64,000 nt of DNA, from assembly GCA_028680705.1 (NCBI GenBank), contig JAQUJY010000003.1, positions 16,031 to 80,030 on the forward strand. Reading direction: 5' to 3'. The translations under genes and the position numbers were made by a program. The notes below the pieces were generated by a model, which saw only the letters and a program-made list of their open reading frames with translations, ran no database searches and was not told where the DNA came from. Source of the stretch: Bacteroidales bacterium. Its GTDB lineage: Bacteria; Bacteroidota; Bacteroidia; Bacteroidales; Tenuifilaceae. Positions 1 to 64,000 of this stretch are shown piece by piece. Positions within the stretch are counted from its first letter, which is position 1, and every line of letters begins with the position of its first letter.

Positions 1-319
1 GTATCGGTGTTGGGAAGGCGTCGGTAGGGCATAAGCAATATGGAATTACGGTGATGACGTTAATAACGTGTTCACAAAGTACGAATATACGAATTTAATA
101 AAACAAGACAAGCGCATTCGCAATATTTTCCCAAATTCTTTCAATCTGTCTATTAATGGATTACGCTGCGAACGCTAATGCTGACGCACAATATTTGTTA
201 CATTCTCACGCAACATAGTAACTTTATAAGACTAAATCAATTTAGGAACAAAGGTTTTGACCCATGAATGAAATTTACCTTTTAAAGAAATAAGGATTAT
301 TGTATCAACTCTAGAAGGC

Positions 320-515
320 AAGATTAAAATTGGTGCAAGGCAATAGATTCTCAATCTTTGGACTAGCAGGTTAAACTACCTAACAATACATCGGTTATAG
401 CTGGGAATAAGATATCCTCACTAGGCTAAAAAATTAGTATATTGAAGAACTTGGCTAAAGTAAGTAGGTGATAAAAAATATTCCCTTAGGCAACAACCAT
501 AAGTGACTGAGGATA
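320..515. other. Non-coding region with several inverted repeats; possible structured RNA or intron remnant beside the HNH gene
   Basis: Inverted repeats read directly: AAGATT (320-325)/AATCTT (353-358) enclosing ATTG (329-332)/CAAT (341-344); TATCCTCA (413-420)/TGAGGATA (508-515). No ORF in the supplied track covers it. No RNA family could be assigned. Confidence 0.3.
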
Positions 516-540
516 AAAGGAGCCAAACATAAAGATTGTA

Positions 541-1116
541 CTAAGGCTTTACATGCCCCCAGTTCTCTCCTCTTTTAATTCTGTAAAGCTGCATTTCGCT
601 TACCCCAAAATTTCGTGCAATCATCTTTATTCTAGTTTTGCGCTTAGGATCTAAAAGTTTTCGTTTAAGCACTTTAACCTCAGGCTCACTAAGTTTATAA
701 TGATGTAATCTGTTGTGTTTATGTAATCGTTTATAATCGCTCACAGCACGAGGATTTGATCTTTGATGCTCATTGAGTTCCTCTTGGCTTGCCCACCTAA
801 GGTTAACCACCCTATTATCGTCCTTAACATAATTAAGGTGAATAACATATATTTGGTTTGGACTTCGATTAGGAATAAATTTATCGGCAACTAACTTGTG
901 AACATAGACCGCTTCTGACCTATTCTTTCCATCCTTACTAAAATTCCTTCTAAATATTTTATATCCCTTATTTGTGCCACAACCAAGTAGGTTTCCCTGC
1001 TCTATAGTGGTATTAAAACTTACTACTCTTCCATAACTAGATACAGCATAACTTAATCCAGTTCTGCTCTTAAATTCTAACACTTCCCACTTCTCGTTCG
1101 GATAGCTATTAATCAT
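541..1116 (-). CDS. NUMOD4 / HNH homing-endonuclease-like protein with C-terminal HTH-like segment
   Basis: N-terminal NUMOD4-like EKWEVLEF...YAVSSYGRVVSF; HNH_3-like VHKLVADKFIPN...IHLNYVKDDNRVVNLRWASQEELNEH; C-terminal IARNFGVSEMQLYRIKRGENW resembles a DNA-binding HTH. Confidence 0.85.
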   Translation of the reverse strand: MINSYPNEKWEVLEFKSRTGLSYAVSSYGRVVSFNTTIEQGNLLGCGTNKGYKIFRRNFSKDGKNRSEAVYVHKLVADKFIPNRSPNQIYVIHLNYVKDDNRVVNLRWASQEELNEHQRSNPRAVSDYKRLHKHNRLHHYKLSEPEVKVLKRKLLDPKRKTRIKMIARNFGVSEMQLYRIKRGENWGHVKP

Positions 1117-1138
1117 AAACTTATTTTAAAAAAATTAA

Positions 1139-2446
1139 TTATTTAACTAAATCGTCCAGTAAATCCGCAATACGTTTTGCCAAGGTTTTTCGCGAATAAT
1201 TTTTGTACCCTCTGGGATTAAACCCTATAAAATCATCTTGGTACCATTGCCATAATTTGTCAACCCCCTGTTTAATTTGGTCAATATCTGTAAAATCGAC
1301 AAAAATGCCAGTTTGTGTTTCACTAATTAAATCATGAGAATTGCCAGCTACTGGTCCTACGGCTAGTATGGGTCGCTTTGCTGCCATATACTCAAAAACT
1401 TTACCCGTTTGGATACCTAGCGCATTTGGACTATTATTCACTAATAATAAAAGGGCACTGGATCTTAACTGTAAATTTACTGCCTGATCATGCGGCAGGT
1501 AACCCAAAAACTCAGCATAAGGTAATAACCCGTTAAGGTTAATTGCGTTATATGCAGAGGAATCAACACTACCAACAAACCTAAGTCTAAAATGTTTGGC
1601 AAACTCTGCCTCGGTTTTCACCTTTTCGCCAAGCACCTGCCATAGTAAATTGCAGTTGCGGTTTGGCGACAACGTCCCAATATGGGTTAGCGTAAACCCC
1701 TTATCCATTTCCACCTCAACGTTATCGAAATCTTCGGGGTCGTAGCCATTTTCGACCACAATTACCCTAGTTTTGCTAATTAATGAAAGATCGTCCGCCC
1801 AACCCTTTGTTACAGTTACTACACTTTGAGCCTGAGATAAGACATTTTTCTCCAATCCCCTGTGGATTTTTTTTGCAAAATACGTTGGTTTTAAATCATC
1901 GAAAAAATCAATATTTGTCCACGGATCCCTAAAATCAGCCAACCAAGGAGTGGAAAATCGTTTGCTAACCCGTTTTGCAATTAGGTGTGTGGTATGAGGC
2001 GGCCCAGTTGAAATAATAGCATCTACAGGGTTATTTGCAAGATACTTTGTAAGATACTTCACTGAGGGTCTAATCCAGAACATACGAGCATCGGGTATAA
2101 AAAAGTTTCCTCTAATCCAAATAGCAAGTTTATTCAGAGCATCTTTATTCGACTTGCCCTTTGAGGCAAGACCTGCACCAAACTTTTGCCCTTTACGACC
2201 CGATATTACCCTAAAAAGATTATAGGGTTCCCACACGGACTTCTTTAAAACCTCAATCCCTGCAGGCACCTCATTAAGAAGTTTATAATCCATTGCAGGA
2301 GCTTCGGGATTAGCTGCAGTATAAATTACGGGTTCCCACCCAAAAGAACGCAAATACTTTGTGAACTTTAGCCAACGCTGAACACCACTGCCTCCTGCCG
2401 GAGGCCAGTAATACGTAATTATTAAAACCCTTTTCCTCACCACCAA
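1139..2446 (-). CDS. Glycosyltransferase family 4-like protein
   Basis: ITYYWPPAGGSGVQRWLKFTKYL N-terminus; C-terminal GKVFEYMAAKRPILAVGP nucleotide-sugar binding motif. Confidence 0.87.
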   Translation of the reverse strand: MVVRKRVLIITYYWPPAGGSGVQRWLKFTKYLRSFGWEPVIYTAANPEAPAMDYKLLNEVPAGIEVLKKSVWEPYNLFRVISGRKGQKFGAGLASKGKSNKDALNKLAIWIRGNFFIPDARMFWIRPSVKYLTKYLANNPVDAIISTGPPHTTHLIAKRVSKRFSTPWLADFRDPWTNIDFFDDLKPTYFAKKIHRGLEKNVLSQAQSVVTVTKGWADDLSLISKTRVIVVENGYDPEDFDNVEVEMDKGFTLTHIGTLSPNRNCNLLWQVLGEKVKTEAEFAKHFRLRFVGSVDSSAYNAINLNGLLPYAEFLGYLPHDQAVNLQLRSSALLLLVNNSPNALGIQTGKVFEYMAAKRPILAVGPVAGNSHDLISETQTGIFVDFTDIDQIKQGVDKLWQWYQDDFIGFNPRGYKNYSRKTLAKRIADLLDDLVK

Positions 2447-2516
2447 TGGAGTTTGATTTTAGAAAACAGTTAATCGGTTGGAACAAACCAACTATTAAAA
2501 AAGAATAGTTCTGTTG

Positions 2517-4067
2517 TTAAATGCTCCTAAGCAAACTTTTCATGCTCACCTTCTCCTCCATAATCTCACGCAAACGAGAAGCATCAACCCTCTCCTGCTC
2601 CATGGTATCGCGATGGCGAATGGTAACCGTGTTATCCTCAAGAGACTGATGGTCAATAGTCACACAAAATGGTGTACCAATAGCATCGTGACGACGGTAG
2701 CGTTTGCCAATGCTATCCTTTTCCTCGTACTGGCATTTAAAGTCAACCTTAAGGTCGTCCATTATCTGGCGGGCTTTATCGGGCAAACCATCCTTATTAA
2801 CCAAAGGGAAAACGCCCAGTTTAATCGGGGCAAGGGCAGGGGGAATTCGGAGCACAACGCGCTCATCAACTTTACCGTTATCCCTAGTTATTTTCTCCTC
2901 GGTGTAGGCCGCCGACAAAACCATCAAAAAAGTACGGTCCAATCCTATTGAGGTTTCAACCACATAGGGGACATAGTTTTTGTTTAACTCGGAATCAAAA
3001 TACTGCAATTTCTTACCCGAAAGTTTTTGGTGACTAGCTAAATCAAAATCGGTACGAGAATGAATACCCTCAACCTCTTTGAAACCAAATGGAAATTTAT
3101 ACTCAATATCGAAGGCGGCATTAGCGTAGTGAGCCAGCTTAGCGTGCTCGTGAAAACGATAATTATCGTCTCCAAACCCAAGGGCAGTGTGCCAACGCAT
3201 GCGTTTCTCCTTCCAAAACTCGAACCACTCCAACTCCTCACCAGGTCGAACAAAGAACTGCATCTCCATCTGTTCAAACTCACGCATACGGAAAACGAAC
3301 TGTCGTGCAACAATTTCGTTACGAAAAGCCTTTCCTATTTGGGCAATACCAAAAGGAAGTTTCATGCGACCAGTTTTCTGCACGTTCAAATAGTTAACAA
3401 AAATACCCTGTGCAGTTTCAGGGCGAAGGTATATCACATTTGCATCGTCGCTAACGGAACCCATTTTGGTATCAAACATCAGGTTGAAATGCCGAACCTC
3501 AGTCCAGTTACGGGTTCCCGATACGGGACAAGCAATCTCGCAATCCTCAATAATTTTTTTAACCTCGGCTAAATCATCTTCTCCCAAAGATGTTGCCATA
3601 CGGTTGCTCACAGTATCAATCTTCTCCTGTGTTTCGAGAACTCTAGGATTAGTTTTTATAAACATTGCCTCGTCAAAACTGTCGCCAAAGCGTTTTTTTG
3701 CCTTGGTTACCTCTTTTGATATTTTCTCGCTCTGCTTTTCTATCCACTCCTCAATTAGCACATCGGCGCGGTATCGCTTTTTACTATCCTTATTATCAAT
3801 AAGGGGGTCGCTAAAAGCCCCAACGTGACCCGAAGCAGTCCAAACCTTAGGGTGCATAAATATAGCTGAGTCGATGCCCACAATGTTCTCGTTTAGGCGA
3901 GTCATTGCTTCCCACCAGTACTGACGAATATTATTCTTTAATTCAACACCGTTCTGTCCGTAATCGTAAACTGCGCTAAGGCCATCATAAATCTCGCTAC
4001 TCTGGAAAACAAATCCATACTCCTTGCTGTGCGCAATCAGTTTTTTAAAAAGTTCTTCTTGGGTCAT
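2517..4067 (-). CDS. glyS: Glycine--tRNA ligase
   Basis: Class II aaRS; RPETAQGIFVNYLNVQKTGRMKLPFGIAQIGKAFRNEI and SIGLDRTFLMVL motifs typical of dimeric GlyRS. Confidence 0.97.
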   Translation of the reverse strand: MTQEELFKKLIAHSKEYGFVFQSSEIYDGLSAVYDYGQNGVELKNNIRQYWWEAMTRLNENIVGIDSAIFMHPKVWTASGHVGAFSDPLIDNKDSKKRYRADVLIEEWIEKQSEKISKEVTKAKKRFGDSFDEAMFIKTNPRVLETQEKIDTVSNRMATSLGEDDLAEVKKIIEDCEIACPVSGTRNWTEVRHFNLMFDTKMGSVSDDANVIYLRPETAQGIFVNYLNVQKTGRMKLPFGIAQIGKAFRNEIVARQFVFRMREFEQMEMQFFVRPGEELEWFEFWKEKRMRWHTALGFGDDNYRFHEHAKLAHYANAAFDIEYKFPFGFKEVEGIHSRTDFDLASHQKLSGKKLQYFDSELNKNYVPYVVETSIGLDRTFLMVLSAAYTEEKITRDNGKVDERVVLRIPPALAPIKLGVFPLVNKDGLPDKARQIMDDLKVDFKCQYEEKDSIGKRYRRHDAIGTPFCVTIDHQSLEDNTVTIRHRDTMEQERVDASRLREIMEEKVSMKSLLRSI

Positions 4068-4267
4068 TTGAAAATCGCATTATATTAATATCCAATTAAG
4101 TAAAAACATCTACAAAAATAGTGGAATTAAATGAATTAAAACTCATTTTTGGGATGGAACAAGGAATAGGGTACAATTAGATGAATTTTAAATGGGAGTA
4201 AATTCAGAAAAAATCAACCTAACCCTAAAAACAGGAAAACTTATGGTCTTCAGTATCGAATGCCGAT

Positions 4268-5521
4268 TTACCTAAGCGATGCATTAACATGGCATACAAG
4301 CCTTGTGAGAAAGTTCACGTAGCTGCCATACTCGTTATCGTACCATCCAAAAACCTTAAGGTGCGTAACAGGAATGTTTATGGCACTGTCTGCCTTCACC
4401 CCATATTTGGCTAGAGCTTCAACGGGCAATTTAATGAAACCCGTACGGGTATGCGTTTCGTGCCCCTCAATAACCGCAGCGGCTCTGTAGCCAATTAAAT
4501 CCGAAGACACATTTTGCCTTTCAGAAAAAATCACCATGTCGCGCTGTGCCCCTGCTGCTGCATCTTTGTAGATATTGTTAATAAGGCTTCGGTTAATGGT
4601 TGGGTTACCCTTGGCATCAATCTCACTATAAAATGTTAGGTTAAGGGTAATAAGCGATACGGTACTAGTGGGAATTCGAACCGAGTCAGCCATAAACCCA
4701 ATCTCCTGAATTTCGGGGATTATTGAATCGAGTGCTTTGGCTGCCCCAGTGGTTGAAAGTATAATATTATTGAGTACGGATCGGGTTTTACGTAAATCGG
4801 ATGTTCCCATACTTGGTATGGTATCGAGCACCGATTGGGTGTTAGTTGAAGCATGTACTGTTGACATTGAAGCCGTAAGGATGTTTGAGGTTGCCTCATT
4901 CTCGAGCAAAGGCTTAATCATATGTGCTAACCCAGTTGTGGTGCAGCTTGCTGCTGAGACAACATGATGCTTAAGTGGGTCAAAATTCAAATGGTTAATA
5001 CCATATACCATCATTAAACTATCGTCAGGCATTTTCTTCGCCGAATCCTTAATCTTGAAGGGTGCTGATGCTACCACTTTTTTTGCACCTCCCATTAAGT
5101 GACCCCTAATGCTTCCTCTTCCTGAATCGATATCTGCTGTTGGGTCGAGAAATTGGCCTGTACAATCAACCACAATTTGCACCCCTTCCTTAGCCCAAGG
5201 TATATTCTTTGGGTTGCGCTCCTTGGTAAGTATCTTAACGTACATCCCATCGATATCGAAAACAAAATTTTCGGCATCTATCAACTTAAATATCACCTTT
5301 TTACCTGAGTGCCCATAAAGAAAATGCTCAAGTCGACCGTAAGATGAGTCCGTCTCAAGGGCACAAATTACATCCTCGGGCTTTTTACCTACTTCGCGAC
5401 CAAGGTTTACCACAACTCCATCGAAATCACGGCTAACCAACTGATTCCAAAGCATTAACTTGCCTATTCGGCCTAAACTATTGATTCCAAGGTAATTTTT
5501 TCCTTTCACTACGGGCTCCAT
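4268..5521 (-). CDS. Divergent glyceraldehyde-3-phosphate dehydrogenase family protein
   Basis: NSLGRIGK Rossmann start, SAASCTTTGLAH active-site Cys motif, TVHASTNTQ, C-terminal WYDNEYGSYVNFLTRL. Confidence 0.9.
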   Translation of the reverse strand: MEPVVKGKNYLGINSLGRIGKLMLWNQLVSRDFDGVVVNLGREVGKKPEDVICALETDSSYGRLEHFLYGHSGKKVIFKLIDAENFVFDIDGMYVKILTKERNPKNIPWAKEGVQIVVDCTGQFLDPTADIDSGRGSIRGHLMGGAKKVVASAPFKIKDSAKKMPDDSLMMVYGINHLNFDPLKHHVVSAASCTTTGLAHMIKPLLENEATSNILTASMSTVHASTNTQSVLDTIPSMGTSDLRKTRSVLNNIILSTTGAAKALDSIIPEIQEIGFMADSVRIPTSTVSLITLNLTFYSEIDAKGNPTINRSLINNIYKDAAAGAQRDMVIFSERQNVSSDLIGYRAAAVIEGHETHTRTGFIKLPVEALAKYGVKADSAINIPVTHLKVFGWYDNEYGSYVNFLTRLVCHVNASLR

Positions 5522-5586
5522 TATTTTTGAGAATTAGATTTACACTTAAATATCCACTTTATTTTTGCAGCATCAAAAAATGGCTG

Positions 5587-5602
5587 GATGTTAATTAACA
5601 TC
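5587..5602. promoter_or_regulatory. 16-bp perfect palindrome GATGTTAATTAACATC upstream of the divergent GAPDH gene; possible operator
   Basis: Palindrome read directly in the 5522-5608 intergenic gap, about 66-81 nt upstream of the minus-strand start codon at 5521. Confidence 0.4.
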
Positions 5603-5608
5603 ATAAGG

Positions 5609-6625
5609 CTACACTAAACCCATTTGGTTTGCCATAATCAGAACAAGGTCAACCAGTCTGTTGGAGTAGCCAATCTCGTTGTCGTACCAAAGGATAATCT
5701 GCGCAGTGTTGTTACTTACAACTTTAGTGGCCAACGAATCGAAAATACAGGAGTATTCGCTACCAATTACATCGCTCGAAACAATTGGGTCGGTTGCATA
5801 TTTAAGGATACTGCTCATGCTTCCTTGTGCATACTTCATTATAAGACTATTTATCGACTCCTCAGTAATTTTTTCGGGAAAAGTAATAACCAACTCCGAA
5901 AGTGCACCACAAACAATAGGCACGCGGGTTGATATTCCGTTAAACTTATTCTTTAATTCAGGAATAATGGTATGTATGGCACCAATTGCACTGGTTGAAG
6001 TTGGGATAATATTGTTGGCCGAAGCACGCGACCTGCGAAAATCGTGATGAGGCGAATCGATGATGCGCTGATTATTGGTATAAGGATGAACCGTATTTAG
6101 GAATGCTGATTCAATGCCAATTTCATTGTTTAGCAAATTCAAAACTGGCGCAACGCAGTTGGCTGTACAACTGGCATTGGAGATTATTCTGTGTTCAGGG
6201 AGTAATTTATCTTCGTTTACCCCTATCACTACCGTAAAATCTAGCTCATCGGATGTTGGACTCGAAAGGATTACCCGTTTTGCTCCTGCATCAATATGCT
6301 GCTGTAAACTTTCGCGTGTGGTAAAATGACCCGACGATTCAACAACTATATCAACATCCCACTCTTTCCAAGGAATTTCCGATGGGTTTGTATGGTGCCC
6401 AATGTTCACATGCCATCCGTTAATATGTAACTGGCCATTATTTACCTCAACTTCTTTCCCAAACCTTCCGTGCACGGTATCGTACTTCAGTAGGTAAAGA
6501 AGCATTTCATCGTCCATTAGGTCATTAATTCCAACCAACTCTATTTCTGGGTGATGAGCCAATAATCGGAAGAACATCTTACCAATCCGCCCAAAGCCGT
6601 TAATCCCAATTCTTACCTTATTCAT
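5609..6625 (-). CDS. gap: Type I glyceraldehyde-3-phosphate dehydrogenase
   Basis: VRIGINGFGRIGKMFFR; SNASCTANCVAP; TVHPYTNNQRIIDSPHHDFRRSRA; WYDNEIGYSNRLVDL. Confidence 0.94.
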   Translation of the reverse strand: MNKVRIGINGFGRIGKMFFRLLAHHPEIELVGINDLMDDEMLLYLLKYDTVHGRFGKEVEVNNGQLHINGWHVNIGHHTNPSEIPWKEWDVDIVVESSGHFTTRESLQQHIDAGAKRVILSSPTSDELDFTVVIGVNEDKLLPEHRIISNASCTANCVAPVLNLLNNEIGIESAFLNTVHPYTNNQRIIDSPHHDFRRSRASANNIIPTSTSAIGAIHTIIPELKNKFNGISTRVPIVCGALSELVITFPEKITEESINSLIMKYAQGSMSSILKYATDPIVSSDVIGSEYSCIFDSLATKVVSNNTAQIILWYDNEIGYSNRLVDLVLIMANQMGLV

Positions 6626-6709
6626 TGTAGCTTATTTAGGCTACAAAATTAGCATTATGAAACTTATAATAGGCAAAGAGTGTCTAAAAACACTAAAGCA
6701 CATTTATTT

Positions 6710-9700
6710 CTAACCATGCTGTAGCTCGTAATGACCTGAATAAATACTGCCTGTATGTGCATCAACCGAAATGGCATCGCCAGTGGTTAAATTGAATTTG
6801 CCAAAGATGCAGGCCTTTTTATGGCTCAAAACAACCATATCATTGCAGTTTACAATGCAAATTTTCCCTAGTCGCCCTGCAGTAACTGCCGCATGCGAGG
6901 TTGCTCCTCCGCGAGAAGTAATTAGGCCATCACATTCAAAAATAATTGGGAGGTCATCGGGTGTGGTATCGGAGCTAACGTAAATAAACTTACCGTCGGG
7001 GTTTAGCTCCTTTTGCTTTGCCAAATCTTTTTGGTCGAACACAATTACACCATTCAGTATGGATGCTCCAATGGGAATCCCCTTGCCTAGCAACTTTGTT
7101 CTAGCAGGAGGTGCTTGGTACATGATTTTTACTTCTGGCTTATAAATCTGCTGGTCACGGGTTTGCAGAACATACAAATCGTAGGGGTTGTCCGACTCAA
7201 AGGTAAACTCAATTTCCTGATGACCAAAATGCAACTCGTTCACCAGCCTTTCGGCAAGTTTAAACAGGCGCTGATATATTCTTGGCAGCTCCGTCTGTAG
7301 CGATTTGCTTTTTGAACCTTTTTTGCCCTTTCTCTGATGCTCCGAAATTGGTAGTACGTTGATTATCCCTCCTACCACATCATCGCCCTGACTTAATAGC
7401 GAGTAATCGCCGTTTAATCTCAGCCCAGGATTTTCGGTGGTAGCATCATAGGTAAAAACCACACCCGTTCCAGACGAACGGTGAATATTCCCCAGAACCA
7501 TGCACTGAATAATTACAGCAGTTCCCCACTCATCGGCAATCTGTAAATGTTTACGATAGAGTTGAGCCCTTGCTCCGTCCCAGCTATCGAAAACAATATT
7601 TATTGCAGCAAAAAGTTGCTCATAGATATCGTCGTACAACGGAACTTTGCGCTTTGTAAGTAGTTCCTTGTATTCCATTGCAATTTCGCGCATCTGTTTG
7701 GGGTCAAAAAAGTCTTTAATCTCAGCACCAACGCTATCCTGATGCCTTGAAACTATGCTATCGAAAACTGCACGCTCAACCCCAAAAGCCTGCCCCCACG
7801 ATTGCAAAAACCGCCTATAACAATCCCACGCTGTCCAAGCCATGTTTGGCTTTTTACTAAGGGACTCAGCAATACTGTCGTTCATTCCCACATTTAAAAA
7901 AGTGTTCATTGCCCCAGGCATCGATATGGGTGCACCCGACCTAACCGAAAGGAGTAGTGGGTTTTTGATGTCGCCAAACTGCTTACCCTCAACATGCTCA
8001 ATCTTACCTAGATATTTTTTTACAGCTTTCTCAAAATCAGATTTTAAGGGTTTATAATCCATTATGGTGCTACGCCTACGAAAAAGTTCAGTGGTAAGAA
8101 TAAAGCCTGGTGGTACAGGGAATTCTTCTTGATAAATACTCTTTAGAAAATAGCCTTTTGAGCCCAAAAACACTTTATTATCAAGTTTAGGATTTGGCGT
8201 TTGTAGGGATGTAATCAGCATTTGAATATCAAAATCCACAATATCCCTTAACTTTTCTTCTGTATAAAGAAGAGCCATTTCGTTAAGGCAGCTTAGTACA
8301 TCCGCAATAAAATTATCGAGGTTCTGAAGCAGAAACGAGGACGATAGCATATCGCGGTAGAACGACTCCGATTGCTTATGAAATGAGAATTGGGTATCGG
8401 TTTCATCGGTTTCGCTAAGGTAGCGAGGAACAGTATCCTTAAGTATGCCATCGAACCGACGATAAAACGAGTTGCCAATAATCTCCTTTACGTTGTTGCT
8501 CAGAAACTGGAAGATATTAATGTACTGATTAAGCGAAAAGCTATATGAACTTAGGCTAAAACGCAGCATCTTTAGGTTTGATTCAAATCCCTTGTTGGTT
8601 ATGCCATCGAGATTGAGCCCCTGATAGAAAAGCGACAACACCTCAACTATTTGTTTTAGCGTATTGGCGGTTATGTAGGATAGGTTAATGCTAGCAACAA
8701 TCTGACGCATAATCTTTGAGGCTGCCTTCTCCATTTTAAAAATTCGCCCCAGTGCCTCAAATTTTGGCTCGTGGTACTGTCCATACATCGAAGGAATGCC
8801 AAATGCCACATGACGCTTATAGTATATTGTCTCCCACCCCTCAGTTTTTTTCTTGTCGGTAACAATAGTATTCAGGTTAGTCATGCACTGGTATATAACC
8901 CTCAGCATGGTTAAATTATCGGCTGTTTTCTCTGCTTTCTCATAATCACTAATATCCTGTTGTTCAACGCATCCACACATACGCATTTCCTGTGCAATGT
9001 CGGCTGCATCATCCAAATACTTGCTGCGTAGTATATGCACCAGATGTACAAATAGTTTCAACTTATTTTTATGCAAATCCTCAACGCCTGAAACTTGGCC
9101 AATAGCCTTATCAATACTCTGCCTTGTTTCGCTTAAAAGGTCATATGGCGATATGTATAGATGCTCGGAAGCCTCGGTTATAAGTTTGCGCATGGGCATT
9201 AGCCACTGGTCGTCGCTCGATACAGCATCTTTAATATCCGGAGGCAGTAATGGCGATAGCTGCTCAAACTTGCCATTTATCCAATAGTCCAAGATTTTTT
9301 CTACAAAATCTAGGTGCATATTATTACTATCCACATGAATCTGTTTCCGCAAAAAGTGCATCAGCTTATCCTGCCTATTGGAGAGCGTATCAATTTCGGT
9401 TGATACATCACGAAGTTCACCCTCAGCACCAATCTCATTAAAAAACACAGGGAATAGCCTACAAAGTTCTTTTACAGGTTTAAATACCCTGCCGATATCT
9501 GCATTTAGTAAATTTGATACATTTCGCTGAAAAAGGTCAGTGTCGAAAATAAGAACACCGCCAAGTTTTAAGTTGATTATTAGGGCTGGTAAAAGTTTCT
9601 CGAAACGATTTGGGGCAATCTCTATCAGGTCGAGCCAAACGCGTAAACTTTTTAGGTGATTTGGGTCGGCTTTTAGCTGCCAGTCGGCACTCATAAAAGT

Positions 9701-10792
9701 AGTACCTGGGGGCGTAAAGCCTATTCGAATAACATTATCCTCGAACTGCGACAGCAAACTTTTGTTGTAAAAAAGTGCAAACTCCTTCCCCATTGTGGCT
9801 ATGCAGTCGAGCACAATAGATTTATGCTCATCCAACAACTCCTCAAATAGCTTAAAAATGTCATCAACAAACTCGTGTATCTCCCGAGTAGGAACTTCGC
9901 TAAGAATGCTAGCCAGTAACTTGTTTAAATCCCAAATTAAGTACTCCTTGAGATGTTCCATTGCCGACATCCGAAAAAGATATATTATATAATAGAATTG
10001 ACTAATGGGGCTGATAAATTCTGAGATTATTCCCCTATGATAATCGGCAATATCAGAAAAGAGCATCACCTTTTCAGAAAAATCATCCCATGTTTTAGCA
10101 AGGGTAACCTGCCGTTTTAGCTGGGTATAAAAATTGCTTCCAACCTTTTTAACGATGTCGATATTCTCGTCGGGAAAAAAACGCACATTAGTCATTGCCC
10201 ACTCATCAATATTCGACTCACTCTGCCATTCTTCAATGGTTTTGTTGGCTATGCTCTTAAATAAGTTGAATACTGTATCGGCCTGTGAACCTTTTTTAAC
10301 CAGTGCCACCAACCTCTTTTTAAGATTATTGGCATTTCTAATAATAGACTCCTGATTTTCAGAAAAAACCTTCTCCAGTATACCTACACCTTTACTCAGA
10401 ATTTCATCATGGTTAATCTCCTCAGCACATACCGATTCGAGAAAAAATGCAAGAGATTGGATGAGGCTATCGGTATTCTCTGGTTTTTTACTTACGGATA
10501 AAAGGCTTTCATGGATATCAAGAAGCACGTCAAAGGCCTTATCTGATTTGGGTAGAGCGGCATAAAACCAAAAATCAGAAATGGCAATCTTTTTAAGATT
10601 ATCACAAAGAAAATCTAGATTTTGATAAGGGTGATTTAGCTCATGGATAAATTCGACAACGCGTTGATTTAGTCCAAACTGGTCTGCAGACAATGATATA
10701 AACCAAGCATGACGCTTAGGAATAACTATATCGACATTACTGGTTTGCTGTAAATTAACTTCGAGTGCCTTTGATTCTAGTTTTTTACCCAT
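6710..10792 (-). CDS. PEP synthase / pyruvate phosphate dikinase-like protein: long N-terminal region + PPDK ATP-binding domain + phosphohistidine domain
   Basis: [27 protein letters not shown] (PPDK_N); [41 protein letters not shown] phosphohistidine swivel motif close to the C-terminus. Confidence 0.88.
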   Translation of the reverse strand: [1360 protein letters not shown]

Positions 10793-10836
10793 GGGATTAT
10801 CATTTTACCAACAACATAGCCCAAATGTAGTGAATA

Positions 10837-12063
10837 CTAAGGTATGCCCAATCTGTTTGGTAACACAATGCTACTTTGGCGCAATATTGGTGTTAAGCGA
10901 GTAAGTGTAATTTCAGGACTATCTTGCCACGGAACAATCCACTCATTATTTCTCATGCCAATTTCGGGAAAATTATAGTTCTCCCTTTCGAGCAATGTTC
11001 GCGAGTCGGTAACAAACTCATCGAACAGTTCCTTATCCGCATCATTAAAATAATGGCTGTGTCTTTCGTAATCGGCAACGGGTAACACACGGTATAGTTT
11101 TTTACCGTTTACAATAGGAGTGTGTACCCACACCAAAGCATGTGCAGCGTTGTTAATTAATGTTTTACCATTTTCTTTTACAATATTTAGGGCAACTAGT
11201 GCCCCGCCATTTCGGTACTGCTGACGTTGGTTCGACACAAAATTTCCCAATGAGTAAACCGCCACACGCCCCTCGGTGGTATCGGTATCAAGCGAAGCCT
11301 CCATGCGCTGTATTACGTGGGGATGCGAACCTATTACCAGCCTAATGCCCAAATCGTGCATAAACCTTGTGAGTTGTAACTGCTGAATTGCAGGGGTACG
11401 CTGATACTCATTTCCCCAATGGATACATACAATCACCTCATCAACATTTAAGCTTTGTGTCTTATTATAATCGGCTCTAATAAGAGCCGTATCAATTAAA
11501 TTAACAACAGTGGGGCTCGGTACAGGGATTCCATTTGTTCCGTAGGTATAATTAAGTAGCGCTAAGCGGATTCCATTCTGCTCAATAATAAGCGGGTAGG
11601 TTGTATCTTTATGCTGGGCATCGTAGTATGAACCTGCATAGGGAATTCCCTTTTCGGTTAACACATCAATGGTTCGGATAATGCCATGCTTACCTCTGTC
11701 AACAGTATGATTATTGGCGGTAACAAGCACGTTTACCCCAGAACTGGTAAGCCCGTCAACCAACTCGTCGGGCGAACTAAACTGCGGATAACCCGTGTAT
11801 GGCTCACCAGCTAGAGTAACCTCAAGGTTTGCAATGGTAATATCGGCTAAGCCAAAAAGAGGCGATACTCTTGAGAAAACATCTTCATAATCGTAACTGT
11901 TAGTTTCGTCATTGTATGCGCTCCTTATCTGGGGACCATGCCCCATTACATCACCAATAAACATAAGCGTAAGGCTTTGCCTTTGAGCAACATTTTTATC
12001 CTGAGCCTGAACAGATAAAGCGATTAAATGGACAAGTAAATAAAGCGCTGTGAATTTTCGCAT
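10837..12063 (-). CDS. CapA-family protein (poly-gamma-glutamate biosynthesis/metallophosphatase-like), secreted
   Basis: LMFIGDVMGHGPQI, VTANNHTVDRGKHGIIRTIDVL, IVCIHWGNEY, LVIGSHPHVIQ. ORF track start is 12129, but an internal Met at 12063 gives a clean signal peptide MRKFTALYLLVHLIALSVQAQ. Confidence 0.9.
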   Translation of the reverse strand: MRKFTALYLLVHLIALSVQAQDKNVAQRQSLTLMFIGDVMGHGPQIRSAYNDETNSYDYEDVFSRVSPLFGLADITIANLEVTLAGEPYTGYPQFSSPDELVDGLTSSGVNVLVTANNHTVDRGKHGIIRTIDVLTEKGIPYAGSYYDAQHKDTTYPLIIEQNGIRLALLNYTYGTNGIPVPSPTVVNLIDTALIRADYNKTQSLNVDEVIVCIHWGNEYQRTPAIQQLQLTRFMHDLGIRLVIGSHPHVIQRMEASLDTDTTEGRVAVYSLGNFVSNQRQQYRNGGALVALNIVKENGKTLINNAAHALVWVHTPIVNGKKLYRVLPVADYERHSHYFNDADKELFDEFVTDSRTLLERENYNFPEIGMRNNEWIVPWQDSPEITLTRLTPILRQSSIVLPNRLGIP

Positions 12064-12339
12064 ACCAATAAGGTTTATGTTCAAAGATAGAAAAAGGACA
12101 AACAAATACAATTGTTGCGTTATCCCCATTTTTATTATTCCCTATTTTCATCCATTTTTGTAGTCTGAATAACTAGAGATATGGAACATCAACTGTAGAA
12201 AAAAATATTCTATGGGTTTTTTCAGTCTCTTTAAAATAAATAGGCGCATGAAACGGGCCATGAGAAATATTTTTCACAAAGGAAAGATGATTATTTTGGC
12301 GAGTTCCATGTGTTCCTTTGAAAACAAATAAATAGACAC

Positions 12340-13242
12340 ATGAAACCAACTCTTATCGTACTTGCTGCTGGAATGGGAAGCCGTTACGGAGGCATAAAAC
12401 AAATTGACGCCGTTGGCCCCAATGGCGAAACCATTATCGATTACTCTGTTTTTGATGCGCTTCGTGCAGGCTTTGGAAAGGTAGTTTTTGTTATCCGTAA
12501 GGATATTGAAAAGGATTTTCGGGAAGTATTCGGTAAGCATTTCGATGATAAGGTGCCATACGAACTAGTTTTTCAGGAACTTGACAACCTACCAAGTGGC
12601 ATTACATGCCCTGCCGATAGGGTAAAACCATGGGGAACAGCCCATGCCGTTTGGGTATGCCGCAACGTGGTAAAGGAACCATTTGCCGTAATTAATGCCG
12701 ACGATTTTTACGGGGCCGAATCATTTGAGGTGCTAGCAAAGGAGCTTATGAATCCAGACCTTAAGGAGGGCGAGTATTTTATGGTTGGCTATCGTTTGGC
12801 CAATACGCTAAGCGATGAGGGTTCCGTTTCGCGTGGAGTTTGTACTGTAGATGCTAAATCGAACCTTAACGATGTGGTTGAGCGCACACACATTGAAAGA
12901 GTTAACGACAAGGTAATGTATAAAGATACAAATGGCAAACTGGTTAACGTTGATGACAAGTCGCTTGTATCGATGAACTTCTGGGGCTTTACGCCTAACT
13001 TTTTTGGGCACATAGATTCAATGCTCAACGAGTTTTTAAGCGGTTCGTTGGCAAACCCAAAGGCTGAATTTTACATACCAACAGTGGTAAATTCGCTCAT
13101 AAAATCGGGTAAGGCTTCCTGCAATGTTCTGCCCACTAGTTCGCAATGGTTTGGCGTTACCTACCCTGGCGATAAGCCTATTGTTGCAAGCAGCTTGGCA
13201 AAATTGGTAAGTAAGGGCATCTATCCATCCCCACTATTCTGA
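12340..13242 (+). CDS. Sugar nucleotidyltransferase (NTP_transferase fold)
   Basis: LIVLAAGMGSRYGGIKQIDAVGPNGETIIDYSVFDA; AVINADDFYG. Confidence 0.9.
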   Translation: MKPTLIVLAAGMGSRYGGIKQIDAVGPNGETIIDYSVFDALRAGFGKVVFVIRKDIEKDFREVFGKHFDDKVPYELVFQELDNLPSGITCPADRVKPWGTAHAVWVCRNVVKEPFAVINADDFYGAESFEVLAKELMNPDLKEGEYFMVGYRLANTLSDEGSVSRGVCTVDAKSNLNDVVERTHIERVNDKVMYKDTNGKLVNVDDKSLVSMNFWGFTPNFFGHIDSMLNEFLSGSLANPKAEFYIPTVVNSLIKSGKASCNVLPTSSQWFGVTYPGDKPIVASSLAKLVSKGIYPSPLF

Positions 13243-13249
13243 TAACAAA

Positions 13250-13540
13250 ATGTTTACAGTACTAATCGTAATGGTAGTTGGGGTTGGCTTTGGTTACTTT
13301 TTACGTAATCGAAAGAGAGTGGTAAAGTTTGCCGACAAATTTACAATGTGGGCTATTTACCTGCTACTTTTTTTACTGGGAATTGCCGTAGGTGCAAACG
13401 ACATAATTATGAAAAACCTTCCCAAACTTGGAGCTAAAGCTCTAGTAGTTTCACTTGGAGGGATTGCTGGTAGCGTTCTGATTGCTTGGGCTGCTTACGT
13501 AATTTGGTTTAAACCCAAAAATGATAGCCATGAGGAGTAG
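13250..13540 (+). CDS. LysO-like transporter, N-terminal half (separate ORF)
   Basis: Hydrophobic 96-aa protein, LLLFLLGIAVGANDIIMKNLPKLG resembles the YbjE/LysO N-terminal repeat; overlaps the next ORF. Confidence 0.72.
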   Translation: MFTVLIVMVVGVGFGYFLRNRKRVVKFADKFTMWAIYLLLFLLGIAVGANDIIMKNLPKLGAKALVVSLGGIAGSVLIAWAAYVIWFKPKNDSHEE

Positions 13541-14135
13541 CCTCACAATACTTTCTTTTTTTGTACTGGGCGTTCTGCTGAGCATGTTTAGGTTTGTTCC
13601 CGAATTGCTAATACATAACGACTACAGCCAATGGGCATTATACCTTTTAATGTTTCTTGTTGGCATTAGCATTGGAGCAGACCCCAACTCGCTTAAAGCC
13701 ATTAAGCAGCTCAACTTTAAAATACTACTGGTACCCATTGTTACAATTATTGGAACTACGCTGGGCGTAGCCGTTATCTATTTACTACTATCCGACGACA
13801 AATTTCTCGATTTGTTGGCCGTAGGGTATGGTTTTGGTTACTATAGCCTTTCGAGCATCTTTATTACAGAACTAAGAGGTGATGAACTGGGGGTTATTGC
13901 ACTGCTAGCAAACATAATGCGCGAAATAATTACCCTTGTTGCCGCACCAACATTTGCGGTCCTTTTTGGTAAACTTGCCCCTATCTCAGCGGGTGGTGCA
14001 ACTAGCATGGACACAACCCTGCCAATAATTACCAAATCTTCTGGAAAGGAATATGCAATGATTTCAATTTTTCACGGTATTGTTCTTTCAGTCCTCGTTC
14101 CCTTTTTAGTAACTTTGGTTCTTAGCTGGGGGTAG
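13521..14135 (+). CDS. LysO-like transporter, C-terminal half
   Basis: GYGFGYYSLSSIFITELRGDELGVIALLANIMREI...GGATSMDTTLPII...HGIVLSVLVPFLV, matching recalled E. coli YbjE/LysO segments (GFGWYSLSGILLTE, GATSMDFTLPVL, HGFILSLLVPI). Confidence 0.86.
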   Translation: MIAMRSSLTILSFFVLGVLLSMFRFVPELLIHNDYSQWALYLLMFLVGISIGADPNSLKAIKQLNFKILLVPIVTIIGTTLGVAVIYLLLSDDKFLDLLAVGYGFGYYSLSSIFITELRGDELGVIALLANIMREIITLVAAPTFAVLFGKLAPISAGGATSMDTTLPIITKSSGKEYAMISIFHGIVLSVLVPFLVTLVLSWG

Positions 14136-14156
14136 CTGCCGTAGCCTAATTTTATT

Positions 14157-14693
14157 ATGAAACGTATATTTATAGTAGCACTATTTTCGGTCACCTTGCT
14201 AACGGCGCATGCACAGATTAATCCCGTTGACCTGTCGGGTGAAGTTTTACAACTAGCTATACCCGGAGCGGCTTTCGCTTCTACCCTAATATGGAGCGAG
14301 GAGGAATATAAAGGAACTTGGCAATTTATTTGGGCGGCTGGTATTTCAACCGTTGTTACCTACGGGCTTAAGTATGCAATAAACAAGGAACGACCAAATG
14401 GCGAAAAACATTCGTTCCCCTCGGGGCACGCATCGCGAGCTTTTATGGGTGCAGCATTTGCTCAACGTAAATTTGGGTGGAAAGTAGGAATCCCAGCCTA
14501 CGCCCTAGCAGCCTACACAGGCTATACCCGACTTTATGCCAATAAGCACGATTACTGGGATATTATTGGGGGAGCAGCTGTTGGGGTAGTTAGCTCTTAT
14601 ATTTTTGCCAAGCCGTATAATAACGAGAAGATTAATGTGTCATTTGGTCGGCAACAGGAAGCATACGTACTAAATTTGAACCTAACCTTTTAG
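14157..14693 (+). CDS. PAP2-superfamily phosphatase
   Basis: KYAINKERPNG...HSFPSGHASRAF...YTRLYANKHDYWDIIGGAAVG: three-part PAP2 signature. Confidence 0.94.
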   Translation: MKRIFIVALFSVTLLTAHAQINPVDLSGEVLQLAIPGAAFASTLIWSEEEYKGTWQFIWAAGISTVVTYGLKYAINKERPNGEKHSFPSGHASRAFMGAAFAQRKFGWKVGIPAYALAAYTGYTRLYANKHDYWDIIGGAAVGVVSSYIFAKPYNNEKINVSFGRQQEAYVLNLNLTF

Positions 14694-14699
14694 TAAAAA

Positions 14700-15104
14700 G
14701 AGGTGTGGTATTCGTAAAAATATCAGCCAACCAAAATATATTGCACAAATTAAAAGTTTTCCCTGAATATCAATAAAAACTACTTTAGCAATAGTACTTT
14801 CAACCCTTACCGTCGCCTTTGCACTTTTACACTAATTCCTAAATATCAGATATTAATGGCTTTAAAGAACTAAAGGACGATAACCAATTTCTTGAATCGA
14901 ATAAGTTTCTCAATACAAATCAAAATAGCATAGGGTACAACTTTGATTTTTGACAATGGAGTAGCCTACTCTGCTCACAAATTACTGGTGCTTCAACTAG
15001 CGTTGAGAAGGTTGTTAGCCACTTAATCAACGTTGCTTCATTTACCTTTATTGAAGATAGCGGCGTTGGTACTCTTGTATTCCACATCACAATGATTTAT
15101 CTTT
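14700..15104 (+). pseudogene. Possible decayed coding remnant
   Basis: Short coding-like stretches in different frames (e.g. INGFKELKDDNQFLESNKFLNTNQNSIGYNFDF*; SFTFIEDSGVGTLVF) separated by stops; no intact ORF in the track. Confidence 0.3.
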
Positions 15105-16700
15105 GTGAAAATGCACTCTATGGCTACTCACTCATGCGATTTTTTAGTAATTGGCTCAGGCATTGCAGGTTTAAGTTTTGCACTTAAAGCCGCCGAACAT
15201 GGTACTGTTGTTATAATAAGCAAGGCGAATCTGGAAGAGACAAACACCGTTTACGCCCAAGGAGGAATAGCTGCAGTAACCTATGACCCCGATAGCGTTG
15301 AAAAGCATATAAACGATACCCTAATCTGTGGCGATGGGCTATGCAACAAGCAGGTTGTGAGAATGATTGTTGAGGAAGCACCAACCCAAATAAAGCAACT
15401 GATACAGTGGGGCGTTCTGTTTGACAGAGACACATCGGGGCAATACGATTTGGCCAAAGAAGGAGGACATTCAGAGCATCGGATTTTGCACCACAAGGAC
15501 AATACAGGCCATGAGATACAGCGAGCCTTAACCAGTAGGGTAAAAAATCATAAGAACATTGAAATTTTCGAAAACTACTTTGCTGTCGAGATTATCACCC
15601 AGCACCACATGGGCATGAAGGTTAAAAGGGGGAGTCCAGAAATAAAATGTTTCGGTGCATTTGTTCTCAACCTTAAAACCCAGAAGGTAGAAAAATTTAT
15701 ATCCAAAACTACCATAATGGCCACGGGGGGAATAGGTAACATTTACCACACTACAACCAATCCGCTAGTGGCCACAGGCGATGGCATTGCCATGGTTTAC
15801 CGCGCTAAAGGCGAGATTGAGAATATGGAGTTTATCCAATTTCACCCCTCATCGCTCTTCTATCCTGGCGAACGGCCATCATTTTTAATTACCGAAGCAA
15901 TGCGAGGGTTTGGGGCCATCCTAAAAACAACCGATGGCAAAGAGTTTATGCACAAATACGACGAGAGAGGCTCACTGGCCCCACGCGATATTGTTGCCCG
16001 TGCCATTGACAACGAGATGAAGACCAGGGGCGACGATTTTGTTTACCTCGATGCAACCTTTAAGGACGCTACCGAAATAAAAAATCACTTCCCAAACATT
16101 TACCAAAAATGCCTTAGCATTGGCATTGATATAACCAAGGATATGATTCCTGTTGTTCCCGCTGCGCATTACCTATGTGGAGGAATAAAAGTTGATATGA
16201 ACGGCGAAAGCACAATAAAGAACCTTTACGCTGTGGGCGAATGCTCATCAACTGGCCTGCATGGTGCAAACCGACTTGCATCAAACTCGCTTATTGAGGC
16301 CCTTGTTTATGCCGAAAAGGCATTCCAAAATGCCCATAAAACTATTAATGGGATTGAAATTAACCATGCAATACCCGATTGGGACTACGAGGGAACAACC
16401 CACCCCGAGGAGATGGTACTTGTTACGCAAAGTTATAAGGAGATGCAGCAGATTATGAGCAACTACGTTGGCATTGTTCGTTCGAACCTAAGGCTGGAAA
16501 GAGCTCTTATCCGCCTTGAGACCCTGTATCGCGAAACAGAGGAACTCTACAAAAAGTCGATACTGACCCAAAACCTTTGTGAACTTAGAAACATGATAAA
16601 CGTTGGCTACCTAATTATCAAGAACGCCCAAAAAATGCGCGAGAGTCGTGGCCTACACTATTCACTCGATTACCCCAAAGTGAAAGGAACTGAGTTTTAA
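15105..16700 (+). CDS. nadB: L-aspartate oxidase
   Basis: FLVIGSGIAGLSFALKAAEHG; VYAQGGIAAV; HSEHRILHHKDNTGHEIQRAL; VGECSSTGLHGANRLASNSLIEALV. Confidence 0.96.
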   Translation: MKMHSMATHSCDFLVIGSGIAGLSFALKAAEHGTVVIISKANLEETNTVYAQGGIAAVTYDPDSVEKHINDTLICGDGLCNKQVVRMIVEEAPTQIKQLIQWGVLFDRDTSGQYDLAKEGGHSEHRILHHKDNTGHEIQRALTSRVKNHKNIEIFENYFAVEIITQHHMGMKVKRGSPEIKCFGAFVLNLKTQKVEKFISKTTIMATGGIGNIYHTTTNPLVATGDGIAMVYRAKGEIENMEFIQFHPSSLFYPGERPSFLITEAMRGFGAILKTTDGKEFMHKYDERGSLAPRDIVARAIDNEMKTRGDDFVYLDATFKDATEIKNHFPNIYQKCLSIGIDITKDMIPVVPAAHYLCGGIKVDMNGESTIKNLYAVGECSSTGLHGANRLASNSLIEALVYAEKAFQNAHKTINGIEINHAIPDWDYEGTTHPEEMVLVTQSYKEMQQIMSNYVGIVRSNLRLERALIRLETLYRETEELYKKSILTQNLCELRNMINVGYLIIKNAQKMRESRGLHYSLDYPKVKGTEF

Positions 16701-16715
16701 ATACATTAATGCCAA

Positions 16716-18167
16716 TTGATTACCATGAGTTTATTCCAAGGACAATTTCTTTTCACAAAACAAATACCCGAATCCCACCTAACCGATTGGAACAAGGTGG
16801 AGATAGATGACTACACACTTTTATCGCACCCAAGTTTAAACATCACCTCTGCCAAGGGTAACAACTTTGAACTTCATCTCATTGGGGATGTTTACGAATG
16901 GGTTAACCCATTCCAAACCAACCAGCAAATCCTCAACTCGTTAGTCAAAAACCCTACATTTGATAAGGTTCTTGAAGAGTTAGCTGGCTATACAGGTCGA
17001 TTTTTACTATTCTACCTTTCAAGTGATGCTCTACATATTGTTAACGATGCATGCGCACAGCATGAGGTTTACTACAACAATAGTTTTACAGCCTTTGGCT
17101 CACAGCCAAAAATAATTGAACTTGTAGACAAGCACTCCCCTCTCACCAACAAAGCAGCAAATAACTTCTTTAAATCTAAGAGCTTTTTAAGCAAAAAAGT
17201 GTTCTACGGCAACAAAACTCACGTACATAACATTAAGCATTTGCTGCCAAATCATCATCTGGATATAAAAAACAAAAGAATAGTTCGCAACTACCCCTTT
17301 GAACCGCTCAACCATCTGTCGCTAAACGAAGCTGCTGGCAGAGCAAGCTTAATGCTAAAAGGTTTTTTAAAGGCCATTGCCCATAGGGAGAGAATAGCGC
17401 TAGCGGTAACTGCAGGGTACGATAGCAGGGTACTATTTCTTGCTAGTTTGGAATTGCCATGCAATTACTTTGTACAAAAACATTTGTACATGACTAATAC
17501 ACACCACGATATTACCATTCCAAGCCAGCTAACAAAAATGTTTGGTAAAGAGTTTACCATCATCCCCGACATACCCAAACAGCAAACAGTTTATCCAGAG
17601 GGTTATGAAACCAGCATTGATTTTCCAAGGTTCTTAAATATCCCCAGTGTGCTTTATCAAGATTACACCTATGTCAACGGAAATATTAGCGAAATTGCCA
17701 GAAACTACTATGGGTACCTAAAAAAACCATCGGCTCGAAATCTGGCTTTTTTAAATGGATATAAAAACGCTAGAGCCGTAATAAACGAATACCAGGATTG
17801 GATTGATAGCAACGAGAACCTATTCAAAACCAATGGTTACAATCTGCTTGATATGTTTTACTGGGAAGAAAGAATGGGCAATTGGGCCGCAAAGGCAAAA
17901 ACAGAGGGTTGTGCAATGGGGCAAAAATTTATTTCGCCATTTAACTCAAGGCTCTTGCTTACCATACTCTTAAGTACAGACCGTAAACTGCGCGACTCTC
18001 ACAGTAATGTTCTCTACAACCGAACCATCGAACTGCTTGAACCAGAGGCTTTGAATATTCCCATAAACCCATGCCGAAAGCGTAAGATAATTGAATTTAT
18101 GAGAACACTCCGTATATACAATACTTACAGATACATTGGCATTAAGCTTCAAATGCTAAAACCATAA
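16716..18167 (+). CDS. Asparagine synthase-like protein
   Basis: ATP-PPase-like AVTAGYDSRVLFLA; YWEERMGNWAAKAKTEG; N-terminal half resembles the class II GATase fold without an N-terminal Cys. Confidence 0.72.
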   Translation: MITMSLFQGQFLFTKQIPESHLTDWNKVEIDDYTLLSHPSLNITSAKGNNFELHLIGDVYEWVNPFQTNQQILNSLVKNPTFDKVLEELAGYTGRFLLFYLSSDALHIVNDACAQHEVYYNNSFTAFGSQPKIIELVDKHSPLTNKAANNFFKSKSFLSKKVFYGNKTHVHNIKHLLPNHHLDIKNKRIVRNYPFEPLNHLSLNEAAGRASLMLKGFLKAIAHRERIALAVTAGYDSRVLFLASLELPCNYFVQKHLYMTNTHHDITIPSQLTKMFGKEFTIIPDIPKQQTVYPEGYETSIDFPRFLNIPSVLYQDYTYVNGNISEIARNYYGYLKKPSARNLAFLNGYKNARAVINEYQDWIDSNENLFKTNGYNLLDMFYWEERMGNWAAKAKTEGCAMGQKFISPFNSRLLLTILLSTDRKLRDSHSNVLYNRTIELLEPEALNIPINPCRKRKIIEFMRTLRIYNTYRYIGIKLQMLKP

Positions 18168-18227
18168 TATCAAGCATAACCATCCGTTACTTAGTTGTAA
18201 TTGATATAGATGTAGTTATAAAATTGC

Positions 18228-18235
18228 TACATTTG
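18228..18235 (+). promoter_or_regulatory. Candidate Bacteroidota -7 element TACATTTG upstream of the DUF2723 gene
   Basis: Exact match to TAnnTTTG 28 nt before the ATG at 18264; no well-spaced -33 element found. Confidence 0.4.
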
Positions 18236-18263
18236 CCAACTTAAATTAAAAAAACGCATACCC

Positions 18264-21200
18264 ATGCAACACCTAAACCAGAAACAGCTTTCAAAATTAA
18301 ATATCATTTTCGGATGGTTAGCCTTTCTCATAGCGGCCATTGTTTACATTATGACCATTCAGCCAACTGCAAGTTTTTGGGATTGCGGTGAGTTTATAGC
18401 CAGTGGCTATAAAATGGAGGTTGGCCATCCCCCAGGAGCACCATTCTTTATGCTACTTATGCGCCTTTTTACCATGCTGGCCCCAACCACAGAGCTAATC
18501 CCTGTTTTTGCTAATACACTTTCGGCACTTGCCAGCGCATTCACCATACTATTCCTATTCTGGAGCATTACACACCTCGCTCGCAAAATGGTAGATATTA
18601 AAAACGATACCATTACCTATACGCAGACAATACTTATAATTGGAGCAGGATTGGTGGGAGCACTTGCCTATACCTTTTCTGATTCTTTTTGGTTTTCGGC
18701 TGTTGAGGCTGAGGTTTATGCAACATCATCGCTATTTACTGCATTAGTTTTTTGGGCAATACTTAAATGGGAGAACGTTGCCCATGAACCCCATGCAAAC
18801 CGATGGCTTGTCCTTATTGCCTACCTCATGGGACTTTCAATTGGGGTTCACCTGCTAAACCTGCTGGCCATTCCTGCCATTGTTATGGTTTACTACTTTA
18901 AAAAGTATACAGTTACACCATGGGGCATTGTTAAGGCTCTTGCTATTAGCGTTTTACTTTTACTGATTATGATGTATGGGGTCGTACAAGGATTTATTGT
19001 ACTTGCCTCAAAATTTGAGTTGTTATTCGTTAACGTCTTTGGATTACCCTATAAGTCGGGGGTGCTCTTCTATCTTATGGCTATTATTGCAGCAATCGTT
19101 TGGGGAATTATATACTCGCATAAAAAAGCTAAGCCCGTACTCAACACTATCCTGGTTAGCTTTGCAGTAATCATAATCGGATATAGCTCATTTGCGGTTA
19201 TCGTTATTCGCTCATCGGCTAAACCGCCCATGGACCAGAACAGTCCAAACAACATGTTCTCGCTGCTATACTACCTTAACCGAGAACAATATGGCGACCG
19301 CCCACTAGTTGTGGGTCAAGCCTTTGATGCTCCCGTTGTTGACCGAAAGAACGGAAAACCACAGTACATCCAAAAGGATGGCAAATATGCTATTGCAGCA
19401 TACAAAACAGAAGTTAAATACGATAGCCGTTTTACAACCCCTTTCCCAAGAATGTATAGCTCCGAATCGTCGCATATTGATGCCTATAAAAAATGGAGTA
19501 ATTTCTCTGGACGGTCTATCAGGATAACCAACCGAAGCGGGGAACCAGAAGTTAAACAGATTCCAACATTTGGTGAAAATCTACGATTCTTCTTCTCGTA
19601 CCAGATAGGGCATATGTACTGGCGATACTTTATGTGGAACTTTGCTGGCAGGCAAAACGACCTACAGGGTCATGGCGAAATAACCAAGGGAAACTGGATT
19701 AGCGGAATTCCGTTTATCGATTCCGCAAGACTTGGCCCACAGAGTGAACTGCCATCTACCCTAAAGGGCAAAGCCCATAACCGATACTTTATGCTGCCAT
19801 TCATACTAGGACTGGTTGGTATATGGGTTCATTATATGAAGAACAAAAAAGATTTTTGGGTGGTAACCCTACTATTTGTTCTTACAGGCATTGCAATTGT
19901 AGTTTACCTAAACCAAACACCCTACCAACCCCGCGAGCGCGACTATGCTTATGTTGGTAGTTTCTACGCTTTTAGTATATGGATTGGTCTAGGGGTAATT
20001 GGTCTTTACCAAGTTATTAGGCGAGCATTAAGCGGCCCAGCTGGCGCAGTGGTAACAACAGCCGTTGCACTAGTTTTTGTACCTGGGCTTATGGCTGCCG
20101 AAAATTGGGACGACCACGACAGGTCAGGCAACTACATACCAGTTGATTTTGCCTACAATGCCCTAAAAACATGTGAACCAAATGCCATCATTTTTTCGTA
20201 TGGCGATAATGATACATTCCCACTATGGTATGCGCAAGAGGTTGAGGAATACCGAACCGATGTTAGGGTTAGCAATCTAAGCTATCTGAGAGCCGATTGG
20301 TATGTTAGCCAAATGCTCCGAAAGGCATACAGTTCAGACCCTCTTCCCGCCAGCATGACCCTTGACAAATACGTTAACGGAACACGTGATGTTGTTCTTG
20401 CCACCGACAGGCTAAGCCAACCGCTTGACGTAAAAAGGGCTGTCGACTTTATGCTAAGCGATAAAGCAGAGACAAAGATGAACTCACCCTTTGAACGGGA
20501 CCAAACAATTGACTTTTTCCCAACTCGCAATCTATATCTACCGGTTGATAAGGAAATCATCGAAAAGAAAAAGGTTGTAAGCCAAAATAAGCTAAGCCAA
20601 GTGGTTGATACAATGAGCTGGCGATTACCAAGCAACTACATGTTTAAGGATGGGCTCTTCCTTATGGATCTTATGGCCCACAATAACTGGGAAAGACCAA
20701 TGTACTTTGCCGTTACCGTTAGCACCGATACCTACCAGAACCTGGATAAATACTTCCAAATGGAAGGGTTAGCCTATCGCATTGTACCCATTGAAGCACC
20801 CAAAGTGGGAGGGAAATATGGGAGCGTTGATACCGAAAGGATGTACAATAACCTAATGAATGAGTACAGTTATAGGAGCATTGCCGATGAGAAGGTTTAT
20901 ATCAATGAGAATGGCGGCCGAATAGTATCAAACTATAGAAATATTTTTGGCCGATTGGCACGCGATTTGATTGCCGAGGGCAAGGCCGATTCAGCCATAG
21001 CCGCTCTTGATAAGTGTATGGAAGTAGTACCCCAAAAAACAATGCCCTTTAACTTTTTTGTACTGTCGTTAATTGAATCGTACTACAAGGCAGGGAGCAT
21101 TGAAAAAGGTACGCAGCACTCGAGGGTTTACATGGAGCAGTGCGCCGAGGAACTGGTATACTACCTATCATTACCTGCCAAATACTCAGCAAATATTAGG

Positions 21201-21332
21201 CGCGATATGGAGTTGAACCTATACATACTGCAAGAGCTATACAGCATGGCTAACGCCTACGAAAGAGGAGAGCACAAAACGGAACTAGAGGAACTCTTTA
21301 GCATATTAGAAACTAACTTAGGAAATGTTTAA
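18264..21332 (+). CDS. DUF2723 (TMEM260-like, GT-C fold) membrane protein
   Basis: PTASFWDCGEFIASGYKMEVGHPPGAPFFMLLMRL; PRERDYAYVGSFYAFSIWIGLGV; EYRTDVRVSNLSYLRADWYV; TPR-like C-terminal helices. Confidence 0.93.
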   Translation: MQHLNQKQLSKLNIIFGWLAFLIAAIVYIMTIQPTASFWDCGEFIASGYKMEVGHPPGAPFFMLLMRLFTMLAPTTELIPVFANTLSALASAFTILFLFWSITHLARKMVDIKNDTITYTQTILIIGAGLVGALAYTFSDSFWFSAVEAEVYATSSLFTALVFWAILKWENVAHEPHANRWLVLIAYLMGLSIGVHLLNLLAIPAIVMVYYFKKYTVTPWGIVKALAISVLLLLIMMYGVVQGFIVLASKFELLFVNVFGLPYKSGVLFYLMAIIAAIVWGIIYSHKKAKPVLNTILVSFAVIIIGYSSFAVIVIRSSAKPPMDQNSPNNMFSLLYYLNREQYGDRPLVVGQAFDAPVVDRKNGKPQYIQKDGKYAIAAYKTEVKYDSRFTTPFPRMYSSESSHIDAYKKWSNFSGRSIRITNRSGEPEVKQIPTFGENLRFFFSYQIGHMYWRYFMWNFAGRQNDLQGHGEITKGNWISGIPFIDSARLGPQSELPSTLKGKAHNRYFMLPFILGLVGIWVHYMKNKKDFWVVTLLFVLTGIAIVVYLNQTPYQPRERDYAYVGSFYAFSIWIGLGVIGLYQVIRRALSGPAGAVVTTAVALVFVPGLMAAENWDDHDRSGNYIPVDFAYNALKTCEPNAIIFSYGDNDTFPLWYAQEVEEYRTDVRVSNLSYLRADWYVSQMLRKAYSSDPLPASMTLDKYVNGTRDVVLATDRLSQPLDVKRAVDFMLSDKAETKMNSPFERDQTIDFFPTRNLYLPVDKEIIEKKKVVSQNKLSQVVDTMSWRLPSNYMFKDGLFLMDLMAHNNWERPMYFAVTVSTDTYQNLDKYFQMEGLAYRIVPIEAPKVGGKYGSVDTERMYNNLMNEYSYRSIADEKVYINENGGRIVSNYRNIFGRLARDLIAEGKADSAIAALDKCMEVVPQKTMPFNFFVLSLIESYYKAGSIEKGTQHSRVYMEQCAEELVYYLSLPAKYSANIRRDMELNLYILQELYSMANAYERGEHKTELEELFSILETNLGNV

Positions 21333-21936
21333 TCTTAGTCCACCAAAGTTTTTCACCGACCTCTTCCCGGGTCTAACCTGGAGATACCCTGAAGAGGACA
21401 ACAAGGTATATATAACCTTTGATGATGGACCAACCGAGGCTATTACACCCTGGGTTCTCGATACGCTTAAACAGCACAATGCCAAAGCCACTTTTTTTTG
21501 CTTAGGCAAAAAGGCTGAGATGCATCCCGAGATTTTCGAGCGCATTAAAGCAGAAGGGCATGCTGTTGGCAACCACAGCTACAGCCACCTTAAAGGCTGG
21601 GAAAACGGAACAGGGCAATACGTTCAGGATATTGACTTGGCCAACGATATTATTGGTTCTACCCTATTCCGCCCGCCCTACGGGCGCATAAAGATAAATC
21701 AGGTGCGCATACTTAAAAAGCGTTACAAAATAATTATGTGGAGCCTGCTGAGCATGGACTATAGTCGTTGGATTACCCCCAAACGATGCGCCAAAATTGT
21801 TGTCAACAACTTACGCGCTGGCTCCATCGTCGTTTTCCACGACTCAATAAAGGCCGAAAAGAACATGAAATATGCACTTGTAAAACTCCTTGAAGAGGTG
21901 GAAAGAAGGGGGTTGGAGTTTGGGGTGGTGGATTAA
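21325..21936 (+). CDS. Polysaccharide deacetylase (NodB homology)
   Basis: VYITFDDGPTEAITPWVLDTLKQHNAKATFF; HAVGNHSYSHL; LFRPPYGRI; 8-nt overlap with the upstream gene. Confidence 0.95.
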   Translation: MFNLSPPKFFTDLFPGLTWRYPEEDNKVYITFDDGPTEAITPWVLDTLKQHNAKATFFCLGKKAEMHPEIFERIKAEGHAVGNHSYSHLKGWENGTGQYVQDIDLANDIIGSTLFRPPYGRIKINQVRILKKRYKIIMWSLLSMDYSRWITPKRCAKIVVNNLRAGSIVVFHDSIKAEKNMKYALVKLLEEVERRGLEFGVVD

Positions 21937-23006
21937 AAGCCGCCAATTATCTCTAAATTTTGCTTTATAAAAGTTTCCTCATTAAAAAAGCGCACCTTAT
22001 TTAATGTACTTTCAGACATTCTTTTATATATATCCTTGTTTGTAAGGATCAAATTTAAGTAGTCACTAACTTTTTCTCTCTCTTTTGAATCAACTTGATA
22101 ACCATTTACATCATGTTCAACAATTTCTGTGATTCCGCCAACTTGGGGTACTATTGCTGGTAAACCATACGCCATACCTTCTAGTACGGTTAGACCAAAG
22201 GCCTCAATACAGTTATCACTATGCGATAGGTTTACAACTAAATCGGCCCATTGATAATGTTTGTTAAGATTTGACGAGGGCCCATACACTTCAATATTTG
22301 ATTGTAGGATAGTTTTAGTAAAATCTTTAACCTGCTGTTTAGATGTATTTAAAACTAAACGGAACTCAAAATATGGGTTATCACTTGCTAGAGTAATAAA
22401 TTGATCAAGTCCTTTATAATACTTGAGCGAGGAAACCATCAAAACATTTTTATGCTCATTTGTTAACTTTTTAAACCCCTTAGAACTTTCAATAAAACTT
22501 TTCTCAAGTGCGTTATAAACAACGTGTGCTCGCCCTTCTCCTTTATGTTCCTGATGCTTAAGGAATTCGGACACATAAATTGTATCGCTGGCTGTTATTC
22601 TAGCAATTTTAAATAAGAATTTTTTAAATAATTTTGGATTAACTGACGTCTCGTGAATATGGTATATTACCCTGCAGCCCTTTAACTTACCTGCAAGAGC
22701 TGCAGCAAAAGGTAAAACGGTATTAACATAAATAATTTCATTTTTTTTTGCTCCCCAACAAATTCTACAAAATAAATTTATCTGATTTAAAAAGTAAACT
22801 AAAAGCCTCACAAATGAATTATTGTAAAACCTATAACGCACATTACAGTAGGCAACATCCTGTATATTTGAAAGGAAACCTACACGTTTAATGTTTGTAT
22901 AAACAACAACCTGATGGCTATGCTGAATCCATATCTTAATTAATTGTGAAAGAACCTTAGGGCTTCCACTAAAATCATTTAAAAGATGAACAGCATAAAT
23001 CTTCAT
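21933..23006 (-). CDS. Glycosyltransferase family 4
   Basis: NCIEAFGLTVLEGMAYGLPAIVPQVGGITEIVEHDVNGYQVD. Confidence 0.93.
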   Translation of the reverse strand: MKIYAVHLLNDFSGSPKVLSQLIKIWIQHSHQVVVYTNIKRVGFLSNIQDVAYCNVRYRFYNNSFVRLLVYFLNQINLFCRICWGAKKNEIIYVNTVLPFAAALAGKLKGCRVIYHIHETSVNPKLFKKFLFKIARITASDTIYVSEFLKHQEHKGEGRAHVVYNALEKSFIESSKGFKKLTNEHKNVLMVSSLKYYKGLDQFITLASDNPYFEFRLVLNTSKQQVKDFTKTILQSNIEVYGPSSNLNKHYQWADLVVNLSHSDNCIEAFGLTVLEGMAYGLPAIVPQVGGITEIVEHDVNGYQVDSKEREKVSDYLNLILTNKDIYKRMSESTLNKVRFFNEETFIKQNLEIIGGF

Positions 23007-23009
23007 AAT

Positions 23010-24167
23010 TTAAGAATTGAGTATAAAACGGATGAATTTTTCTGCTATTAAAGTAGCATTAAAATGTTCCTCAGCAAATATGCGTGCATTATGCCCAAGT
23101 TCACGTCTCTTTTCAAAATTTAAAAGAAGAAAAATAATTTTTTCACTTATCTCATTGGGTGTTTCAGCAAAAAAGCAATGAATATTATTTTTAAGACCTA
23201 GAGAAACTATAGCCTCAATAGGTTTAACAATACACGGCAACCCACAGGCCATCGCTTGTAAAACAACATTTGGTGTTCCTTCCGCTTTTGCAAAATGAAT
23301 GAATATATCACTCGCTACAAGATAATCTTCCGGGTTTTGTTTTTGACCTATTAGTTTCAGCTTCGTTTTATTGTTATTTATCAGGTACTTTTTCACAGAA
23401 TATATCTCTTCTCCATTAGCCTTACTCCCCCATAAATAGGGATTAGGCTCATCTGAACCGAGAATAATCCAATTATAATCCAAATCTATTTTACTCAAGA
23501 CATCAGATACTTCAAAATATCCTTTTCTTATGCATAAGTCCCCAATACTGCAAATTGTTGGTATGTTTTTGGGCAGGTTTTCTCTCTCTTTTATTGTGGA
23601 TTTTAGATTATCATCAAAACACGGCTTGAAAACAGTTAGATCAACACCCTGAGGGCTAGCAAATACTTTTGATGGCAATAATCCCGATTTTACCCACATA
23701 TCCTTTAGCGCTAAATTAATAGCAAAGTAAAAGTCAATTTTTTTAAGGAGTAATCTAAAAAATATAGGATGTTTTCTTTTTAATGTTAAACTGTCATCTA
23801 ACCCTATTAGTGTAGATCTGTATACGAGCTTTTTTTTATAAAACAATCCTACTAGTAAGATCAACCAAAAGCCTAGCATACGACCATATACTATAATCAA
23901 ATCACATTCATTTATAATAAATAAAAGATTTTTTACATAAAAATATCTTGATTGAAGTTTATTAAAAAAACTATTTTTTAAATAATAAGATCGAATAATC
24001 TCTATATGATTAACTATAGATTTAGGAGGATATACATTATTCGGATTTAAACTAAGGATTGTTATGCGGTTACCCAACTTACTTAATTCCTGTGCAAGTG
24101 TATAAGCACTGTTTCCATCCCCTGAAATTATTGGGGGAAAAAAGGAGCAACATATAATAATCCTCAT
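23010..24167 (-). CDS. Glycosyltransferase family 4
   Basis: FFPPIISGDGNSAYTLAQELSKLGN; AKAEGTPNVVLQAMACGLPCIV. Confidence 0.93.
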   Translation of the reverse strand: MRIIICCSFFPPIISGDGNSAYTLAQELSKLGNRITILSLNPNNVYPPKSIVNHIEIIRSYYLKNSFFNKLQSRYFYVKNLLFIINECDLIIVYGRMLGFWLILLVGLFYKKKLVYRSTLIGLDDSLTLKRKHPIFFRLLLKKIDFYFAINLALKDMWVKSGLLPSKVFASPQGVDLTVFKPCFDDNLKSTIKERENLPKNIPTICSIGDLCIRKGYFEVSDVLSKIDLDYNWIILGSDEPNPYLWGSKANGEEIYSVKKYLINNNKTKLKLIGQKQNPEDYLVASDIFIHFAKAEGTPNVVLQAMACGLPCIVKPIEAIVSLGLKNNIHCFFAETPNEISEKIIFLLLNFEKRRELGHNARIFAEEHFNATLIAEKFIRFILNS

Positions 24168-24177
24168 TTTAATATAC

Positions 24178-25323
24178 TTAGTATAGTCCTTCTATAATTT
24201 TATTGTATAACCTCTCAAACGAGAAACTTTCCACTGCAATCATCCTTGATTTAACTCCTATAGTTTCCCTTTCAGCCTGAGAATCAAGAAGTTTTTCAAT
24301 CTGCCGCTTAAAATCATTCGTTTCCTCGCAAAAGTAAGCATTATCAAATAATGGCCAGTTGTCAACTCCTTCCATCTTTCTACTTATAATTGGCACACCG
24401 CTTGACATAGCCTCTAAAAAAGAATTTGGAAGTCCCTCTTGCTGGGAAAATGACAGAAAAATATCTGCAATCTGATAAAAATAGTGCGGATTATTCTGGT
24501 ATCCCATAAATAGTATCTTGTCTCCTAGTAATTTTTTTCCTCCCATATGGTGATCTGTAATATCATTGTTCTTATTCCAAAAATAAAATTTGGAGGAGGA
24601 ATCCAACTCCCCCAAAATAATATAAATAAAATCCTTTTTAATACTGCTTAATACTCTAAATATCTTATCGTAACCCTTTCTTAAAGTTAAATTGCCAACA
24701 CTTAATATTATGGGAACCTTATTCGATATACCCAAACATGATTTAACATGTAGTTTATTTTTAGCCACCAATGGTGAATACTTTTGTATATCAACTCCCT
24801 GAGGAGTAGTCAAAATTTTAGTTTTATGATTCTTGTATTTATCAATCCACCGCTTTTCAAATTCTTTGTTAATAGCAATGTACAATGAAATTTTTCCCAG
24901 CAAATTGTACCTAAGTTTACGTTTTATATATGAGCCAGCACTGGTTAAAGACTCAACATCATCTGCATTTAGTAAAGTAGAACTGAAGATTATTTTTTTA
25001 TTTAAAATCCAAGAAATAAAAATAACAATTAAAAAATTTGAAAAGGAACCAATAATGTAGACAATATTAGTTTTGTATATTGCAGGCAATGCTTTAATAA
25101 TGAATGATATTTTAAAAAGAGCATTATTAATAACCCCCTTTTTCCTTAAACGGATTCTAATATCGTAATGATTGGTTTCTTCAGGTTTATAATTAGTGAA
25201 TGAAATAGTTCTTACTTCTTTGTTTATTGATCTTAAAAAACCAGCAAAGTTTTGGGCATTTTCTCCAGCCCCTGCTCTAAAAGGTGGAAGAAATGATGTG
25301 AATATTAACCAATGATGTTTCAA
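24178..25323 (-). CDS. Glycosyltransferase family 4
   Basis: FLPPFRAGAGENAQNFAGFL; FSQQEGLPNSFLEAMSSGVPIISRKMEG; similar in layout to the neighbouring GT. Confidence 0.92.
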   Translation of the reverse strand: MKHHWLIFTSFLPPFRAGAGENAQNFAGFLRSINKEVRTISFTNYKPEETNHYDIRIRLRKKGVINNALFKISFIIKALPAIYKTNIVYIIGSFSNFLIVIFISWILNKKIIFSSTLLNADDVESLTSAGSYIKRKLRYNLLGKISLYIAINKEFEKRWIDKYKNHKTKILTTPQGVDIQKYSPLVAKNKLHVKSCLGISNKVPIILSVGNLTLRKGYDKIFRVLSSIKKDFIYIILGELDSSSKFYFWNKNNDITDHHMGGKKLLGDKILFMGYQNNPHYFYQIADIFLSFSQQEGLPNSFLEAMSSGVPIISRKMEGVDNWPLFDNAYFCEETNDFKRQIEKLLDSQAERETIGVKSRMIAVESFSFERLYNKIIEGLY

Positions 25324-25333
25324 TATATTATAT

Positions 25334-26263
25334 TTAAATGGGGTATTTGTGCTCTTCTATACCTTTAATATTGTGCTTTATTATAAGATTTCTATTTGTC
25401 TCCCTATAATAGTCTAAGACAGTATTATAATCCTTTTTTGAAAGATGATTATGAATTTTAATCGAATCCCCAAAAATTTTGAATCGATTAAGAATTTTAA
25501 TCGTTCTAAATGAAATAGATAGCATATGAGGTATATGCCAAATGTAATGTTTTTCATACTTAGGCCCTGCTGTGAAGCTATTTAAAAATCTTTGTAAAAA
25601 AATCAAGCCACTTCTAATCCCCTCATTTTTTTTCCCGTAGGATAATTTGTTTAGATCAATTTGAAAATTAAATTTTTTTGAAAATTCTTCACAAAACTTT
25701 TTTGGATCCTTAATAAAGTCCTCGTATAAAAATATGTGAATGTTGGATTTACCAAAAAGTTCTTTATAAAACTGAATAATTACATCATATTTAAGTAGGG
25801 ACATATTATCAAAAGATGTTGCATTAGTCCATTTAGTAACCCTAGGATGTCCAAATAAGTAATATTTTAAATTATAAGTCCCCCCATTTGACTTTAAATA
25901 CTGCGAATACATTGATGATAACATAGTTTTCTGATTTCTAATAAAGATAACAATCTGAGGATTCTCAACTAGACTCTTAATCCTATACGCAAAATCCTTT
26001 ATTTGAAAAAAATTACGGGCTAGGAATCCTTCATCGGAAAGTATAAATAATTCTTTCTGGTTTTGTGTAAATTGCTTATTTATTACCTTCTTTACTTCTT
26101 CACCTGAAAACAGCAGTGGATTCTGACTTAAAACTAAAGGCCTTAAAATTTCTGCTCTTGGCAGAAAAAAAGCATTAGAAACATATGGAAAAAAATTATA
26201 CTGAAACCAAGTTGTAGCTGTCTTAGGAAAACCAATGTGAATTATTGTATTTGGATGAGGCAT
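25334..26263 (-). CDS. Sulfotransferase-like protein
   Basis: IHIGFPKTATTWFQ (5'-PSB-like loop); IVIFIRNQKTMLSSMYSQYLK (3'-PB-like). Confidence 0.87.
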   Translation of the reverse strand: MPHPNTIIHIGFPKTATTWFQYNFFPYVSNAFFLPRAEILRPLVLSQNPLLFSGEEVKKVINKQFTQNQKELFILSDEGFLARNFFQIKDFAYRIKSLVENPQIVIFIRNQKTMLSSMYSQYLKSNGGTYNLKYYLFGHPRVTKWTNATSFDNMSLLKYDVIIQFYKELFGKSNIHIFLYEDFIKDPKKFCEEFSKKFNFQIDLNKLSYGKKNEGIRSGLIFLQRFLNSFTAGPKYEKHYIWHIPHMLSISFRTIKILNRFKIFGDSIKIHNHLSKKDYNTVLDYYRETNRNLIIKHNIKGIEEHKYPI

Positions 26264-26455
26264 ATTAAATAAATTGATGAAAGTTATAAAACTTTTGACT
26301 CCCTGCCTTTTTTAGGCTACTAACAGTCAAATCTGTTCAATAAAGCATATATTGAAGCCAACCCTAAACTAGCCGTAACCTACTGCATGTCAGGTGGCTG
26401 GTTTTGCGCAATACTTGAACTATTTTGAACAATAACAACTTAAGATAAAATTCGT

Positions 26456-26463
26456 TACCTTTG
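26456..26463 (+). promoter_or_regulatory. Candidate -7 element TACCTTTG upstream of the T9SS cargo gene
   Basis: Exact TAnnTTTG match; nearest TTTG (26424-26427) is at non-consensus spacing of 28 nt. Confidence 0.35.
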
Positions 26464-26523
26464 ATATGCGTAATGAGTTTACTTTAAATTTATTATTCAC
26501 ATATCAAAAGTAACATAGAAAAA

Positions 26524-29500
26524 ATGATAGTACAAATAAAAACTGCTAAAAACAGAATGATGAAAATACTTCTGTTTTCATTAATTTTTTTCTGTATTGC
26601 ATTCCAAGTGACTAGGACTTCTGGAAGCAATTGGGATTTTGCTCTGCACTTAAGTGGGGATGGCAATACCGAAATAAATACTGTCGAATATTTTTTTGAT
26701 GCCCAATTTATAGCAGGGCAGTTCTCTGGTAATCTGAATTTCTCAAATTCAAGCATTGTATTAAATTCCACTACAAATGCTGCATTTGTAGCTAAAGTTC
26801 AAGGAGGTAACTTGATCTGGGCAAATAAAATTGGAGGAACAATAGGTACAATAAACGGATCAACTATTGATACTGAAGGAAACTTTTATGTTATAGGCGC
26901 TTTTGACGGAATATGTACATTCTACAGCCAAAATCCTGCTGATAACGTAGATTTAATTAGTGCGGGTGACAATGATGGTTTTATTGCTAAATATGATGGC
27001 AATGGTAACCTTATCTTTGCATGGCAGGTTGGGCAATCAGCAACCAGGAATAGAAGTTATGATGCAGTAATTGATGATAATGGAAATATTTATGTAGGTG
27101 GCTTTTGGCGAGGGGGTACAATAACCTTTTCTCCAACTATAACTTTAGATTATAGTTCGTCTTACACCTGGAGTGAGGGTTATTTGGTAAAATATTTACC
27201 AGATGGTCAAATTGACTGGGTAAAACACCTAAAGGGTGGTGACGGAGGAGCTGCAAGAATTGATGGAGGATTATCAATAGGTTATAATCAAGATATTATA
27301 GCATCAGGAGCTTTTAGAAAATCTATGATTGTTGATGCCATTGAGGTAACAGCAAATCTATCTGGCACTCAAGATCAGTTTTTAATAAGTTTTTCTCAAA
27401 ATGGGACAACTAACTGGATTAGGACAATTACCAATGCTTCAGTTGTATCTCCTGGAAACACCATCTGTACTGATCCCTCTGGTATTTATGCATCTGGTAC
27501 TTTCAATTTAGTCGCCCTTTTCAATAACTCAACTGGTTTAGATCCATATTCAGTTACCACACGCGGTGCTTACGATGGATTTATTGCTAAATATAACTAT
27601 AATGGAGATATTATTTGGTTAAAACAAGTTGGAGGTACTGGTAACGACAAAGTTCTTTCTCTTAACGCAAAAAATAGCGTTCTAAGTTCTTCGGGTTATT
27701 TTAGTGGGACTACATTAATAGGAGAATCTATACCAACACAGGACACCTTAGTAAGCCAGGGCTTTCAAGATGGTTTTCTTATTAACTATTCCACAGACGG
27801 AATACCACTTAGTAGCGTGTCACTTGGGGGCTCAAAAGATGACGAAACAGACGTTACCAAACTTACTCCCGAAGGAAACTCAATAATTGGAGGCTATTTC
27901 CTCTCACCTTTAATCTCTTTTGGATCTGATGAGTTTGAGAATACAACAGGTACCTCAGATGGTTTCCTCGCCCAACACATCAACATTCATATCCTACCAA
28001 CAATTTCCGAGATTACATGCAGCGATGCAAACGATGGAGCCCTTAGGCTCGAAGTATTTGGTGGTGGACAAGAACCCTACACATACGAACTAAACAAAGT
28101 AGATGATACCGTAATTGATGCTGGAACATACACAGGTACTCTTAACTTTACTGACCTTGAAAGTGGAGTATACAGATTTGTGGTTACTGATGCCTTGGGC
28201 CGAATTGTTACTAAATTTTATCACCTTGTAGCACCTGAGCCCATAGTAATTGATGGAACGATTACCAATGTTACGGGCTGCTATGGCAATGAGAATGGCG
28301 AGATTAGCTTATCCGTTTCAGGTGGGGTTGGCGACTACACTTTCTTCTGGGATACACCCAATGGCTATGGTCTTGTTCCCAATGCTCAAAACCAAGGCTC
28401 ATTAGCAGCAGGTAATTACGTAGTTACCATTACCGATGCTAATGGATGTATAAGTTCTGAGAGTTTTGAAATTCTCCAACCAGATAGAATTAACTTTGAA
28501 GGAAGCATTGTAACCAAAAATACTAGTTCAGACCCAGAAAATCCGAATGGTTCCATTACCCTTACAGTCAACAATGGAATTGAACCCTACACTTGTAGTT
28601 GGAAAGGACCCAATGGATTTACATCTTCCAGTCAAAATTTAGCTAGCATAAGAGGCGGAACCTATATTCTTAGTTTTGAAGATGCAAATGGATGTCAAAC
28701 TGACACAAGCTTTAACATTGGCGATGAAAAACTCTTTAATGCTATAATTACACAAACCACAAACCCTAAATGCAAAGGAGGCAATGATGGCACTGCAACG
28801 GTTGACTTTGAAAATATTACTGGTGGTATATCTATAGTTTGGAGCAACGGACAAACAGATGTGCTAACCGCAACAAACCTAAGTGTTGGTCACTATTCTG
28901 TAACGCTTACTGACGATATGGGAACTCCTGGCGATACCAGCGATGATGTTGTGATTACGCTTATGCCTGTTCTTATCGGAGAACCCGATTTTGCGCTTGG
29001 AGTAACTCCAACAGTCACAAAAACTACTTGTCCTGCAGATAACAATGGATCTATACAGCTCACTGTAAACGGATGGTCTCAACCCTATGAATACGATTGG
29101 AGCACTTCCGATGGCAGTGGGGTTATCAATGGGATTAAGGATCAATTTGGATTAACTGTGGGTTCATACTCTTACGCTGTTACCGATAAGTATGGTTGCG
29201 CAGTTGGCTCATCTGTAAATCTATCCTCAAATTATTCCGCTCCGTCGTTTACTTTTGATGTAAGCCCGAGCAATAATGTTTGCGAAGGCACTGAAGTAGT
29301 CTTTAGTACTTCAGTCGGATTCAGCTACCAATTCTACATCAACGATGTACCACAAGGTGACTTTAGCTCGACTAACACATTAACCATTACTGAACCTGCT
29401 GATGGCATGCGGGTAAAGGCAGTGGGCATGAATACAGCAGGATGCACTGGCGAGAGCGAAGAGATTGTCTTAACCGTTACGCCAAATGTTGGCATTCCAA

Positions 29501-30708
29501 CCTTCACTAGCGGAGCTACAACGCTTTGTTCAGGAACAACTGAAACATACGTTGCCACTGCCGATGATGCAGAATCAATTGTATACTCAATTGAAAGTGG
29601 CACAGCAGTGGTTGATTTCACTACGGGAGTGGTTACCAATATCAACAGTGATTTTACCATTAGGGCAACTGCCCATGGTTACAACGGATGTGGCGAAGAG
29701 CTTGTTGATTTAGAGGTTACTGTAAACCCAATACCTGAGCCAGTTATTTCAACAATTGACAATCTTAGTATTTGCACAGGCGATGATATTAACGTAGAGT
29801 TTACGTCAAACATTTCTGGTGCCGAAAACTACCAGTGGTTTAAAAACAATGAAGTAATTACTGGAGCAAATGAATCCTCATACACCGCTACCACAATTGG
29901 AATCTATTCTTTAGAGGTTACTGAAAATGGTTGTTCTGGCCTTAGCAACGAGCTAGAAATTATTCAAATCGATCGACCTGAGCCTATCATTAGCACCGCT
30001 GATCCCCTTGAGTGGACCGAAGGCGAAACTATAAGCGTGAACTTTACGGTTGATATTGCTGCTGCAGATGCATATCAATGGCTACTCAACAGTAATCCAA
30101 TTACAGGGGCTAATGCCGATAACTATTTGGCCTCCGAGGCGGGAAGTTATTCGGTTGAGGTAACCCAACTGGGCTGCCTAGGCACAAGTAACAGCCTTGA
30201 GATTACTACAGTACCCATTGAAACCTTCATAGTGGCTTTTACCGTAACCAACTCCGACAATAATGCTGTTGAAAACGCTGAGATTACGGTTACAGGTTTC
30301 AATCCAATTTTAACCGATGCCAGTGGCGAAGCCACAATTAGCTTACCGAACGGAGTTTATACATTCGAAGTTACAGCAAGTAACTATAAACTATACTCGG
30401 GTGAGTTTGAGATAAACAATACGAATCTCCCTGTAGACATTCAACTTATCGAGGTGGGTATCAATCCAGACCAAATACTTATGGTAAACACATACCCTAA
30501 CCCATTCAAAAACGATATCTATATAACTAATGCTGAGTTGGTAAAAAGGGTAATTGTACTGAATATTGCCGGACAGAGAGTTCTAGAGATTAACCTTGAT
30601 GGTGCTAATAAGGTGAATGCGCAAAATATTAAGCCAGGCATTTATATCGTTAAGCTAATTGAACATGACGGAAAAACAACTATCCATAAAATGATAAAAA
30701 GATATTAG
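26524..30708 (+). CDS. Large secreted surface protein with SBBP-like and Ig/PKD-like repeats and T9SS type A sorting domain
   Basis: Signal peptide (probable start at internal Met ~26557/26560), repeated GGTGNDKVL/DGFIAKYN-type segments, Ig-like repeats, C-terminal NTYPNPFKNDIYI...GIYIVKLIEHDGKTTIHKMIKRY. Confidence 0.9.
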   Translation: MIVQIKTAKNRMMKILLFSLIFFCIAFQVTRTSGSNWDFALHLSGDGNTEINTVEYFFDAQFIAGQFSGNLNFSNSSIVLNSTTNAAFVAKVQGGNLIWANKIGGTIGTINGSTIDTEGNFYVIGAFDGICTFYSQNPADNVDLISAGDNDGFIAKYDGNGNLIFAWQVGQSATRNRSYDAVIDDNGNIYVGGFWRGGTITFSPTITLDYSSSYTWSEGYLVKYLPDGQIDWVKHLKGGDGGAARIDGGLSIGYNQDIIASGAFRKSMIVDAIEVTANLSGTQDQFLISFSQNGTTNWIRTITNASVVSPGNTICTDPSGIYASGTFNLVALFNNSTGLDPYSVTTRGAYDGFIAKYNYNGDIIWLKQVGGTGNDKVLSLNAKNSVLSSSGYFSGTTLIGESIPTQDTLVSQGFQDGFLINYSTDGIPLSSVSLGGSKDDETDVTKLTPEGNSIIGGYFLSPLISFGSDEFENTTGTSDGFLAQHINIHILPTISEITCSDANDGALRLEVFGGGQEPYTYELNKVDDTVIDAGTYTGTLNFTDLESGVYRFVVTDALGRIVTKFYHLVAPEPIVIDGTITNVTGCYGNENGEISLSVSGGVGDYTFFWDTPNGYGLVPNAQNQGSLAAGNYVVTITDANGCISSESFEILQPDRINFEGSIVTKNTSSDPENPNGSITLTVNNGIEPYTCSWKGPNGFTSSSQNLASIRGGTYILSFEDANGCQTDTSFNIGDEKLFNAIITQTTNPKCKGGNDGTATVDFENITGGISIVWSNGQTDVLTATNLSVGHYSVTLTDDMGTPGDTSDDVVITLMPVLIGEPDFALGVTPTVTKTTCPADNNGSIQLTVNGWSQPYEYDWSTSDGSGVINGIKDQFGLTVGSYSYAVTDKYGCAVGSSVNLSSNYSAPSFTFDVSPSNNVCEGTEVVFSTSVGFSYQFYINDVPQGDFSSTNTLTITEPADGMRVKAVGMNTAGCTGESEEIVLTVTPNVGIPTFTSGATTLCSGTTETYVATADDAESIVYSIESGTAVVDFTTGVVTNINSDFTIRATAHGYNGCGEELVDLEVTVNPIPEPVISTIDNLSICTGDDINVEFTSNISGAENYQWFKNNEVITGANESSYTATTIGIYSLEVTENGCSGLSNELEIIQIDRPEPIISTADPLEWTEGETISVNFTVDIAAADAYQWLLNSNPITGANADNYLASEAGSYSVEVTQLGCLGTSNSLEITTVPIETFIVAFTVTNSDNNAVENAEITVTGFNPILTDASGEATISLPNGVYTFEVTASNYKLYSGEFEINNTNLPVDIQLIEVGINPDQILMVNTYPNPFKNDIYITNAELVKRVIVLNIAGQRVLEINLDGANKVNAQNIKPGIYIVKLIEHDGKTTIHKMIKRY

Positions 30709-30726
30709 CGCATAGTACATTTAACT

Positions 30727-30756
30727 AAAGGCCTCTGTTTTGCAGAGGCCTTTTTT
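30727..30756 (+). terminator. Rho-independent terminator
   Basis: GGCCTCTG-TTTTG-CAGAGGCC (30730-30750) followed by TTTTTT; flanking AAA/TTT extends the stem. Confidence 0.9.
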
Positions 30757-30784
30757 ATTAGTCCATAATCTTCATCCATTAATG

Positions 30785-30815
30785 TTTGACAATAAAAACA
30801 TAAGGCTTATTTTTA
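30785..30815 (+). promoter_or_regulatory. Candidate Bacteroidota-type promoter for purD (TTTG-N19-TATTTTTA)
   Basis: TTTG at 30785-30788, 19-nt spacer, TATTTTTA at 30808-30815 (one mismatch to TAnnTTTG), 23 nt before ATG at 30838. Confidence 0.55.
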
Positions 30816-30837
30816 CACAAAATAACCCAAACACTTA

Positions 30838-32127
30838 ATGAATATTCTTTTACTTGGATCGGGGGGCAGAGAGCATGCATTAGCCTGGAAAATAAACCAA
30901 AGTCCACTTCTAAAAAAACTCTACATCGCTCCTGGAAATCCAGGAACTCAAAATTTAGGCGAGAATATCAATCTTTCTCCCAACGACTTTCAGCAGGTAA
31001 AGCAAGCCGTAATTAAATACGGTATTTCAATGGTAGTTGTTGGGCCCGAAGATCCTCTGGTAAATGGTATTCACGATTTTTTCCTGTCCAACAATGAACT
31101 AAAACATATCCCTGTTATTGGCCCAACTAAAAAAGGCGCCATGCTAGAAGGAAGTAAAGATTTCTCGAAAGGTTTTATGGTTCATCATGGAATACCTACA
31201 GCTCGCTACCAAAGCTTTAAGGCACAGCATAAGAATGAGGCCATACGCTTTTTAAGCGAACTAAAATCGCCATACGTACTTAAAGCCGATGGTTTAGCAG
31301 CTGGTAAAGGAGTGGTTATCTGTGAAAGTTTAAGCGAAGCAAAAGAAAATTTAAACTATTTTTTTGATGGTGCTTTTGGCGAGGCTGGTAAAACAGTGAT
31401 AATTGAAGAGTTTTTACATGGTGTCGAGGTTTCGGTATTTGTGCTAACCGATGGGAAATCGTACGTAATTTTGCCCGAGGCAAAGGATTACAAAAGAATT
31501 GGCGATGGCGATACCGGCCTAAACACGGGTGGTATGGGTGCTGTTTCGCCTGTGTACTTTTTCGATTCAAATTTCAGGTTAAAGGTTGAAGAGAGAATTA
31601 TTAAACCAACCATAAAAGGGCTTAAAAACGAAGGTATTGATTATAAAGGATTTATTTTTGTTGGGATAATGAACGTAAATGGCGAACCTTACGTAATTGA
31701 ATACAACGCGCGAATGGGCGATCCTGAAACTCAGGCTGTAATGCCTAGGCTTAAAACCGATTTGCTTGAATTATTTGTAAAAACAGCAAATCAAGAATTA
31801 CATAACGCCACAGTTGAGTTTTACGATAACGCCACAGTTGCGGTCATCCTTGTTTCTCAAGGATATCCAGGTACATACAAAAAAGGGATTGAAATATCAT
31901 CTACAAACAGCGAACCTCAAGCGATAACATTTCATGCCGGAACGGTAATCAACCCTAACGGAACCTTGGTTACCTGCGGTGGTAGGGTAATGGCCTCAGT
32001 GGGCATTGATAAAGACCTAAAGGCTGCACTTAACATTGCATATAGCAATGCTAGAGGAATAAACTTTGACGGGAAATACTATCGTACCGATATTGGAAAA
32101 GACCTTCTCAAACAAGACCTACCATAA
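30838..32127 (+). CDS. purD: Phosphoribosylamine--glycine ligase
   Basis: MNILLLGSGGREHALAWKI; VVGPEDPLVNGI; YVLKADGLAAGKGVVI; YNARMGDPETQAVMPRLKTDL. Confidence 0.97.
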   Translation: MNILLLGSGGREHALAWKINQSPLLKKLYIAPGNPGTQNLGENINLSPNDFQQVKQAVIKYGISMVVVGPEDPLVNGIHDFFLSNNELKHIPVIGPTKKGAMLEGSKDFSKGFMVHHGIPTARYQSFKAQHKNEAIRFLSELKSPYVLKADGLAAGKGVVICESLSEAKENLNYFFDGAFGEAGKTVIIEEFLHGVEVSVFVLTDGKSYVILPEAKDYKRIGDGDTGLNTGGMGAVSPVYFFDSNFRLKVEERIIKPTIKGLKNEGIDYKGFIFVGIMNVNGEPYVIEYNARMGDPETQAVMPRLKTDLLELFVKTANQELHNATVEFYDNATVAVILVSQGYPGTYKKGIEISSTNSEPQAITFHAGTVINPNGTLVTCGGRVMASVGIDKDLKAALNIAYSNARGINFDGKYYRTDIGKDLLKQDLP

Positions 32128-33110
32128 TGCTGCTAAAATTTTTCAAAGGTTTGACTCCTGCCATTCTTGCAACAATAATACTCACTTCACTTCTGATCTG
32201 GGGCAAATCACTATTCTCACCGGAGGTCTTTAGTTTCTACTTCGATAATTACCCAATGCCTCTCTATGTGCTCATCAAAAGTCTGATGGGTGAACATACC
32301 CTGATTGAAAAAATTGTAGCACTAATAATTACAATAGCATCGGCATTATACCTTATCCAGCTAAACACAAAGCATATTCTTATTAAATACAGAACCTATC
32401 TTCCTGTTTTGCTTTATATTATTTTCACATCGAGTTTTATACCCTTGCAGCGTATTAACCCCGCTGTTTTCGCATCGCCATTTCTCATTCTAGCAACAGA
32501 CAACCTATTAACTTCGTACGAGAACAAAAACTCCTTAAATTACTTTTTTAGAGCCAGTTTTTATATAGGAATTGGGTCGATGATATACTTGCCATTAACG
32601 GTCTTTATTGTTTTGGCCTTTATTTCACTTATTATACTCAACAACACGGGAATACGACAGTGGTTCGTCGTGCTATTCGGGTTTATCACCCCTTGGACTT
32701 TCGCATTTATCTACTATTTCATATGGCACAATTCTGGCACAATTCTTTTCAAAATTATCGAACAATCGCTACTTCCCATAGGCGAAAACATTTTTCACGG
32801 AGTAGCATTTACTATTTTCTACTCTTTTATTGGTCTTCTGTTAGTTATTTCGCTGCTCTTCCTTTTGGGAAATCTGCCTACACAAAAAATAAATATTCGT
32901 AAGTACTATAGCCTTTTTATTTGGATGGTTCTCTTCTCTGCAATAATTTTTCTGTTCTCATCCTTCAGCTCTATTGAGATGGTTTACTTAGCAGCTATCC
33001 CATCAACGTTTATTGTTGCAAACTACTTTACATTCGCAAAAAACAAATTTTGGCCAGGGCTATTCTTTTCGGTAATGCTTGTTCTGGTCATACTTATTCA
33101 GTTCTTCTAA
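32127..33110 (+). CDS. Polytopic membrane protein, DUF6427-like
   Basis: Multiple hydrophobic TM segments; start overlaps purD stop by one base; family name from memory only. Confidence 0.6.
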   Translation: MLLKFFKGLTPAILATIILTSLLIWGKSLFSPEVFSFYFDNYPMPLYVLIKSLMGEHTLIEKIVALIITIASALYLIQLNTKHILIKYRTYLPVLLYIIFTSSFIPLQRINPAVFASPFLILATDNLLTSYENKNSLNYFFRASFYIGIGSMIYLPLTVFIVLAFISLIILNNTGIRQWFVVLFGFITPWTFAFIYYFIWHNSGTILFKIIEQSLLPIGENIFHGVAFTIFYSFIGLLLVISLLFLLGNLPTQKINIRKYYSLFIWMVLFSAIIFLFSSFSSIEMVYLAAIPSTFIVANYFTFAKNKFWPGLFFSVMLVLVILIQFF

Positions 33111-33168
33111 TAAAGCAAAAAGGCCACCGATACTTCGATAGCCCTTATTTTATTGTATTTTAATACCT

Positions 33169-34218
33169 CTATATAATAAGCATGGCATCGCCATAGGTTC
33201 CAAACCTGTACTTCTCCGCTATGGCCACTTTATAAGCATCGAAAAGAAAATCATACCCCGCAAAGGCAGAAACCATCATTAGCAACGTAGAGTATGGTAA
33301 ATGAAAATTGGACACCATTGCATCGGGCACACTAAACTCATAGGGAGGAAAAATAAATTTATTGGTCCAACCAGAAAAAGGCTTTAAATAACCCTCCGTT
33401 GAAACCGAACTTTCGAGGGTTCTAAGAACTGTTGTCCCTACAGCACAAATTTTGTTTTTCCGCTCCTTTGCCTCATTAACTATCTTTACAGCATCATCGA
33501 GTATACTAATCTGCTCCGAGTCCATTTTATGCTTGGTTAAATCCTCAACATCTACGCTACGGAAGTTACCAAGACCAACATGAAGAGTTATTTCAGCAAA
33601 ATCAATCCCTTTAATCTCGAGTCTTTTAAGCAGTTCGCGACTAAAATGCAAGCCAGCGGTTGGTGCTGCAACAGCCCCCTCGTGCTTAGCAAATATTGTT
33701 TGATATCGTTCTTTATCCTCGGGTACAACGTCTCTTTTCAGAAATTTTGGAAGAGGAGTTTCACCCAATCGGTGGAGGATATCCTTAAACTCCTCGTACG
33801 GACCATCAAACAGAAACCGCAAGGTCCTTCCACGGCTTGTTGTATTATCAATTACCTCGGCAACCAGTACATCATCCTCACCAAAGTACAACTTATTACC
33901 AATCCTAATTTTTCGGGCAGGGTCAACCAGAACATCCCATAAACGTTGCTCTTTATTGAGCTCTCTAAGTAGAAAAACTTCTATTTCGGCTCCTGTTTTC
34001 TCCTTGTGGCCATGTAACCGTGCAGGAAATACCTTGGTATTATTGAAGACCATCACATCGCCATCATCAAAAAAGTTGATAAGGTCTTTAAACAGATGGT
34101 GCTTAATTGACTTGTCTTTGCGGTTAATTAACATTAAACGCGACTCATCCCTATTCTCTGAGGGAAACTTGGCAATAAGCTCTTGGGGAAGGGTGTACTT
34201 AAATTGGGATAATTTCAT
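33169..34218 (-). CDS. queA: S-adenosylmethionine:tRNA ribosyltransferase-isomerase
   Basis: [75 protein letters not shown]. Confidence 0.97.
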
Positions 34219-34354
34219 TTACTAAAAAATTTGGTTTGCAAAGGTAGCTATAAAACCTTAAAAAAGCATCTTAATATCACCTATAATTCTAACGGGACTT
34301 CGCTGATAACTAGGAAAATCGAACAGAAATGTTGACATATAGGCACTGTGCCCC

Positions 34355-35089
34355 TTATACGTAACAATTTTGTTTTTGTTGCAAAAAGTCTATTTTTTTC
34401 TCAAAAGCGTCTAGGGTCATTGCGTTTTCCACCTTCATGTCCCCTATTGCGGTTCGCTTTAAGCCCACCAAATGCGCTCCCGAGTCTAGTGCTACACCCA
34501 AATCACGGGCTAATGCTCTGATGTAGGTCCCTTTACTGCATCGTACCCTTACAGAAATTAGTGGAAGGTTAAGGCTAATAAGTTCGATTTCGTGTATAAC
34601 AATTGGTGAAGGATTGAGCTGCATATCTACCCCTTTACGGGCAAGCTTGTAGGCTCGTCCTCCATTAACAAATTTAGCAGAGAATAGCGGTGGAATCTGC
34701 ATCTGATTTCCGATAAATTCCTGAAGGGCAATTTTTATCTTATCCTCATCAATATGATCAACCGGGAACTCTTGGTCGATTTCTGTTTCCAGATCGTAAG
34801 AGGGAGTTGTTGCACCAAGGCGAATATCTGCCACATATTCCTTTTCCATTTCTTGGAGTTCGGACACCCTTTTAGTAGCCCTGCCAGCACATACTATCAG
34901 CAATCCAGTGGCTAAGGGATCGAGCGTACCAGCATGGCCTACCTTAATCTTTTTGTACCCAAGCCTATGGTATAGCAAGGAACGTACTTTACTTACCACA
35001 TTGAATGAGGTCCACTCTAGGGGTTTGTCGAACAGCAAAACCACCCCCTCTCTCCAATCAGTATCTTTATCGAATGTAAACCTCATCAA
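34355..35089 (-). CDS. truB: tRNA pseudouridine(55) synthase
   Basis: LLFDKPLEWTSFNVV; KVGHAGTLDPLATGLLIVCAGRATKRV; SKGTYIRALARDLG. Confidence 0.97.
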   Translation of the reverse strand: MMRFTFDKDTDWREGVVLLFDKPLEWTSFNVVSKVRSLLYHRLGYKKIKVGHAGTLDPLATGLLIVCAGRATKRVSELQEMEKEYVADIRLGATTPSYDLETEIDQEFPVDHIDEDKIKIALQEFIGNQMQIPPLFSAKFVNGGRAYKLARKGVDMQLNPSPIVIHEIELISLNLPLISVRVRCSKGTYIRALARDLGVALDSGAHLVGLKRTAIGDMKVENAMTLDAFEKKIDFLQQKQNCYV

Positions 35090-35097
35090 CTATTAAC

Positions 35098-35889
35098 CTA
35101 AAGGATAAATGAAACAATGGCAATTGTTGCCACAACCACACAGTATAGCGCAAACCAAATTAAACGATTCTGGTTAATGAGCTTTATCATAATTTTACAT
35201 GCAAAAACCCCTACTACAAATGCGGATATAAAGCCCACAAAAATTGGAAGCACACCAGCGCCTGCCTCAGATGAGAAACTACCTGACATAATATCAAGGA
35301 AATTTGCACCAAGTATGGGGATAAGCACCATTAGAAAAGAAAATCTGGCAACTTCTGGTCGACGCTTTCCCAGCATTAATCCGGTAGCAATTGTTGCTCC
35401 CGAACGTGAGATGCCAGGTATTACAGCAATTGCCTGGGCAACTCCAATAATAAGAGCATCACGAAAAGTTATATCTGTTTCCCGCTTACGCTTAATTACC
35501 GTTGCTAAAGTAAGTAGGATAGCGGTTACCAAAAGCATAAAACCCACCAGTAGTATTTTACCGCTAAAAAGACTCTCGACACTATCCTTAAAAAAGACTC
35601 CAACAATTCCAACTGGAATCATTGAAACAGCTATGAGTGCAATAAACTTGGTTTCCTCGTTCCACCTAAATTTGAAAAATCCTTTAATAAGCGATACAAT
35701 ATCTTTCCAGAAAACAACTATAGTACTTAGTACGGTTGCACCATGAACCGCAACTGAGAAACTGAGACTTTCCTCAACGTCAACACCAAGTAATACTTTG
35801 CCAATTTCGAGGTGTCCGGAGCTGCTAACGGGCAAAAACTCTGTTAGCCCTTGGATTATTCCAAGAATCAATGCCTGAATTACATCCAT
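35098..35889 (-). CDS. uppP: Undecaprenyl-diphosphate phosphatase
   Basis: ALILGIIQGLTEFLPVSSSGHLEIG; VIPGISRSGATIATGLMLG. Confidence 0.97.
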   Translation of the reverse strand: MDVIQALILGIIQGLTEFLPVSSSGHLEIGKVLLGVDVEESLSFSVAVHGATVLSTIVVFWKDIVSLIKGFFKFRWNEETKFIALIAVSMIPVGIVGVFFKDSVESLFSGKILLVGFMLLVTAILLTLATVIKRKRETDITFRDALIIGVAQAIAVIPGISRSGATIATGLMLGKRRPEVARFSFLMVLIPILGANFLDIMSGSFSSEAGAGVLPIFVGFISAFVVGVFACKIMIKLINQNRLIWFALYCVVVATIAIVSFIL

Positions 35890-35898
35890 AAGTTTTGA

Positions 35899-36165
35899 TT
35901 ATTTTTTAGTTTTGGGCTTCTTCATTATGGCATAAATCTGAAAGATGAACCCAAAAAGCACCATTAAAGGAGCTAGGGTAATCCGCCTAAAGCTGAAAAT
36001 TCTTTCATCAAATACATTTGGGTCATCGGACCCTCCGCCAATCATAAGTATAAAACCAACAACAATTATTAGCAAACCAATAAGCATTAGCTTATAGTTC
36101 TCTTTTGCCAACGGGAAACGCCCATGTAACTCCTCTGTGGGTTGGTTTTGGTTTTTCTTAGTCAT
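35899..36165 (-). CDS. DUF3098 family small membrane protein
   Basis: NYKLMLIGLLIIVVGFILMIGGGSDDPNVFDERIFSFRRITLAPLMVLFGFIFQIYAIM, two TM helices; conserved position between uppP and ftsX. Confidence 0.87.
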   Translation of the reverse strand: MTKKNQNQPTEELHGRFPLAKENYKLMLIGLLIIVVGFILMIGGGSDDPNVFDERIFSFRRITLAPLMVLFGFIFQIYAIMKKPKTKK

Positions 36166-36182
36166 ATTTTATCTTTTAATGC

Positions 36183-37058
36183 TTAATAGTACAAATCGTC
36201 AACCTTTAACTTAAGATATTTTCTTACAGCAAAGAAAGTTGAAAAGGAATTAATTACAAGACCAGCTAACACAACTAGTCCAAAAATTATTGCTAAAAGT
36301 TCTACCTGTCCAAAATTAATCACCTCATAAAACTCATTCTGAATTAAGTAGATAACCCCAGAGAGTAGAGCAATTGCCAGTATTGATGCATAAAAGCCAT
36401 GCGCTAATCCCTTTATGAGGAATGGACGGCGAATAAAGCCCCATGTGGCACCAACTAACTTCATGGTATTTATCAAAAATCTTTTTGAGTAAACCGATAA
36501 CCTAATGGTATTGTTTATTAAAACCACCGCGATAAAAAAGAGCAAAAGTCCAAAAAGTAAAATAATACCACTTATTTTCCTTACGTTATCATTTACAAGG
36601 TTTACCAACGACTTTTGGTAAAACACCTCCTTTACTGGGCGCAGCGCCATAAGTTCATCCTCAATTAACCTGATACTATCGGGGTTTGCATAATCGGCGT
36701 TTAGCCTAACCTCAATGGATGAGGATAGTGGGTTATAACCCAAAAATCCCATAAAATCTTCGCCCAGTTCTTCCTGAAGTTCCTTTGCTGCCTGGTCCTT
36801 TGAAATAAATTCAGTTAGCCTGACGTATGGCGAGGCATCGAGAGTTTTGCGCAAAAAATTGGCGTCAACCTCGCGCATATCATCATGAAGGATAACCGAA
36901 AAGCCAATGCTTTCTTTTACAAAATCGGACAACCTTTTGGCGTTAAACAGCAAAAGCATTAGTATGCCCAACATGAACAATACCAAAGAATTGCTAATTA
37001 TCGACGATAGGTAAGAACTCCGTATCCTCCATTTAGTGCTTCTCTTTTCGAGCTTCAT
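36183..37058 (-). CDS. ftsX: Cell division permease-like protein FtsX
   Basis: N-terminal TM, extracytoplasmic FISKDQAAKELQEELGEDF segment, IRLSVYSKRFLINTMKLVGATWGFIRRPFLIKG and C-terminal TMs. Confidence 0.93.
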   Translation of the reverse strand: MKLEKRSTKWRIRSSYLSSIISNSLVLFMLGILMLLLFNAKRLSDFVKESIGFSVILHDDMREVDANFLRKTLDASPYVRLTEFISKDQAAKELQEELGEDFMGFLGYNPLSSSIEVRLNADYANPDSIRLIEDELMALRPVKEVFYQKSLVNLVNDNVRKISGIILLFGLLLFFIAVVLINNTIRLSVYSKRFLINTMKLVGATWGFIRRPFLIKGLAHGFYASILAIALLSGVIYLIQNEFYEVINFGQVELLAIIFGLVVLAGLVINSFSTFFAVRKYLKLKVDDLYY

Positions 37059-37109
37059 AGTAAGTGCAAAGTTAGCTTATCAAATACAAAGAGGTTCAGT
37101 TTATTGAAT

Positions 37110-39530
37110 TTAATTTTTACGACTCCACTCTTCAAACAATCCTTTTCCGACGCAGCCCAAAGCAGCCAAAATAATTAGCAGCGATGCTGCCATATCGATG
37201 CGATAACCAATGGCAAACATTTTTGGTTTAAACTCAAAAACCACCTCATTGGAACCCGCTGGTAAAAGCATTGCCCGCAAAACATAGTTTGCCCTAATGT
37301 GCTCAATCTCTTCCCCGTTCACTGTTGAAACCCATCCTTTAGGATAGTAAATATCTGAAAATACGGCAAGCCGGGGCTCCGAAAGCGTATAATTATAAAC
37401 TAATCGATTCGCTCTATAATCTGCCAGATAAATGGTATCCCCAAGGCTAGCAGGTGCATTATACTGCTCAAGTTCTTCAGCAAAATCACGATTAACAATG
37501 GCCGTTTCTAGTGGCTTAAAGTTATCCAGTGCAACTATTTCCTCATCGGCAGAACCTACAATAAGAGCAGAGTTTACAAACCATGCATTACCCAAAGCAC
37601 CTGGGTTATACCTAGCAATAGGCCCCTCATCGATTAAGTAGCGGGTATTTAGCATATTGAGCACTGCGGGATTATTTCTAGAAATATGATAATCAATTAG
37701 CTCTTGGAATCGCCTTAGTTTTGCACCGTGATACCCTCCAATTGACTTGTGATAATAGGACGTGCTGGCATCGTTAAACGTGCTAACCGCTCTATTGTAC
37801 ACACGGAAATAGGTTGTTGTATCGGCCAAAATTTGCCTATCGGCACTGGATGCCACAAAAGGGTTGGTTACCTTCGATTTTGGCACAAAATTATCGTCAC
37901 TCAAATAGCGCTTGTCAACAGTCCACATATCAGCAATAACCAGTACACCCAGCAGCCCAATAAAGTATGCAGGTTTAATCTTCTTGAGGTAAAAAAGAAG
38001 AACAGCACCGCCAGTTAGGAGCACAAATACCAACGAACGAAAAGCATCAGCTCGCATCATGGATTGCCTGTCTAACCTCACAGCATCAAACATCTCGGCA
38101 GGGAAACCAGAAGCAATGTATCTGCTATCAATATCAGCCTGAAAACTGAATAGCGAACCTCCCAGCACTATAAATATCAAGCACAAGCCAGCCACAATAC
38201 CCAACGACCATTTAAAGCCATTCATAAACCGTTCTTTGCTTACTTTACCATTAAAAATCTCTCTAAGTCCAAGAAATGCTAAAAGCGGCATGGTAAACTC
38301 TGCTACATAAAGTATCATTGAAACTGTTCGGAACTTGTTGTATCCGGGGAAATAATCAAGAAAAAAATCTGTGAGGGGCATAAAATTCCTACCCCAAGCC
38401 AGCATAATTGTTAGTAAGGTAACCCCAAGTAAATACCATTTCAGCTTATCATCTATCACGAACATGGAAAGCGCAAACAGAAAAATTACTATGGCTCCAA
38501 TATAAACAGGACCCGATGTCATTGGCTGAGGACCCCAGTAAGCTGGCATCTGCGAAACCATAGACCTTGCTTGCGATGGCGGTACCCCGTTCTGTTTTAG
38601 GAACTTGTATGTATGCGAATCGGTTCCAAAATCAGCTGCCGACGCCCCTCCCATTAAATTTGGTATCAGCAAATTTAATGTCTCAACTTTACCGTAACTC
38701 CAAGCTGTTGCATACTCCTTATCAAGGCCTGATGTTCTGTCTTTCTCTTGAGAAGTTAATTCGCTTGCACCCCTAATTGAGTACTTACCTGACTCCCAAC
38801 TAAAGTAAAGCCTTGAAAAGTTTGCACCTACCGCTAGCATTAACGCCAACAAGAGAACTCCCACTCCTTTAGAGAACCTTAAAACTGTTTTCTCTTTTAT
38901 TGCCTTTACAAAAAAGGCTATACCCAACGCTAACATAATAAAACCTGCGTAGTAGGTAATTTGCAGATGCCCTGCATTTAGGTTGAGTCCCAGAAAGAGA
39001 GCAAAAAGTGCAAAGCCGCCAATATACTTGCCCCTAAAGGCAAGGAAAATTCCTGCAATCATTGGGGCAACATAGCTTATAGCATGTATTTTAGCGTTGT
39101 GCCCTGCGGCTATAACAATAAAAAAGTACGATGACAAACCATAGGCAAAAGCTCCCACAATACTAAGCCAAGGATTAACCCCAAGAACAATAAGAAGTAT
39201 GTAAAATCCCACTAACGTAAAGAATATGAAACCGGCGGGTTGCTTTGCCAGTTGCAAAACCTTATCAACCTTTACTAGCAAATTTCCTTTGTACACCGTT
39301 GATATTAGGTAAGCAGGCATTCCCCCAAACATAGAGTTGGTCCAAAGAGGCTCCTCTTCAAATTCAGCCCTATGGTCAACTATCTCTTTTGCAGAACCTC
39401 TAAACTGTTCAATATCGTGTTGGGCAACCCCTTTATCGTATAGCAGTGGAGAAAAATATATGTAAGTGGCTGCAAAAAATAAAATAACTGCAACTACGTG
39501 AGGTATCGTTTTTTTAAAGAAAATATTCAT
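37110..39530 (-). CDS. YfhO-family membrane protein
   Basis: Polytopic; DIEQFRGSAKEIVDHRAEFEEEPLWTNSMFGGMPAYLIS; C-terminal DIYYPKGWVSTVNGEEIEHIRANYVLRAMLLPAGSNEVVFEFKP. Confidence 0.88.
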   Translation of the reverse strand: MNIFFKKTIPHVVAVILFFAATYIYFSPLLYDKGVAQHDIEQFRGSAKEIVDHRAEFEEEPLWTNSMFGGMPAYLISTVYKGNLLVKVDKVLQLAKQPAGFIFFTLVGFYILLIVLGVNPWLSIVGAFAYGLSSYFFIVIAAGHNAKIHAISYVAPMIAGIFLAFRGKYIGGFALFALFLGLNLNAGHLQITYYAGFIMLALGIAFFVKAIKEKTVLRFSKGVGVLLLALMLAVGANFSRLYFSWESGKYSIRGASELTSQEKDRTSGLDKEYATAWSYGKVETLNLLIPNLMGGASAADFGTDSHTYKFLKQNGVPPSQARSMVSQMPAYWGPQPMTSGPVYIGAIVIFLFALSMFVIDDKLKWYLLGVTLLTIMLAWGRNFMPLTDFFLDYFPGYNKFRTVSMILYVAEFTMPLLAFLGLREIFNGKVSKERFMNGFKWSLGIVAGLCLIFIVLGGSLFSFQADIDSRYIASGFPAEMFDAVRLDRQSMMRADAFRSLVFVLLTGGAVLLFYLKKIKPAYFIGLLGVLVIADMWTVDKRYLSDDNFVPKSKVTNPFVASSADRQILADTTTYFRVYNRAVSTFNDASTSYYHKSIGGYHGAKLRRFQELIDYHISRNNPAVLNMLNTRYLIDEGPIARYNPGALGNAWFVNSALIVGSADEEIVALDNFKPLETAIVNRDFAEELEQYNAPASLGDTIYLADYRANRLVYNYTLSEPRLAVFSDIYYPKGWVSTVNGEEIEHIRANYVLRAMLLPAGSNEVVFEFKPKMFAIGYRIDMAASLLIILAALGCVGKGLFEEWSRKN

Positions 39531-39581
39531 GTGAAATGTTTTACAATATACTTAGCTGTAATAATAATGGGACTGAATTAA

Positions 39582-40196
39582 CTAAAAGAGACCATGAATT
39601 TTGGCATCTATACCATTAATTACTGTTCTTAAATCGGCTGGCTTTTCCGAGAAATTTAGATTATCAACCTCAATAATAAGCAGCTTATCATGATTGTAGC
39701 TGTTAATCCATGCCTCGTAACGCTCATTAAGGCGTTGCAGGTAGTCAATTCTGATGCTCTTTTCGTATTCACGGCCACGTTTCTGAATTTGATGAACAAG
39801 AGTAGGCACATTGGCTCTAAGATAAATCAACAAATCGGGTGGTTGAATAAGGGAACACATTAAGTCGAAAAGGCTAAGGTAATTGTTAAAGTCACGGGTT
39901 GACATTAGCCCCATATCGTGCAGGTTAGGTGCAAAAATACGTGCATCCTCGTATATAGTTCTATCCTGTATTATATTATCGCCAGTTCGCCTAATCTCAA
40001 CAATTTGATTAAACCTACTATTCAAAAAATAGATTTGGAGATTAAAACTCCAACGCTGCATATCATCGTAAAAATCGTTGAGGTAAGGATTATCATCAAC
40101 ATCCTCGTAATGGGGTTTCCAATTGTAATGCTTTGAAAGCAACCGGGTAAGGGTGGTTTTTCCTGAACCAATGTTTCCTGCTACAGCAATATGCAT
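39582..40196 (-). CDS. Deoxynucleoside kinase
   Basis: MHIAVAGNIGSGKTTLTRLLSKHY; IIQDRTIYEDARIFAPNLH; DLLIYLRANVPTLVHQIQKRGREYE. Confidence 0.94.
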   Translation of the reverse strand: MHIAVAGNIGSGKTTLTRLLSKHYNWKPHYEDVDDNPYLNDFYDDMQRWSFNLQIYFLNSRFNQIVEIRRTGDNIIQDRTIYEDARIFAPNLHDMGLMSTRDFNNYLSLFDLMCSLIQPPDLLIYLRANVPTLVHQIQKRGREYEKSIRIDYLQRLNERYEAWINSYNHDKLLIIEVDNLNFSEKPADLRTVINGIDAKIHGLF

Positions 40197-40274
40197 TATG
40201 TAAAATATTTAATGGTTACTAACACTTCTGATAAACCTTAAAAGTACAAATAATATGGGGTAGAATTAGGCCAA

Positions 40275-41042
40275 CTAATTAAATTTTTCACAAAAGTTAA
40301 ATTGTTGTCCATCATAACATGCCAATAAGCTATGAGTTATAGTTATATAATCTGCACAATCACATTTGTATTTTGCCAACAGTTCTTGGCTATTGAAAAG
40401 TGAATACTCAAAAACCTCACCTTTTTTTGCAATAAACACCCTGTTTTTATCAATTAAAAAATTACTAAAAGGCTCATAGGTATACTCATGTACTAATGCG
40501 CCATAGGTATCGAATGCAACTACAGAACCATCTTCCAAACCAACATATAATTCTCCGTTATACTCAGTTATTTGAATCACAGCAAATTTAGCATACCTAC
40601 TGGGCAGTTTTATGGTTTGCTCAGTCTGCTTTAAATGCTTATCGAGCCTAATAATTTTTTGCGCACCCTGGATGGCTAACCAGATTCCCCCTAAGGATGA
40701 GCGAGTTGAACAGCTAGCCTCTCCAATATTAAACTGGAAAAGTTCTACGGGTTTCCCTATCAGAACGGCATCATTGCTAATTATGGCCACAGTTTGGGTG
40801 TTCTGATAGAAAACTAATATTTTGAAAGGATCACTAGCATCAACTGAGGTTGGATTTCCTAAAACAATCCTCGAAAAAGTAGGCTTTAACCTATCTGATT
40901 CTGATACACAAACGATTCTATTGTCCTCAATAAGCCAATATTTCCCTAGGTTATCATATGATACTTTCTGGCTAAACAAAGTTCCACTAAAGCAGAACAG
41001 CAAAAGAGCATAAAACACTAAATATCGAATTGACCTATGCAT
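40275..41042 (-). CDS. Secreted protein of unknown function, beta-propeller-like
   Basis: Signal peptide LVFYALLLFCFSGTLFSQ; repetitive beta-strand-like segments (ELYVGLEDGSVVAFDTYG). Confidence 0.55.
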   Translation of the reverse strand: MHRSIRYLVFYALLLFCFSGTLFSQKVSYDNLGKYWLIEDNRIVCVSESDRLKPTFSRIVLGNPTSVDASDPFKILVFYQNTQTVAIISNDAVLIGKPVELFQFNIGEASCSTRSSLGGIWLAIQGAQKIIRLDKHLKQTEQTIKLPSRYAKFAVIQITEYNGELYVGLEDGSVVAFDTYGALVHEYTYEPFSNFLIDKNRVFIAKKGEVFEYSLFNSQELLAKYKCDCADYITITHSLLACYDGQQFNFCEKFN

Positions 41043-41053
41043 AAAACAAACGG

Positions 41054-42565
41054 CTAATTTATCATTTCAAGAATTGAATCGACATACTCACGGGTATTAC
41101 TCAATCGAGGCACTTTATTCTGCCCACCAACTTTCCCCCTTTTACGCATCCAATTAAAGAATGTACCTGATTTTACGGCATGAACAATTGGCTCCGATAA
41201 AGTAATCCCTTTATATCGTTTTGCCTCATAGTCTGAGTTGTTGGCACATAACGCATTGTCTAAAGTGGCTGTAAAAAAACTCAAATCGTTAGGTTCTACC
41301 TCAAACTCAATTAACCACTCGTGAGCCCCTTTGGCGTTATCGCCCATATAAATGGGTGCAGCGGTATACTCATTTATTTGAGCACCCGTTTTTTTGCAGG
41401 CAACTCTCAGGGCTTCTTCTGCATTATCTATAATAACTTCCTCACCAAAGGCATTGATAAAGTGTTTTGTACGACCGCTAATTTTTATTTTATGCGGAAA
41501 GGTGGAGGTAAAAGTAACGGTGTCGCCAATAAGGTATCGCCACAAACCTGAATTGGTAGTAATAACTATTGCGTAATTTTTATTCAGTTTGATATCGGAA
41601 ATGGTAAGTGCCGATGGATTAGGCGAATCTAACTCATCAAGGGGAATAAACTCATAGAATATACCATAATCGAGCATGAGCAGCATATCGTCGGATTGTG
41701 GATTGTCCTGAATGGCAAAAAAACCCTCACTTGCATTGTAGGTTTCCAAATAACGCATATCTGGCGAGGGGATTAGCTTTTTAAATTGCTCTCGATATGG
41801 AGTAAAATTAACCCCCCCATGGGTAAACAGTTCAAGGTTTGGCCAAACCTCCAGTAGATTATTTTTTCCTGTGTAATCAAGGATATGCCTAATCATTACA
41901 AGGTTCCACGAGGGAACGCCTGCTATATTGGTTACATTTTCTTTTAATGCCTCGTGGGTTAACTGCTCCAGTTTAACCTCCCACTCTGGGATAAGCGCCA
42001 CTTTTTGGCTAGGTGTTCTAATAATGTCAGCCCACCAGGGAAGGTTCTCAATCAGAATTGCCGATAAATCACCATAGTACGATTGGTTGTTAAAATTATC
42101 TATCTGATGGCTACCTCCAAGGGTTAACCCTTTTCCTGAGAAAACATTGGTATCAGGATACAAATCAGTATATAGAGCCAAGATATCTTTACCCCCTCTA
42201 AAGTGACAATCTTCAAGAGCTTCGAAACTAACAGGAATAAACTTGCTTTTATTACTGGTTGTACCAGACGATTTAGCAAACCACTTTACTTCCGTTGGCC
42301 ATAGCACGTTTGCTTCACCCTCTCGCAATCTATCGATATAGGGCTTAAAGGCCTCGTAATCCATAATTGGAACCCTCTGCTGAAACTTCTCAATTGAATC
42401 TATTGAATCAAAGGAATATTGTTTTCCAAACTGGGTGTTTTTGGCTTTTGCTATGAGTTTTGTTAGTGTTTCTTCCTGCACCTGTAGGGGAAACTTTCTG
42501 AATAGGTCAATCTGATGTAACCGTTTTATGTTAAACCAGTTTACAAGTGAAACAAATATGGGCAT
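41054..42565 (-). CDS. GH3-family acyl-adenylating protein (GH3 auxin-responsive promoter family)
   Basis: AKNTQFGKQYSFDSI; KWFAKSSGTTSNKSKFIPVS; LWRYLIGDTVTFTSTFPHKIKISGRTKHFINAFGEEVIIDNAEEAL. Confidence 0.93.
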   Translation of the reverse strand: MPIFVSLVNWFNIKRLHQIDLFRKFPLQVQEETLTKLIAKAKNTQFGKQYSFDSIDSIEKFQQRVPIMDYEAFKPYIDRLREGEANVLWPTEVKWFAKSSGTTSNKSKFIPVSFEALEDCHFRGGKDILALYTDLYPDTNVFSGKGLTLGGSHQIDNFNNQSYYGDLSAILIENLPWWADIIRTPSQKVALIPEWEVKLEQLTHEALKENVTNIAGVPSWNLVMIRHILDYTGKNNLLEVWPNLELFTHGGVNFTPYREQFKKLIPSPDMRYLETYNASEGFFAIQDNPQSDDMLLMLDYGIFYEFIPLDELDSPNPSALTISDIKLNKNYAIVITTNSGLWRYLIGDTVTFTSTFPHKIKISGRTKHFINAFGEEVIIDNAEEALRVACKKTGAQINEYTAAPIYMGDNAKGAHEWLIEFEVEPNDLSFFTATLDNALCANNSDYEAKRYKGITLSEPIVHAVKSGTFFNWMRKRGKVGGQNKVPRLSNTREYVDSILEMIN

Positions 42566-42674
42566 TGGGCAACTTTTTAAATTGTTTTTTAAACTATAGG
42601 GTAAATATAGCTCAAAGAGCTATAAACTAAACGATTTGTTTACCCTAATTACAGTAAAAAAAGCTTTTTTAACT

Positions 42675-43802
42675 TTATAGTTTTGCGAGTCGCTTCGCAG
42701 CTAGGTTCAAATCCTGCTCATCTTTACCAAAACACACCCTAATCATCGACTGATCGATTTTATCATGATAAAACAGGGATAAGGGATAAGCGCTTACCCC
42801 ATGCTCATTTGCCAACCTGTAGCAGAAATCCACATCAGACTCTGTAGAGATATTCTTGTAATTCAAAATCTGGAAATACCCCCCCTCAACCTTATCAAAG
42901 GTAAACCTTGTTTTAGCAAGCAAGGAACTAAAGTAATCTCTCCTCTGCTGGAATTCAAGGCGGAACGGTGACCAGCACTGGTGTCCGCTAAGATAATCGG
43001 CAAGTGCCAGCTGAATGGGTAAGTTTACTGAGTATATTAAATATCTGTGAACCTGCCTAATTAAATCCATAATCGGCTCTGGTGCTAGGCAGTAACCTAT
43101 TTTCCATCCGGGTACGCATAAAGCCTTGCCTAATGAACCAACTATTATTGAACGCTCTGCAAGCTTTGGGTAGCGGGCGATACTGAATGCGGGTCTATCG
43201 TCGTAAATCAAATCGGCAAAAGCTTCATCGCTTAAAATGCTGATTTTAGTCCCATTTAAAATGCGTTGCAGATGCTCAAGCGATTCATCGGGCATTATTT
43301 TACCCGTGGGATTATGCGGACAATTCAGTATAATCAGCTTTGTTTTACTTGTAATAAGCTTTGTAAAAGCAGTCCAATCAACAGAAAAATCGGAAGGGTT
43401 TAGCTGAAAAAAAATTGGCCGTGCACCACGAGCCTCAATAGCTGGCACATAAGTTTCAAATGCAGGTTCAAAAACAATAACCTCGTCGCCCTCTTTAATT
43501 AATGAAGAGATAGCGGTATAAATTGCCTGTATTGCACCAGCAGTAATTGTAACTTCGGTTTCGGGGTTGAAACTTATGCCAAAATCTTTCTCATATCTTT
43601 TTGCAATTAATTCCCTAAGAGCATAAACACCCTCGCTTGGAGCATACTTATTCCTCCCATCGGAGATGTGCTTGACTAATGATTCAAGAAGTTCAGGCTG
43701 GCAAGGAAAATCGCTATGATCGTTCGATAGATTAACCGCCTTTTTCTCTGCAGCAATCTGCGCAAAGGTTGTAACTAAATTTGTACTTGATAGTTTTGAC
43801 AT
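42675..43802 (-). CDS. PLP-dependent class I/II aminotransferase (YbdL/methionine aminotransferase-like)
   Basis: EVTITAGAIQAIYTAISSLI; LNCPHNPTGKIMP; SILSDEAFADLIYD; SLGKALCVPGWKIGYCLAP. Confidence 0.93.
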   Translation of the reverse strand: MSKLSSTNLVTTFAQIAAEKKAVNLSNDHSDFPCQPELLESLVKHISDGRNKYAPSEGVYALRELIAKRYEKDFGISFNPETEVTITAGAIQAIYTAISSLIKEGDEVIVFEPAFETYVPAIEARGARPIFFQLNPSDFSVDWTAFTKLITSKTKLIILNCPHNPTGKIMPDESLEHLQRILNGTKISILSDEAFADLIYDDRPAFSIARYPKLAERSIIVGSLGKALCVPGWKIGYCLAPEPIMDLIRQVHRYLIYSVNLPIQLALADYLSGHQCWSPFRLEFQQRRDYFSSLLAKTRFTFDKVEGGYFQILNYKNISTESDVDFCYRLANEHGVSAYPLSLFYHDKIDQSMIRVCFGKDEQDLNLAAKRLAKL

Positions 43803-43976
43803 ATAATTTACACCTTTCTTAAGAAGGAGTGCAAATATAGAAAAATGAACTGATGATCTTTAGGAAATGCTTTAAAGCTTTTTAAAGTTGGGCTATAAAT
43901 ATGACCAAAAGGCAATTTAAGAGGATAAAGATTATGTCTAAAGAATAATCGACCCTAAGCAGGAAAACTTCTATTA

Positions 43977-44705
43977 TTACATAAATACTTGTTGGAGTAC
44001 TGAAAGCGATTGAAAAGTAGTTGACGAATCAGTATGGTACTGATAATAGCTCAACATTAAATCGAGAAAAGATGACCGTTGGGTTCCGTTAAGACTAAGC
44101 TGGCTTGCGCTATCATAATTAAGAATCAGCGTATCGTATAGTATTTTAGTGTACGCTGATGAGAAGAAGAAAGCATGCTTCGGTTTTTGCCCAACAAAAA
44201 TTCCACTACGAAAATCGAAGTAGGGTGTTTGTTCAGAAAACCCTCCATGTGGATAAAACCCAAGGTACTTAGAAAGATGGGATAAAAATATTAAATGAAA
44301 ATTGGCCACTCCACTATCCATTGCATCTAACGACTTAATGGACAGTTCAAGAAAGGTAAACAAAGGGCGATTGCCTTCCTCCTCTCGCACAGTTCTGTAA
44401 ATTACCTCTCCAGTAAATAGTGCAATGGCCGACTTTGCAGGAGAATTAGAGATAGAAACACTCACGAATGATGATGAAACCTCTTTTAAACGACCCATAC
44501 CCTGGTTTTTACCAGGATAAAAAACAATATCGATTAGCGAAAGGGGCTGAAAAAAGACTGCTTTCCCTGCCTTCTTCCCTTTGCTATATGCACCATTTAC
44601 CATAAGAGTTAGTCGGCCAAACTCGCAACTATAGAGGTATGAGACTAAACTATTATCACCATACCTTACCGAGTGCAAAGCAATTGCCCTTGCTTTTTGT
44701 AGCAT
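43977..44705 (-). CDS. recO: DNA repair protein RecO
   Basis: KARAIALHSVRYGDNSLVSYLYSCEFGRLTLMVNGAYSKGKK; small adjacent CDS with the Bacteroidota RecO layout. Confidence 0.92.
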   Translation of the reverse strand: MLQKARAIALHSVRYGDNSLVSYLYSCEFGRLTLMVNGAYSKGKKAGKAVFFQPLSLIDIVFYPGKNQGMGRLKEVSSSFVSVSISNSPAKSAIALFTGEVIYRTVREEEGNRPLFTFLELSIKSLDAMDSGVANFHLIFLSHLSKYLGFYPHGGFSEQTPYFDFRSGIFVGQKPKHAFFFSSAYTKILYDTLILNYDSASQLSLNGTQRSSFLDLMLSYYQYHTDSSTTFQSLSVLQQVFM

Positions 44706-44707
44706 GT

Positions 44708-47005
44708 TTATCTGATAAAGAGTATTTTGCCTACGGCTGACTCCTCTCCTTGTTTATCGGCACAAAAATAGAGATAAACTCCCGTTGCTACCCTATCGCC
44801 ATACCTGTTCTTACCATCCCATGTGGCTTGCCCCCCAAGACTTTCTGTTTCATATACCAGGTTACCTGATACATCGGTTATTTTAACAACCGTTTTATCA
44901 ACCAGTCCGGTAATCGTAATTATACCATTGTAATCGGGACGAATGGGGTTTGGAAAAGCATAAACTTTACCAAACTTGCTTGTTGGCTCGGTTGCATCAC
45001 TACGATACGATACTAACCCCTTATCTGTTGCAATAAAAACCTCCCCAGTTTTTGGATGAATTCCAATACTCTGTATATTATTTGATGGAAGAGGACTATT
45101 GTTTTTTGTGAAGTGCTTTATTTGAGTTGAACCATCGGCAGTCTGAAGAAAAACACCAGAGCGCTGCGTCCCAAACCATTTTCTATTAGCACCATCAATA
45201 GCAATACTGGAAACCGTTTCGTTTTCGAGCAAGAAAACAGCTAACCCATCAACAACATCCGGAATTTTAACCTTTTGCATATAAAACGCTGAGGTTTCAA
45301 AAACCCTACTAGGGTTATAGCTCACCAACACCCCCTCTGTTGTTCCCACCCAAAGATATCCATCTCTATCAAAAGCCAAACTGTAAATATCGTTTGGTAA
45401 GCTAGCACCATCGGCATCGTATGGTTTAAATGCTCTCACAGTATGGCTCTCCTGAGACAGAGGATTATCACCTGGGTCAATCACAAACAAGCCTCCACCA
45501 GAAGGAGCAATTACCCATAGAGTACCCGAGGGTGATACAATGATATCTGAGATACGCTCCGAACCTATAAGAGTTTGATAGGGAAAACCTTTCCAGTTCC
45601 CCTCTGGAGATCGAACAGATATCGTATTGGGTACGCCAGCATTAGTTGCCCAAAGATTACGGCTTTTATCGAAAGCCAAACCGCCAATTCGACAATATCG
45701 GCCTGGAATAATTGATTGCAGTGAACTATTATCAGGACTGTAGTGCTCTATTTCTACACCATCACGATAAGCTACAATACCATCTCCCCAAGTGGCAACA
45801 TAGTACTCGTTGGGTGCAAAAGGGCTATCAATAATCCTAACAGCATCCATATAATTATAGTTAAACTTGGTTGACCAGCTATTTGCAGCAAAATAGTGCA
45901 GAGCAAAATTGTTGTACTTATTACCCCAAGTATCGGTTCTGGCACCTGCGGTTACCAATAGCTCATCGCTTGTTGGAAGTACAAAGTAGGTATTATTAGT
46001 ATATGGCGCATTTGGGAGCACTCCTTTCCATGCCTGATTTTGCCTAAACATCATTCCGTAATCGGTGTCGGCTATCGCAAGATCCCCAGAATTAAATATA
46101 TAGATATCGTTTGGCTTAAAACTATTACGGTTTGGGTACGATGTTGTTACCTCAGGGTACCCATTAAGATTACTATATAAAGCTACTCCTTGCCTTGAAC
46201 ATACGCCAAGGCGATTACCGCTTGATGTTAGTGCAGATACAGTAAGATACGGTAGATTAAGGGTAGACCATTGTTCACCATCAAAAACACGAATAACATC
46301 GGCAACCTCCTCACCGGTTGATTGGTTAACAATTAGGCTACCATCAAAAACACCCATGGTATTATACTGAATACCCACTGATGGAATAGCATCTTCCAAA
46401 ATCCAATTGGTATAAAGGATTAGCAATGGACTATTGATATCGGCACTGTAAACCCCATTATCAGTTACAGCATAAATTCTGTTTTTATACACCTGTGTTT
46501 GCCAAACCCTCTCCTCAGAGCCCCCGTTACCAATATAATAGGTATCGGCTATTTCGTTCTTACTCACATTAATTACTACAATGCCAAATCCGGTTGATAT
46601 GAATATTCTGTTCTCATCAATAAAGTAAAAATCATTTATTTGCTTTGAACCCTGCATGGGCTTTTGCATAATGTATGGAATATTCACCACCTTATCATTA
46701 TACACAAGGTCTATGTTCCCGTTTTCATATCCAACAGCAAGTAGATTGATAAATGGCGAATAGCCTATGGCGGAAACGCCAATATCGCTTAACCCTGTAA
46801 CCGTGGTTAACTTGTCAATTGTGCCATCAGCAATATCATACCAAAACACTCCATTGTCTGAGGAGGTAAAAACCTTCTCTTGAGATGCTGTTACCTTTTT
46901 ACCTGGGCGAAACGAGAAATGTTCGCGCCAACCACCAAGGGGTACCTGGCTTATTGCAACAAACGGAAAATAAAAAACCAAAGCAATAACAAATAACTTT
47001 TTCAT
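44708..47005 (-). CDS. porZ: PorZ-like T9SS beta-propeller protein with C-terminal sorting-type domain
   Basis: Signal peptide MKKLFVIALVFYFPFVAISQ (internal Met at 47005; track start 47050), VPLGGWREHFSFRPGKKVTASQEKVFTSSDNGVFWYDIADG, propeller repeats, C-term VYAFPNPIRPDYNGIITITGL...GVYLYFCADKQGEESAVGKILFIR. Confidence 0.83.
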   Translation of the reverse strand: MKKLFVIALVFYFPFVAISQVPLGGWREHFSFRPGKKVTASQEKVFTSSDNGVFWYDIADGTIDKLTTVTGLSDIGVSAIGYSPFINLLAVGYENGNIDLVYNDKVVNIPYIMQKPMQGSKQINDFYFIDENRIFISTGFGIVVINVSKNEIADTYYIGNGGSEERVWQTQVYKNRIYAVTDNGVYSADINSPLLILYTNWILEDAIPSVGIQYNTMGVFDGSLIVNQSTGEEVADVIRVFDGEQWSTLNLPYLTVSALTSSGNRLGVCSRQGVALYSNLNGYPEVTTSYPNRNSFKPNDIYIFNSGDLAIADTDYGMMFRQNQAWKGVLPNAPYTNNTYFVLPTSDELLVTAGARTDTWGNKYNNFALHYFAANSWSTKFNYNYMDAVRIIDSPFAPNEYYVATWGDGIVAYRDGVEIEHYSPDNSSLQSIIPGRYCRIGGLAFDKSRNLWATNAGVPNTISVRSPEGNWKGFPYQTLIGSERISDIIVSPSGTLWVIAPSGGGLFVIDPGDNPLSQESHTVRAFKPYDADGASLPNDIYSLAFDRDGYLWVGTTEGVLVSYNPSRVFETSAFYMQKVKIPDVVDGLAVFLLENETVSSIAIDGANRKWFGTQRSGVFLQTADGSTQIKHFTKNNSPLPSNNIQSIGIHPKTGEVFIATDKGLVSYRSDATEPTSKFGKVYAFPNPIRPDYNGIITITGLVDKTVVKITDVSGNLVYETESLGGQATWDGKNRYGDRVATGVYLYFCADKQGEESAVGKILFIR

Positions 47006-47111
47006 TGGAAGATAAATGTGAGTTACAAAAGGAAAACCCTTCAATAGCAAATATAGTATTTCGGCACGAAGGAAAATTTAATAATAAAGTTTTTTACACA
47101 GAGAATAAACT

Positions 47112-47702
47112 TCAAACTGACTTTAAGTAAGACACCAATTTCTGAATAGCTATGGCTCTATGACTAATCCTATTCTTAATGCTTAGGTTGAGTTCGGCAA
47201 AAGTTTTGCTATAACCTTCGGGCACAAAAATTGGGTCGTAGCCAAACCCGTTCTCACCTCGTAGGTCATCAATAATCTGCCCCCTAATTATTCCTTCAAA
47301 CTGCTTCTCTGTCCCATCTATTATTAATGAAATTACGGTCCTAAACTGTGCTTTTCGGTTTGACTCGCCTTTTAGGTCAGCCAGAAGCTTTCTTACATTA
47401 TCTTTGGTACTCTTATGATCTCCTGCATAACGTGCTGAGTGCACTCCAGGGCTTCCGCCCAAGGCATCTACCTCAAGCCCTGTGTCATCAGCAAAACAGT
47501 TTACGCTAAACCGATTATGGATAAACCTAACTTTTTGGGAGGCATTCTCCTCTAGGGTGTCATGATCTTCGGGGATATCATGATTAAAACCGATATCATT
47601 TAGCGACAACAGAAGAAAATGATTCCCAAGAATATGCTGAACTTCACTTAACTTATGTAGGTTGTTTGTGGCAAAAACTATTTTTTGCTGGTTATCCTGC
47701 AT
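47112..47702 (-). CDS. rdgB: Non-canonical purine NTP pyrophosphatase (RdgB/HAM1)
   Basis: [64 protein letters not shown]. Confidence 0.96.
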
Positions 47703-47703
47703 C

Positions 47704-48501
47704 TTATCTTGGATTGATGCTCATTACTGGGATATGACCTGCGTTGCCAATAATAAACTGCTCGTGCGGCTCAAGTACAAATATTGACTTATCTGTAACC
47801 CTAGCTGTCATTACCACAATAAGATCTGCTCGAATATTTACAGCCAGATCTAAAATCTCTTCTTGGTAGGAATTCTCACCAGGAACTGTATATATTGAAT
47901 ACTTTGCTCCTTTCTCATCGAGATATCTCACCGCTGAAGCCATATTTAGATCTATTTTGGCAACAAGTTCAGGGTCGGAAATATTAGGCTTAATGAGGTG
48001 GAACTTTGATACATAAAAATCGCAGAAATATGAAATCCAACCATGTTTCTCCTTGTTTTCAATCGTAAAATCAATAGGAAAAACAATATTATCGTAACGC
48101 CTATTAATTGGGGGCTCTTGTATAGTTACAAAGGGTACTTTTGCTTTTGTTATAACACTCAATGTTCTCAAACCGCTTAGGTTCTCCTTCCCTTTAACGC
48201 TCATTGACCCCATTATTACAAGGCTAGCATTTATCTCTTCCGAAACCCGAGCAATCTCATCAGGAATATCCCCAACAGCAACGCTAACCCTTGGTTTAAT
48301 AGAGTGCTTCTGGAAGGTACTTTCCGCAATTTGATTTAATTTTTCAGTAACTGCACCTATTTCACTTGCATTGCTAACCACATTCAAAAGTGTAATACTT
48401 TCGCCCACAACCTCAGAAACTCTCACAGCATGCTGCAATGCATAATCGGCAACTCTTGAAAAGTCCGTAGGGACAAGGATGTTTTTTTTGCTTTTTTCCA
48501 T
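47704..48501 (-). CDS. Universal stress protein family, tandem Usp domains
   Basis: [57 protein letters not shown]-terminal half repeats the fold ([12 protein letters not shown]). Confidence 0.9.
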
Positions 48502-48645
48502 GAATTTATCTATTTTTAAGCATATGCTTTAATCGTTTCAACTTGTTATCAAAATAATAATGCTTATTATTACGCATTGGTTTGGAAATGGGAGTAAATT
48601 TCAATCCATTTATTGTAAAAAACTCAATATTAAATGGTCTAAGGT

Positions 48646-51600
48646 ATGAATTTTATAAAATTTTTATTCATACAACTACTTATTTTTTTTAGGCTAACCA
48701 TTATTACTGTTTTGGCACAAGGGTTTATCTGCCTCCACGAGTGTCCTGCCGCACCCCTAGTACACTCTATTACATCGCTCCCCAATAGTTTTCACGAAAC
48801 ATATACTGATTTTGCGCAACTTGGTAAAAACTTGCTGCTAGTTAAAGGCGATAAAAACACATATCTATTCGATGGTTTTAACTGGGATACCATTGCACTC
48901 GCAAAAGATTACGAACTTATAACCGACGATACGGATGGAGTGTATATTGTAAGTAAAAAAAGTGTTTTAAAACTATATGCTCAATCAGATGGAAATGTAT
49001 ACACACAGCACCTAATCGACAGTTCATCAGTACATTATACTGGCGATATCGAAACGTTTTGTCCAACAGATATTAACCAATACTTTTTTACAACAAAAAC
49101 TGGGCTGTGGCTACAAAGCAATACTTTAACCCATATTGATGCAACAGAGAAGAACTGCAAACTTCTAAACACCCAGTCAAATACAATTTATTTAAAAGAT
49201 GGTGAAGGTGCTTTTTATGTAAATCCAAAAAACACTACAATTACACCAATTGATAATACAAGGCACATAAACATTAACAACGTTATTGCAACGGCAAATA
49301 TAAATGATGAATTGGTTTTTATTACCAACACATCACCCTTTATACATTGGGCAAACCCTAACTATTGGATTAACAAGCAACGCAATATAAAAATTCTTCC
49401 AAAGAATATCCGCATCAAAAAGGCTTACTCAAAAAACAACTATCTGCTTTTACTGACAGAGCCAGAGGGCTTTATTGTAGTTGACGGAAAGGGCGATATT
49501 GTACTTCAACTCAGCGGTAGCCTTTCTTCCGTTGAAATTGACAAAATATCTGACCTGATTGCCCTTCCAAATGGGGAAACCCTTTTACTAACAAAAACAT
49601 CTATACTGCACTGTACAAATACCAAACACGCAGGAGTTTTTTTAGGCATAAATAATTTAAGCGATACTCCACAAAGTTTGCTGTATGCCAACAATAATAT
49701 ATATGTAACTACAAACAATTCTCTTTACACTGCAAAACTCTCAGCCTCCAAAATTGAGAAAACAAACTTTAAGAAGGTTAAAGATATTCAACTCCCCATT
49801 TCTAGCATAGTTAAATATAAATCAACAATTTATTTAAGCGATGGGGATAGAGTTTTTAAATTAAAAAATCACGATTTACAAGAGGTTAATATCCCCAATG
49901 CAATATCCAACGAATACAATCAATCACTTGCAAGTATTAAAGATGAGGTTTGGGCAATAAGCATTGTTGAGAACAATCTAGTGGGTTTATGTTTAACAAA
50001 TAGATCTAACCAAGAAATAAAGATTCCATTAACCGTTGATTATATAAATATTACAGCAATAGAGTTTTATAAAAACTTTATTCTAATTCAACAGGATAAC
50101 GATAAGTGGTTCTATACCCTTGTCGATGATAGAAAAAACGAATGGGCAGAGATTAATTTGGATCATGCTAACCAAAAAATAATTTTTAATATCCCTCGTT
50201 CCAGCGTACCGATTGTAATTACGAAAGAAACAATAAATGAGTTTGATTTAGCACATAACAGTTTGGGTAAAATCCTTATAAAGGAGCCCATCGACCATAT
50301 TGCCCCAATTTTCATTAACGATTCAACACTAATTACCAAAACACAATCTCGCAGCTTTACCAATATCTATTCAATCTGGCTTTATCATTTTTCGCCTTCC
50401 GATAGTTGCTATAAACCTTCTAAAGCACTCGCATCACTACTGTCGGGTACCATAATTTACAATGCCGTTTATACCCCTGACTCTACTTTGATATTGGCAA
50501 CAAACAACGGGTTATTATACTTTACAAATACAATAAAGGATATTGAGCCTATAGTAAACATTCAACAGGTCAAGCTCTCATCAGACAAAAATGAGCAAAT
50601 AATTAAGAATAGATACCTATCTGAGCAAGAATATAGGCATAATGATATTACACCTGAGTATAACTACCGTTCTTTGAGTGCATCATTTTCAGGTATGTCC
50701 AGCAATAATTGGAGTTTTGGATTGAACAACATTCACTTTTCGAGTAAACTATCAGGAATTGATAAAGATTGGTTGCCCTGGACCAAAAATAACAGTAGAG
50801 AAATTAGCAGGCTTTCACCTGGAGAATACATCCTTAGTGTTAGAACACAAAACTATCTAGGCCAAATATCTCAACCCGCAAGTATCTGCTTTAGCATAAA
50901 ACCAACCTTCTTTGAAACAAATTACTTTATAGCAACAATAACATTTTTTTTATTAATTGGGTTATATAGTTTATACAGGTGGCGAGTTTATTACCACGCG
51001 AAGGTTCGGTTTAAACTCGAAAAACTAATTAATACACGAACCGAAGAACTTGTAAAGGAAAAAGAGAAAGCTGACAACCTCATCGCAAGGGTATTGCCAC
51101 GCGATACAGCATCGGAACTCAAAGAAAAGGGTAGGGTAACTACTCAACGTTTTCAGATGGTAACTGTTCTTTTTTCTGATATTGAGGGCTTTACTCGGAT
51201 TACCGAGGAAACAAATCCTGAAATTCTCATCGACCAACTTGATAGATTCTTTTTATACTTCGATTCCGTGGTAGAGAAATATCGGATAGAGAAAATAAAA
51301 ACCATAGGTGATGCCTATATGTGCGCAGGAGGATTACCCCAAAAAAACAGAACAAACCCCGTTGAGGTAGTTCTTGCTGCCCTAGAGATGATGAGTTATA
51401 TGCGAGACATAAACAAACAAAACTCTGATTATCTAAGTGTTTGGGAACTAAGGATAGGCATCGATACTGGACCAGTTATTGCGGGTGTAGTTGGCAGAAA
51501 TAAGTTGTCGTATGATATTTGGGGAAGTACTGTTAACATTGCTAGCCGAATGGAATCGTCGGGCGAACCAGGCCAAATAAATATTTCGGGTAATACATTC

Positions 51601-52347
51601 ATGCTCGTTAACGAGTATTTTTCATGCCCTTTCAGAGGCAGAATGCCCATTAAAAACAGGGGCGATGTTGATATGTACTTTGTGAATGGAATTAAACCCG
51701 ATCTGTCGGTCAATAATCTAGGAATTAAGCCAAACCATAAATTCAAGGTTTATGTTCAACTTGTTCGGTTAGGCGATTTAGAAGAATTTATTTTTGATAA
51801 ACTTGAGAAAGGCTTACCCACAAATCTATACTATCACAATTTAAAGCATACAGTTGACGTTTATACACAGGTTGAACTAATTGGCCGTGCTGAGGGTGTA
51901 GACCATGAGGAAATGCTACTTTTAAGAACCGCAGCACTTTTTCACGATGCTGGACACCTAATTGATTATGATACCCACGAAGAGATGGCTGTAAAATTAG
52001 CCAGAGAAATTTTACCTGAGTATCAATACTCCGATGAACAAATAAACTTAATATCGGAGTTAATAATGAGCACAAAATTGCCGCCACAACCCAAATCATT
52101 ACTTGAAGAAATTATGTGCGATGCGGATCTTGACTACCTCGGTCGTACAGATTTTATTCCAGTTTCGGACACCCTTTACAAGGAGCTTCATGAGCATGGT
52201 AAAGTTGGTACACTAAGAGAGTGGAATTACATACAAACTCAATTCATTGAAAAACACTCATATTTTACAAAAACAGCAAGAAAATTAAGAAACGTCAACA
52301 AAAGAAGCCAACTTGACAAGCTAAAAGAATGGCTTGAGAAAAACTAA
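48646..52347 (+). CDS. Sensor adenylate cyclase: N-terminal propeller/Y_Y_Y-like periplasmic region + TM + class III cyclase + C-terminal HD domain
   Basis: N-terminal hydrophobic segment, long beta-rich region, SGIDKDWLPWTKNNSREISRLSPGEYILSVRTQN (Y_Y_Y-like), TM TFFLLIGLYSLYRW, cyclase VTVLFSDIEGFTRITEE / IKTIGDAYMCAGG / YDIWGSTVNIASRMES, HD YHNLKHTVDV / FHDAGH / CDADLDYLGR. Confidence 0.93.
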   Translation: MNFIKFLFIQLLIFFRLTIITVLAQGFICLHECPAAPLVHSITSLPNSFHETYTDFAQLGKNLLLVKGDKNTYLFDGFNWDTIALAKDYELITDDTDGVYIVSKKSVLKLYAQSDGNVYTQHLIDSSSVHYTGDIETFCPTDINQYFFTTKTGLWLQSNTLTHIDATEKNCKLLNTQSNTIYLKDGEGAFYVNPKNTTITPIDNTRHININNVIATANINDELVFITNTSPFIHWANPNYWINKQRNIKILPKNIRIKKAYSKNNYLLLLTEPEGFIVVDGKGDIVLQLSGSLSSVEIDKISDLIALPNGETLLLTKTSILHCTNTKHAGVFLGINNLSDTPQSLLYANNNIYVTTNNSLYTAKLSASKIEKTNFKKVKDIQLPISSIVKYKSTIYLSDGDRVFKLKNHDLQEVNIPNAISNEYNQSLASIKDEVWAISIVENNLVGLCLTNRSNQEIKIPLTVDYINITAIEFYKNFILIQQDNDKWFYTLVDDRKNEWAEINLDHANQKIIFNIPRSSVPIVITKETINEFDLAHNSLGKILIKEPIDHIAPIFINDSTLITKTQSRSFTNIYSIWLYHFSPSDSCYKPSKALASLLSGTIIYNAVYTPDSTLILATNNGLLYFTNTIKDIEPIVNIQQVKLSSDKNEQIIKNRYLSEQEYRHNDITPEYNYRSLSASFSGMSSNNWSFGLNNIHFSSKLSGIDKDWLPWTKNNSREISRLSPGEYILSVRTQNYLGQISQPASICFSIKPTFFETNYFIATITFFLLIGLYSLYRWRVYYHAKVRFKLEKLINTRTEELVKEKEKADNLIARVLPRDTASELKEKGRVTTQRFQMVTVLFSDIEGFTRITEETNPEILIDQLDRFFLYFDSVVEKYRIEKIKTIGDAYMCAGGLPQKNRTNPVEVVLAALEMMSYMRDINKQNSDYLSVWELRIGIDTGPVIAGVVGRNKLSYDIWGSTVNIASRMESSGEPGQINISGNTFMLVNEYFSCPFRGRMPIKNRGDVDMYFVNGIKPDLSVNNLGIKPNHKFKVYVQLVRLGDLEEFIFDKLEKGLPTNLYYHNLKHTVDVYTQVELIGRAEGVDHEEMLLLRTAALFHDAGHLIDYDTHEEMAVKLAREILPEYQYSDEQINLISELIMSTKLPPQPKSLLEEIMCDADLDYLGRTDFIPVSDTLYKELHEHGKVGTLREWNYIQTQFIEKHSYFTKTARKLRNVNKRSQLDKLKEWLEKN

Positions 52348-52440
52348 AATTTGATTTCTGTATATACTTTTGGTCTGTTTCTAAAAATAATAGCTACATT
52401 TAACGGGGATTTTCAGGCAATCTCATAAATTAGGCAAAAT

Positions 52441-53283
52441 ATGGACACTGGAAAAAAAGCTGTACTTGTTCCTTGGGACTTTACCAAGGGTTCTGAAATA
52501 GCACTAAAGCACGCTCTTCAACTAGCTGGCGTTGCAGATAACGAAATTATGCTACTCCACATTATTCCACAAACTTGGTGGAATTCTTTACTAAAGAAAC
52601 GCATAAAGCCAGAGAAATTTGAGGAACTAAAACGCAAACTAGAAGCGGTAGCAGAAAAAGTATCCTCTGAACATAAAATTAGCCCTATCTCAATGGTTCT
52701 TGAGGGTAATCCCGTCAAAATAATAAGGGACTTAATCGTAACGGCTAATCTGAACCTTATTGTCACTCACAAGTGCTATTCTTACGAGAAGAAAAGAATT
52801 AACAGTATTGACTTTCTTAAAAAACTGGCAATTAAGAACTATAATATACCATTTATAATTGCCGAAGCACCTCCTGCCCATAATCATTATATTGAGATTG
52901 TAGTACCACTTGATTACGACAAAAAATATAAAGAAACCCTTCATTGGATAATCTATCTATCCAAATACTACAAGTGCAACATTAATCTCATTAAGCCATA
53001 CATATCAGATCAGAGGAAGAAAAAGGAAATGGCCAATAATATCTATTTCACAAAAAAAATGTTGGACGGCAATAAAATTGTTTACGGTATTAAAACTGCA
53101 AAAAGACAAAACATCTTCCGAGATGAGATCTTTAAGTTTGCAAATAATATCGATGCCGACCTAATACTTATAATGGCCGACAAGTATGATGCTTACGTCA
53201 AGAAGAATAGGAGTAAGTCTCCGTCAAGAATACCAATAATGTGCATAACACCACGGGTTAGAAAACTACAAGGTTTCGCCTAA
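52441..53283 (+). CDS. Universal stress protein family, tandem Usp domains (divergent)
   Basis: KAVLVPWDFTKGSEIALKHALQLAGVADNEIMLLHII; IVVPLDYDKKYKETLHWIIYLSKYY; weak nucleotide-binding motif. Confidence 0.86.
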   Translation: MDTGKKAVLVPWDFTKGSEIALKHALQLAGVADNEIMLLHIIPQTWWNSLLKKRIKPEKFEELKRKLEAVAEKVSSEHKISPISMVLEGNPVKIIRDLIVTANLNLIVTHKCYSYEKKRINSIDFLKKLAIKNYNIPFIIAEAPPAHNHYIEIVVPLDYDKKYKETLHWIIYLSKYYKCNINLIKPYISDQRKKKEMANNIYFTKKMLDGNKIVYGIKTAKRQNIFRDEIFKFANNIDADLILIMADKYDAYVKKNRSKSPSRIPIMCITPRVRKLQGFA

Positions 53284-53355
53284 CAAACCCAATTTATGCA
53301 CAATAACAGTAGCATTTTACCTAATAACTATTACTGGTAAAATGCTTTTATTAAA

Positions 53356-55674
53356 ATGCTATCCATGAAGTTTAAATTTACCCTTCAGCAAAAGATACTC
53401 CTTCTTGTAGTTGGTATTTCAATAGTCATTTACGCTATTGCCATTGGTTTCATTACCCTAAGAGCAAAGAAAATAGCAATAAACGATGCCATTGCTGTTA
53501 CGGTTTCCACAGCACAAAAAAACGCATCGGATATTAAAGCCCACCTCGAAAATGATCTTACTTCTATGAAGACCCTTTCGCAATCAGTCCTTTCCTATAA
53601 AGAGATGAGCGAAAGCCAATGGAAGAAAGTTTTCTCAAAAATGTACGAGGAGGTGTTGAAAGCTAATCCACAATTCCTCTCCGTCTGGGATAGTTGGGAG
53701 TTAAGTCACATCGACCCGACCTATACAAAAGACTTTGGTAGGTATGCAGTTGAGTTTTGGCGTGAAGGAAACCAGATAAAAAGCATCTCATCACTAAAAA
53801 ACATGACTGGCGATGATGGCGACTATGTCAGAATAAAGCAAGAGGCCACTGAAAGCATTGAGAATCCATACTTTTACAGCTACACCGACAATCAGAAGGA
53901 GCTAATTCTGATGACCAGCGTTATTGCCCCAATTCTTGAGAATGGTAAATTCATTGGGATAGTAGGGGTTGATATCTCCTTAGATAGATACCACCCAATT
54001 ATTACACAGATAAGGCCATTTAAGAACAGCTACGCTTTTCTGGTATCAAATGATTTACAGTATACTGCCCACCCTGACAAAGAGAAACACGGGCAATACC
54101 TTTTTGACGACTACGAGCAAATTATGAACAAGTACTCTATTGCCGAAAAAATAGCCAATGGCGAAGAGAACATGTTCATTGCAAATGATGTAAATGGAGT
54201 AAAATCACAGTTTATTTTCTCGCCAATAATTGTGGGTAAAACATTAACTCCATGGTCACTAGCAATAGTAGTTCCCCATAAAACAGTTCTTGCCGAGGCA
54301 AATAAAAACTTTATTATATCAATAATTATTGGACTAATTGGCCTAGTGGTTCTTACTCTAATTATTGCTTATGCATCAAAAAGCATTACGACCCCAATTC
54401 TGAGTATCACGAACATTCTTAAAGGAATGGCAGCAGGAAACATCTCCAATGATATGAAGCTTAGCATAAACACTGATGATGAGATAGGCGAGATGGCTAA
54501 AGCACTCAACACAACCATTGATGGACTTAACCAAAAGGTAGAGTTTGCATCGAGCATTGAAGAGGGTAATTTTGACACCGACCTTAAGGCGCTTAGCAAT
54601 GATGATGTTTTAGGTAATGCTCTTATCGACATGCGTAACAGTTTAACGAAGGCTGCCCAAGAGGAAGAAAAGCGTAAAAAGGATGACATGCTGCGAAGAT
54701 GGGCAAACGAAGGGCTTGCAAAGTTTGGTGAAATTCTAAGGCAGAACAGCGACAACATAGAAGTTTTAGCAAAATCAATTATCAAAGAGCTAATTTACGC
54801 TCTAGAAGCAAACCAAGGAGGGCTGTTCCTGCTTAACGAAGAAGATGAATCCGAACCATTTTTTGAGCTAGTTGCTGCTTTTGCCTACAACAGGCATAAG
54901 TACAAAACAAAAAGAATACTAGTTGGCGAAGGCCTTATTGGCGCGTGTGCCATAGAAAAGAAAACAATTCACCTTACCGAAATACCCAACGGCTACATTG
55001 AAATTACCTCGGGATTAGGACATAGCACCCCTACTACACTTTTACTTGTACCCCTTGTAGTGGAAAACAAAGTGCTGGGTGTTATAGAAATTGCCTCTTT
55101 CAACATCTTTGAACCATACCAAATTGAGTTTACAGAAAGACTTGCTCAAAGCATAGCATCAACCATAACCTCAGTAAAGGTTAATATCAGAACTACGCTG
55201 CTACTCTCCACAACGCAGCAACAGGCCGAAGAGATGGCGGCACAAGAGGAAGAAATGCGCCAGAATATGGAAGAACTTCTAGCAACGCAGGAAGAATCGA
55301 GCAGAAAAACGGCAGAAATGCAAAACTTTATTGATGCCCTAAACAACTCGAGTTTTGTTATTGAATACGATTCGCTTGGATATATCACAACCATTAACGA
55401 TGCTTACCTTAAACTGCTCAACCTATCACGCGATGAGGTTTTGGGAACACATCATACCGATAAGATGGAACTTGACCCTCAGAAGAAGAATGAGTGCGAT
55501 AGTATGTGGACAAACCTAAGGGATGGCATTCCGCAAAAGGAGGTTACCAAATTTATTGTACACGGTAAAGCCTTTGTTTTTCAAGAAACCTATACTCCCA
55601 TAAAAAACGAGATGGGTGAGGTTTATAAAATCCTTAAAATTTCCAATAACATTAGCAATTTAACACACCAATAA
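53356..55674 (+). CDS. Membrane sensor protein: dCache-like + HAMP + GAF + coiled coil + PAS, no recognisable output domain
   Basis: Cache-like GVDISLDRYHPIITQIRPFKNSYAFLVSND; HAMP SITTPILSITNILKGMAAGNIS...DEIGEMAKALN; GAF VGEGLIGACAIEKKTIHLTEIPNGYIEITSGLG; PAS NNSSFVIEYDSLGYITTINDAYLKLLNLSRDEVLG. Confidence 0.9.
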   Translation: MLSMKFKFTLQQKILLLVVGISIVIYAIAIGFITLRAKKIAINDAIAVTVSTAQKNASDIKAHLENDLTSMKTLSQSVLSYKEMSESQWKKVFSKMYEEVLKANPQFLSVWDSWELSHIDPTYTKDFGRYAVEFWREGNQIKSISSLKNMTGDDGDYVRIKQEATESIENPYFYSYTDNQKELILMTSVIAPILENGKFIGIVGVDISLDRYHPIITQIRPFKNSYAFLVSNDLQYTAHPDKEKHGQYLFDDYEQIMNKYSIAEKIANGEENMFIANDVNGVKSQFIFSPIIVGKTLTPWSLAIVVPHKTVLAEANKNFIISIIIGLIGLVVLTLIIAYASKSITTPILSITNILKGMAAGNISNDMKLSINTDDEIGEMAKALNTTIDGLNQKVEFASSIEEGNFDTDLKALSNDDVLGNALIDMRNSLTKAAQEEEKRKKDDMLRRWANEGLAKFGEILRQNSDNIEVLAKSIIKELIYALEANQGGLFLLNEEDESEPFFELVAAFAYNRHKYKTKRILVGEGLIGACAIEKKTIHLTEIPNGYIEITSGLGHSTPTTLLLVPLVVENKVLGVIEIASFNIFEPYQIEFTERLAQSIASTITSVKVNIRTTLLLSTTQQQAEEMAAQEEEMRQNMEELLATQEESSRKTAEMQNFIDALNNSSFVIEYDSLGYITTINDAYLKLLNLSRDEVLGTHHTDKMELDPQKKNECDSMWTNLRDGIPQKEVTKFIVHGKAFVFQETYTPIKNEMGEVYKILKISNNISNLTHQ

Positions 55675-55688
55675 GCACTCAGATCGGA

Positions 55689-57041
55689 ATGCAGAATGAA
55701 CCTATGGATTGGGGAAAATTGCTTTGTCCTAAGCGATTTGGCGGACAGGAGGTAAGTAATCAGCAAAGCGATTCGCGCTCTGATTTCCAAAGGGACTACG
55801 ATAGAATTATCTTCAGTTCAGCATTCCGAAGGCTGCAGAACAAAACGCAGGTATTCCCATTACCAGGAAGCGTATTTGTGCACAATAGACTAACCCATAG
55901 CCTTGAGGTTGCTAGCGTTGGCCGTAGTTTAGGAAACAACGTAGTAAACTTTATTAATCAGCAAACCAAAGGGAAATACTCAACCCTTGTTGAGCAAATT
56001 CCAACCATTGTGTCCTCTGCATGCCTTGCACACGATATGGGAAATCCTCCATTTGGGCATAGCGGGGAGGATGCCATTAGAAACTATTTTACGCAAAATG
56101 CCCAAACATACGCCGATGGGTTAACCCAGGAACAGTGGCATGATTTAATCAGGTTTGAGGGAAATGCCAACGCTTTACGGTTACTTTGCCAGAAAATGGA
56201 AGGAAAGCGCGAGGGTGGTTTTAGGCTAAGCTATCCGGTGCTGGCATCCATTGTAAAGTACCCCTGGGAATCGAGCAAGGCAGGTAAAAATAAAATGGGC
56301 TTTTTCCAGACTGAGAAGGATTGGTATAACCTCATTGCCCACGATATGGGATTGTACCGTAAAGAGGAAAACCCATTAACGTTTGCCCGCCATCCACTGG
56401 TCTTTCTGGTTGAAGCAGCCGATGATATTTGCTACCAGATTATGGACATTGAGGATGCTCACAAGTTGAATATCCTTTCGTTTAGCGATGTAAATGAACT
56501 TCTGCTCGAACTTTTTAATGCCGAAACCGATAGTAAATGGCTTGATAAGATAAACCAAACCCTTATCGAAGTTGAAGATGAAAACGAGAAGGTTGCCTTT
56601 TTAAGGGCAATGGCCATAGGGAAACTAACCAACGAGTGCTCGGCACAATTTACAAAGAACTATAGTACCATAATGCAGGGTAATTTGGAGGAATCGTTAT
56701 TTAATTTGCTGCCAAATCATCTCCAAAATGCAATAAGTACTATTAAAAAAGTATCCCTTGAAAAGATATACAACCACCGAGCTGTGGTTGAGATTGAGTT
56801 AGCTGGTTACAAAATAATTGGAACCCTTTTGGAGAAAATTTGTCCAGCACTTGCAGGCCATGATGATGATTACGCTAAGAAAGTTCGTAAGCTTATTCCA
56901 AACCAATATATCAACCCTAACGCATCTAAGTATCACCAGCTAATGTCGGCAATCGATTTTGTTTCGGGTATGACTGATGTTTACGCCCTTGAAATGTATA
57001 GAACCTTTGAGGGCATTTCTATTCCTGGAATAAACAGGTAA
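55689..57041 (+). CDS. dgt: Deoxyguanosinetriphosphate triphosphohydrolase (HD)
   Basis: FQRDYDRIIFSSAFRRLQNKTQVFPL; RLTHSLEVASVGRSLG; CLAHDMGNPPFGHSGEDAI. Confidence 0.96.
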   Translation: MQNEPMDWGKLLCPKRFGGQEVSNQQSDSRSDFQRDYDRIIFSSAFRRLQNKTQVFPLPGSVFVHNRLTHSLEVASVGRSLGNNVVNFINQQTKGKYSTLVEQIPTIVSSACLAHDMGNPPFGHSGEDAIRNYFTQNAQTYADGLTQEQWHDLIRFEGNANALRLLCQKMEGKREGGFRLSYPVLASIVKYPWESSKAGKNKMGFFQTEKDWYNLIAHDMGLYRKEENPLTFARHPLVFLVEAADDICYQIMDIEDAHKLNILSFSDVNELLLELFNAETDSKWLDKINQTLIEVEDENEKVAFLRAMAIGKLTNECSAQFTKNYSTIMQGNLEESLFNLLPNHLQNAISTIKKVSLEKIYNHRAVVEIELAGYKIIGTLLEKICPALAGHDDDYAKKVRKLIPNQYINPNASKYHQLMSAIDFVSGMTDVYALEMYRTFEGISIPGINR

Positions 57042-57128
57042 TCAAACTTGTTGCCTTGAAAATCACAACTATACTACTTTTATGAGATATCTTAACTCAT
57101 CATTTCACTCAATTATTACCATAGAACT

Positions 57129-57911
57129 ATGATTATCAATAGAGTTACATCAGTTTATTTTTCGCCAAATGGTACAACAAAAGAGATAGTAAACAAAGTT
57201 GCGAAAGGGATGGGAGATTATGAAATACAAGAAATTGATTTAACCTCTGTAGAAAGCAGAAATATTAAAAGAAATTTTGAAAAAGATGAACTGCTGATAT
57301 TTGGCCTTCCTGTATATTCAGATAGACTACCTGGTTTGTCAAATGATATATTTGAAAATATAAAAGGGAATAATACACCTGCTATTGCCATAGTAAGCTA
57401 CGGTAACAGAGAATATGGGGATGCATTACTTGAGCTAAAAGACAATTTAATAGAAGCAGATATGAGAGTTATATCTGGAGCCGCAATAGTGGCTGAACAC
57501 TGTCTTAATAAAAATATAGCAACCAGTAGACCTGATGAGAGGGATGATTTAAAAATAGCAGATTATGCCAATCGAATAAAAGAAAAAATTAAAAACATTC
57601 AAACAATTGAGACACTTGAAGATATACATGTAAAAGGTAATTATCCTTACCACCCTATAAAAGCAAATCAAATACCCACTGGGGATGATAAGTGCATAGA
57701 GTGCGGATTATGTAAAACAAATTGCCCCGTTAATGCAATACGTGAAAGCAATTACAGATTAACCGATAGTGATTTGTGTATTGGTTGTGGTAGCTGCATA
57801 AATGTGTGCCCAACAGGCGCAAGGGCAATAAGGAATGAGGGATTTATTCACTTTATTAAAAAACTGGAAGAAATAGCCAAAGAAAGAAAAGAAATAGAAT
57901 TTTTTATTTGA
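57129..57911 (+). CDS. EFR1-type protein: flavodoxin-like domain fused to 2x[4Fe-4S] ferredoxin
   Basis: VYFSPNGTTKEIVNKVAKGM; CIECGLCKTNCPVNAI and CIGCGSCINVCPTGAR. Confidence 0.92.
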   Translation: MIINRVTSVYFSPNGTTKEIVNKVAKGMGDYEIQEIDLTSVESRNIKRNFEKDELLIFGLPVYSDRLPGLSNDIFENIKGNNTPAIAIVSYGNREYGDALLELKDNLIEADMRVISGAAIVAEHCLNKNIATSRPDERDDLKIADYANRIKEKIKNIQTIETLEDIHVKGNYPYHPIKANQIPTGDDKCIECGLCKTNCPVNAIRESNYRLTDSDLCIGCGSCINVCPTGARAIRNEGFIHFIKKLEEIAKERKEIEFFI

Positions 57912-57992
57912 TAACATTGTTGTTCGATAAAAATTTTTACATTAATTCAGATACCCTGCTTTTACTGCTCAAATCAACTTTATCTCATATCC

Positions 57993-58135
57993 GGGGCTTT
58001 GCCCCAGACCCCACTTACTTTCTTCTCTTGAAAGCAGAAAGTAAGCAAAGAAGTTCAAGGCTGCGTCCGCCTCACTCGAAAAACTACGCGATGCGGACTA
58101 AAAAATCTGAACTTGCACCTCCCTGCGGTCGGTGC
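57993..58135. repeat. Array of nested hairpins / palindromic intergenic element (REP- or MITE-like)
   Basis: GGGGC-TTT-GCCCC (57993-58005); CTTACTTTCT (58014-58023)/AGAAAGTAAG (58036-58045); AAGTTCA (58051-58057)/TGAACTT (58108-58114) enclosing GTCCGC (58065-58070)/GCGGAC (58093-58098); GCACC (58115-58119)/GGTGC (58131-58135). Confidence 0.7.
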
Positions 58136-58617
58136 TGCAAACAGCATATTTTTCTTAACGCCCACTGTGCTTGTTTTTCGGCTCACCGACCGATGCCAGT
58201 CGCAACACGAATGGATGATTTCAAAATGCCTTATTTTACCGGACATGAGCGATTTGATAATAAACGTTGTTACTGGTCAGGCCTTACCTATAAATCAGGC
58301 TTTTTGATAGATTGTTAAATACGTCCCAAAGCAATATTTTTAATAACAAAGAACAACCATTGCTGATTATTTGTACCGTTTATTGCAGAAATGTTTCTGA
58401 ACTGGACTTCTCATAAATCCCCCCTCAAAAAAACCCTTGTGATTTCCAGAAATAGATTGTCCTTGAATAGAACAAGCTGTCTTTCGAAAAACAAGGACTC
58501 ACACCGTCCTGGAGAAGTGTGAATATTGTAACTTTTAGCTAGAATTATGTAATACAGACCTGTAAATAAAAACGTTAATTTGTATTATAATTATGAATAA
58601 CCACTAAAACAAAAAAC

Positions 58618-58995
58618 ATGAAAAAAACATTTGGTTTACTAATCTTAGCAATTTTTGTAGGCTCTGGCTTTCTTTTTGAATCCTGCAAAAAAGAAACAAC
58701 AGAAGTAAATATGATTATTAGAAATTGGAATTTAGTGTCAAAAACTCTATTGGGAGTAGATATTACAACAGACTGCGAAAAAGGGTCAAAATGGGATTTT
58801 AAAGCTGATGAGACATACGTTATCAAAGATAATTGTGACGATACAAAAACAGGAACCTGGAAATTAGCAGACAATGGAGAAACACTAACATTGGATAATA
58901 TTACTGCCTATAAGGTAATCGAAAACAGTATTGTTAAACTCGTAATAGAAATGCAGGTAGGTGACGTTGGATTAGTACGATGGACATTTAATTAA
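58618..58995 (+). CDS. Lipocalin-like lipoprotein
   Basis: Lipoprotein-type signal with FESCKKE; NWNLVSKTLLGV...WDFKADETYVIKDN...GTWKLADNGETLTL. Confidence 0.82.
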   Translation: MKKTFGLLILAIFVGSGFLFESCKKETTEVNMIIRNWNLVSKTLLGVDITTDCEKGSKWDFKADETYVIKDNCDDTKTGTWKLADNGETLTLDNITAYKVIENSIVKLVIEMQVGDVGLVRWTFN

Positions 58996-59054
58996 CAGAT
59001 AACTACATAACCAATAAGGCTTTAGAGCTTTGAGGCTTTTATTTTAATCTTTAG

Positions 59055-59082
59055 AAAACGTGAAAAAATTCACGTTTTTTTT
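59055..59082 (+). terminator. Rho-independent terminator
   Basis: AAAACGTGAA-AAAA-TTCACGTTTT followed by a T run. Confidence 0.87.
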
Positions 59083-59132
59083 GTTTGTGCCAAAAACATC
59101 AATCAAAAAACACAAGAACAACTATAGAGCCA

Positions 59133-60038
59133 TTATACCAACTTTTTTAGCAATTGTTCCTTATCACCAAAGAGGTAATCGATGGGAGCAATTTCGGGCA
59201 TGGTGTATGCGCCTGGATCTTGCAGCAATACAGCCCTAGCACATGATACCAAGACTTGTGCAGTTAAAGCGGGATTATTTATTTTCATTCTGAACTCGAA
59301 CTGCTGATTTTGGGTTTTACCCGAAACCCCTTTATGTTCCAATAAAACCCCATGCCCCATATCCTGAAGTTGATTAACATCGGAAACAGGAATGATATGG
59401 GTTTCATCTTTCGAGAAATAGCTATCTGATTTTATATCGGCACTCACTTTTTCAAGACTGGCACCTTCTTCCAGTTCAACATAAACCATACGGCGATGAA
59501 TACCCGTTCCGGTGGGAATGGTCATTGAAAGTGCGTCTTTCACACCTTGCTTACTCTTAGCAACCAACGAATGCCCCATGCTCATACCCGGCCCAAAATT
59601 GGTATAGGTAATTCCTTTGGGTGCCATGGCCAACATCAGCGTACGAATTACCGAGTCGCTTCCTGGATCCCAGCCTGCAGAAATAATCGCTTTGGAATTA
59701 TGCCCCCTCCCTATCCTATCAAGTAAAACACGTAAATTCCACATCTCATCGCCATGTATATCAAAGCTATTCACTGTGGAAACTCCTTTTTCCATAATAG
59801 CCTTTGCAATCTGTGGAATGGTTCGGGTAGGCGAACACAGAATGGCTACATCTACTTTGCCCAATTCTGAAATATCGGATACCACTTTAACCCCTTTTAG
59901 TTCAATGGGGATATTTGCTGTTGAACTAGCCCGACGAACAACACCAACAAGCTGCATATCGGGTGCTGCCTGAACGGCTTCTACCGAGAATCTTCCTATG
60001 TTTCCGTAACTGACTACTGCAACCTTGGTTTTATTCAT
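59133..60038 (-). CDS. ddh: meso-Diaminopimelate dehydrogenase
   Basis: KVAVVSYGNIGRFSVEAVQAAPDMQLVGVVRR; VAILCSPTRTIP; SFDIHGDEMWNLR; ISAGWDPGSDSVIRTL. Track start 60089; internal Met at 60038 gives the canonical N-terminus. Confidence 0.95.
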   Translation of the reverse strand: MNKTKVAVVSYGNIGRFSVEAVQAAPDMQLVGVVRRASSTANIPIELKGVKVVSDISELGKVDVAILCSPTRTIPQIAKAIMEKGVSTVNSFDIHGDEMWNLRVLLDRIGRGHNSKAIISAGWDPGSDSVIRTLMLAMAPKGITYTNFGPGMSMGHSLVAKSKQGVKDALSMTIPTGTGIHRRMVYVELEEGASLEKVSADIKSDSYFSKDETHIIPVSDVNQLQDMGHGVLLEHKGVSGKTQNQQFEFRMKINNPALTAQVLVSCARAVLLQDPGAYTMPEIAPIDYLFGDKEQLLKKLV

Positions 60039-60362
60039 AATTATTTTTCTTGTTTGAACAATACACTTAGAAATTAATTGTAGAAACACACTAATTTACT
60101 CCCTTTTTAAAGTTTTATCCGTACTTATGAGTACTTACAAAAAATAGTTGCGAAATAAGAGAGTATGCTGGTTTGTTCCCTATTAAATCAAACTTATTAA
60201 TATATTGTTAAACAAACGTACTCTTTCCGCGTAATATTTGCAATATTTAGGAACTACCTTCCGGCTAATCTTATCTAACAGATTATTGTTAACCTACTTA
60301 AAAAGTTGAGAATAGAAAATAATGAAAACAAGGATATTTTTCTTGATTACTATTTCTACCCA

Positions 60363-60995
60363 CTAGAATTCTACCTTATAACTCAATGCAGGAATAATAA
60401 TCGGTATTTTCATCCTTTCTATACTATTAGTTTTATAGTCATACAGGTATCCTTCATCCATCGGACAGCCCAAAATGTTCTTTACTTGAAGTGCCCAAAC
60501 ACCTGAATATCTTCTTTTATTTGCTCGGTAGGTTATGGAAATATCCATATTATAAATAGTGGAACTCTGCTCCTCAAAAGCACGAGTTTCATCGTAAAAA
60601 ATCATTCTATTTTGCATTGTTTGGTCAATATCCACAGGGCTCATGCGCTCACCGCCAGTAATGCTTAACCTTAAATTTGCTCCCAACATTCTACTTTTAC
60701 GAAGCATAAACTCTTTCCCAAATAGTACGTTAATGGCAAAATTCTTGTTGAACCGGGTATTTCGCCATATGTTATCGTCGGCTTTGTACTTCGAATCAAA
60801 AATAGATGCTGTAACCAAATAATAATAATTATTATTAAGGAAACGCTCAAAGGTTATGTCAACGCCTGCATTCTTGCCAACGGTGTTGTTCTCTAGGGCA
60901 CTCATAAACCCCCATTCTTGCTTAAAATTAATTAGTGAATATGAACTATTTGCAACTCCAGGAACATTGTACAAATACTGAAAATAGGGGTCAGC
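60363..60995 (-). pseudogene. C-terminal fragment of a TonB-dependent receptor (5' truncated)
   Basis: Frame reads ADPYFQYLYNVPGVANSSYSLINFKQEWGF...ITFERFLNNNYYYLVTASIFDSKYKADDNIWRNTRFNKNF...SGVWALQVKNILG...IPIIIPALSYKVEF; no plug/signal upstream; in-frame TAA at the junction with the palindromic element. Confidence 0.78.
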
Positions 60996-61222
60996 TTAGT
61001 CCGGATTATCCACTGACAGGGTAAGCAGGCGATCCCGACGTTTTGGGTCGGGAGAACTAAGCGAAGCGATCTCATGAGCGTAGCGAATAACAAAGCAATC
61101 TGTTCAACAGGCGTAAATTATTGGGGTGAAACTGGGCGTATAGATAGATTGCTTCTCCGCCTACTGCCTGCCTGTCGGCAGGCAGGGCAGACAGGGCGGA
61201 CAGGGCGGATCGTAATGACGAG
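60992..61222. repeat. Palindrome-rich intergenic element (MITE/REP-like)
   Basis: GCTTAGT (60994-61000)/ACTAAGC (61056-61062) enclosing TCCCGAC (61033-61039)/GTCGGGA (61047-61053); AAGCAATCT (61093-61101)/AGATTGCTT (61146-61154); CTGCCTGCC-TGTC-GGCAGGCAG (61164-61185); short GGGCGGACAGGGCGGA repeats. Confidence 0.75.
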
Positions 61223-61237
61223 TATCCATATAATTTT

Positions 61238-62527
61238 TTATTCCGTAGAGAAGAATGTGGGTTTCACCACCAACATAACCCATCCGAACAGGGCGCTGTC
61301 GCCCTGCCCGGAAATCCTTCCTTTGAGTTGCTCCATGCTTTCGGTATAGAAAAATGTGGAAAACCCAGCCTTAATGGTCACGGCGTTGTCGAGTTTATGG
61401 CTGTAAACCAGATCGAACTCCTGTCCCAGATTTTTATCCACCTGGGTGCCATTACTCAGGTACTCTTCGGGCAGATTAAACTGGTGAAAAGTGGCCTCCA
61501 ACTCTCCTTTTTTTCCAATACCAATGTTAGCCCGCAGTAGCAGGTCGTTAATACCAGCGCCATGATTTTCGGGAACCCCAAAATAATCCATGTATCCCAG
61601 AAATTTATGTCCAGGCCCGTAAAGTGTGGAAAAGGTGCTGGATTCGGTAAGCGCATCGGTGGAAGAGAAATCGGTGCCCGAGTAGTGATCGTACCCTAGC
61701 ATAAGGGTGTTTTTGGGGGTGAACATATATTTTGCGCGTGCCGAGTAAAAGTTGGCTTTTATATCCCGGTTATCAAGGGCAGTTCCGCGCTGTAGGTAGC
61801 CAGCGGCCGAAAAAAACCACGAATCGGTTTGGTATTCAAGATAGGATCCAAAGGTGGTGCGGTAATTAACCTCCAAAGGGTCGGGTTGTGAGGTGCCGCT
61901 AGGATCGGCCTGGAACCCATCCCTGACTCCTACCAGAGAAGCACTGAAACCACTGCTCCATGATTTATTCAGATGCCCGTAAACCATGTTTTTGTACTGG
62001 ATGGCTTTGAGGGAATATTCGCTTAAAAAAGCATCCGCTTCTATGTCTCCGTCGTTGTTGATAGCATATCCCAAATGGAAATGAAGAGTTTTATCATTAG
62101 TGGTGAATAACATACGGGCTACGTCGTGTGCTTCGGCAAAGGTGCGCCAGTCGCCAGAGCAAAAGAGTCGCTGATCGTCATAAATCAATGGTTGTCGCCC
62201 TGCTTTTAGAGCCACGTTATTGTTAAATCGGTATTCGACCCATCCTTCAAAGAGACCCAAACCATTGTTATCAGCTTTCCATTTGTCTTCGCCCCAAATA
62301 CGGGCGTCCTGCAATGAGATGTAGGTGGTGAGTTTATCTTTTTGATAAAAAACGTTAAGCCGGGTACGCTGACCTACCATGGTTAACGAGTTGGTGGAGG
62401 AGGTGGGGATGGTTTTGTAACCATCGCGATACTCACCACGGGTTCGCAACTCGCCCGACACAGTGAATTGAGCAAAAGTAGCGCTGCTTAAGAGCAGCAT
62501 TAGAGCAATAAAGGCTGACTTTTTCAT
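61238..62527 (-). CDS. Outer-membrane porin, alginate-export-like
   Basis: Signal peptide MKKSAFIALMLLLSSATFAQ; FTVSGELRTRGEYRDGY; RTRLNVFYQKDKLTTYISLQDARIWGED; VALKAGRQPLIYDDQRLF; beta-barrel periodicity. Confidence 0.86.
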   Translation of the reverse strand: MKKSAFIALMLLLSSATFAQFTVSGELRTRGEYRDGYKTIPTSSTNSLTMVGQRTRLNVFYQKDKLTTYISLQDARIWGEDKWKADNNGLGLFEGWVEYRFNNNVALKAGRQPLIYDDQRLFCSGDWRTFAEAHDVARMLFTTNDKTLHFHLGYAINNDGDIEADAFLSEYSLKAIQYKNMVYGHLNKSWSSGFSASLVGVRDGFQADPSGTSQPDPLEVNYRTTFGSYLEYQTDSWFFSAAGYLQRGTALDNRDIKANFYSARAKYMFTPKNTLMLGYDHYSGTDFSSTDALTESSTFSTLYGPGHKFLGYMDYFGVPENHGAGINDLLLRANIGIGKKGELEATFHQFNLPEEYLSNGTQVDKNLGQEFDLVYSHKLDNAVTIKAGFSTFFYTESMEQLKGRISGQGDSALFGWVMLVVKPTFFSTE

Positions 62528-62728
62528 GATTAGAGTGATTTTGCAAAATGATTATTTTTAGCAAAAGTACAAAAAAGGTGAAAGGTAAATTAAATTTTGG
62601 TGTTTTATCTGTTGGGTATTTTATGCCCATTTTAAGTACTTCTTCGCATGGCAACCCTTCGGTCATTGTGTATCGAAGAGTATTTTATCGAACCATATAA
62701 ACAAAACACACAATCCCCTTTTTGGGTT

Positions 62729-63095
62729 TTAGAATTGTATTACAATTTTCACATTCATAAAAAATCTTTGGGTTTTTCTTTCTTGAATAGCTCTGTCGTA
62801 GATGTCTCTGCAAGCATATTCAACACGTACTCTTTTGTCTTGAAATAATTTTATTGATGCATCGGTAATCCCAAACAAGGCAACATTCAGCACATCGCCT
62901 TCATTGGTATATATTATTGATGTTTGTGCTGCTGAAAGCAGCACCAAATTCAAACGCAATGTTCTTATGAGCAAACGTACTATCGGTAAGCGAAATGTAG
63001 TCACCATCCTCCTTTATCATTGAGACAAAAAGAGTTAAAACAAACCGAATAATACCCGATTTTTTGCTACCTTTAAGGAAGTATCCAGAAAACAA
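62729..63095 (-). pseudogene. Possible frameshifted ORF of unknown family
   Basis: Frame A SLTDSTFAHKNIAFEFGA and frame B AAQTSIIYTNEGDVLNVALFGITDASIKLFQDKRVRVEYACRDIYDRAIQERKTQ are both coding-like and join at a small palindrome (62926-62944). Confidence 0.45.
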
Positions 63096-63132
63096 TTAAA
63101 TTCCATAGCTGTTAATTGGTAAAACATTCCAT

Positions 63133-63909
63133 ATGCTACTCGACTACCACATGCATACTTTCCTATCCGACGGTCGCGATGATCACGAGCAAATGGTTGC
63201 ATCAGCGGCATTTCGGGGTATCAGTGAAATAGGGTTTAGCGATCATATCAGCATAAAACCTGCAAGTTGGGCTTTGCCCATTGATAGGATTGATGAAATG
63301 ATTAGCCGAATTCATGCAGTGCAGTCAAGCGATACAAAAGGCATTGAGGTTAAGTTTGGGGTTGAGATGGACTACTTTTTTGGTATGGAGAAGCAAATCC
63401 AAAAGGTTATTGAGTTATTACCCGTTGACTACGTTATTGGTTCCATCCATTTTGTTGATGATTGGAACTTTGATACCGATGCCAACGAGTTTGATAGAGT
63501 GGATGTGAATAAATTCTATCGACAGTATTTTAAGCTGGTTCAGCAATCGGCCAAATCGAAGCTATTCGATATTATTGGGCATTGCGACCTAGCCAAAAAA
63601 TTTGCATACTACCCTACATTCCCTCTCGATGTACTTTACGACGAAGCGGCTCAGGTTTTTAAGCGTGCTGATGTTGTTGTTGAAATAAATACCAGCGGCA
63701 AAACCAAGCCCTGTAATGAGTTTTACCCTTCTATCCCATTTCTTGAGCGATTAGCTTATTACAAAGTACCTGTAACTCTAGGTTCAGATGCTCATGTTGA
63801 ACAAAACGTCGGTCAGTTTTTTGATGAGGCCATTGCTGGAATAAAGGCTCTTGGCTATAAGGAAATAGCAAGGTTTACAAAGCGCAAAAGGGAAATGGTT
63901 AAGCTATAA
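63133..63909 (+). CDS. PHP-domain histidinol-phosphatase family protein
   Basis: LLDYHMHTFLSDGRDDHEQMVASAAFRGISEIGFSDH; VIGSIHFVDDW; IIGHCDLAKKF; VTLGSDAHVEQNVG. Confidence 0.92.
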   Translation: MLLDYHMHTFLSDGRDDHEQMVASAAFRGISEIGFSDHISIKPASWALPIDRIDEMISRIHAVQSSDTKGIEVKFGVEMDYFFGMEKQIQKVIELLPVDYVIGSIHFVDDWNFDTDANEFDRVDVNKFYRQYFKLVQQSAKSKLFDIIGHCDLAKKFAYYPTFPLDVLYDEAAQVFKRADVVVEINTSGKTKPCNEFYPSIPFLERLAYYKVPVTLGSDAHVEQNVGQFFDEAIAGIKALGYKEIARFTKRKREMVKL

Positions 63910-64000
63910 GTGACAATAATTCCCGTTTGGATTAGACAGTGCCAAATTAAAACCCAACCCATACACTAAAAAAACATTAACCTCCTAATTTGTGCTTCAA

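Follow-up and report, generated by a model that had tools for sequence, protein, structure and literature searches.

The window is the whole 64,000-nucleotide stretch of DNA that was analyzed. It is part of contig C119, in a draft assembly of 3.09 Mb and 162 contigs. One of its genes encodes a periplasmic sensor, a class III cyclase, and an HD domain in a single protein. The features of the locus are as follows.

48646..52347, + strand: whole gene for the sensor-cyclase-HD protein, 1233 aa (ORF translation and Pfam)
48646..48723, + strand: N-terminal signal/anchor helix, residues 1-26 (maximum KD19 2.36; helix 3-26 in the model)
48748..50715, + strand: periplasmic beta-propeller sensor, approximately residues 35-690 (HTCS profile matches, Foldseek, and Reg_prop in relatives)
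50725..50904, + strand: Y_Y_Y module, residues 694-753 (Pfam, sub-cut-off here; 20/20 relatives)
50908..50973, + strand: transmembrane helix, approximately residues 755-776 (KD19 1.57; continuous helix 759-816 in the model)
50974..51138, + strand: signaling/cyclase-transducer helix, residues 777-831 (profile match to linker sequence in natriuretic peptide receptor 1 and in soluble guanylyl cyclase)
51139..51690, + strand: class III cyclase domain, residues 832-1015 (Pfam E 4e-54; alignment to adenylyl cyclases 8 and 5)
51793..52341, + strand: HD domain, residues 1050-1232, with H1064, H1068, H1100, D1101, H1104, and D1159 (Pfam HD E 3e-8; AlphaFold; Foldseek)
47704..48501, - strand: universal stress protein gene, divergent neighbor and possible effector (Usp E 5e-17)
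52441..53283, + strand: second universal stress protein gene, downstream (Usp E 5e-12; kept within the family)

The open reading frame (48646-52347, + strand) contains no internal stops over 1233 aa. An artefactual fusion or a frameshift was ruled out; the fused frame is present in tens of genomes with conserved synteny. Every part of the gene is under purifying selection, with dN/dS values within the genus of 0.03-0.07 for the cyclase, 0.04-0.10 for the HD domain, and 0.18-0.22 for the sensor. No plasmid record covered 80% of the protein. The motifs quoted in a sequence-only reading of this DNA (FSDIEGFT, IKTIGDAYM, YDIWG, YHNLKHTVDV, FHDAGH, and CDADLD) are all present. The gene also encodes two features beyond that reading, an N-terminal hydrophobic anchor (maximum KD19 2.36) and the transition-state pair N964/R968.

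The gene order beside the window gene is a divergent universal stress protein, an XTPase-like gene, porZ (PF21544, E 3e-32), and a recO-like gene; we take the XTPase-like and recO-like names from sequence recognition. The whole family keeps this order, and many other families keep it around the W-type gene defined below. The neighbors also include a dGTPase-like protein. Two genes downstream of the cyclase-HD gene, at 53356-55674, is a dCache-HAMP-GAF-PAS protein with no recognized output domain, which is syntenic in the family.

The periplasmic sensor and the cyclase

The ectodomain is well supported as an HTCS-type propeller and Y_Y_Y sensor. The Pfam match to Y_Y_Y at residues 694-740 is below the cut-off in the window protein, yet the domain was found in 20/20 long relatives, and Reg_prop was found in 10/20. 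A profile built from 20 ectodomains matched the solved HTCS ectodomains 4a2l/4a2m (E 3e-45), 3v9f (1.5e-43), and 3ott/3va6 (1e-32), and its end matched linker regions from natriuretic peptide receptor 1 and from soluble guanylyl cyclase. The AlphaFold model of residues 1-830 had a mean pLDDT of 79. Its 15 best Foldseek matches were HTCS ectodomains (3ott, 8e-24), followed by PorZ. The HTCS structures BT4663, BT4673, and BT3049 match the sensor by both profile and fold. The transmembrane helix before the cyclase is borderline in the window copy (KD19 1.57); long relatives range from about 1.2 to 3.0 and are mostly above 1.6.

The HTCS plan consists of two propellers, a C-terminal Y_Y_Y, and a transmembrane helix (PMC3243724). 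The window protein shares with BT4663, BT4673, and BT3049 an ectodomain of Reg_prop propellers with a C-terminal Y_Y_Y and one transmembrane helix (PMC3243724). It differs in its output, which is a histidine kinase, receivers, and a DNA-binding domain in HTCS and a class III cyclase plus HD domain here. No Pfam domain for a histidine kinase, receiver, or DNA-binding output was found in the 1233 aa. The coupling of an HTCS-like sensor to a cyclase, as first read from the sequence, is well supported by the domains of the relatives and by the profile and Foldseek matches. Sensor identity to three other family members is 22-26%, and cyclase and HD identity is about 77-81%. Several relatives in the equivalent syntenic place carry a short N-terminal part instead of the sensor and total about 480-560 aa, which indicates that the output module is the constant part.

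The cyclase was recognized by Pfam as Guanylate_cyc at residues 832-1015, above the cut-off (E 4e-54). It contains intact metal-binding D845 and D889, the ATP-type K885 and D957, and the transition-state N964 and R968. A direct alignment pairs EKIKTIGDAYMC and YDIWGSTVNIASRM with C2-domain sequence from adenylyl cyclases 8 and 5, the aligned stretches being EKIKTIGDAYM, YDIWG, and VNIASRM. Class III cyclases are dimers driven via a signaling helix, and the Lys/Asp pair selects ATP. ATP specificity is predicted here because the residues match those of the mammalian adenylyl cyclase C2 domains, in agreement with the earlier assignment. The product would be cAMP. The genome search for CRP-type receptors returned nine cNMP_binding domains in the window genome, which is consistent with cAMP use and is no proof of it. 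The same genome encodes a second class III cyclase at the end of contig C137 (locus L002, 535-1713). It is a receiver-PAS-cyclase with its C terminus cut by the contig end.

The cyclase could instead make cGMP or a pyrimidine cNMP, as in Pycsar defense. It matches the PADLOC PycC models (E 1e-14), a resemblance that is as expected of class III cyclases, and a distant HD relative is fused to PycTM. Against such a product, Lys885/Asp957 is the ATP-type pair found in mammalian adenylyl cyclase, and the locus has a stable syntenic position across families and is no defense island. We consider this reading very unlikely. A Pycsar system was ruled out on context, with universal stress protein, XTPase-like, PorZ, dCache/GAF, and dGTPase-like neighbors and no adjacent PycTM or PycTIR.

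The HD domain

Pfam placed an HD domain at residues 1066-1161, above the cut-off (E 3e-8), with metal ligands H1068, H1100, D1101, and D1159 present. The AlphaFold model of the domain had a pLDDT of 96 and a pTM of 0.92. Foldseek matched it to the Thermotogales HD hydrolase 2pq7 (E 4e-4), Bacillus subtilis YpgQ, and human PDE5A (E 5e-3, TMq 0.67). Many PDE4 and PDE2 entries, including PDE4D and PDE2A, were also matched. By sequence profile, the domain favors 2pq7, YedJ, and YpgQ. Profile matches to PDE9A, trypanosome PDEB1, and PDE5A were weak (E 0.02-0.4) and covered the first two motifs only.

The sequence-only reading had likened YHNxxHxxDV to class I phosphodiesterases. The likeness holds for motif and fold; by sequence the domain is a generic HD hydrolase outside class I. 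The motif (YHNLKHTVDV in the window protein) is near-invariant across 72 relatives. The domain shares with PDE5A, PDE4D, and PDE9A the core fold (TMq about 0.67 for PDE5A), YHNxxHxxDV, and HDxxH. Class I phosphodiesterases also have a second signature, HDx2HxGx2N, and a C-terminal half with the purine-clamp Gln. The second signature is unmatched here. HDAGHLIDYD retains HDxxH alone, and the HD domain stops after about 190 aa, compared with about 290-340 aa in class I enzymes. PDEase_I was not listed by Pfam for the window protein, and the best relative scored 19.6 bits against a cut-off of 24.8. Class I membership was ruled out, with no PDEase_I score above the cut-off and with the second signature and the rest of the domain absent. 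From sequence and model, we conclude that the domain is an HD hydrolase with a phosphodiesterase-like entrance motif and not a class I phosphodiesterase. Its closest solved relatives by profile and fold, 2pq7, YedJ, and YpgQ, differ in being free-standing and without the YHN first motif. To our knowledge they have no tie to cyclases.

The HD domain might hydrolyze a different nucleotide (a dNTP or NTP, ppGpp, or a dinucleotide), which would couple cAMP synthesis to another nucleotide pool. This fits its best sequence relatives, 2pq7, YedJ, and YpgQ, and the Pfam result, in which generic HD and not PDEase_I is above the cut-off. The near-invariant YHNxxHxxDV is a class I phosphodiesterase signature, and, as described below, the domain has repeatedly been fused to class III cyclases, lies next to them, and shows reciprocal loss with them, all of which points to the cyclase product as substrate. 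We regard a different substrate as improbable.

Evolutionary tie between the cyclase and the HD domain

An HD relative was found in 78/129 genomes of the order and in 142/393 genomes of the phylum. Most are free-standing (about 200 aa) or about 400 aa long. Cyclase-HD fusions are concentrated in Bacteroidales. In the window's family, each of the 17 genomes with the locus fetched encodes one cyclase-HD gene with both sites intact. The single-chain architecture is present as the sequence-only reading had claimed; it is not rare, being widespread in Bacteroidales, and we found no publication on it in the open-licence literature.

The same HD family also occurs without a cyclase. The sampled forms of about 400 aa are HD-PycTM, and those of about 486-506 aa are HD-YitT-DUF2179. 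Three loci (L061 at 4373-5584, L294, and L296) encode an HD of this family fused to the Pycsar-effector membrane domain (PF18967). Only these three were scanned; the majority of the 400-430 aa HD matches in the phylum probably have this architecture too, and a genome often has just one. These HD-PycTM proteins of Bacteroidota have the same HD family as the window protein and differ in that the HD is coupled to a membrane effector domain, not to a cyclase. In two further scanned loci (L275 and L239), the HD is fused to a YitT membrane protein with DUF2179; L277, L278, and L285 are equal to these in length and HD position. Since this HD family is also fused to PycTM and YitT without a cyclase, its substrate may differ.

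Some genomes encode the two enzymes as separate genes. Among 45 free-standing HD genes with surroundings fetched, 12 have a class III cyclase ORF no more than 300 bp away, in every case on the same strand. At L062, L063, and L065 the adjoining cyclase bears Reg_prop, Y_Y_Y, and the same cyclase motifs as the window gene and has no HD. It ends 13 bp before the HD gene once and overlaps it by 4 bases twice. The window gene therefore represents this operon in fused form. At L238 the fusion runs in the reverse order, HD then cyclase.

A tree of 174 cyclase-HD cores contained two main types, W and K, and a small third group. Type W has YDIWG and includes the window gene. Type K has YDIKG and is short and sensor-less. 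A universal stress protein gene is immediately upstream and divergent in 39/67 type W loci, spread over many families, versus 6/87 type K loci, and it is downstream in 13/13 loci of the third group. All six cyclase residues are intact in 68/68 type W genes, and the HD ligands are intact in 46/68. Type K has the six cyclase residues intact in 35/93 genes and the HD ligands intact in 93/93, although one source set of loci was found via HD motifs and its K genes are HD-intact by selection. No gene of type W or K had both sites dead.

Genome searches used a profile including dead HDs or the full HD sequence. They returned 39 K genes, all HD-intact, and 43 W genes, 7 of them HD-dead. A dead HD occurred in 7/18 W genes with K (or the third group) present versus 0/25 with it absent (Fisher P 0.001); by family the counts were 6 versus 10 with K and 0 versus 8 without (P 0.066). 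A noncanonical cyclase occurred in 18/19 K genes with W present versus 10/20 without (P 0.003; by family P 0.004). These P values ignore shared ancestry; the dead W-type HDs are all in one clade with at least 3 changes, and phylogenetically independent pairs were too few (5 and 2 usable).

The first metal Asp was lost in 35 type K genes, with at least 14 changes by parsimony. These cyclases retain Asn/Arg in 34-35/35 and the second Asp in 35/35, which exceeds the expectation from simple decay. Such proteins may each contribute half of a heterodimeric site.

Each of 15 loci with K and W as near neighbors has its K-type HD intact and its W-type HD dead. At L083 (6155-7555 and 10526-12403) and 14 similar loci, the tandem paralogues flank porZ and the XTPase-like gene, with the K gene on the opposite side of porZ. 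In such tandem loci the sensor-bearing copy has the dead HD and the short copy the intact HD. The window genome contains no K gene. That two jobs are split between two genes in related genomes suggests that both halves work.

The HD domain might instead be regulatory. It would bind a cyclic or other nucleotide and feed back on the cyclase, with no physiologically important hydrolysis. Its position C-terminal to the cyclase and the HD-PycTM fusions, which link it to a Pycsar-effector-like membrane domain, are in keeping with this. In one W clade the HD has decayed to LLF/YLL with the fold retained, so some HDs may serve without catalysis. The metal ligands, however, are intact in all K genes, including those with a dead cyclase, and in most W genes, and in the searched genomes W loses them only beside an intact K copy. 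This is the behavior of a catalytic site, and we consider a purely regulatory role unlikely.

Proposed function and significance

We lean, if slightly, toward a one-chain receptor in which a sensor-controlled cyclase makes cAMP and the HD domain hydrolyzes the same cyclic nucleotide. The HTCS-type propeller/Y_Y_Y ectodomain would sense an extracytoplasmic ligand. The signal would pass via the transmembrane and signaling helices to a homodimeric class III adenylyl cyclase, which would make cAMP. The C-terminal HD domain would be an active metal-dependent phosphohydrolase that cleaves the same cyclic nucleotide, and its substrate is probably cAMP or a close cyclic nucleotide. One protein would then set the cyclic nucleotide level by synthesis and breakdown. 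The ligand would control cyclase or HD activity and so set the balance. The makes-and-degrades claim of the earlier reading gains from fusion in both orders, adjacency, and reciprocal loss; the degrading half is less firm, as the HD is generic by sequence and its substrate is inferred. The neighboring universal stress proteins are candidate cAMP effectors because mycobacterial universal stress proteins bind cAMP (PMC11107214).

A wider proposal is more tentative. The family may be one of receptors that make and destroy cAMP in one chain under a glycan-type periplasmic sensor. In many lineages the two jobs would have gone to separate genes, with synthesis left to a sensor-cyclase whose HD is dead and breakdown to a soluble HD phosphodiesterase whose cyclase is dead; the retained Lys, Asn, and Arg of that dead cyclase could make a C2-like heterodimer half.

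Single-chain cyclase/phosphodiesterase proteins (plant CAPE) and HTCS sensors are already known. CAPE of liverworts and charophytes contains a class III adenylyl cyclase and an HD-fold phosphodiesterase in one chain, and both activities were measured for MpCAPE (PMC5159850). It differs in being a plant protein with a true class I phosphodiesterase at the N terminus; the window protein has a shorter C-terminal HD behind a periplasmic sensor. In the open-licence literature, a search for cyclase-HD and Y_Y_Y-cyclase proteins of Bacteroidota turned up no paper. That literature also appears to hold no description of the combination itself, of the small type of HD, of its spread in Bacteroidales, or of the paralogue division of labor.

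When four Bacteroidota genomes were known, a 2005 census detected no adenylate cyclases in them (PMC1183210). cAMP signaling is little described in this phylum, and the family would supply a sensor-driven cAMP circuit. It would also show that HTCS ectodomains drive non-phosphorelay outputs, and bacteria would gain an equivalent of plant CAPE in which the phosphodiesterase is a small HD domain. Naturally occurring gene pairs, each member with one dead site, open the claim to direct testing.
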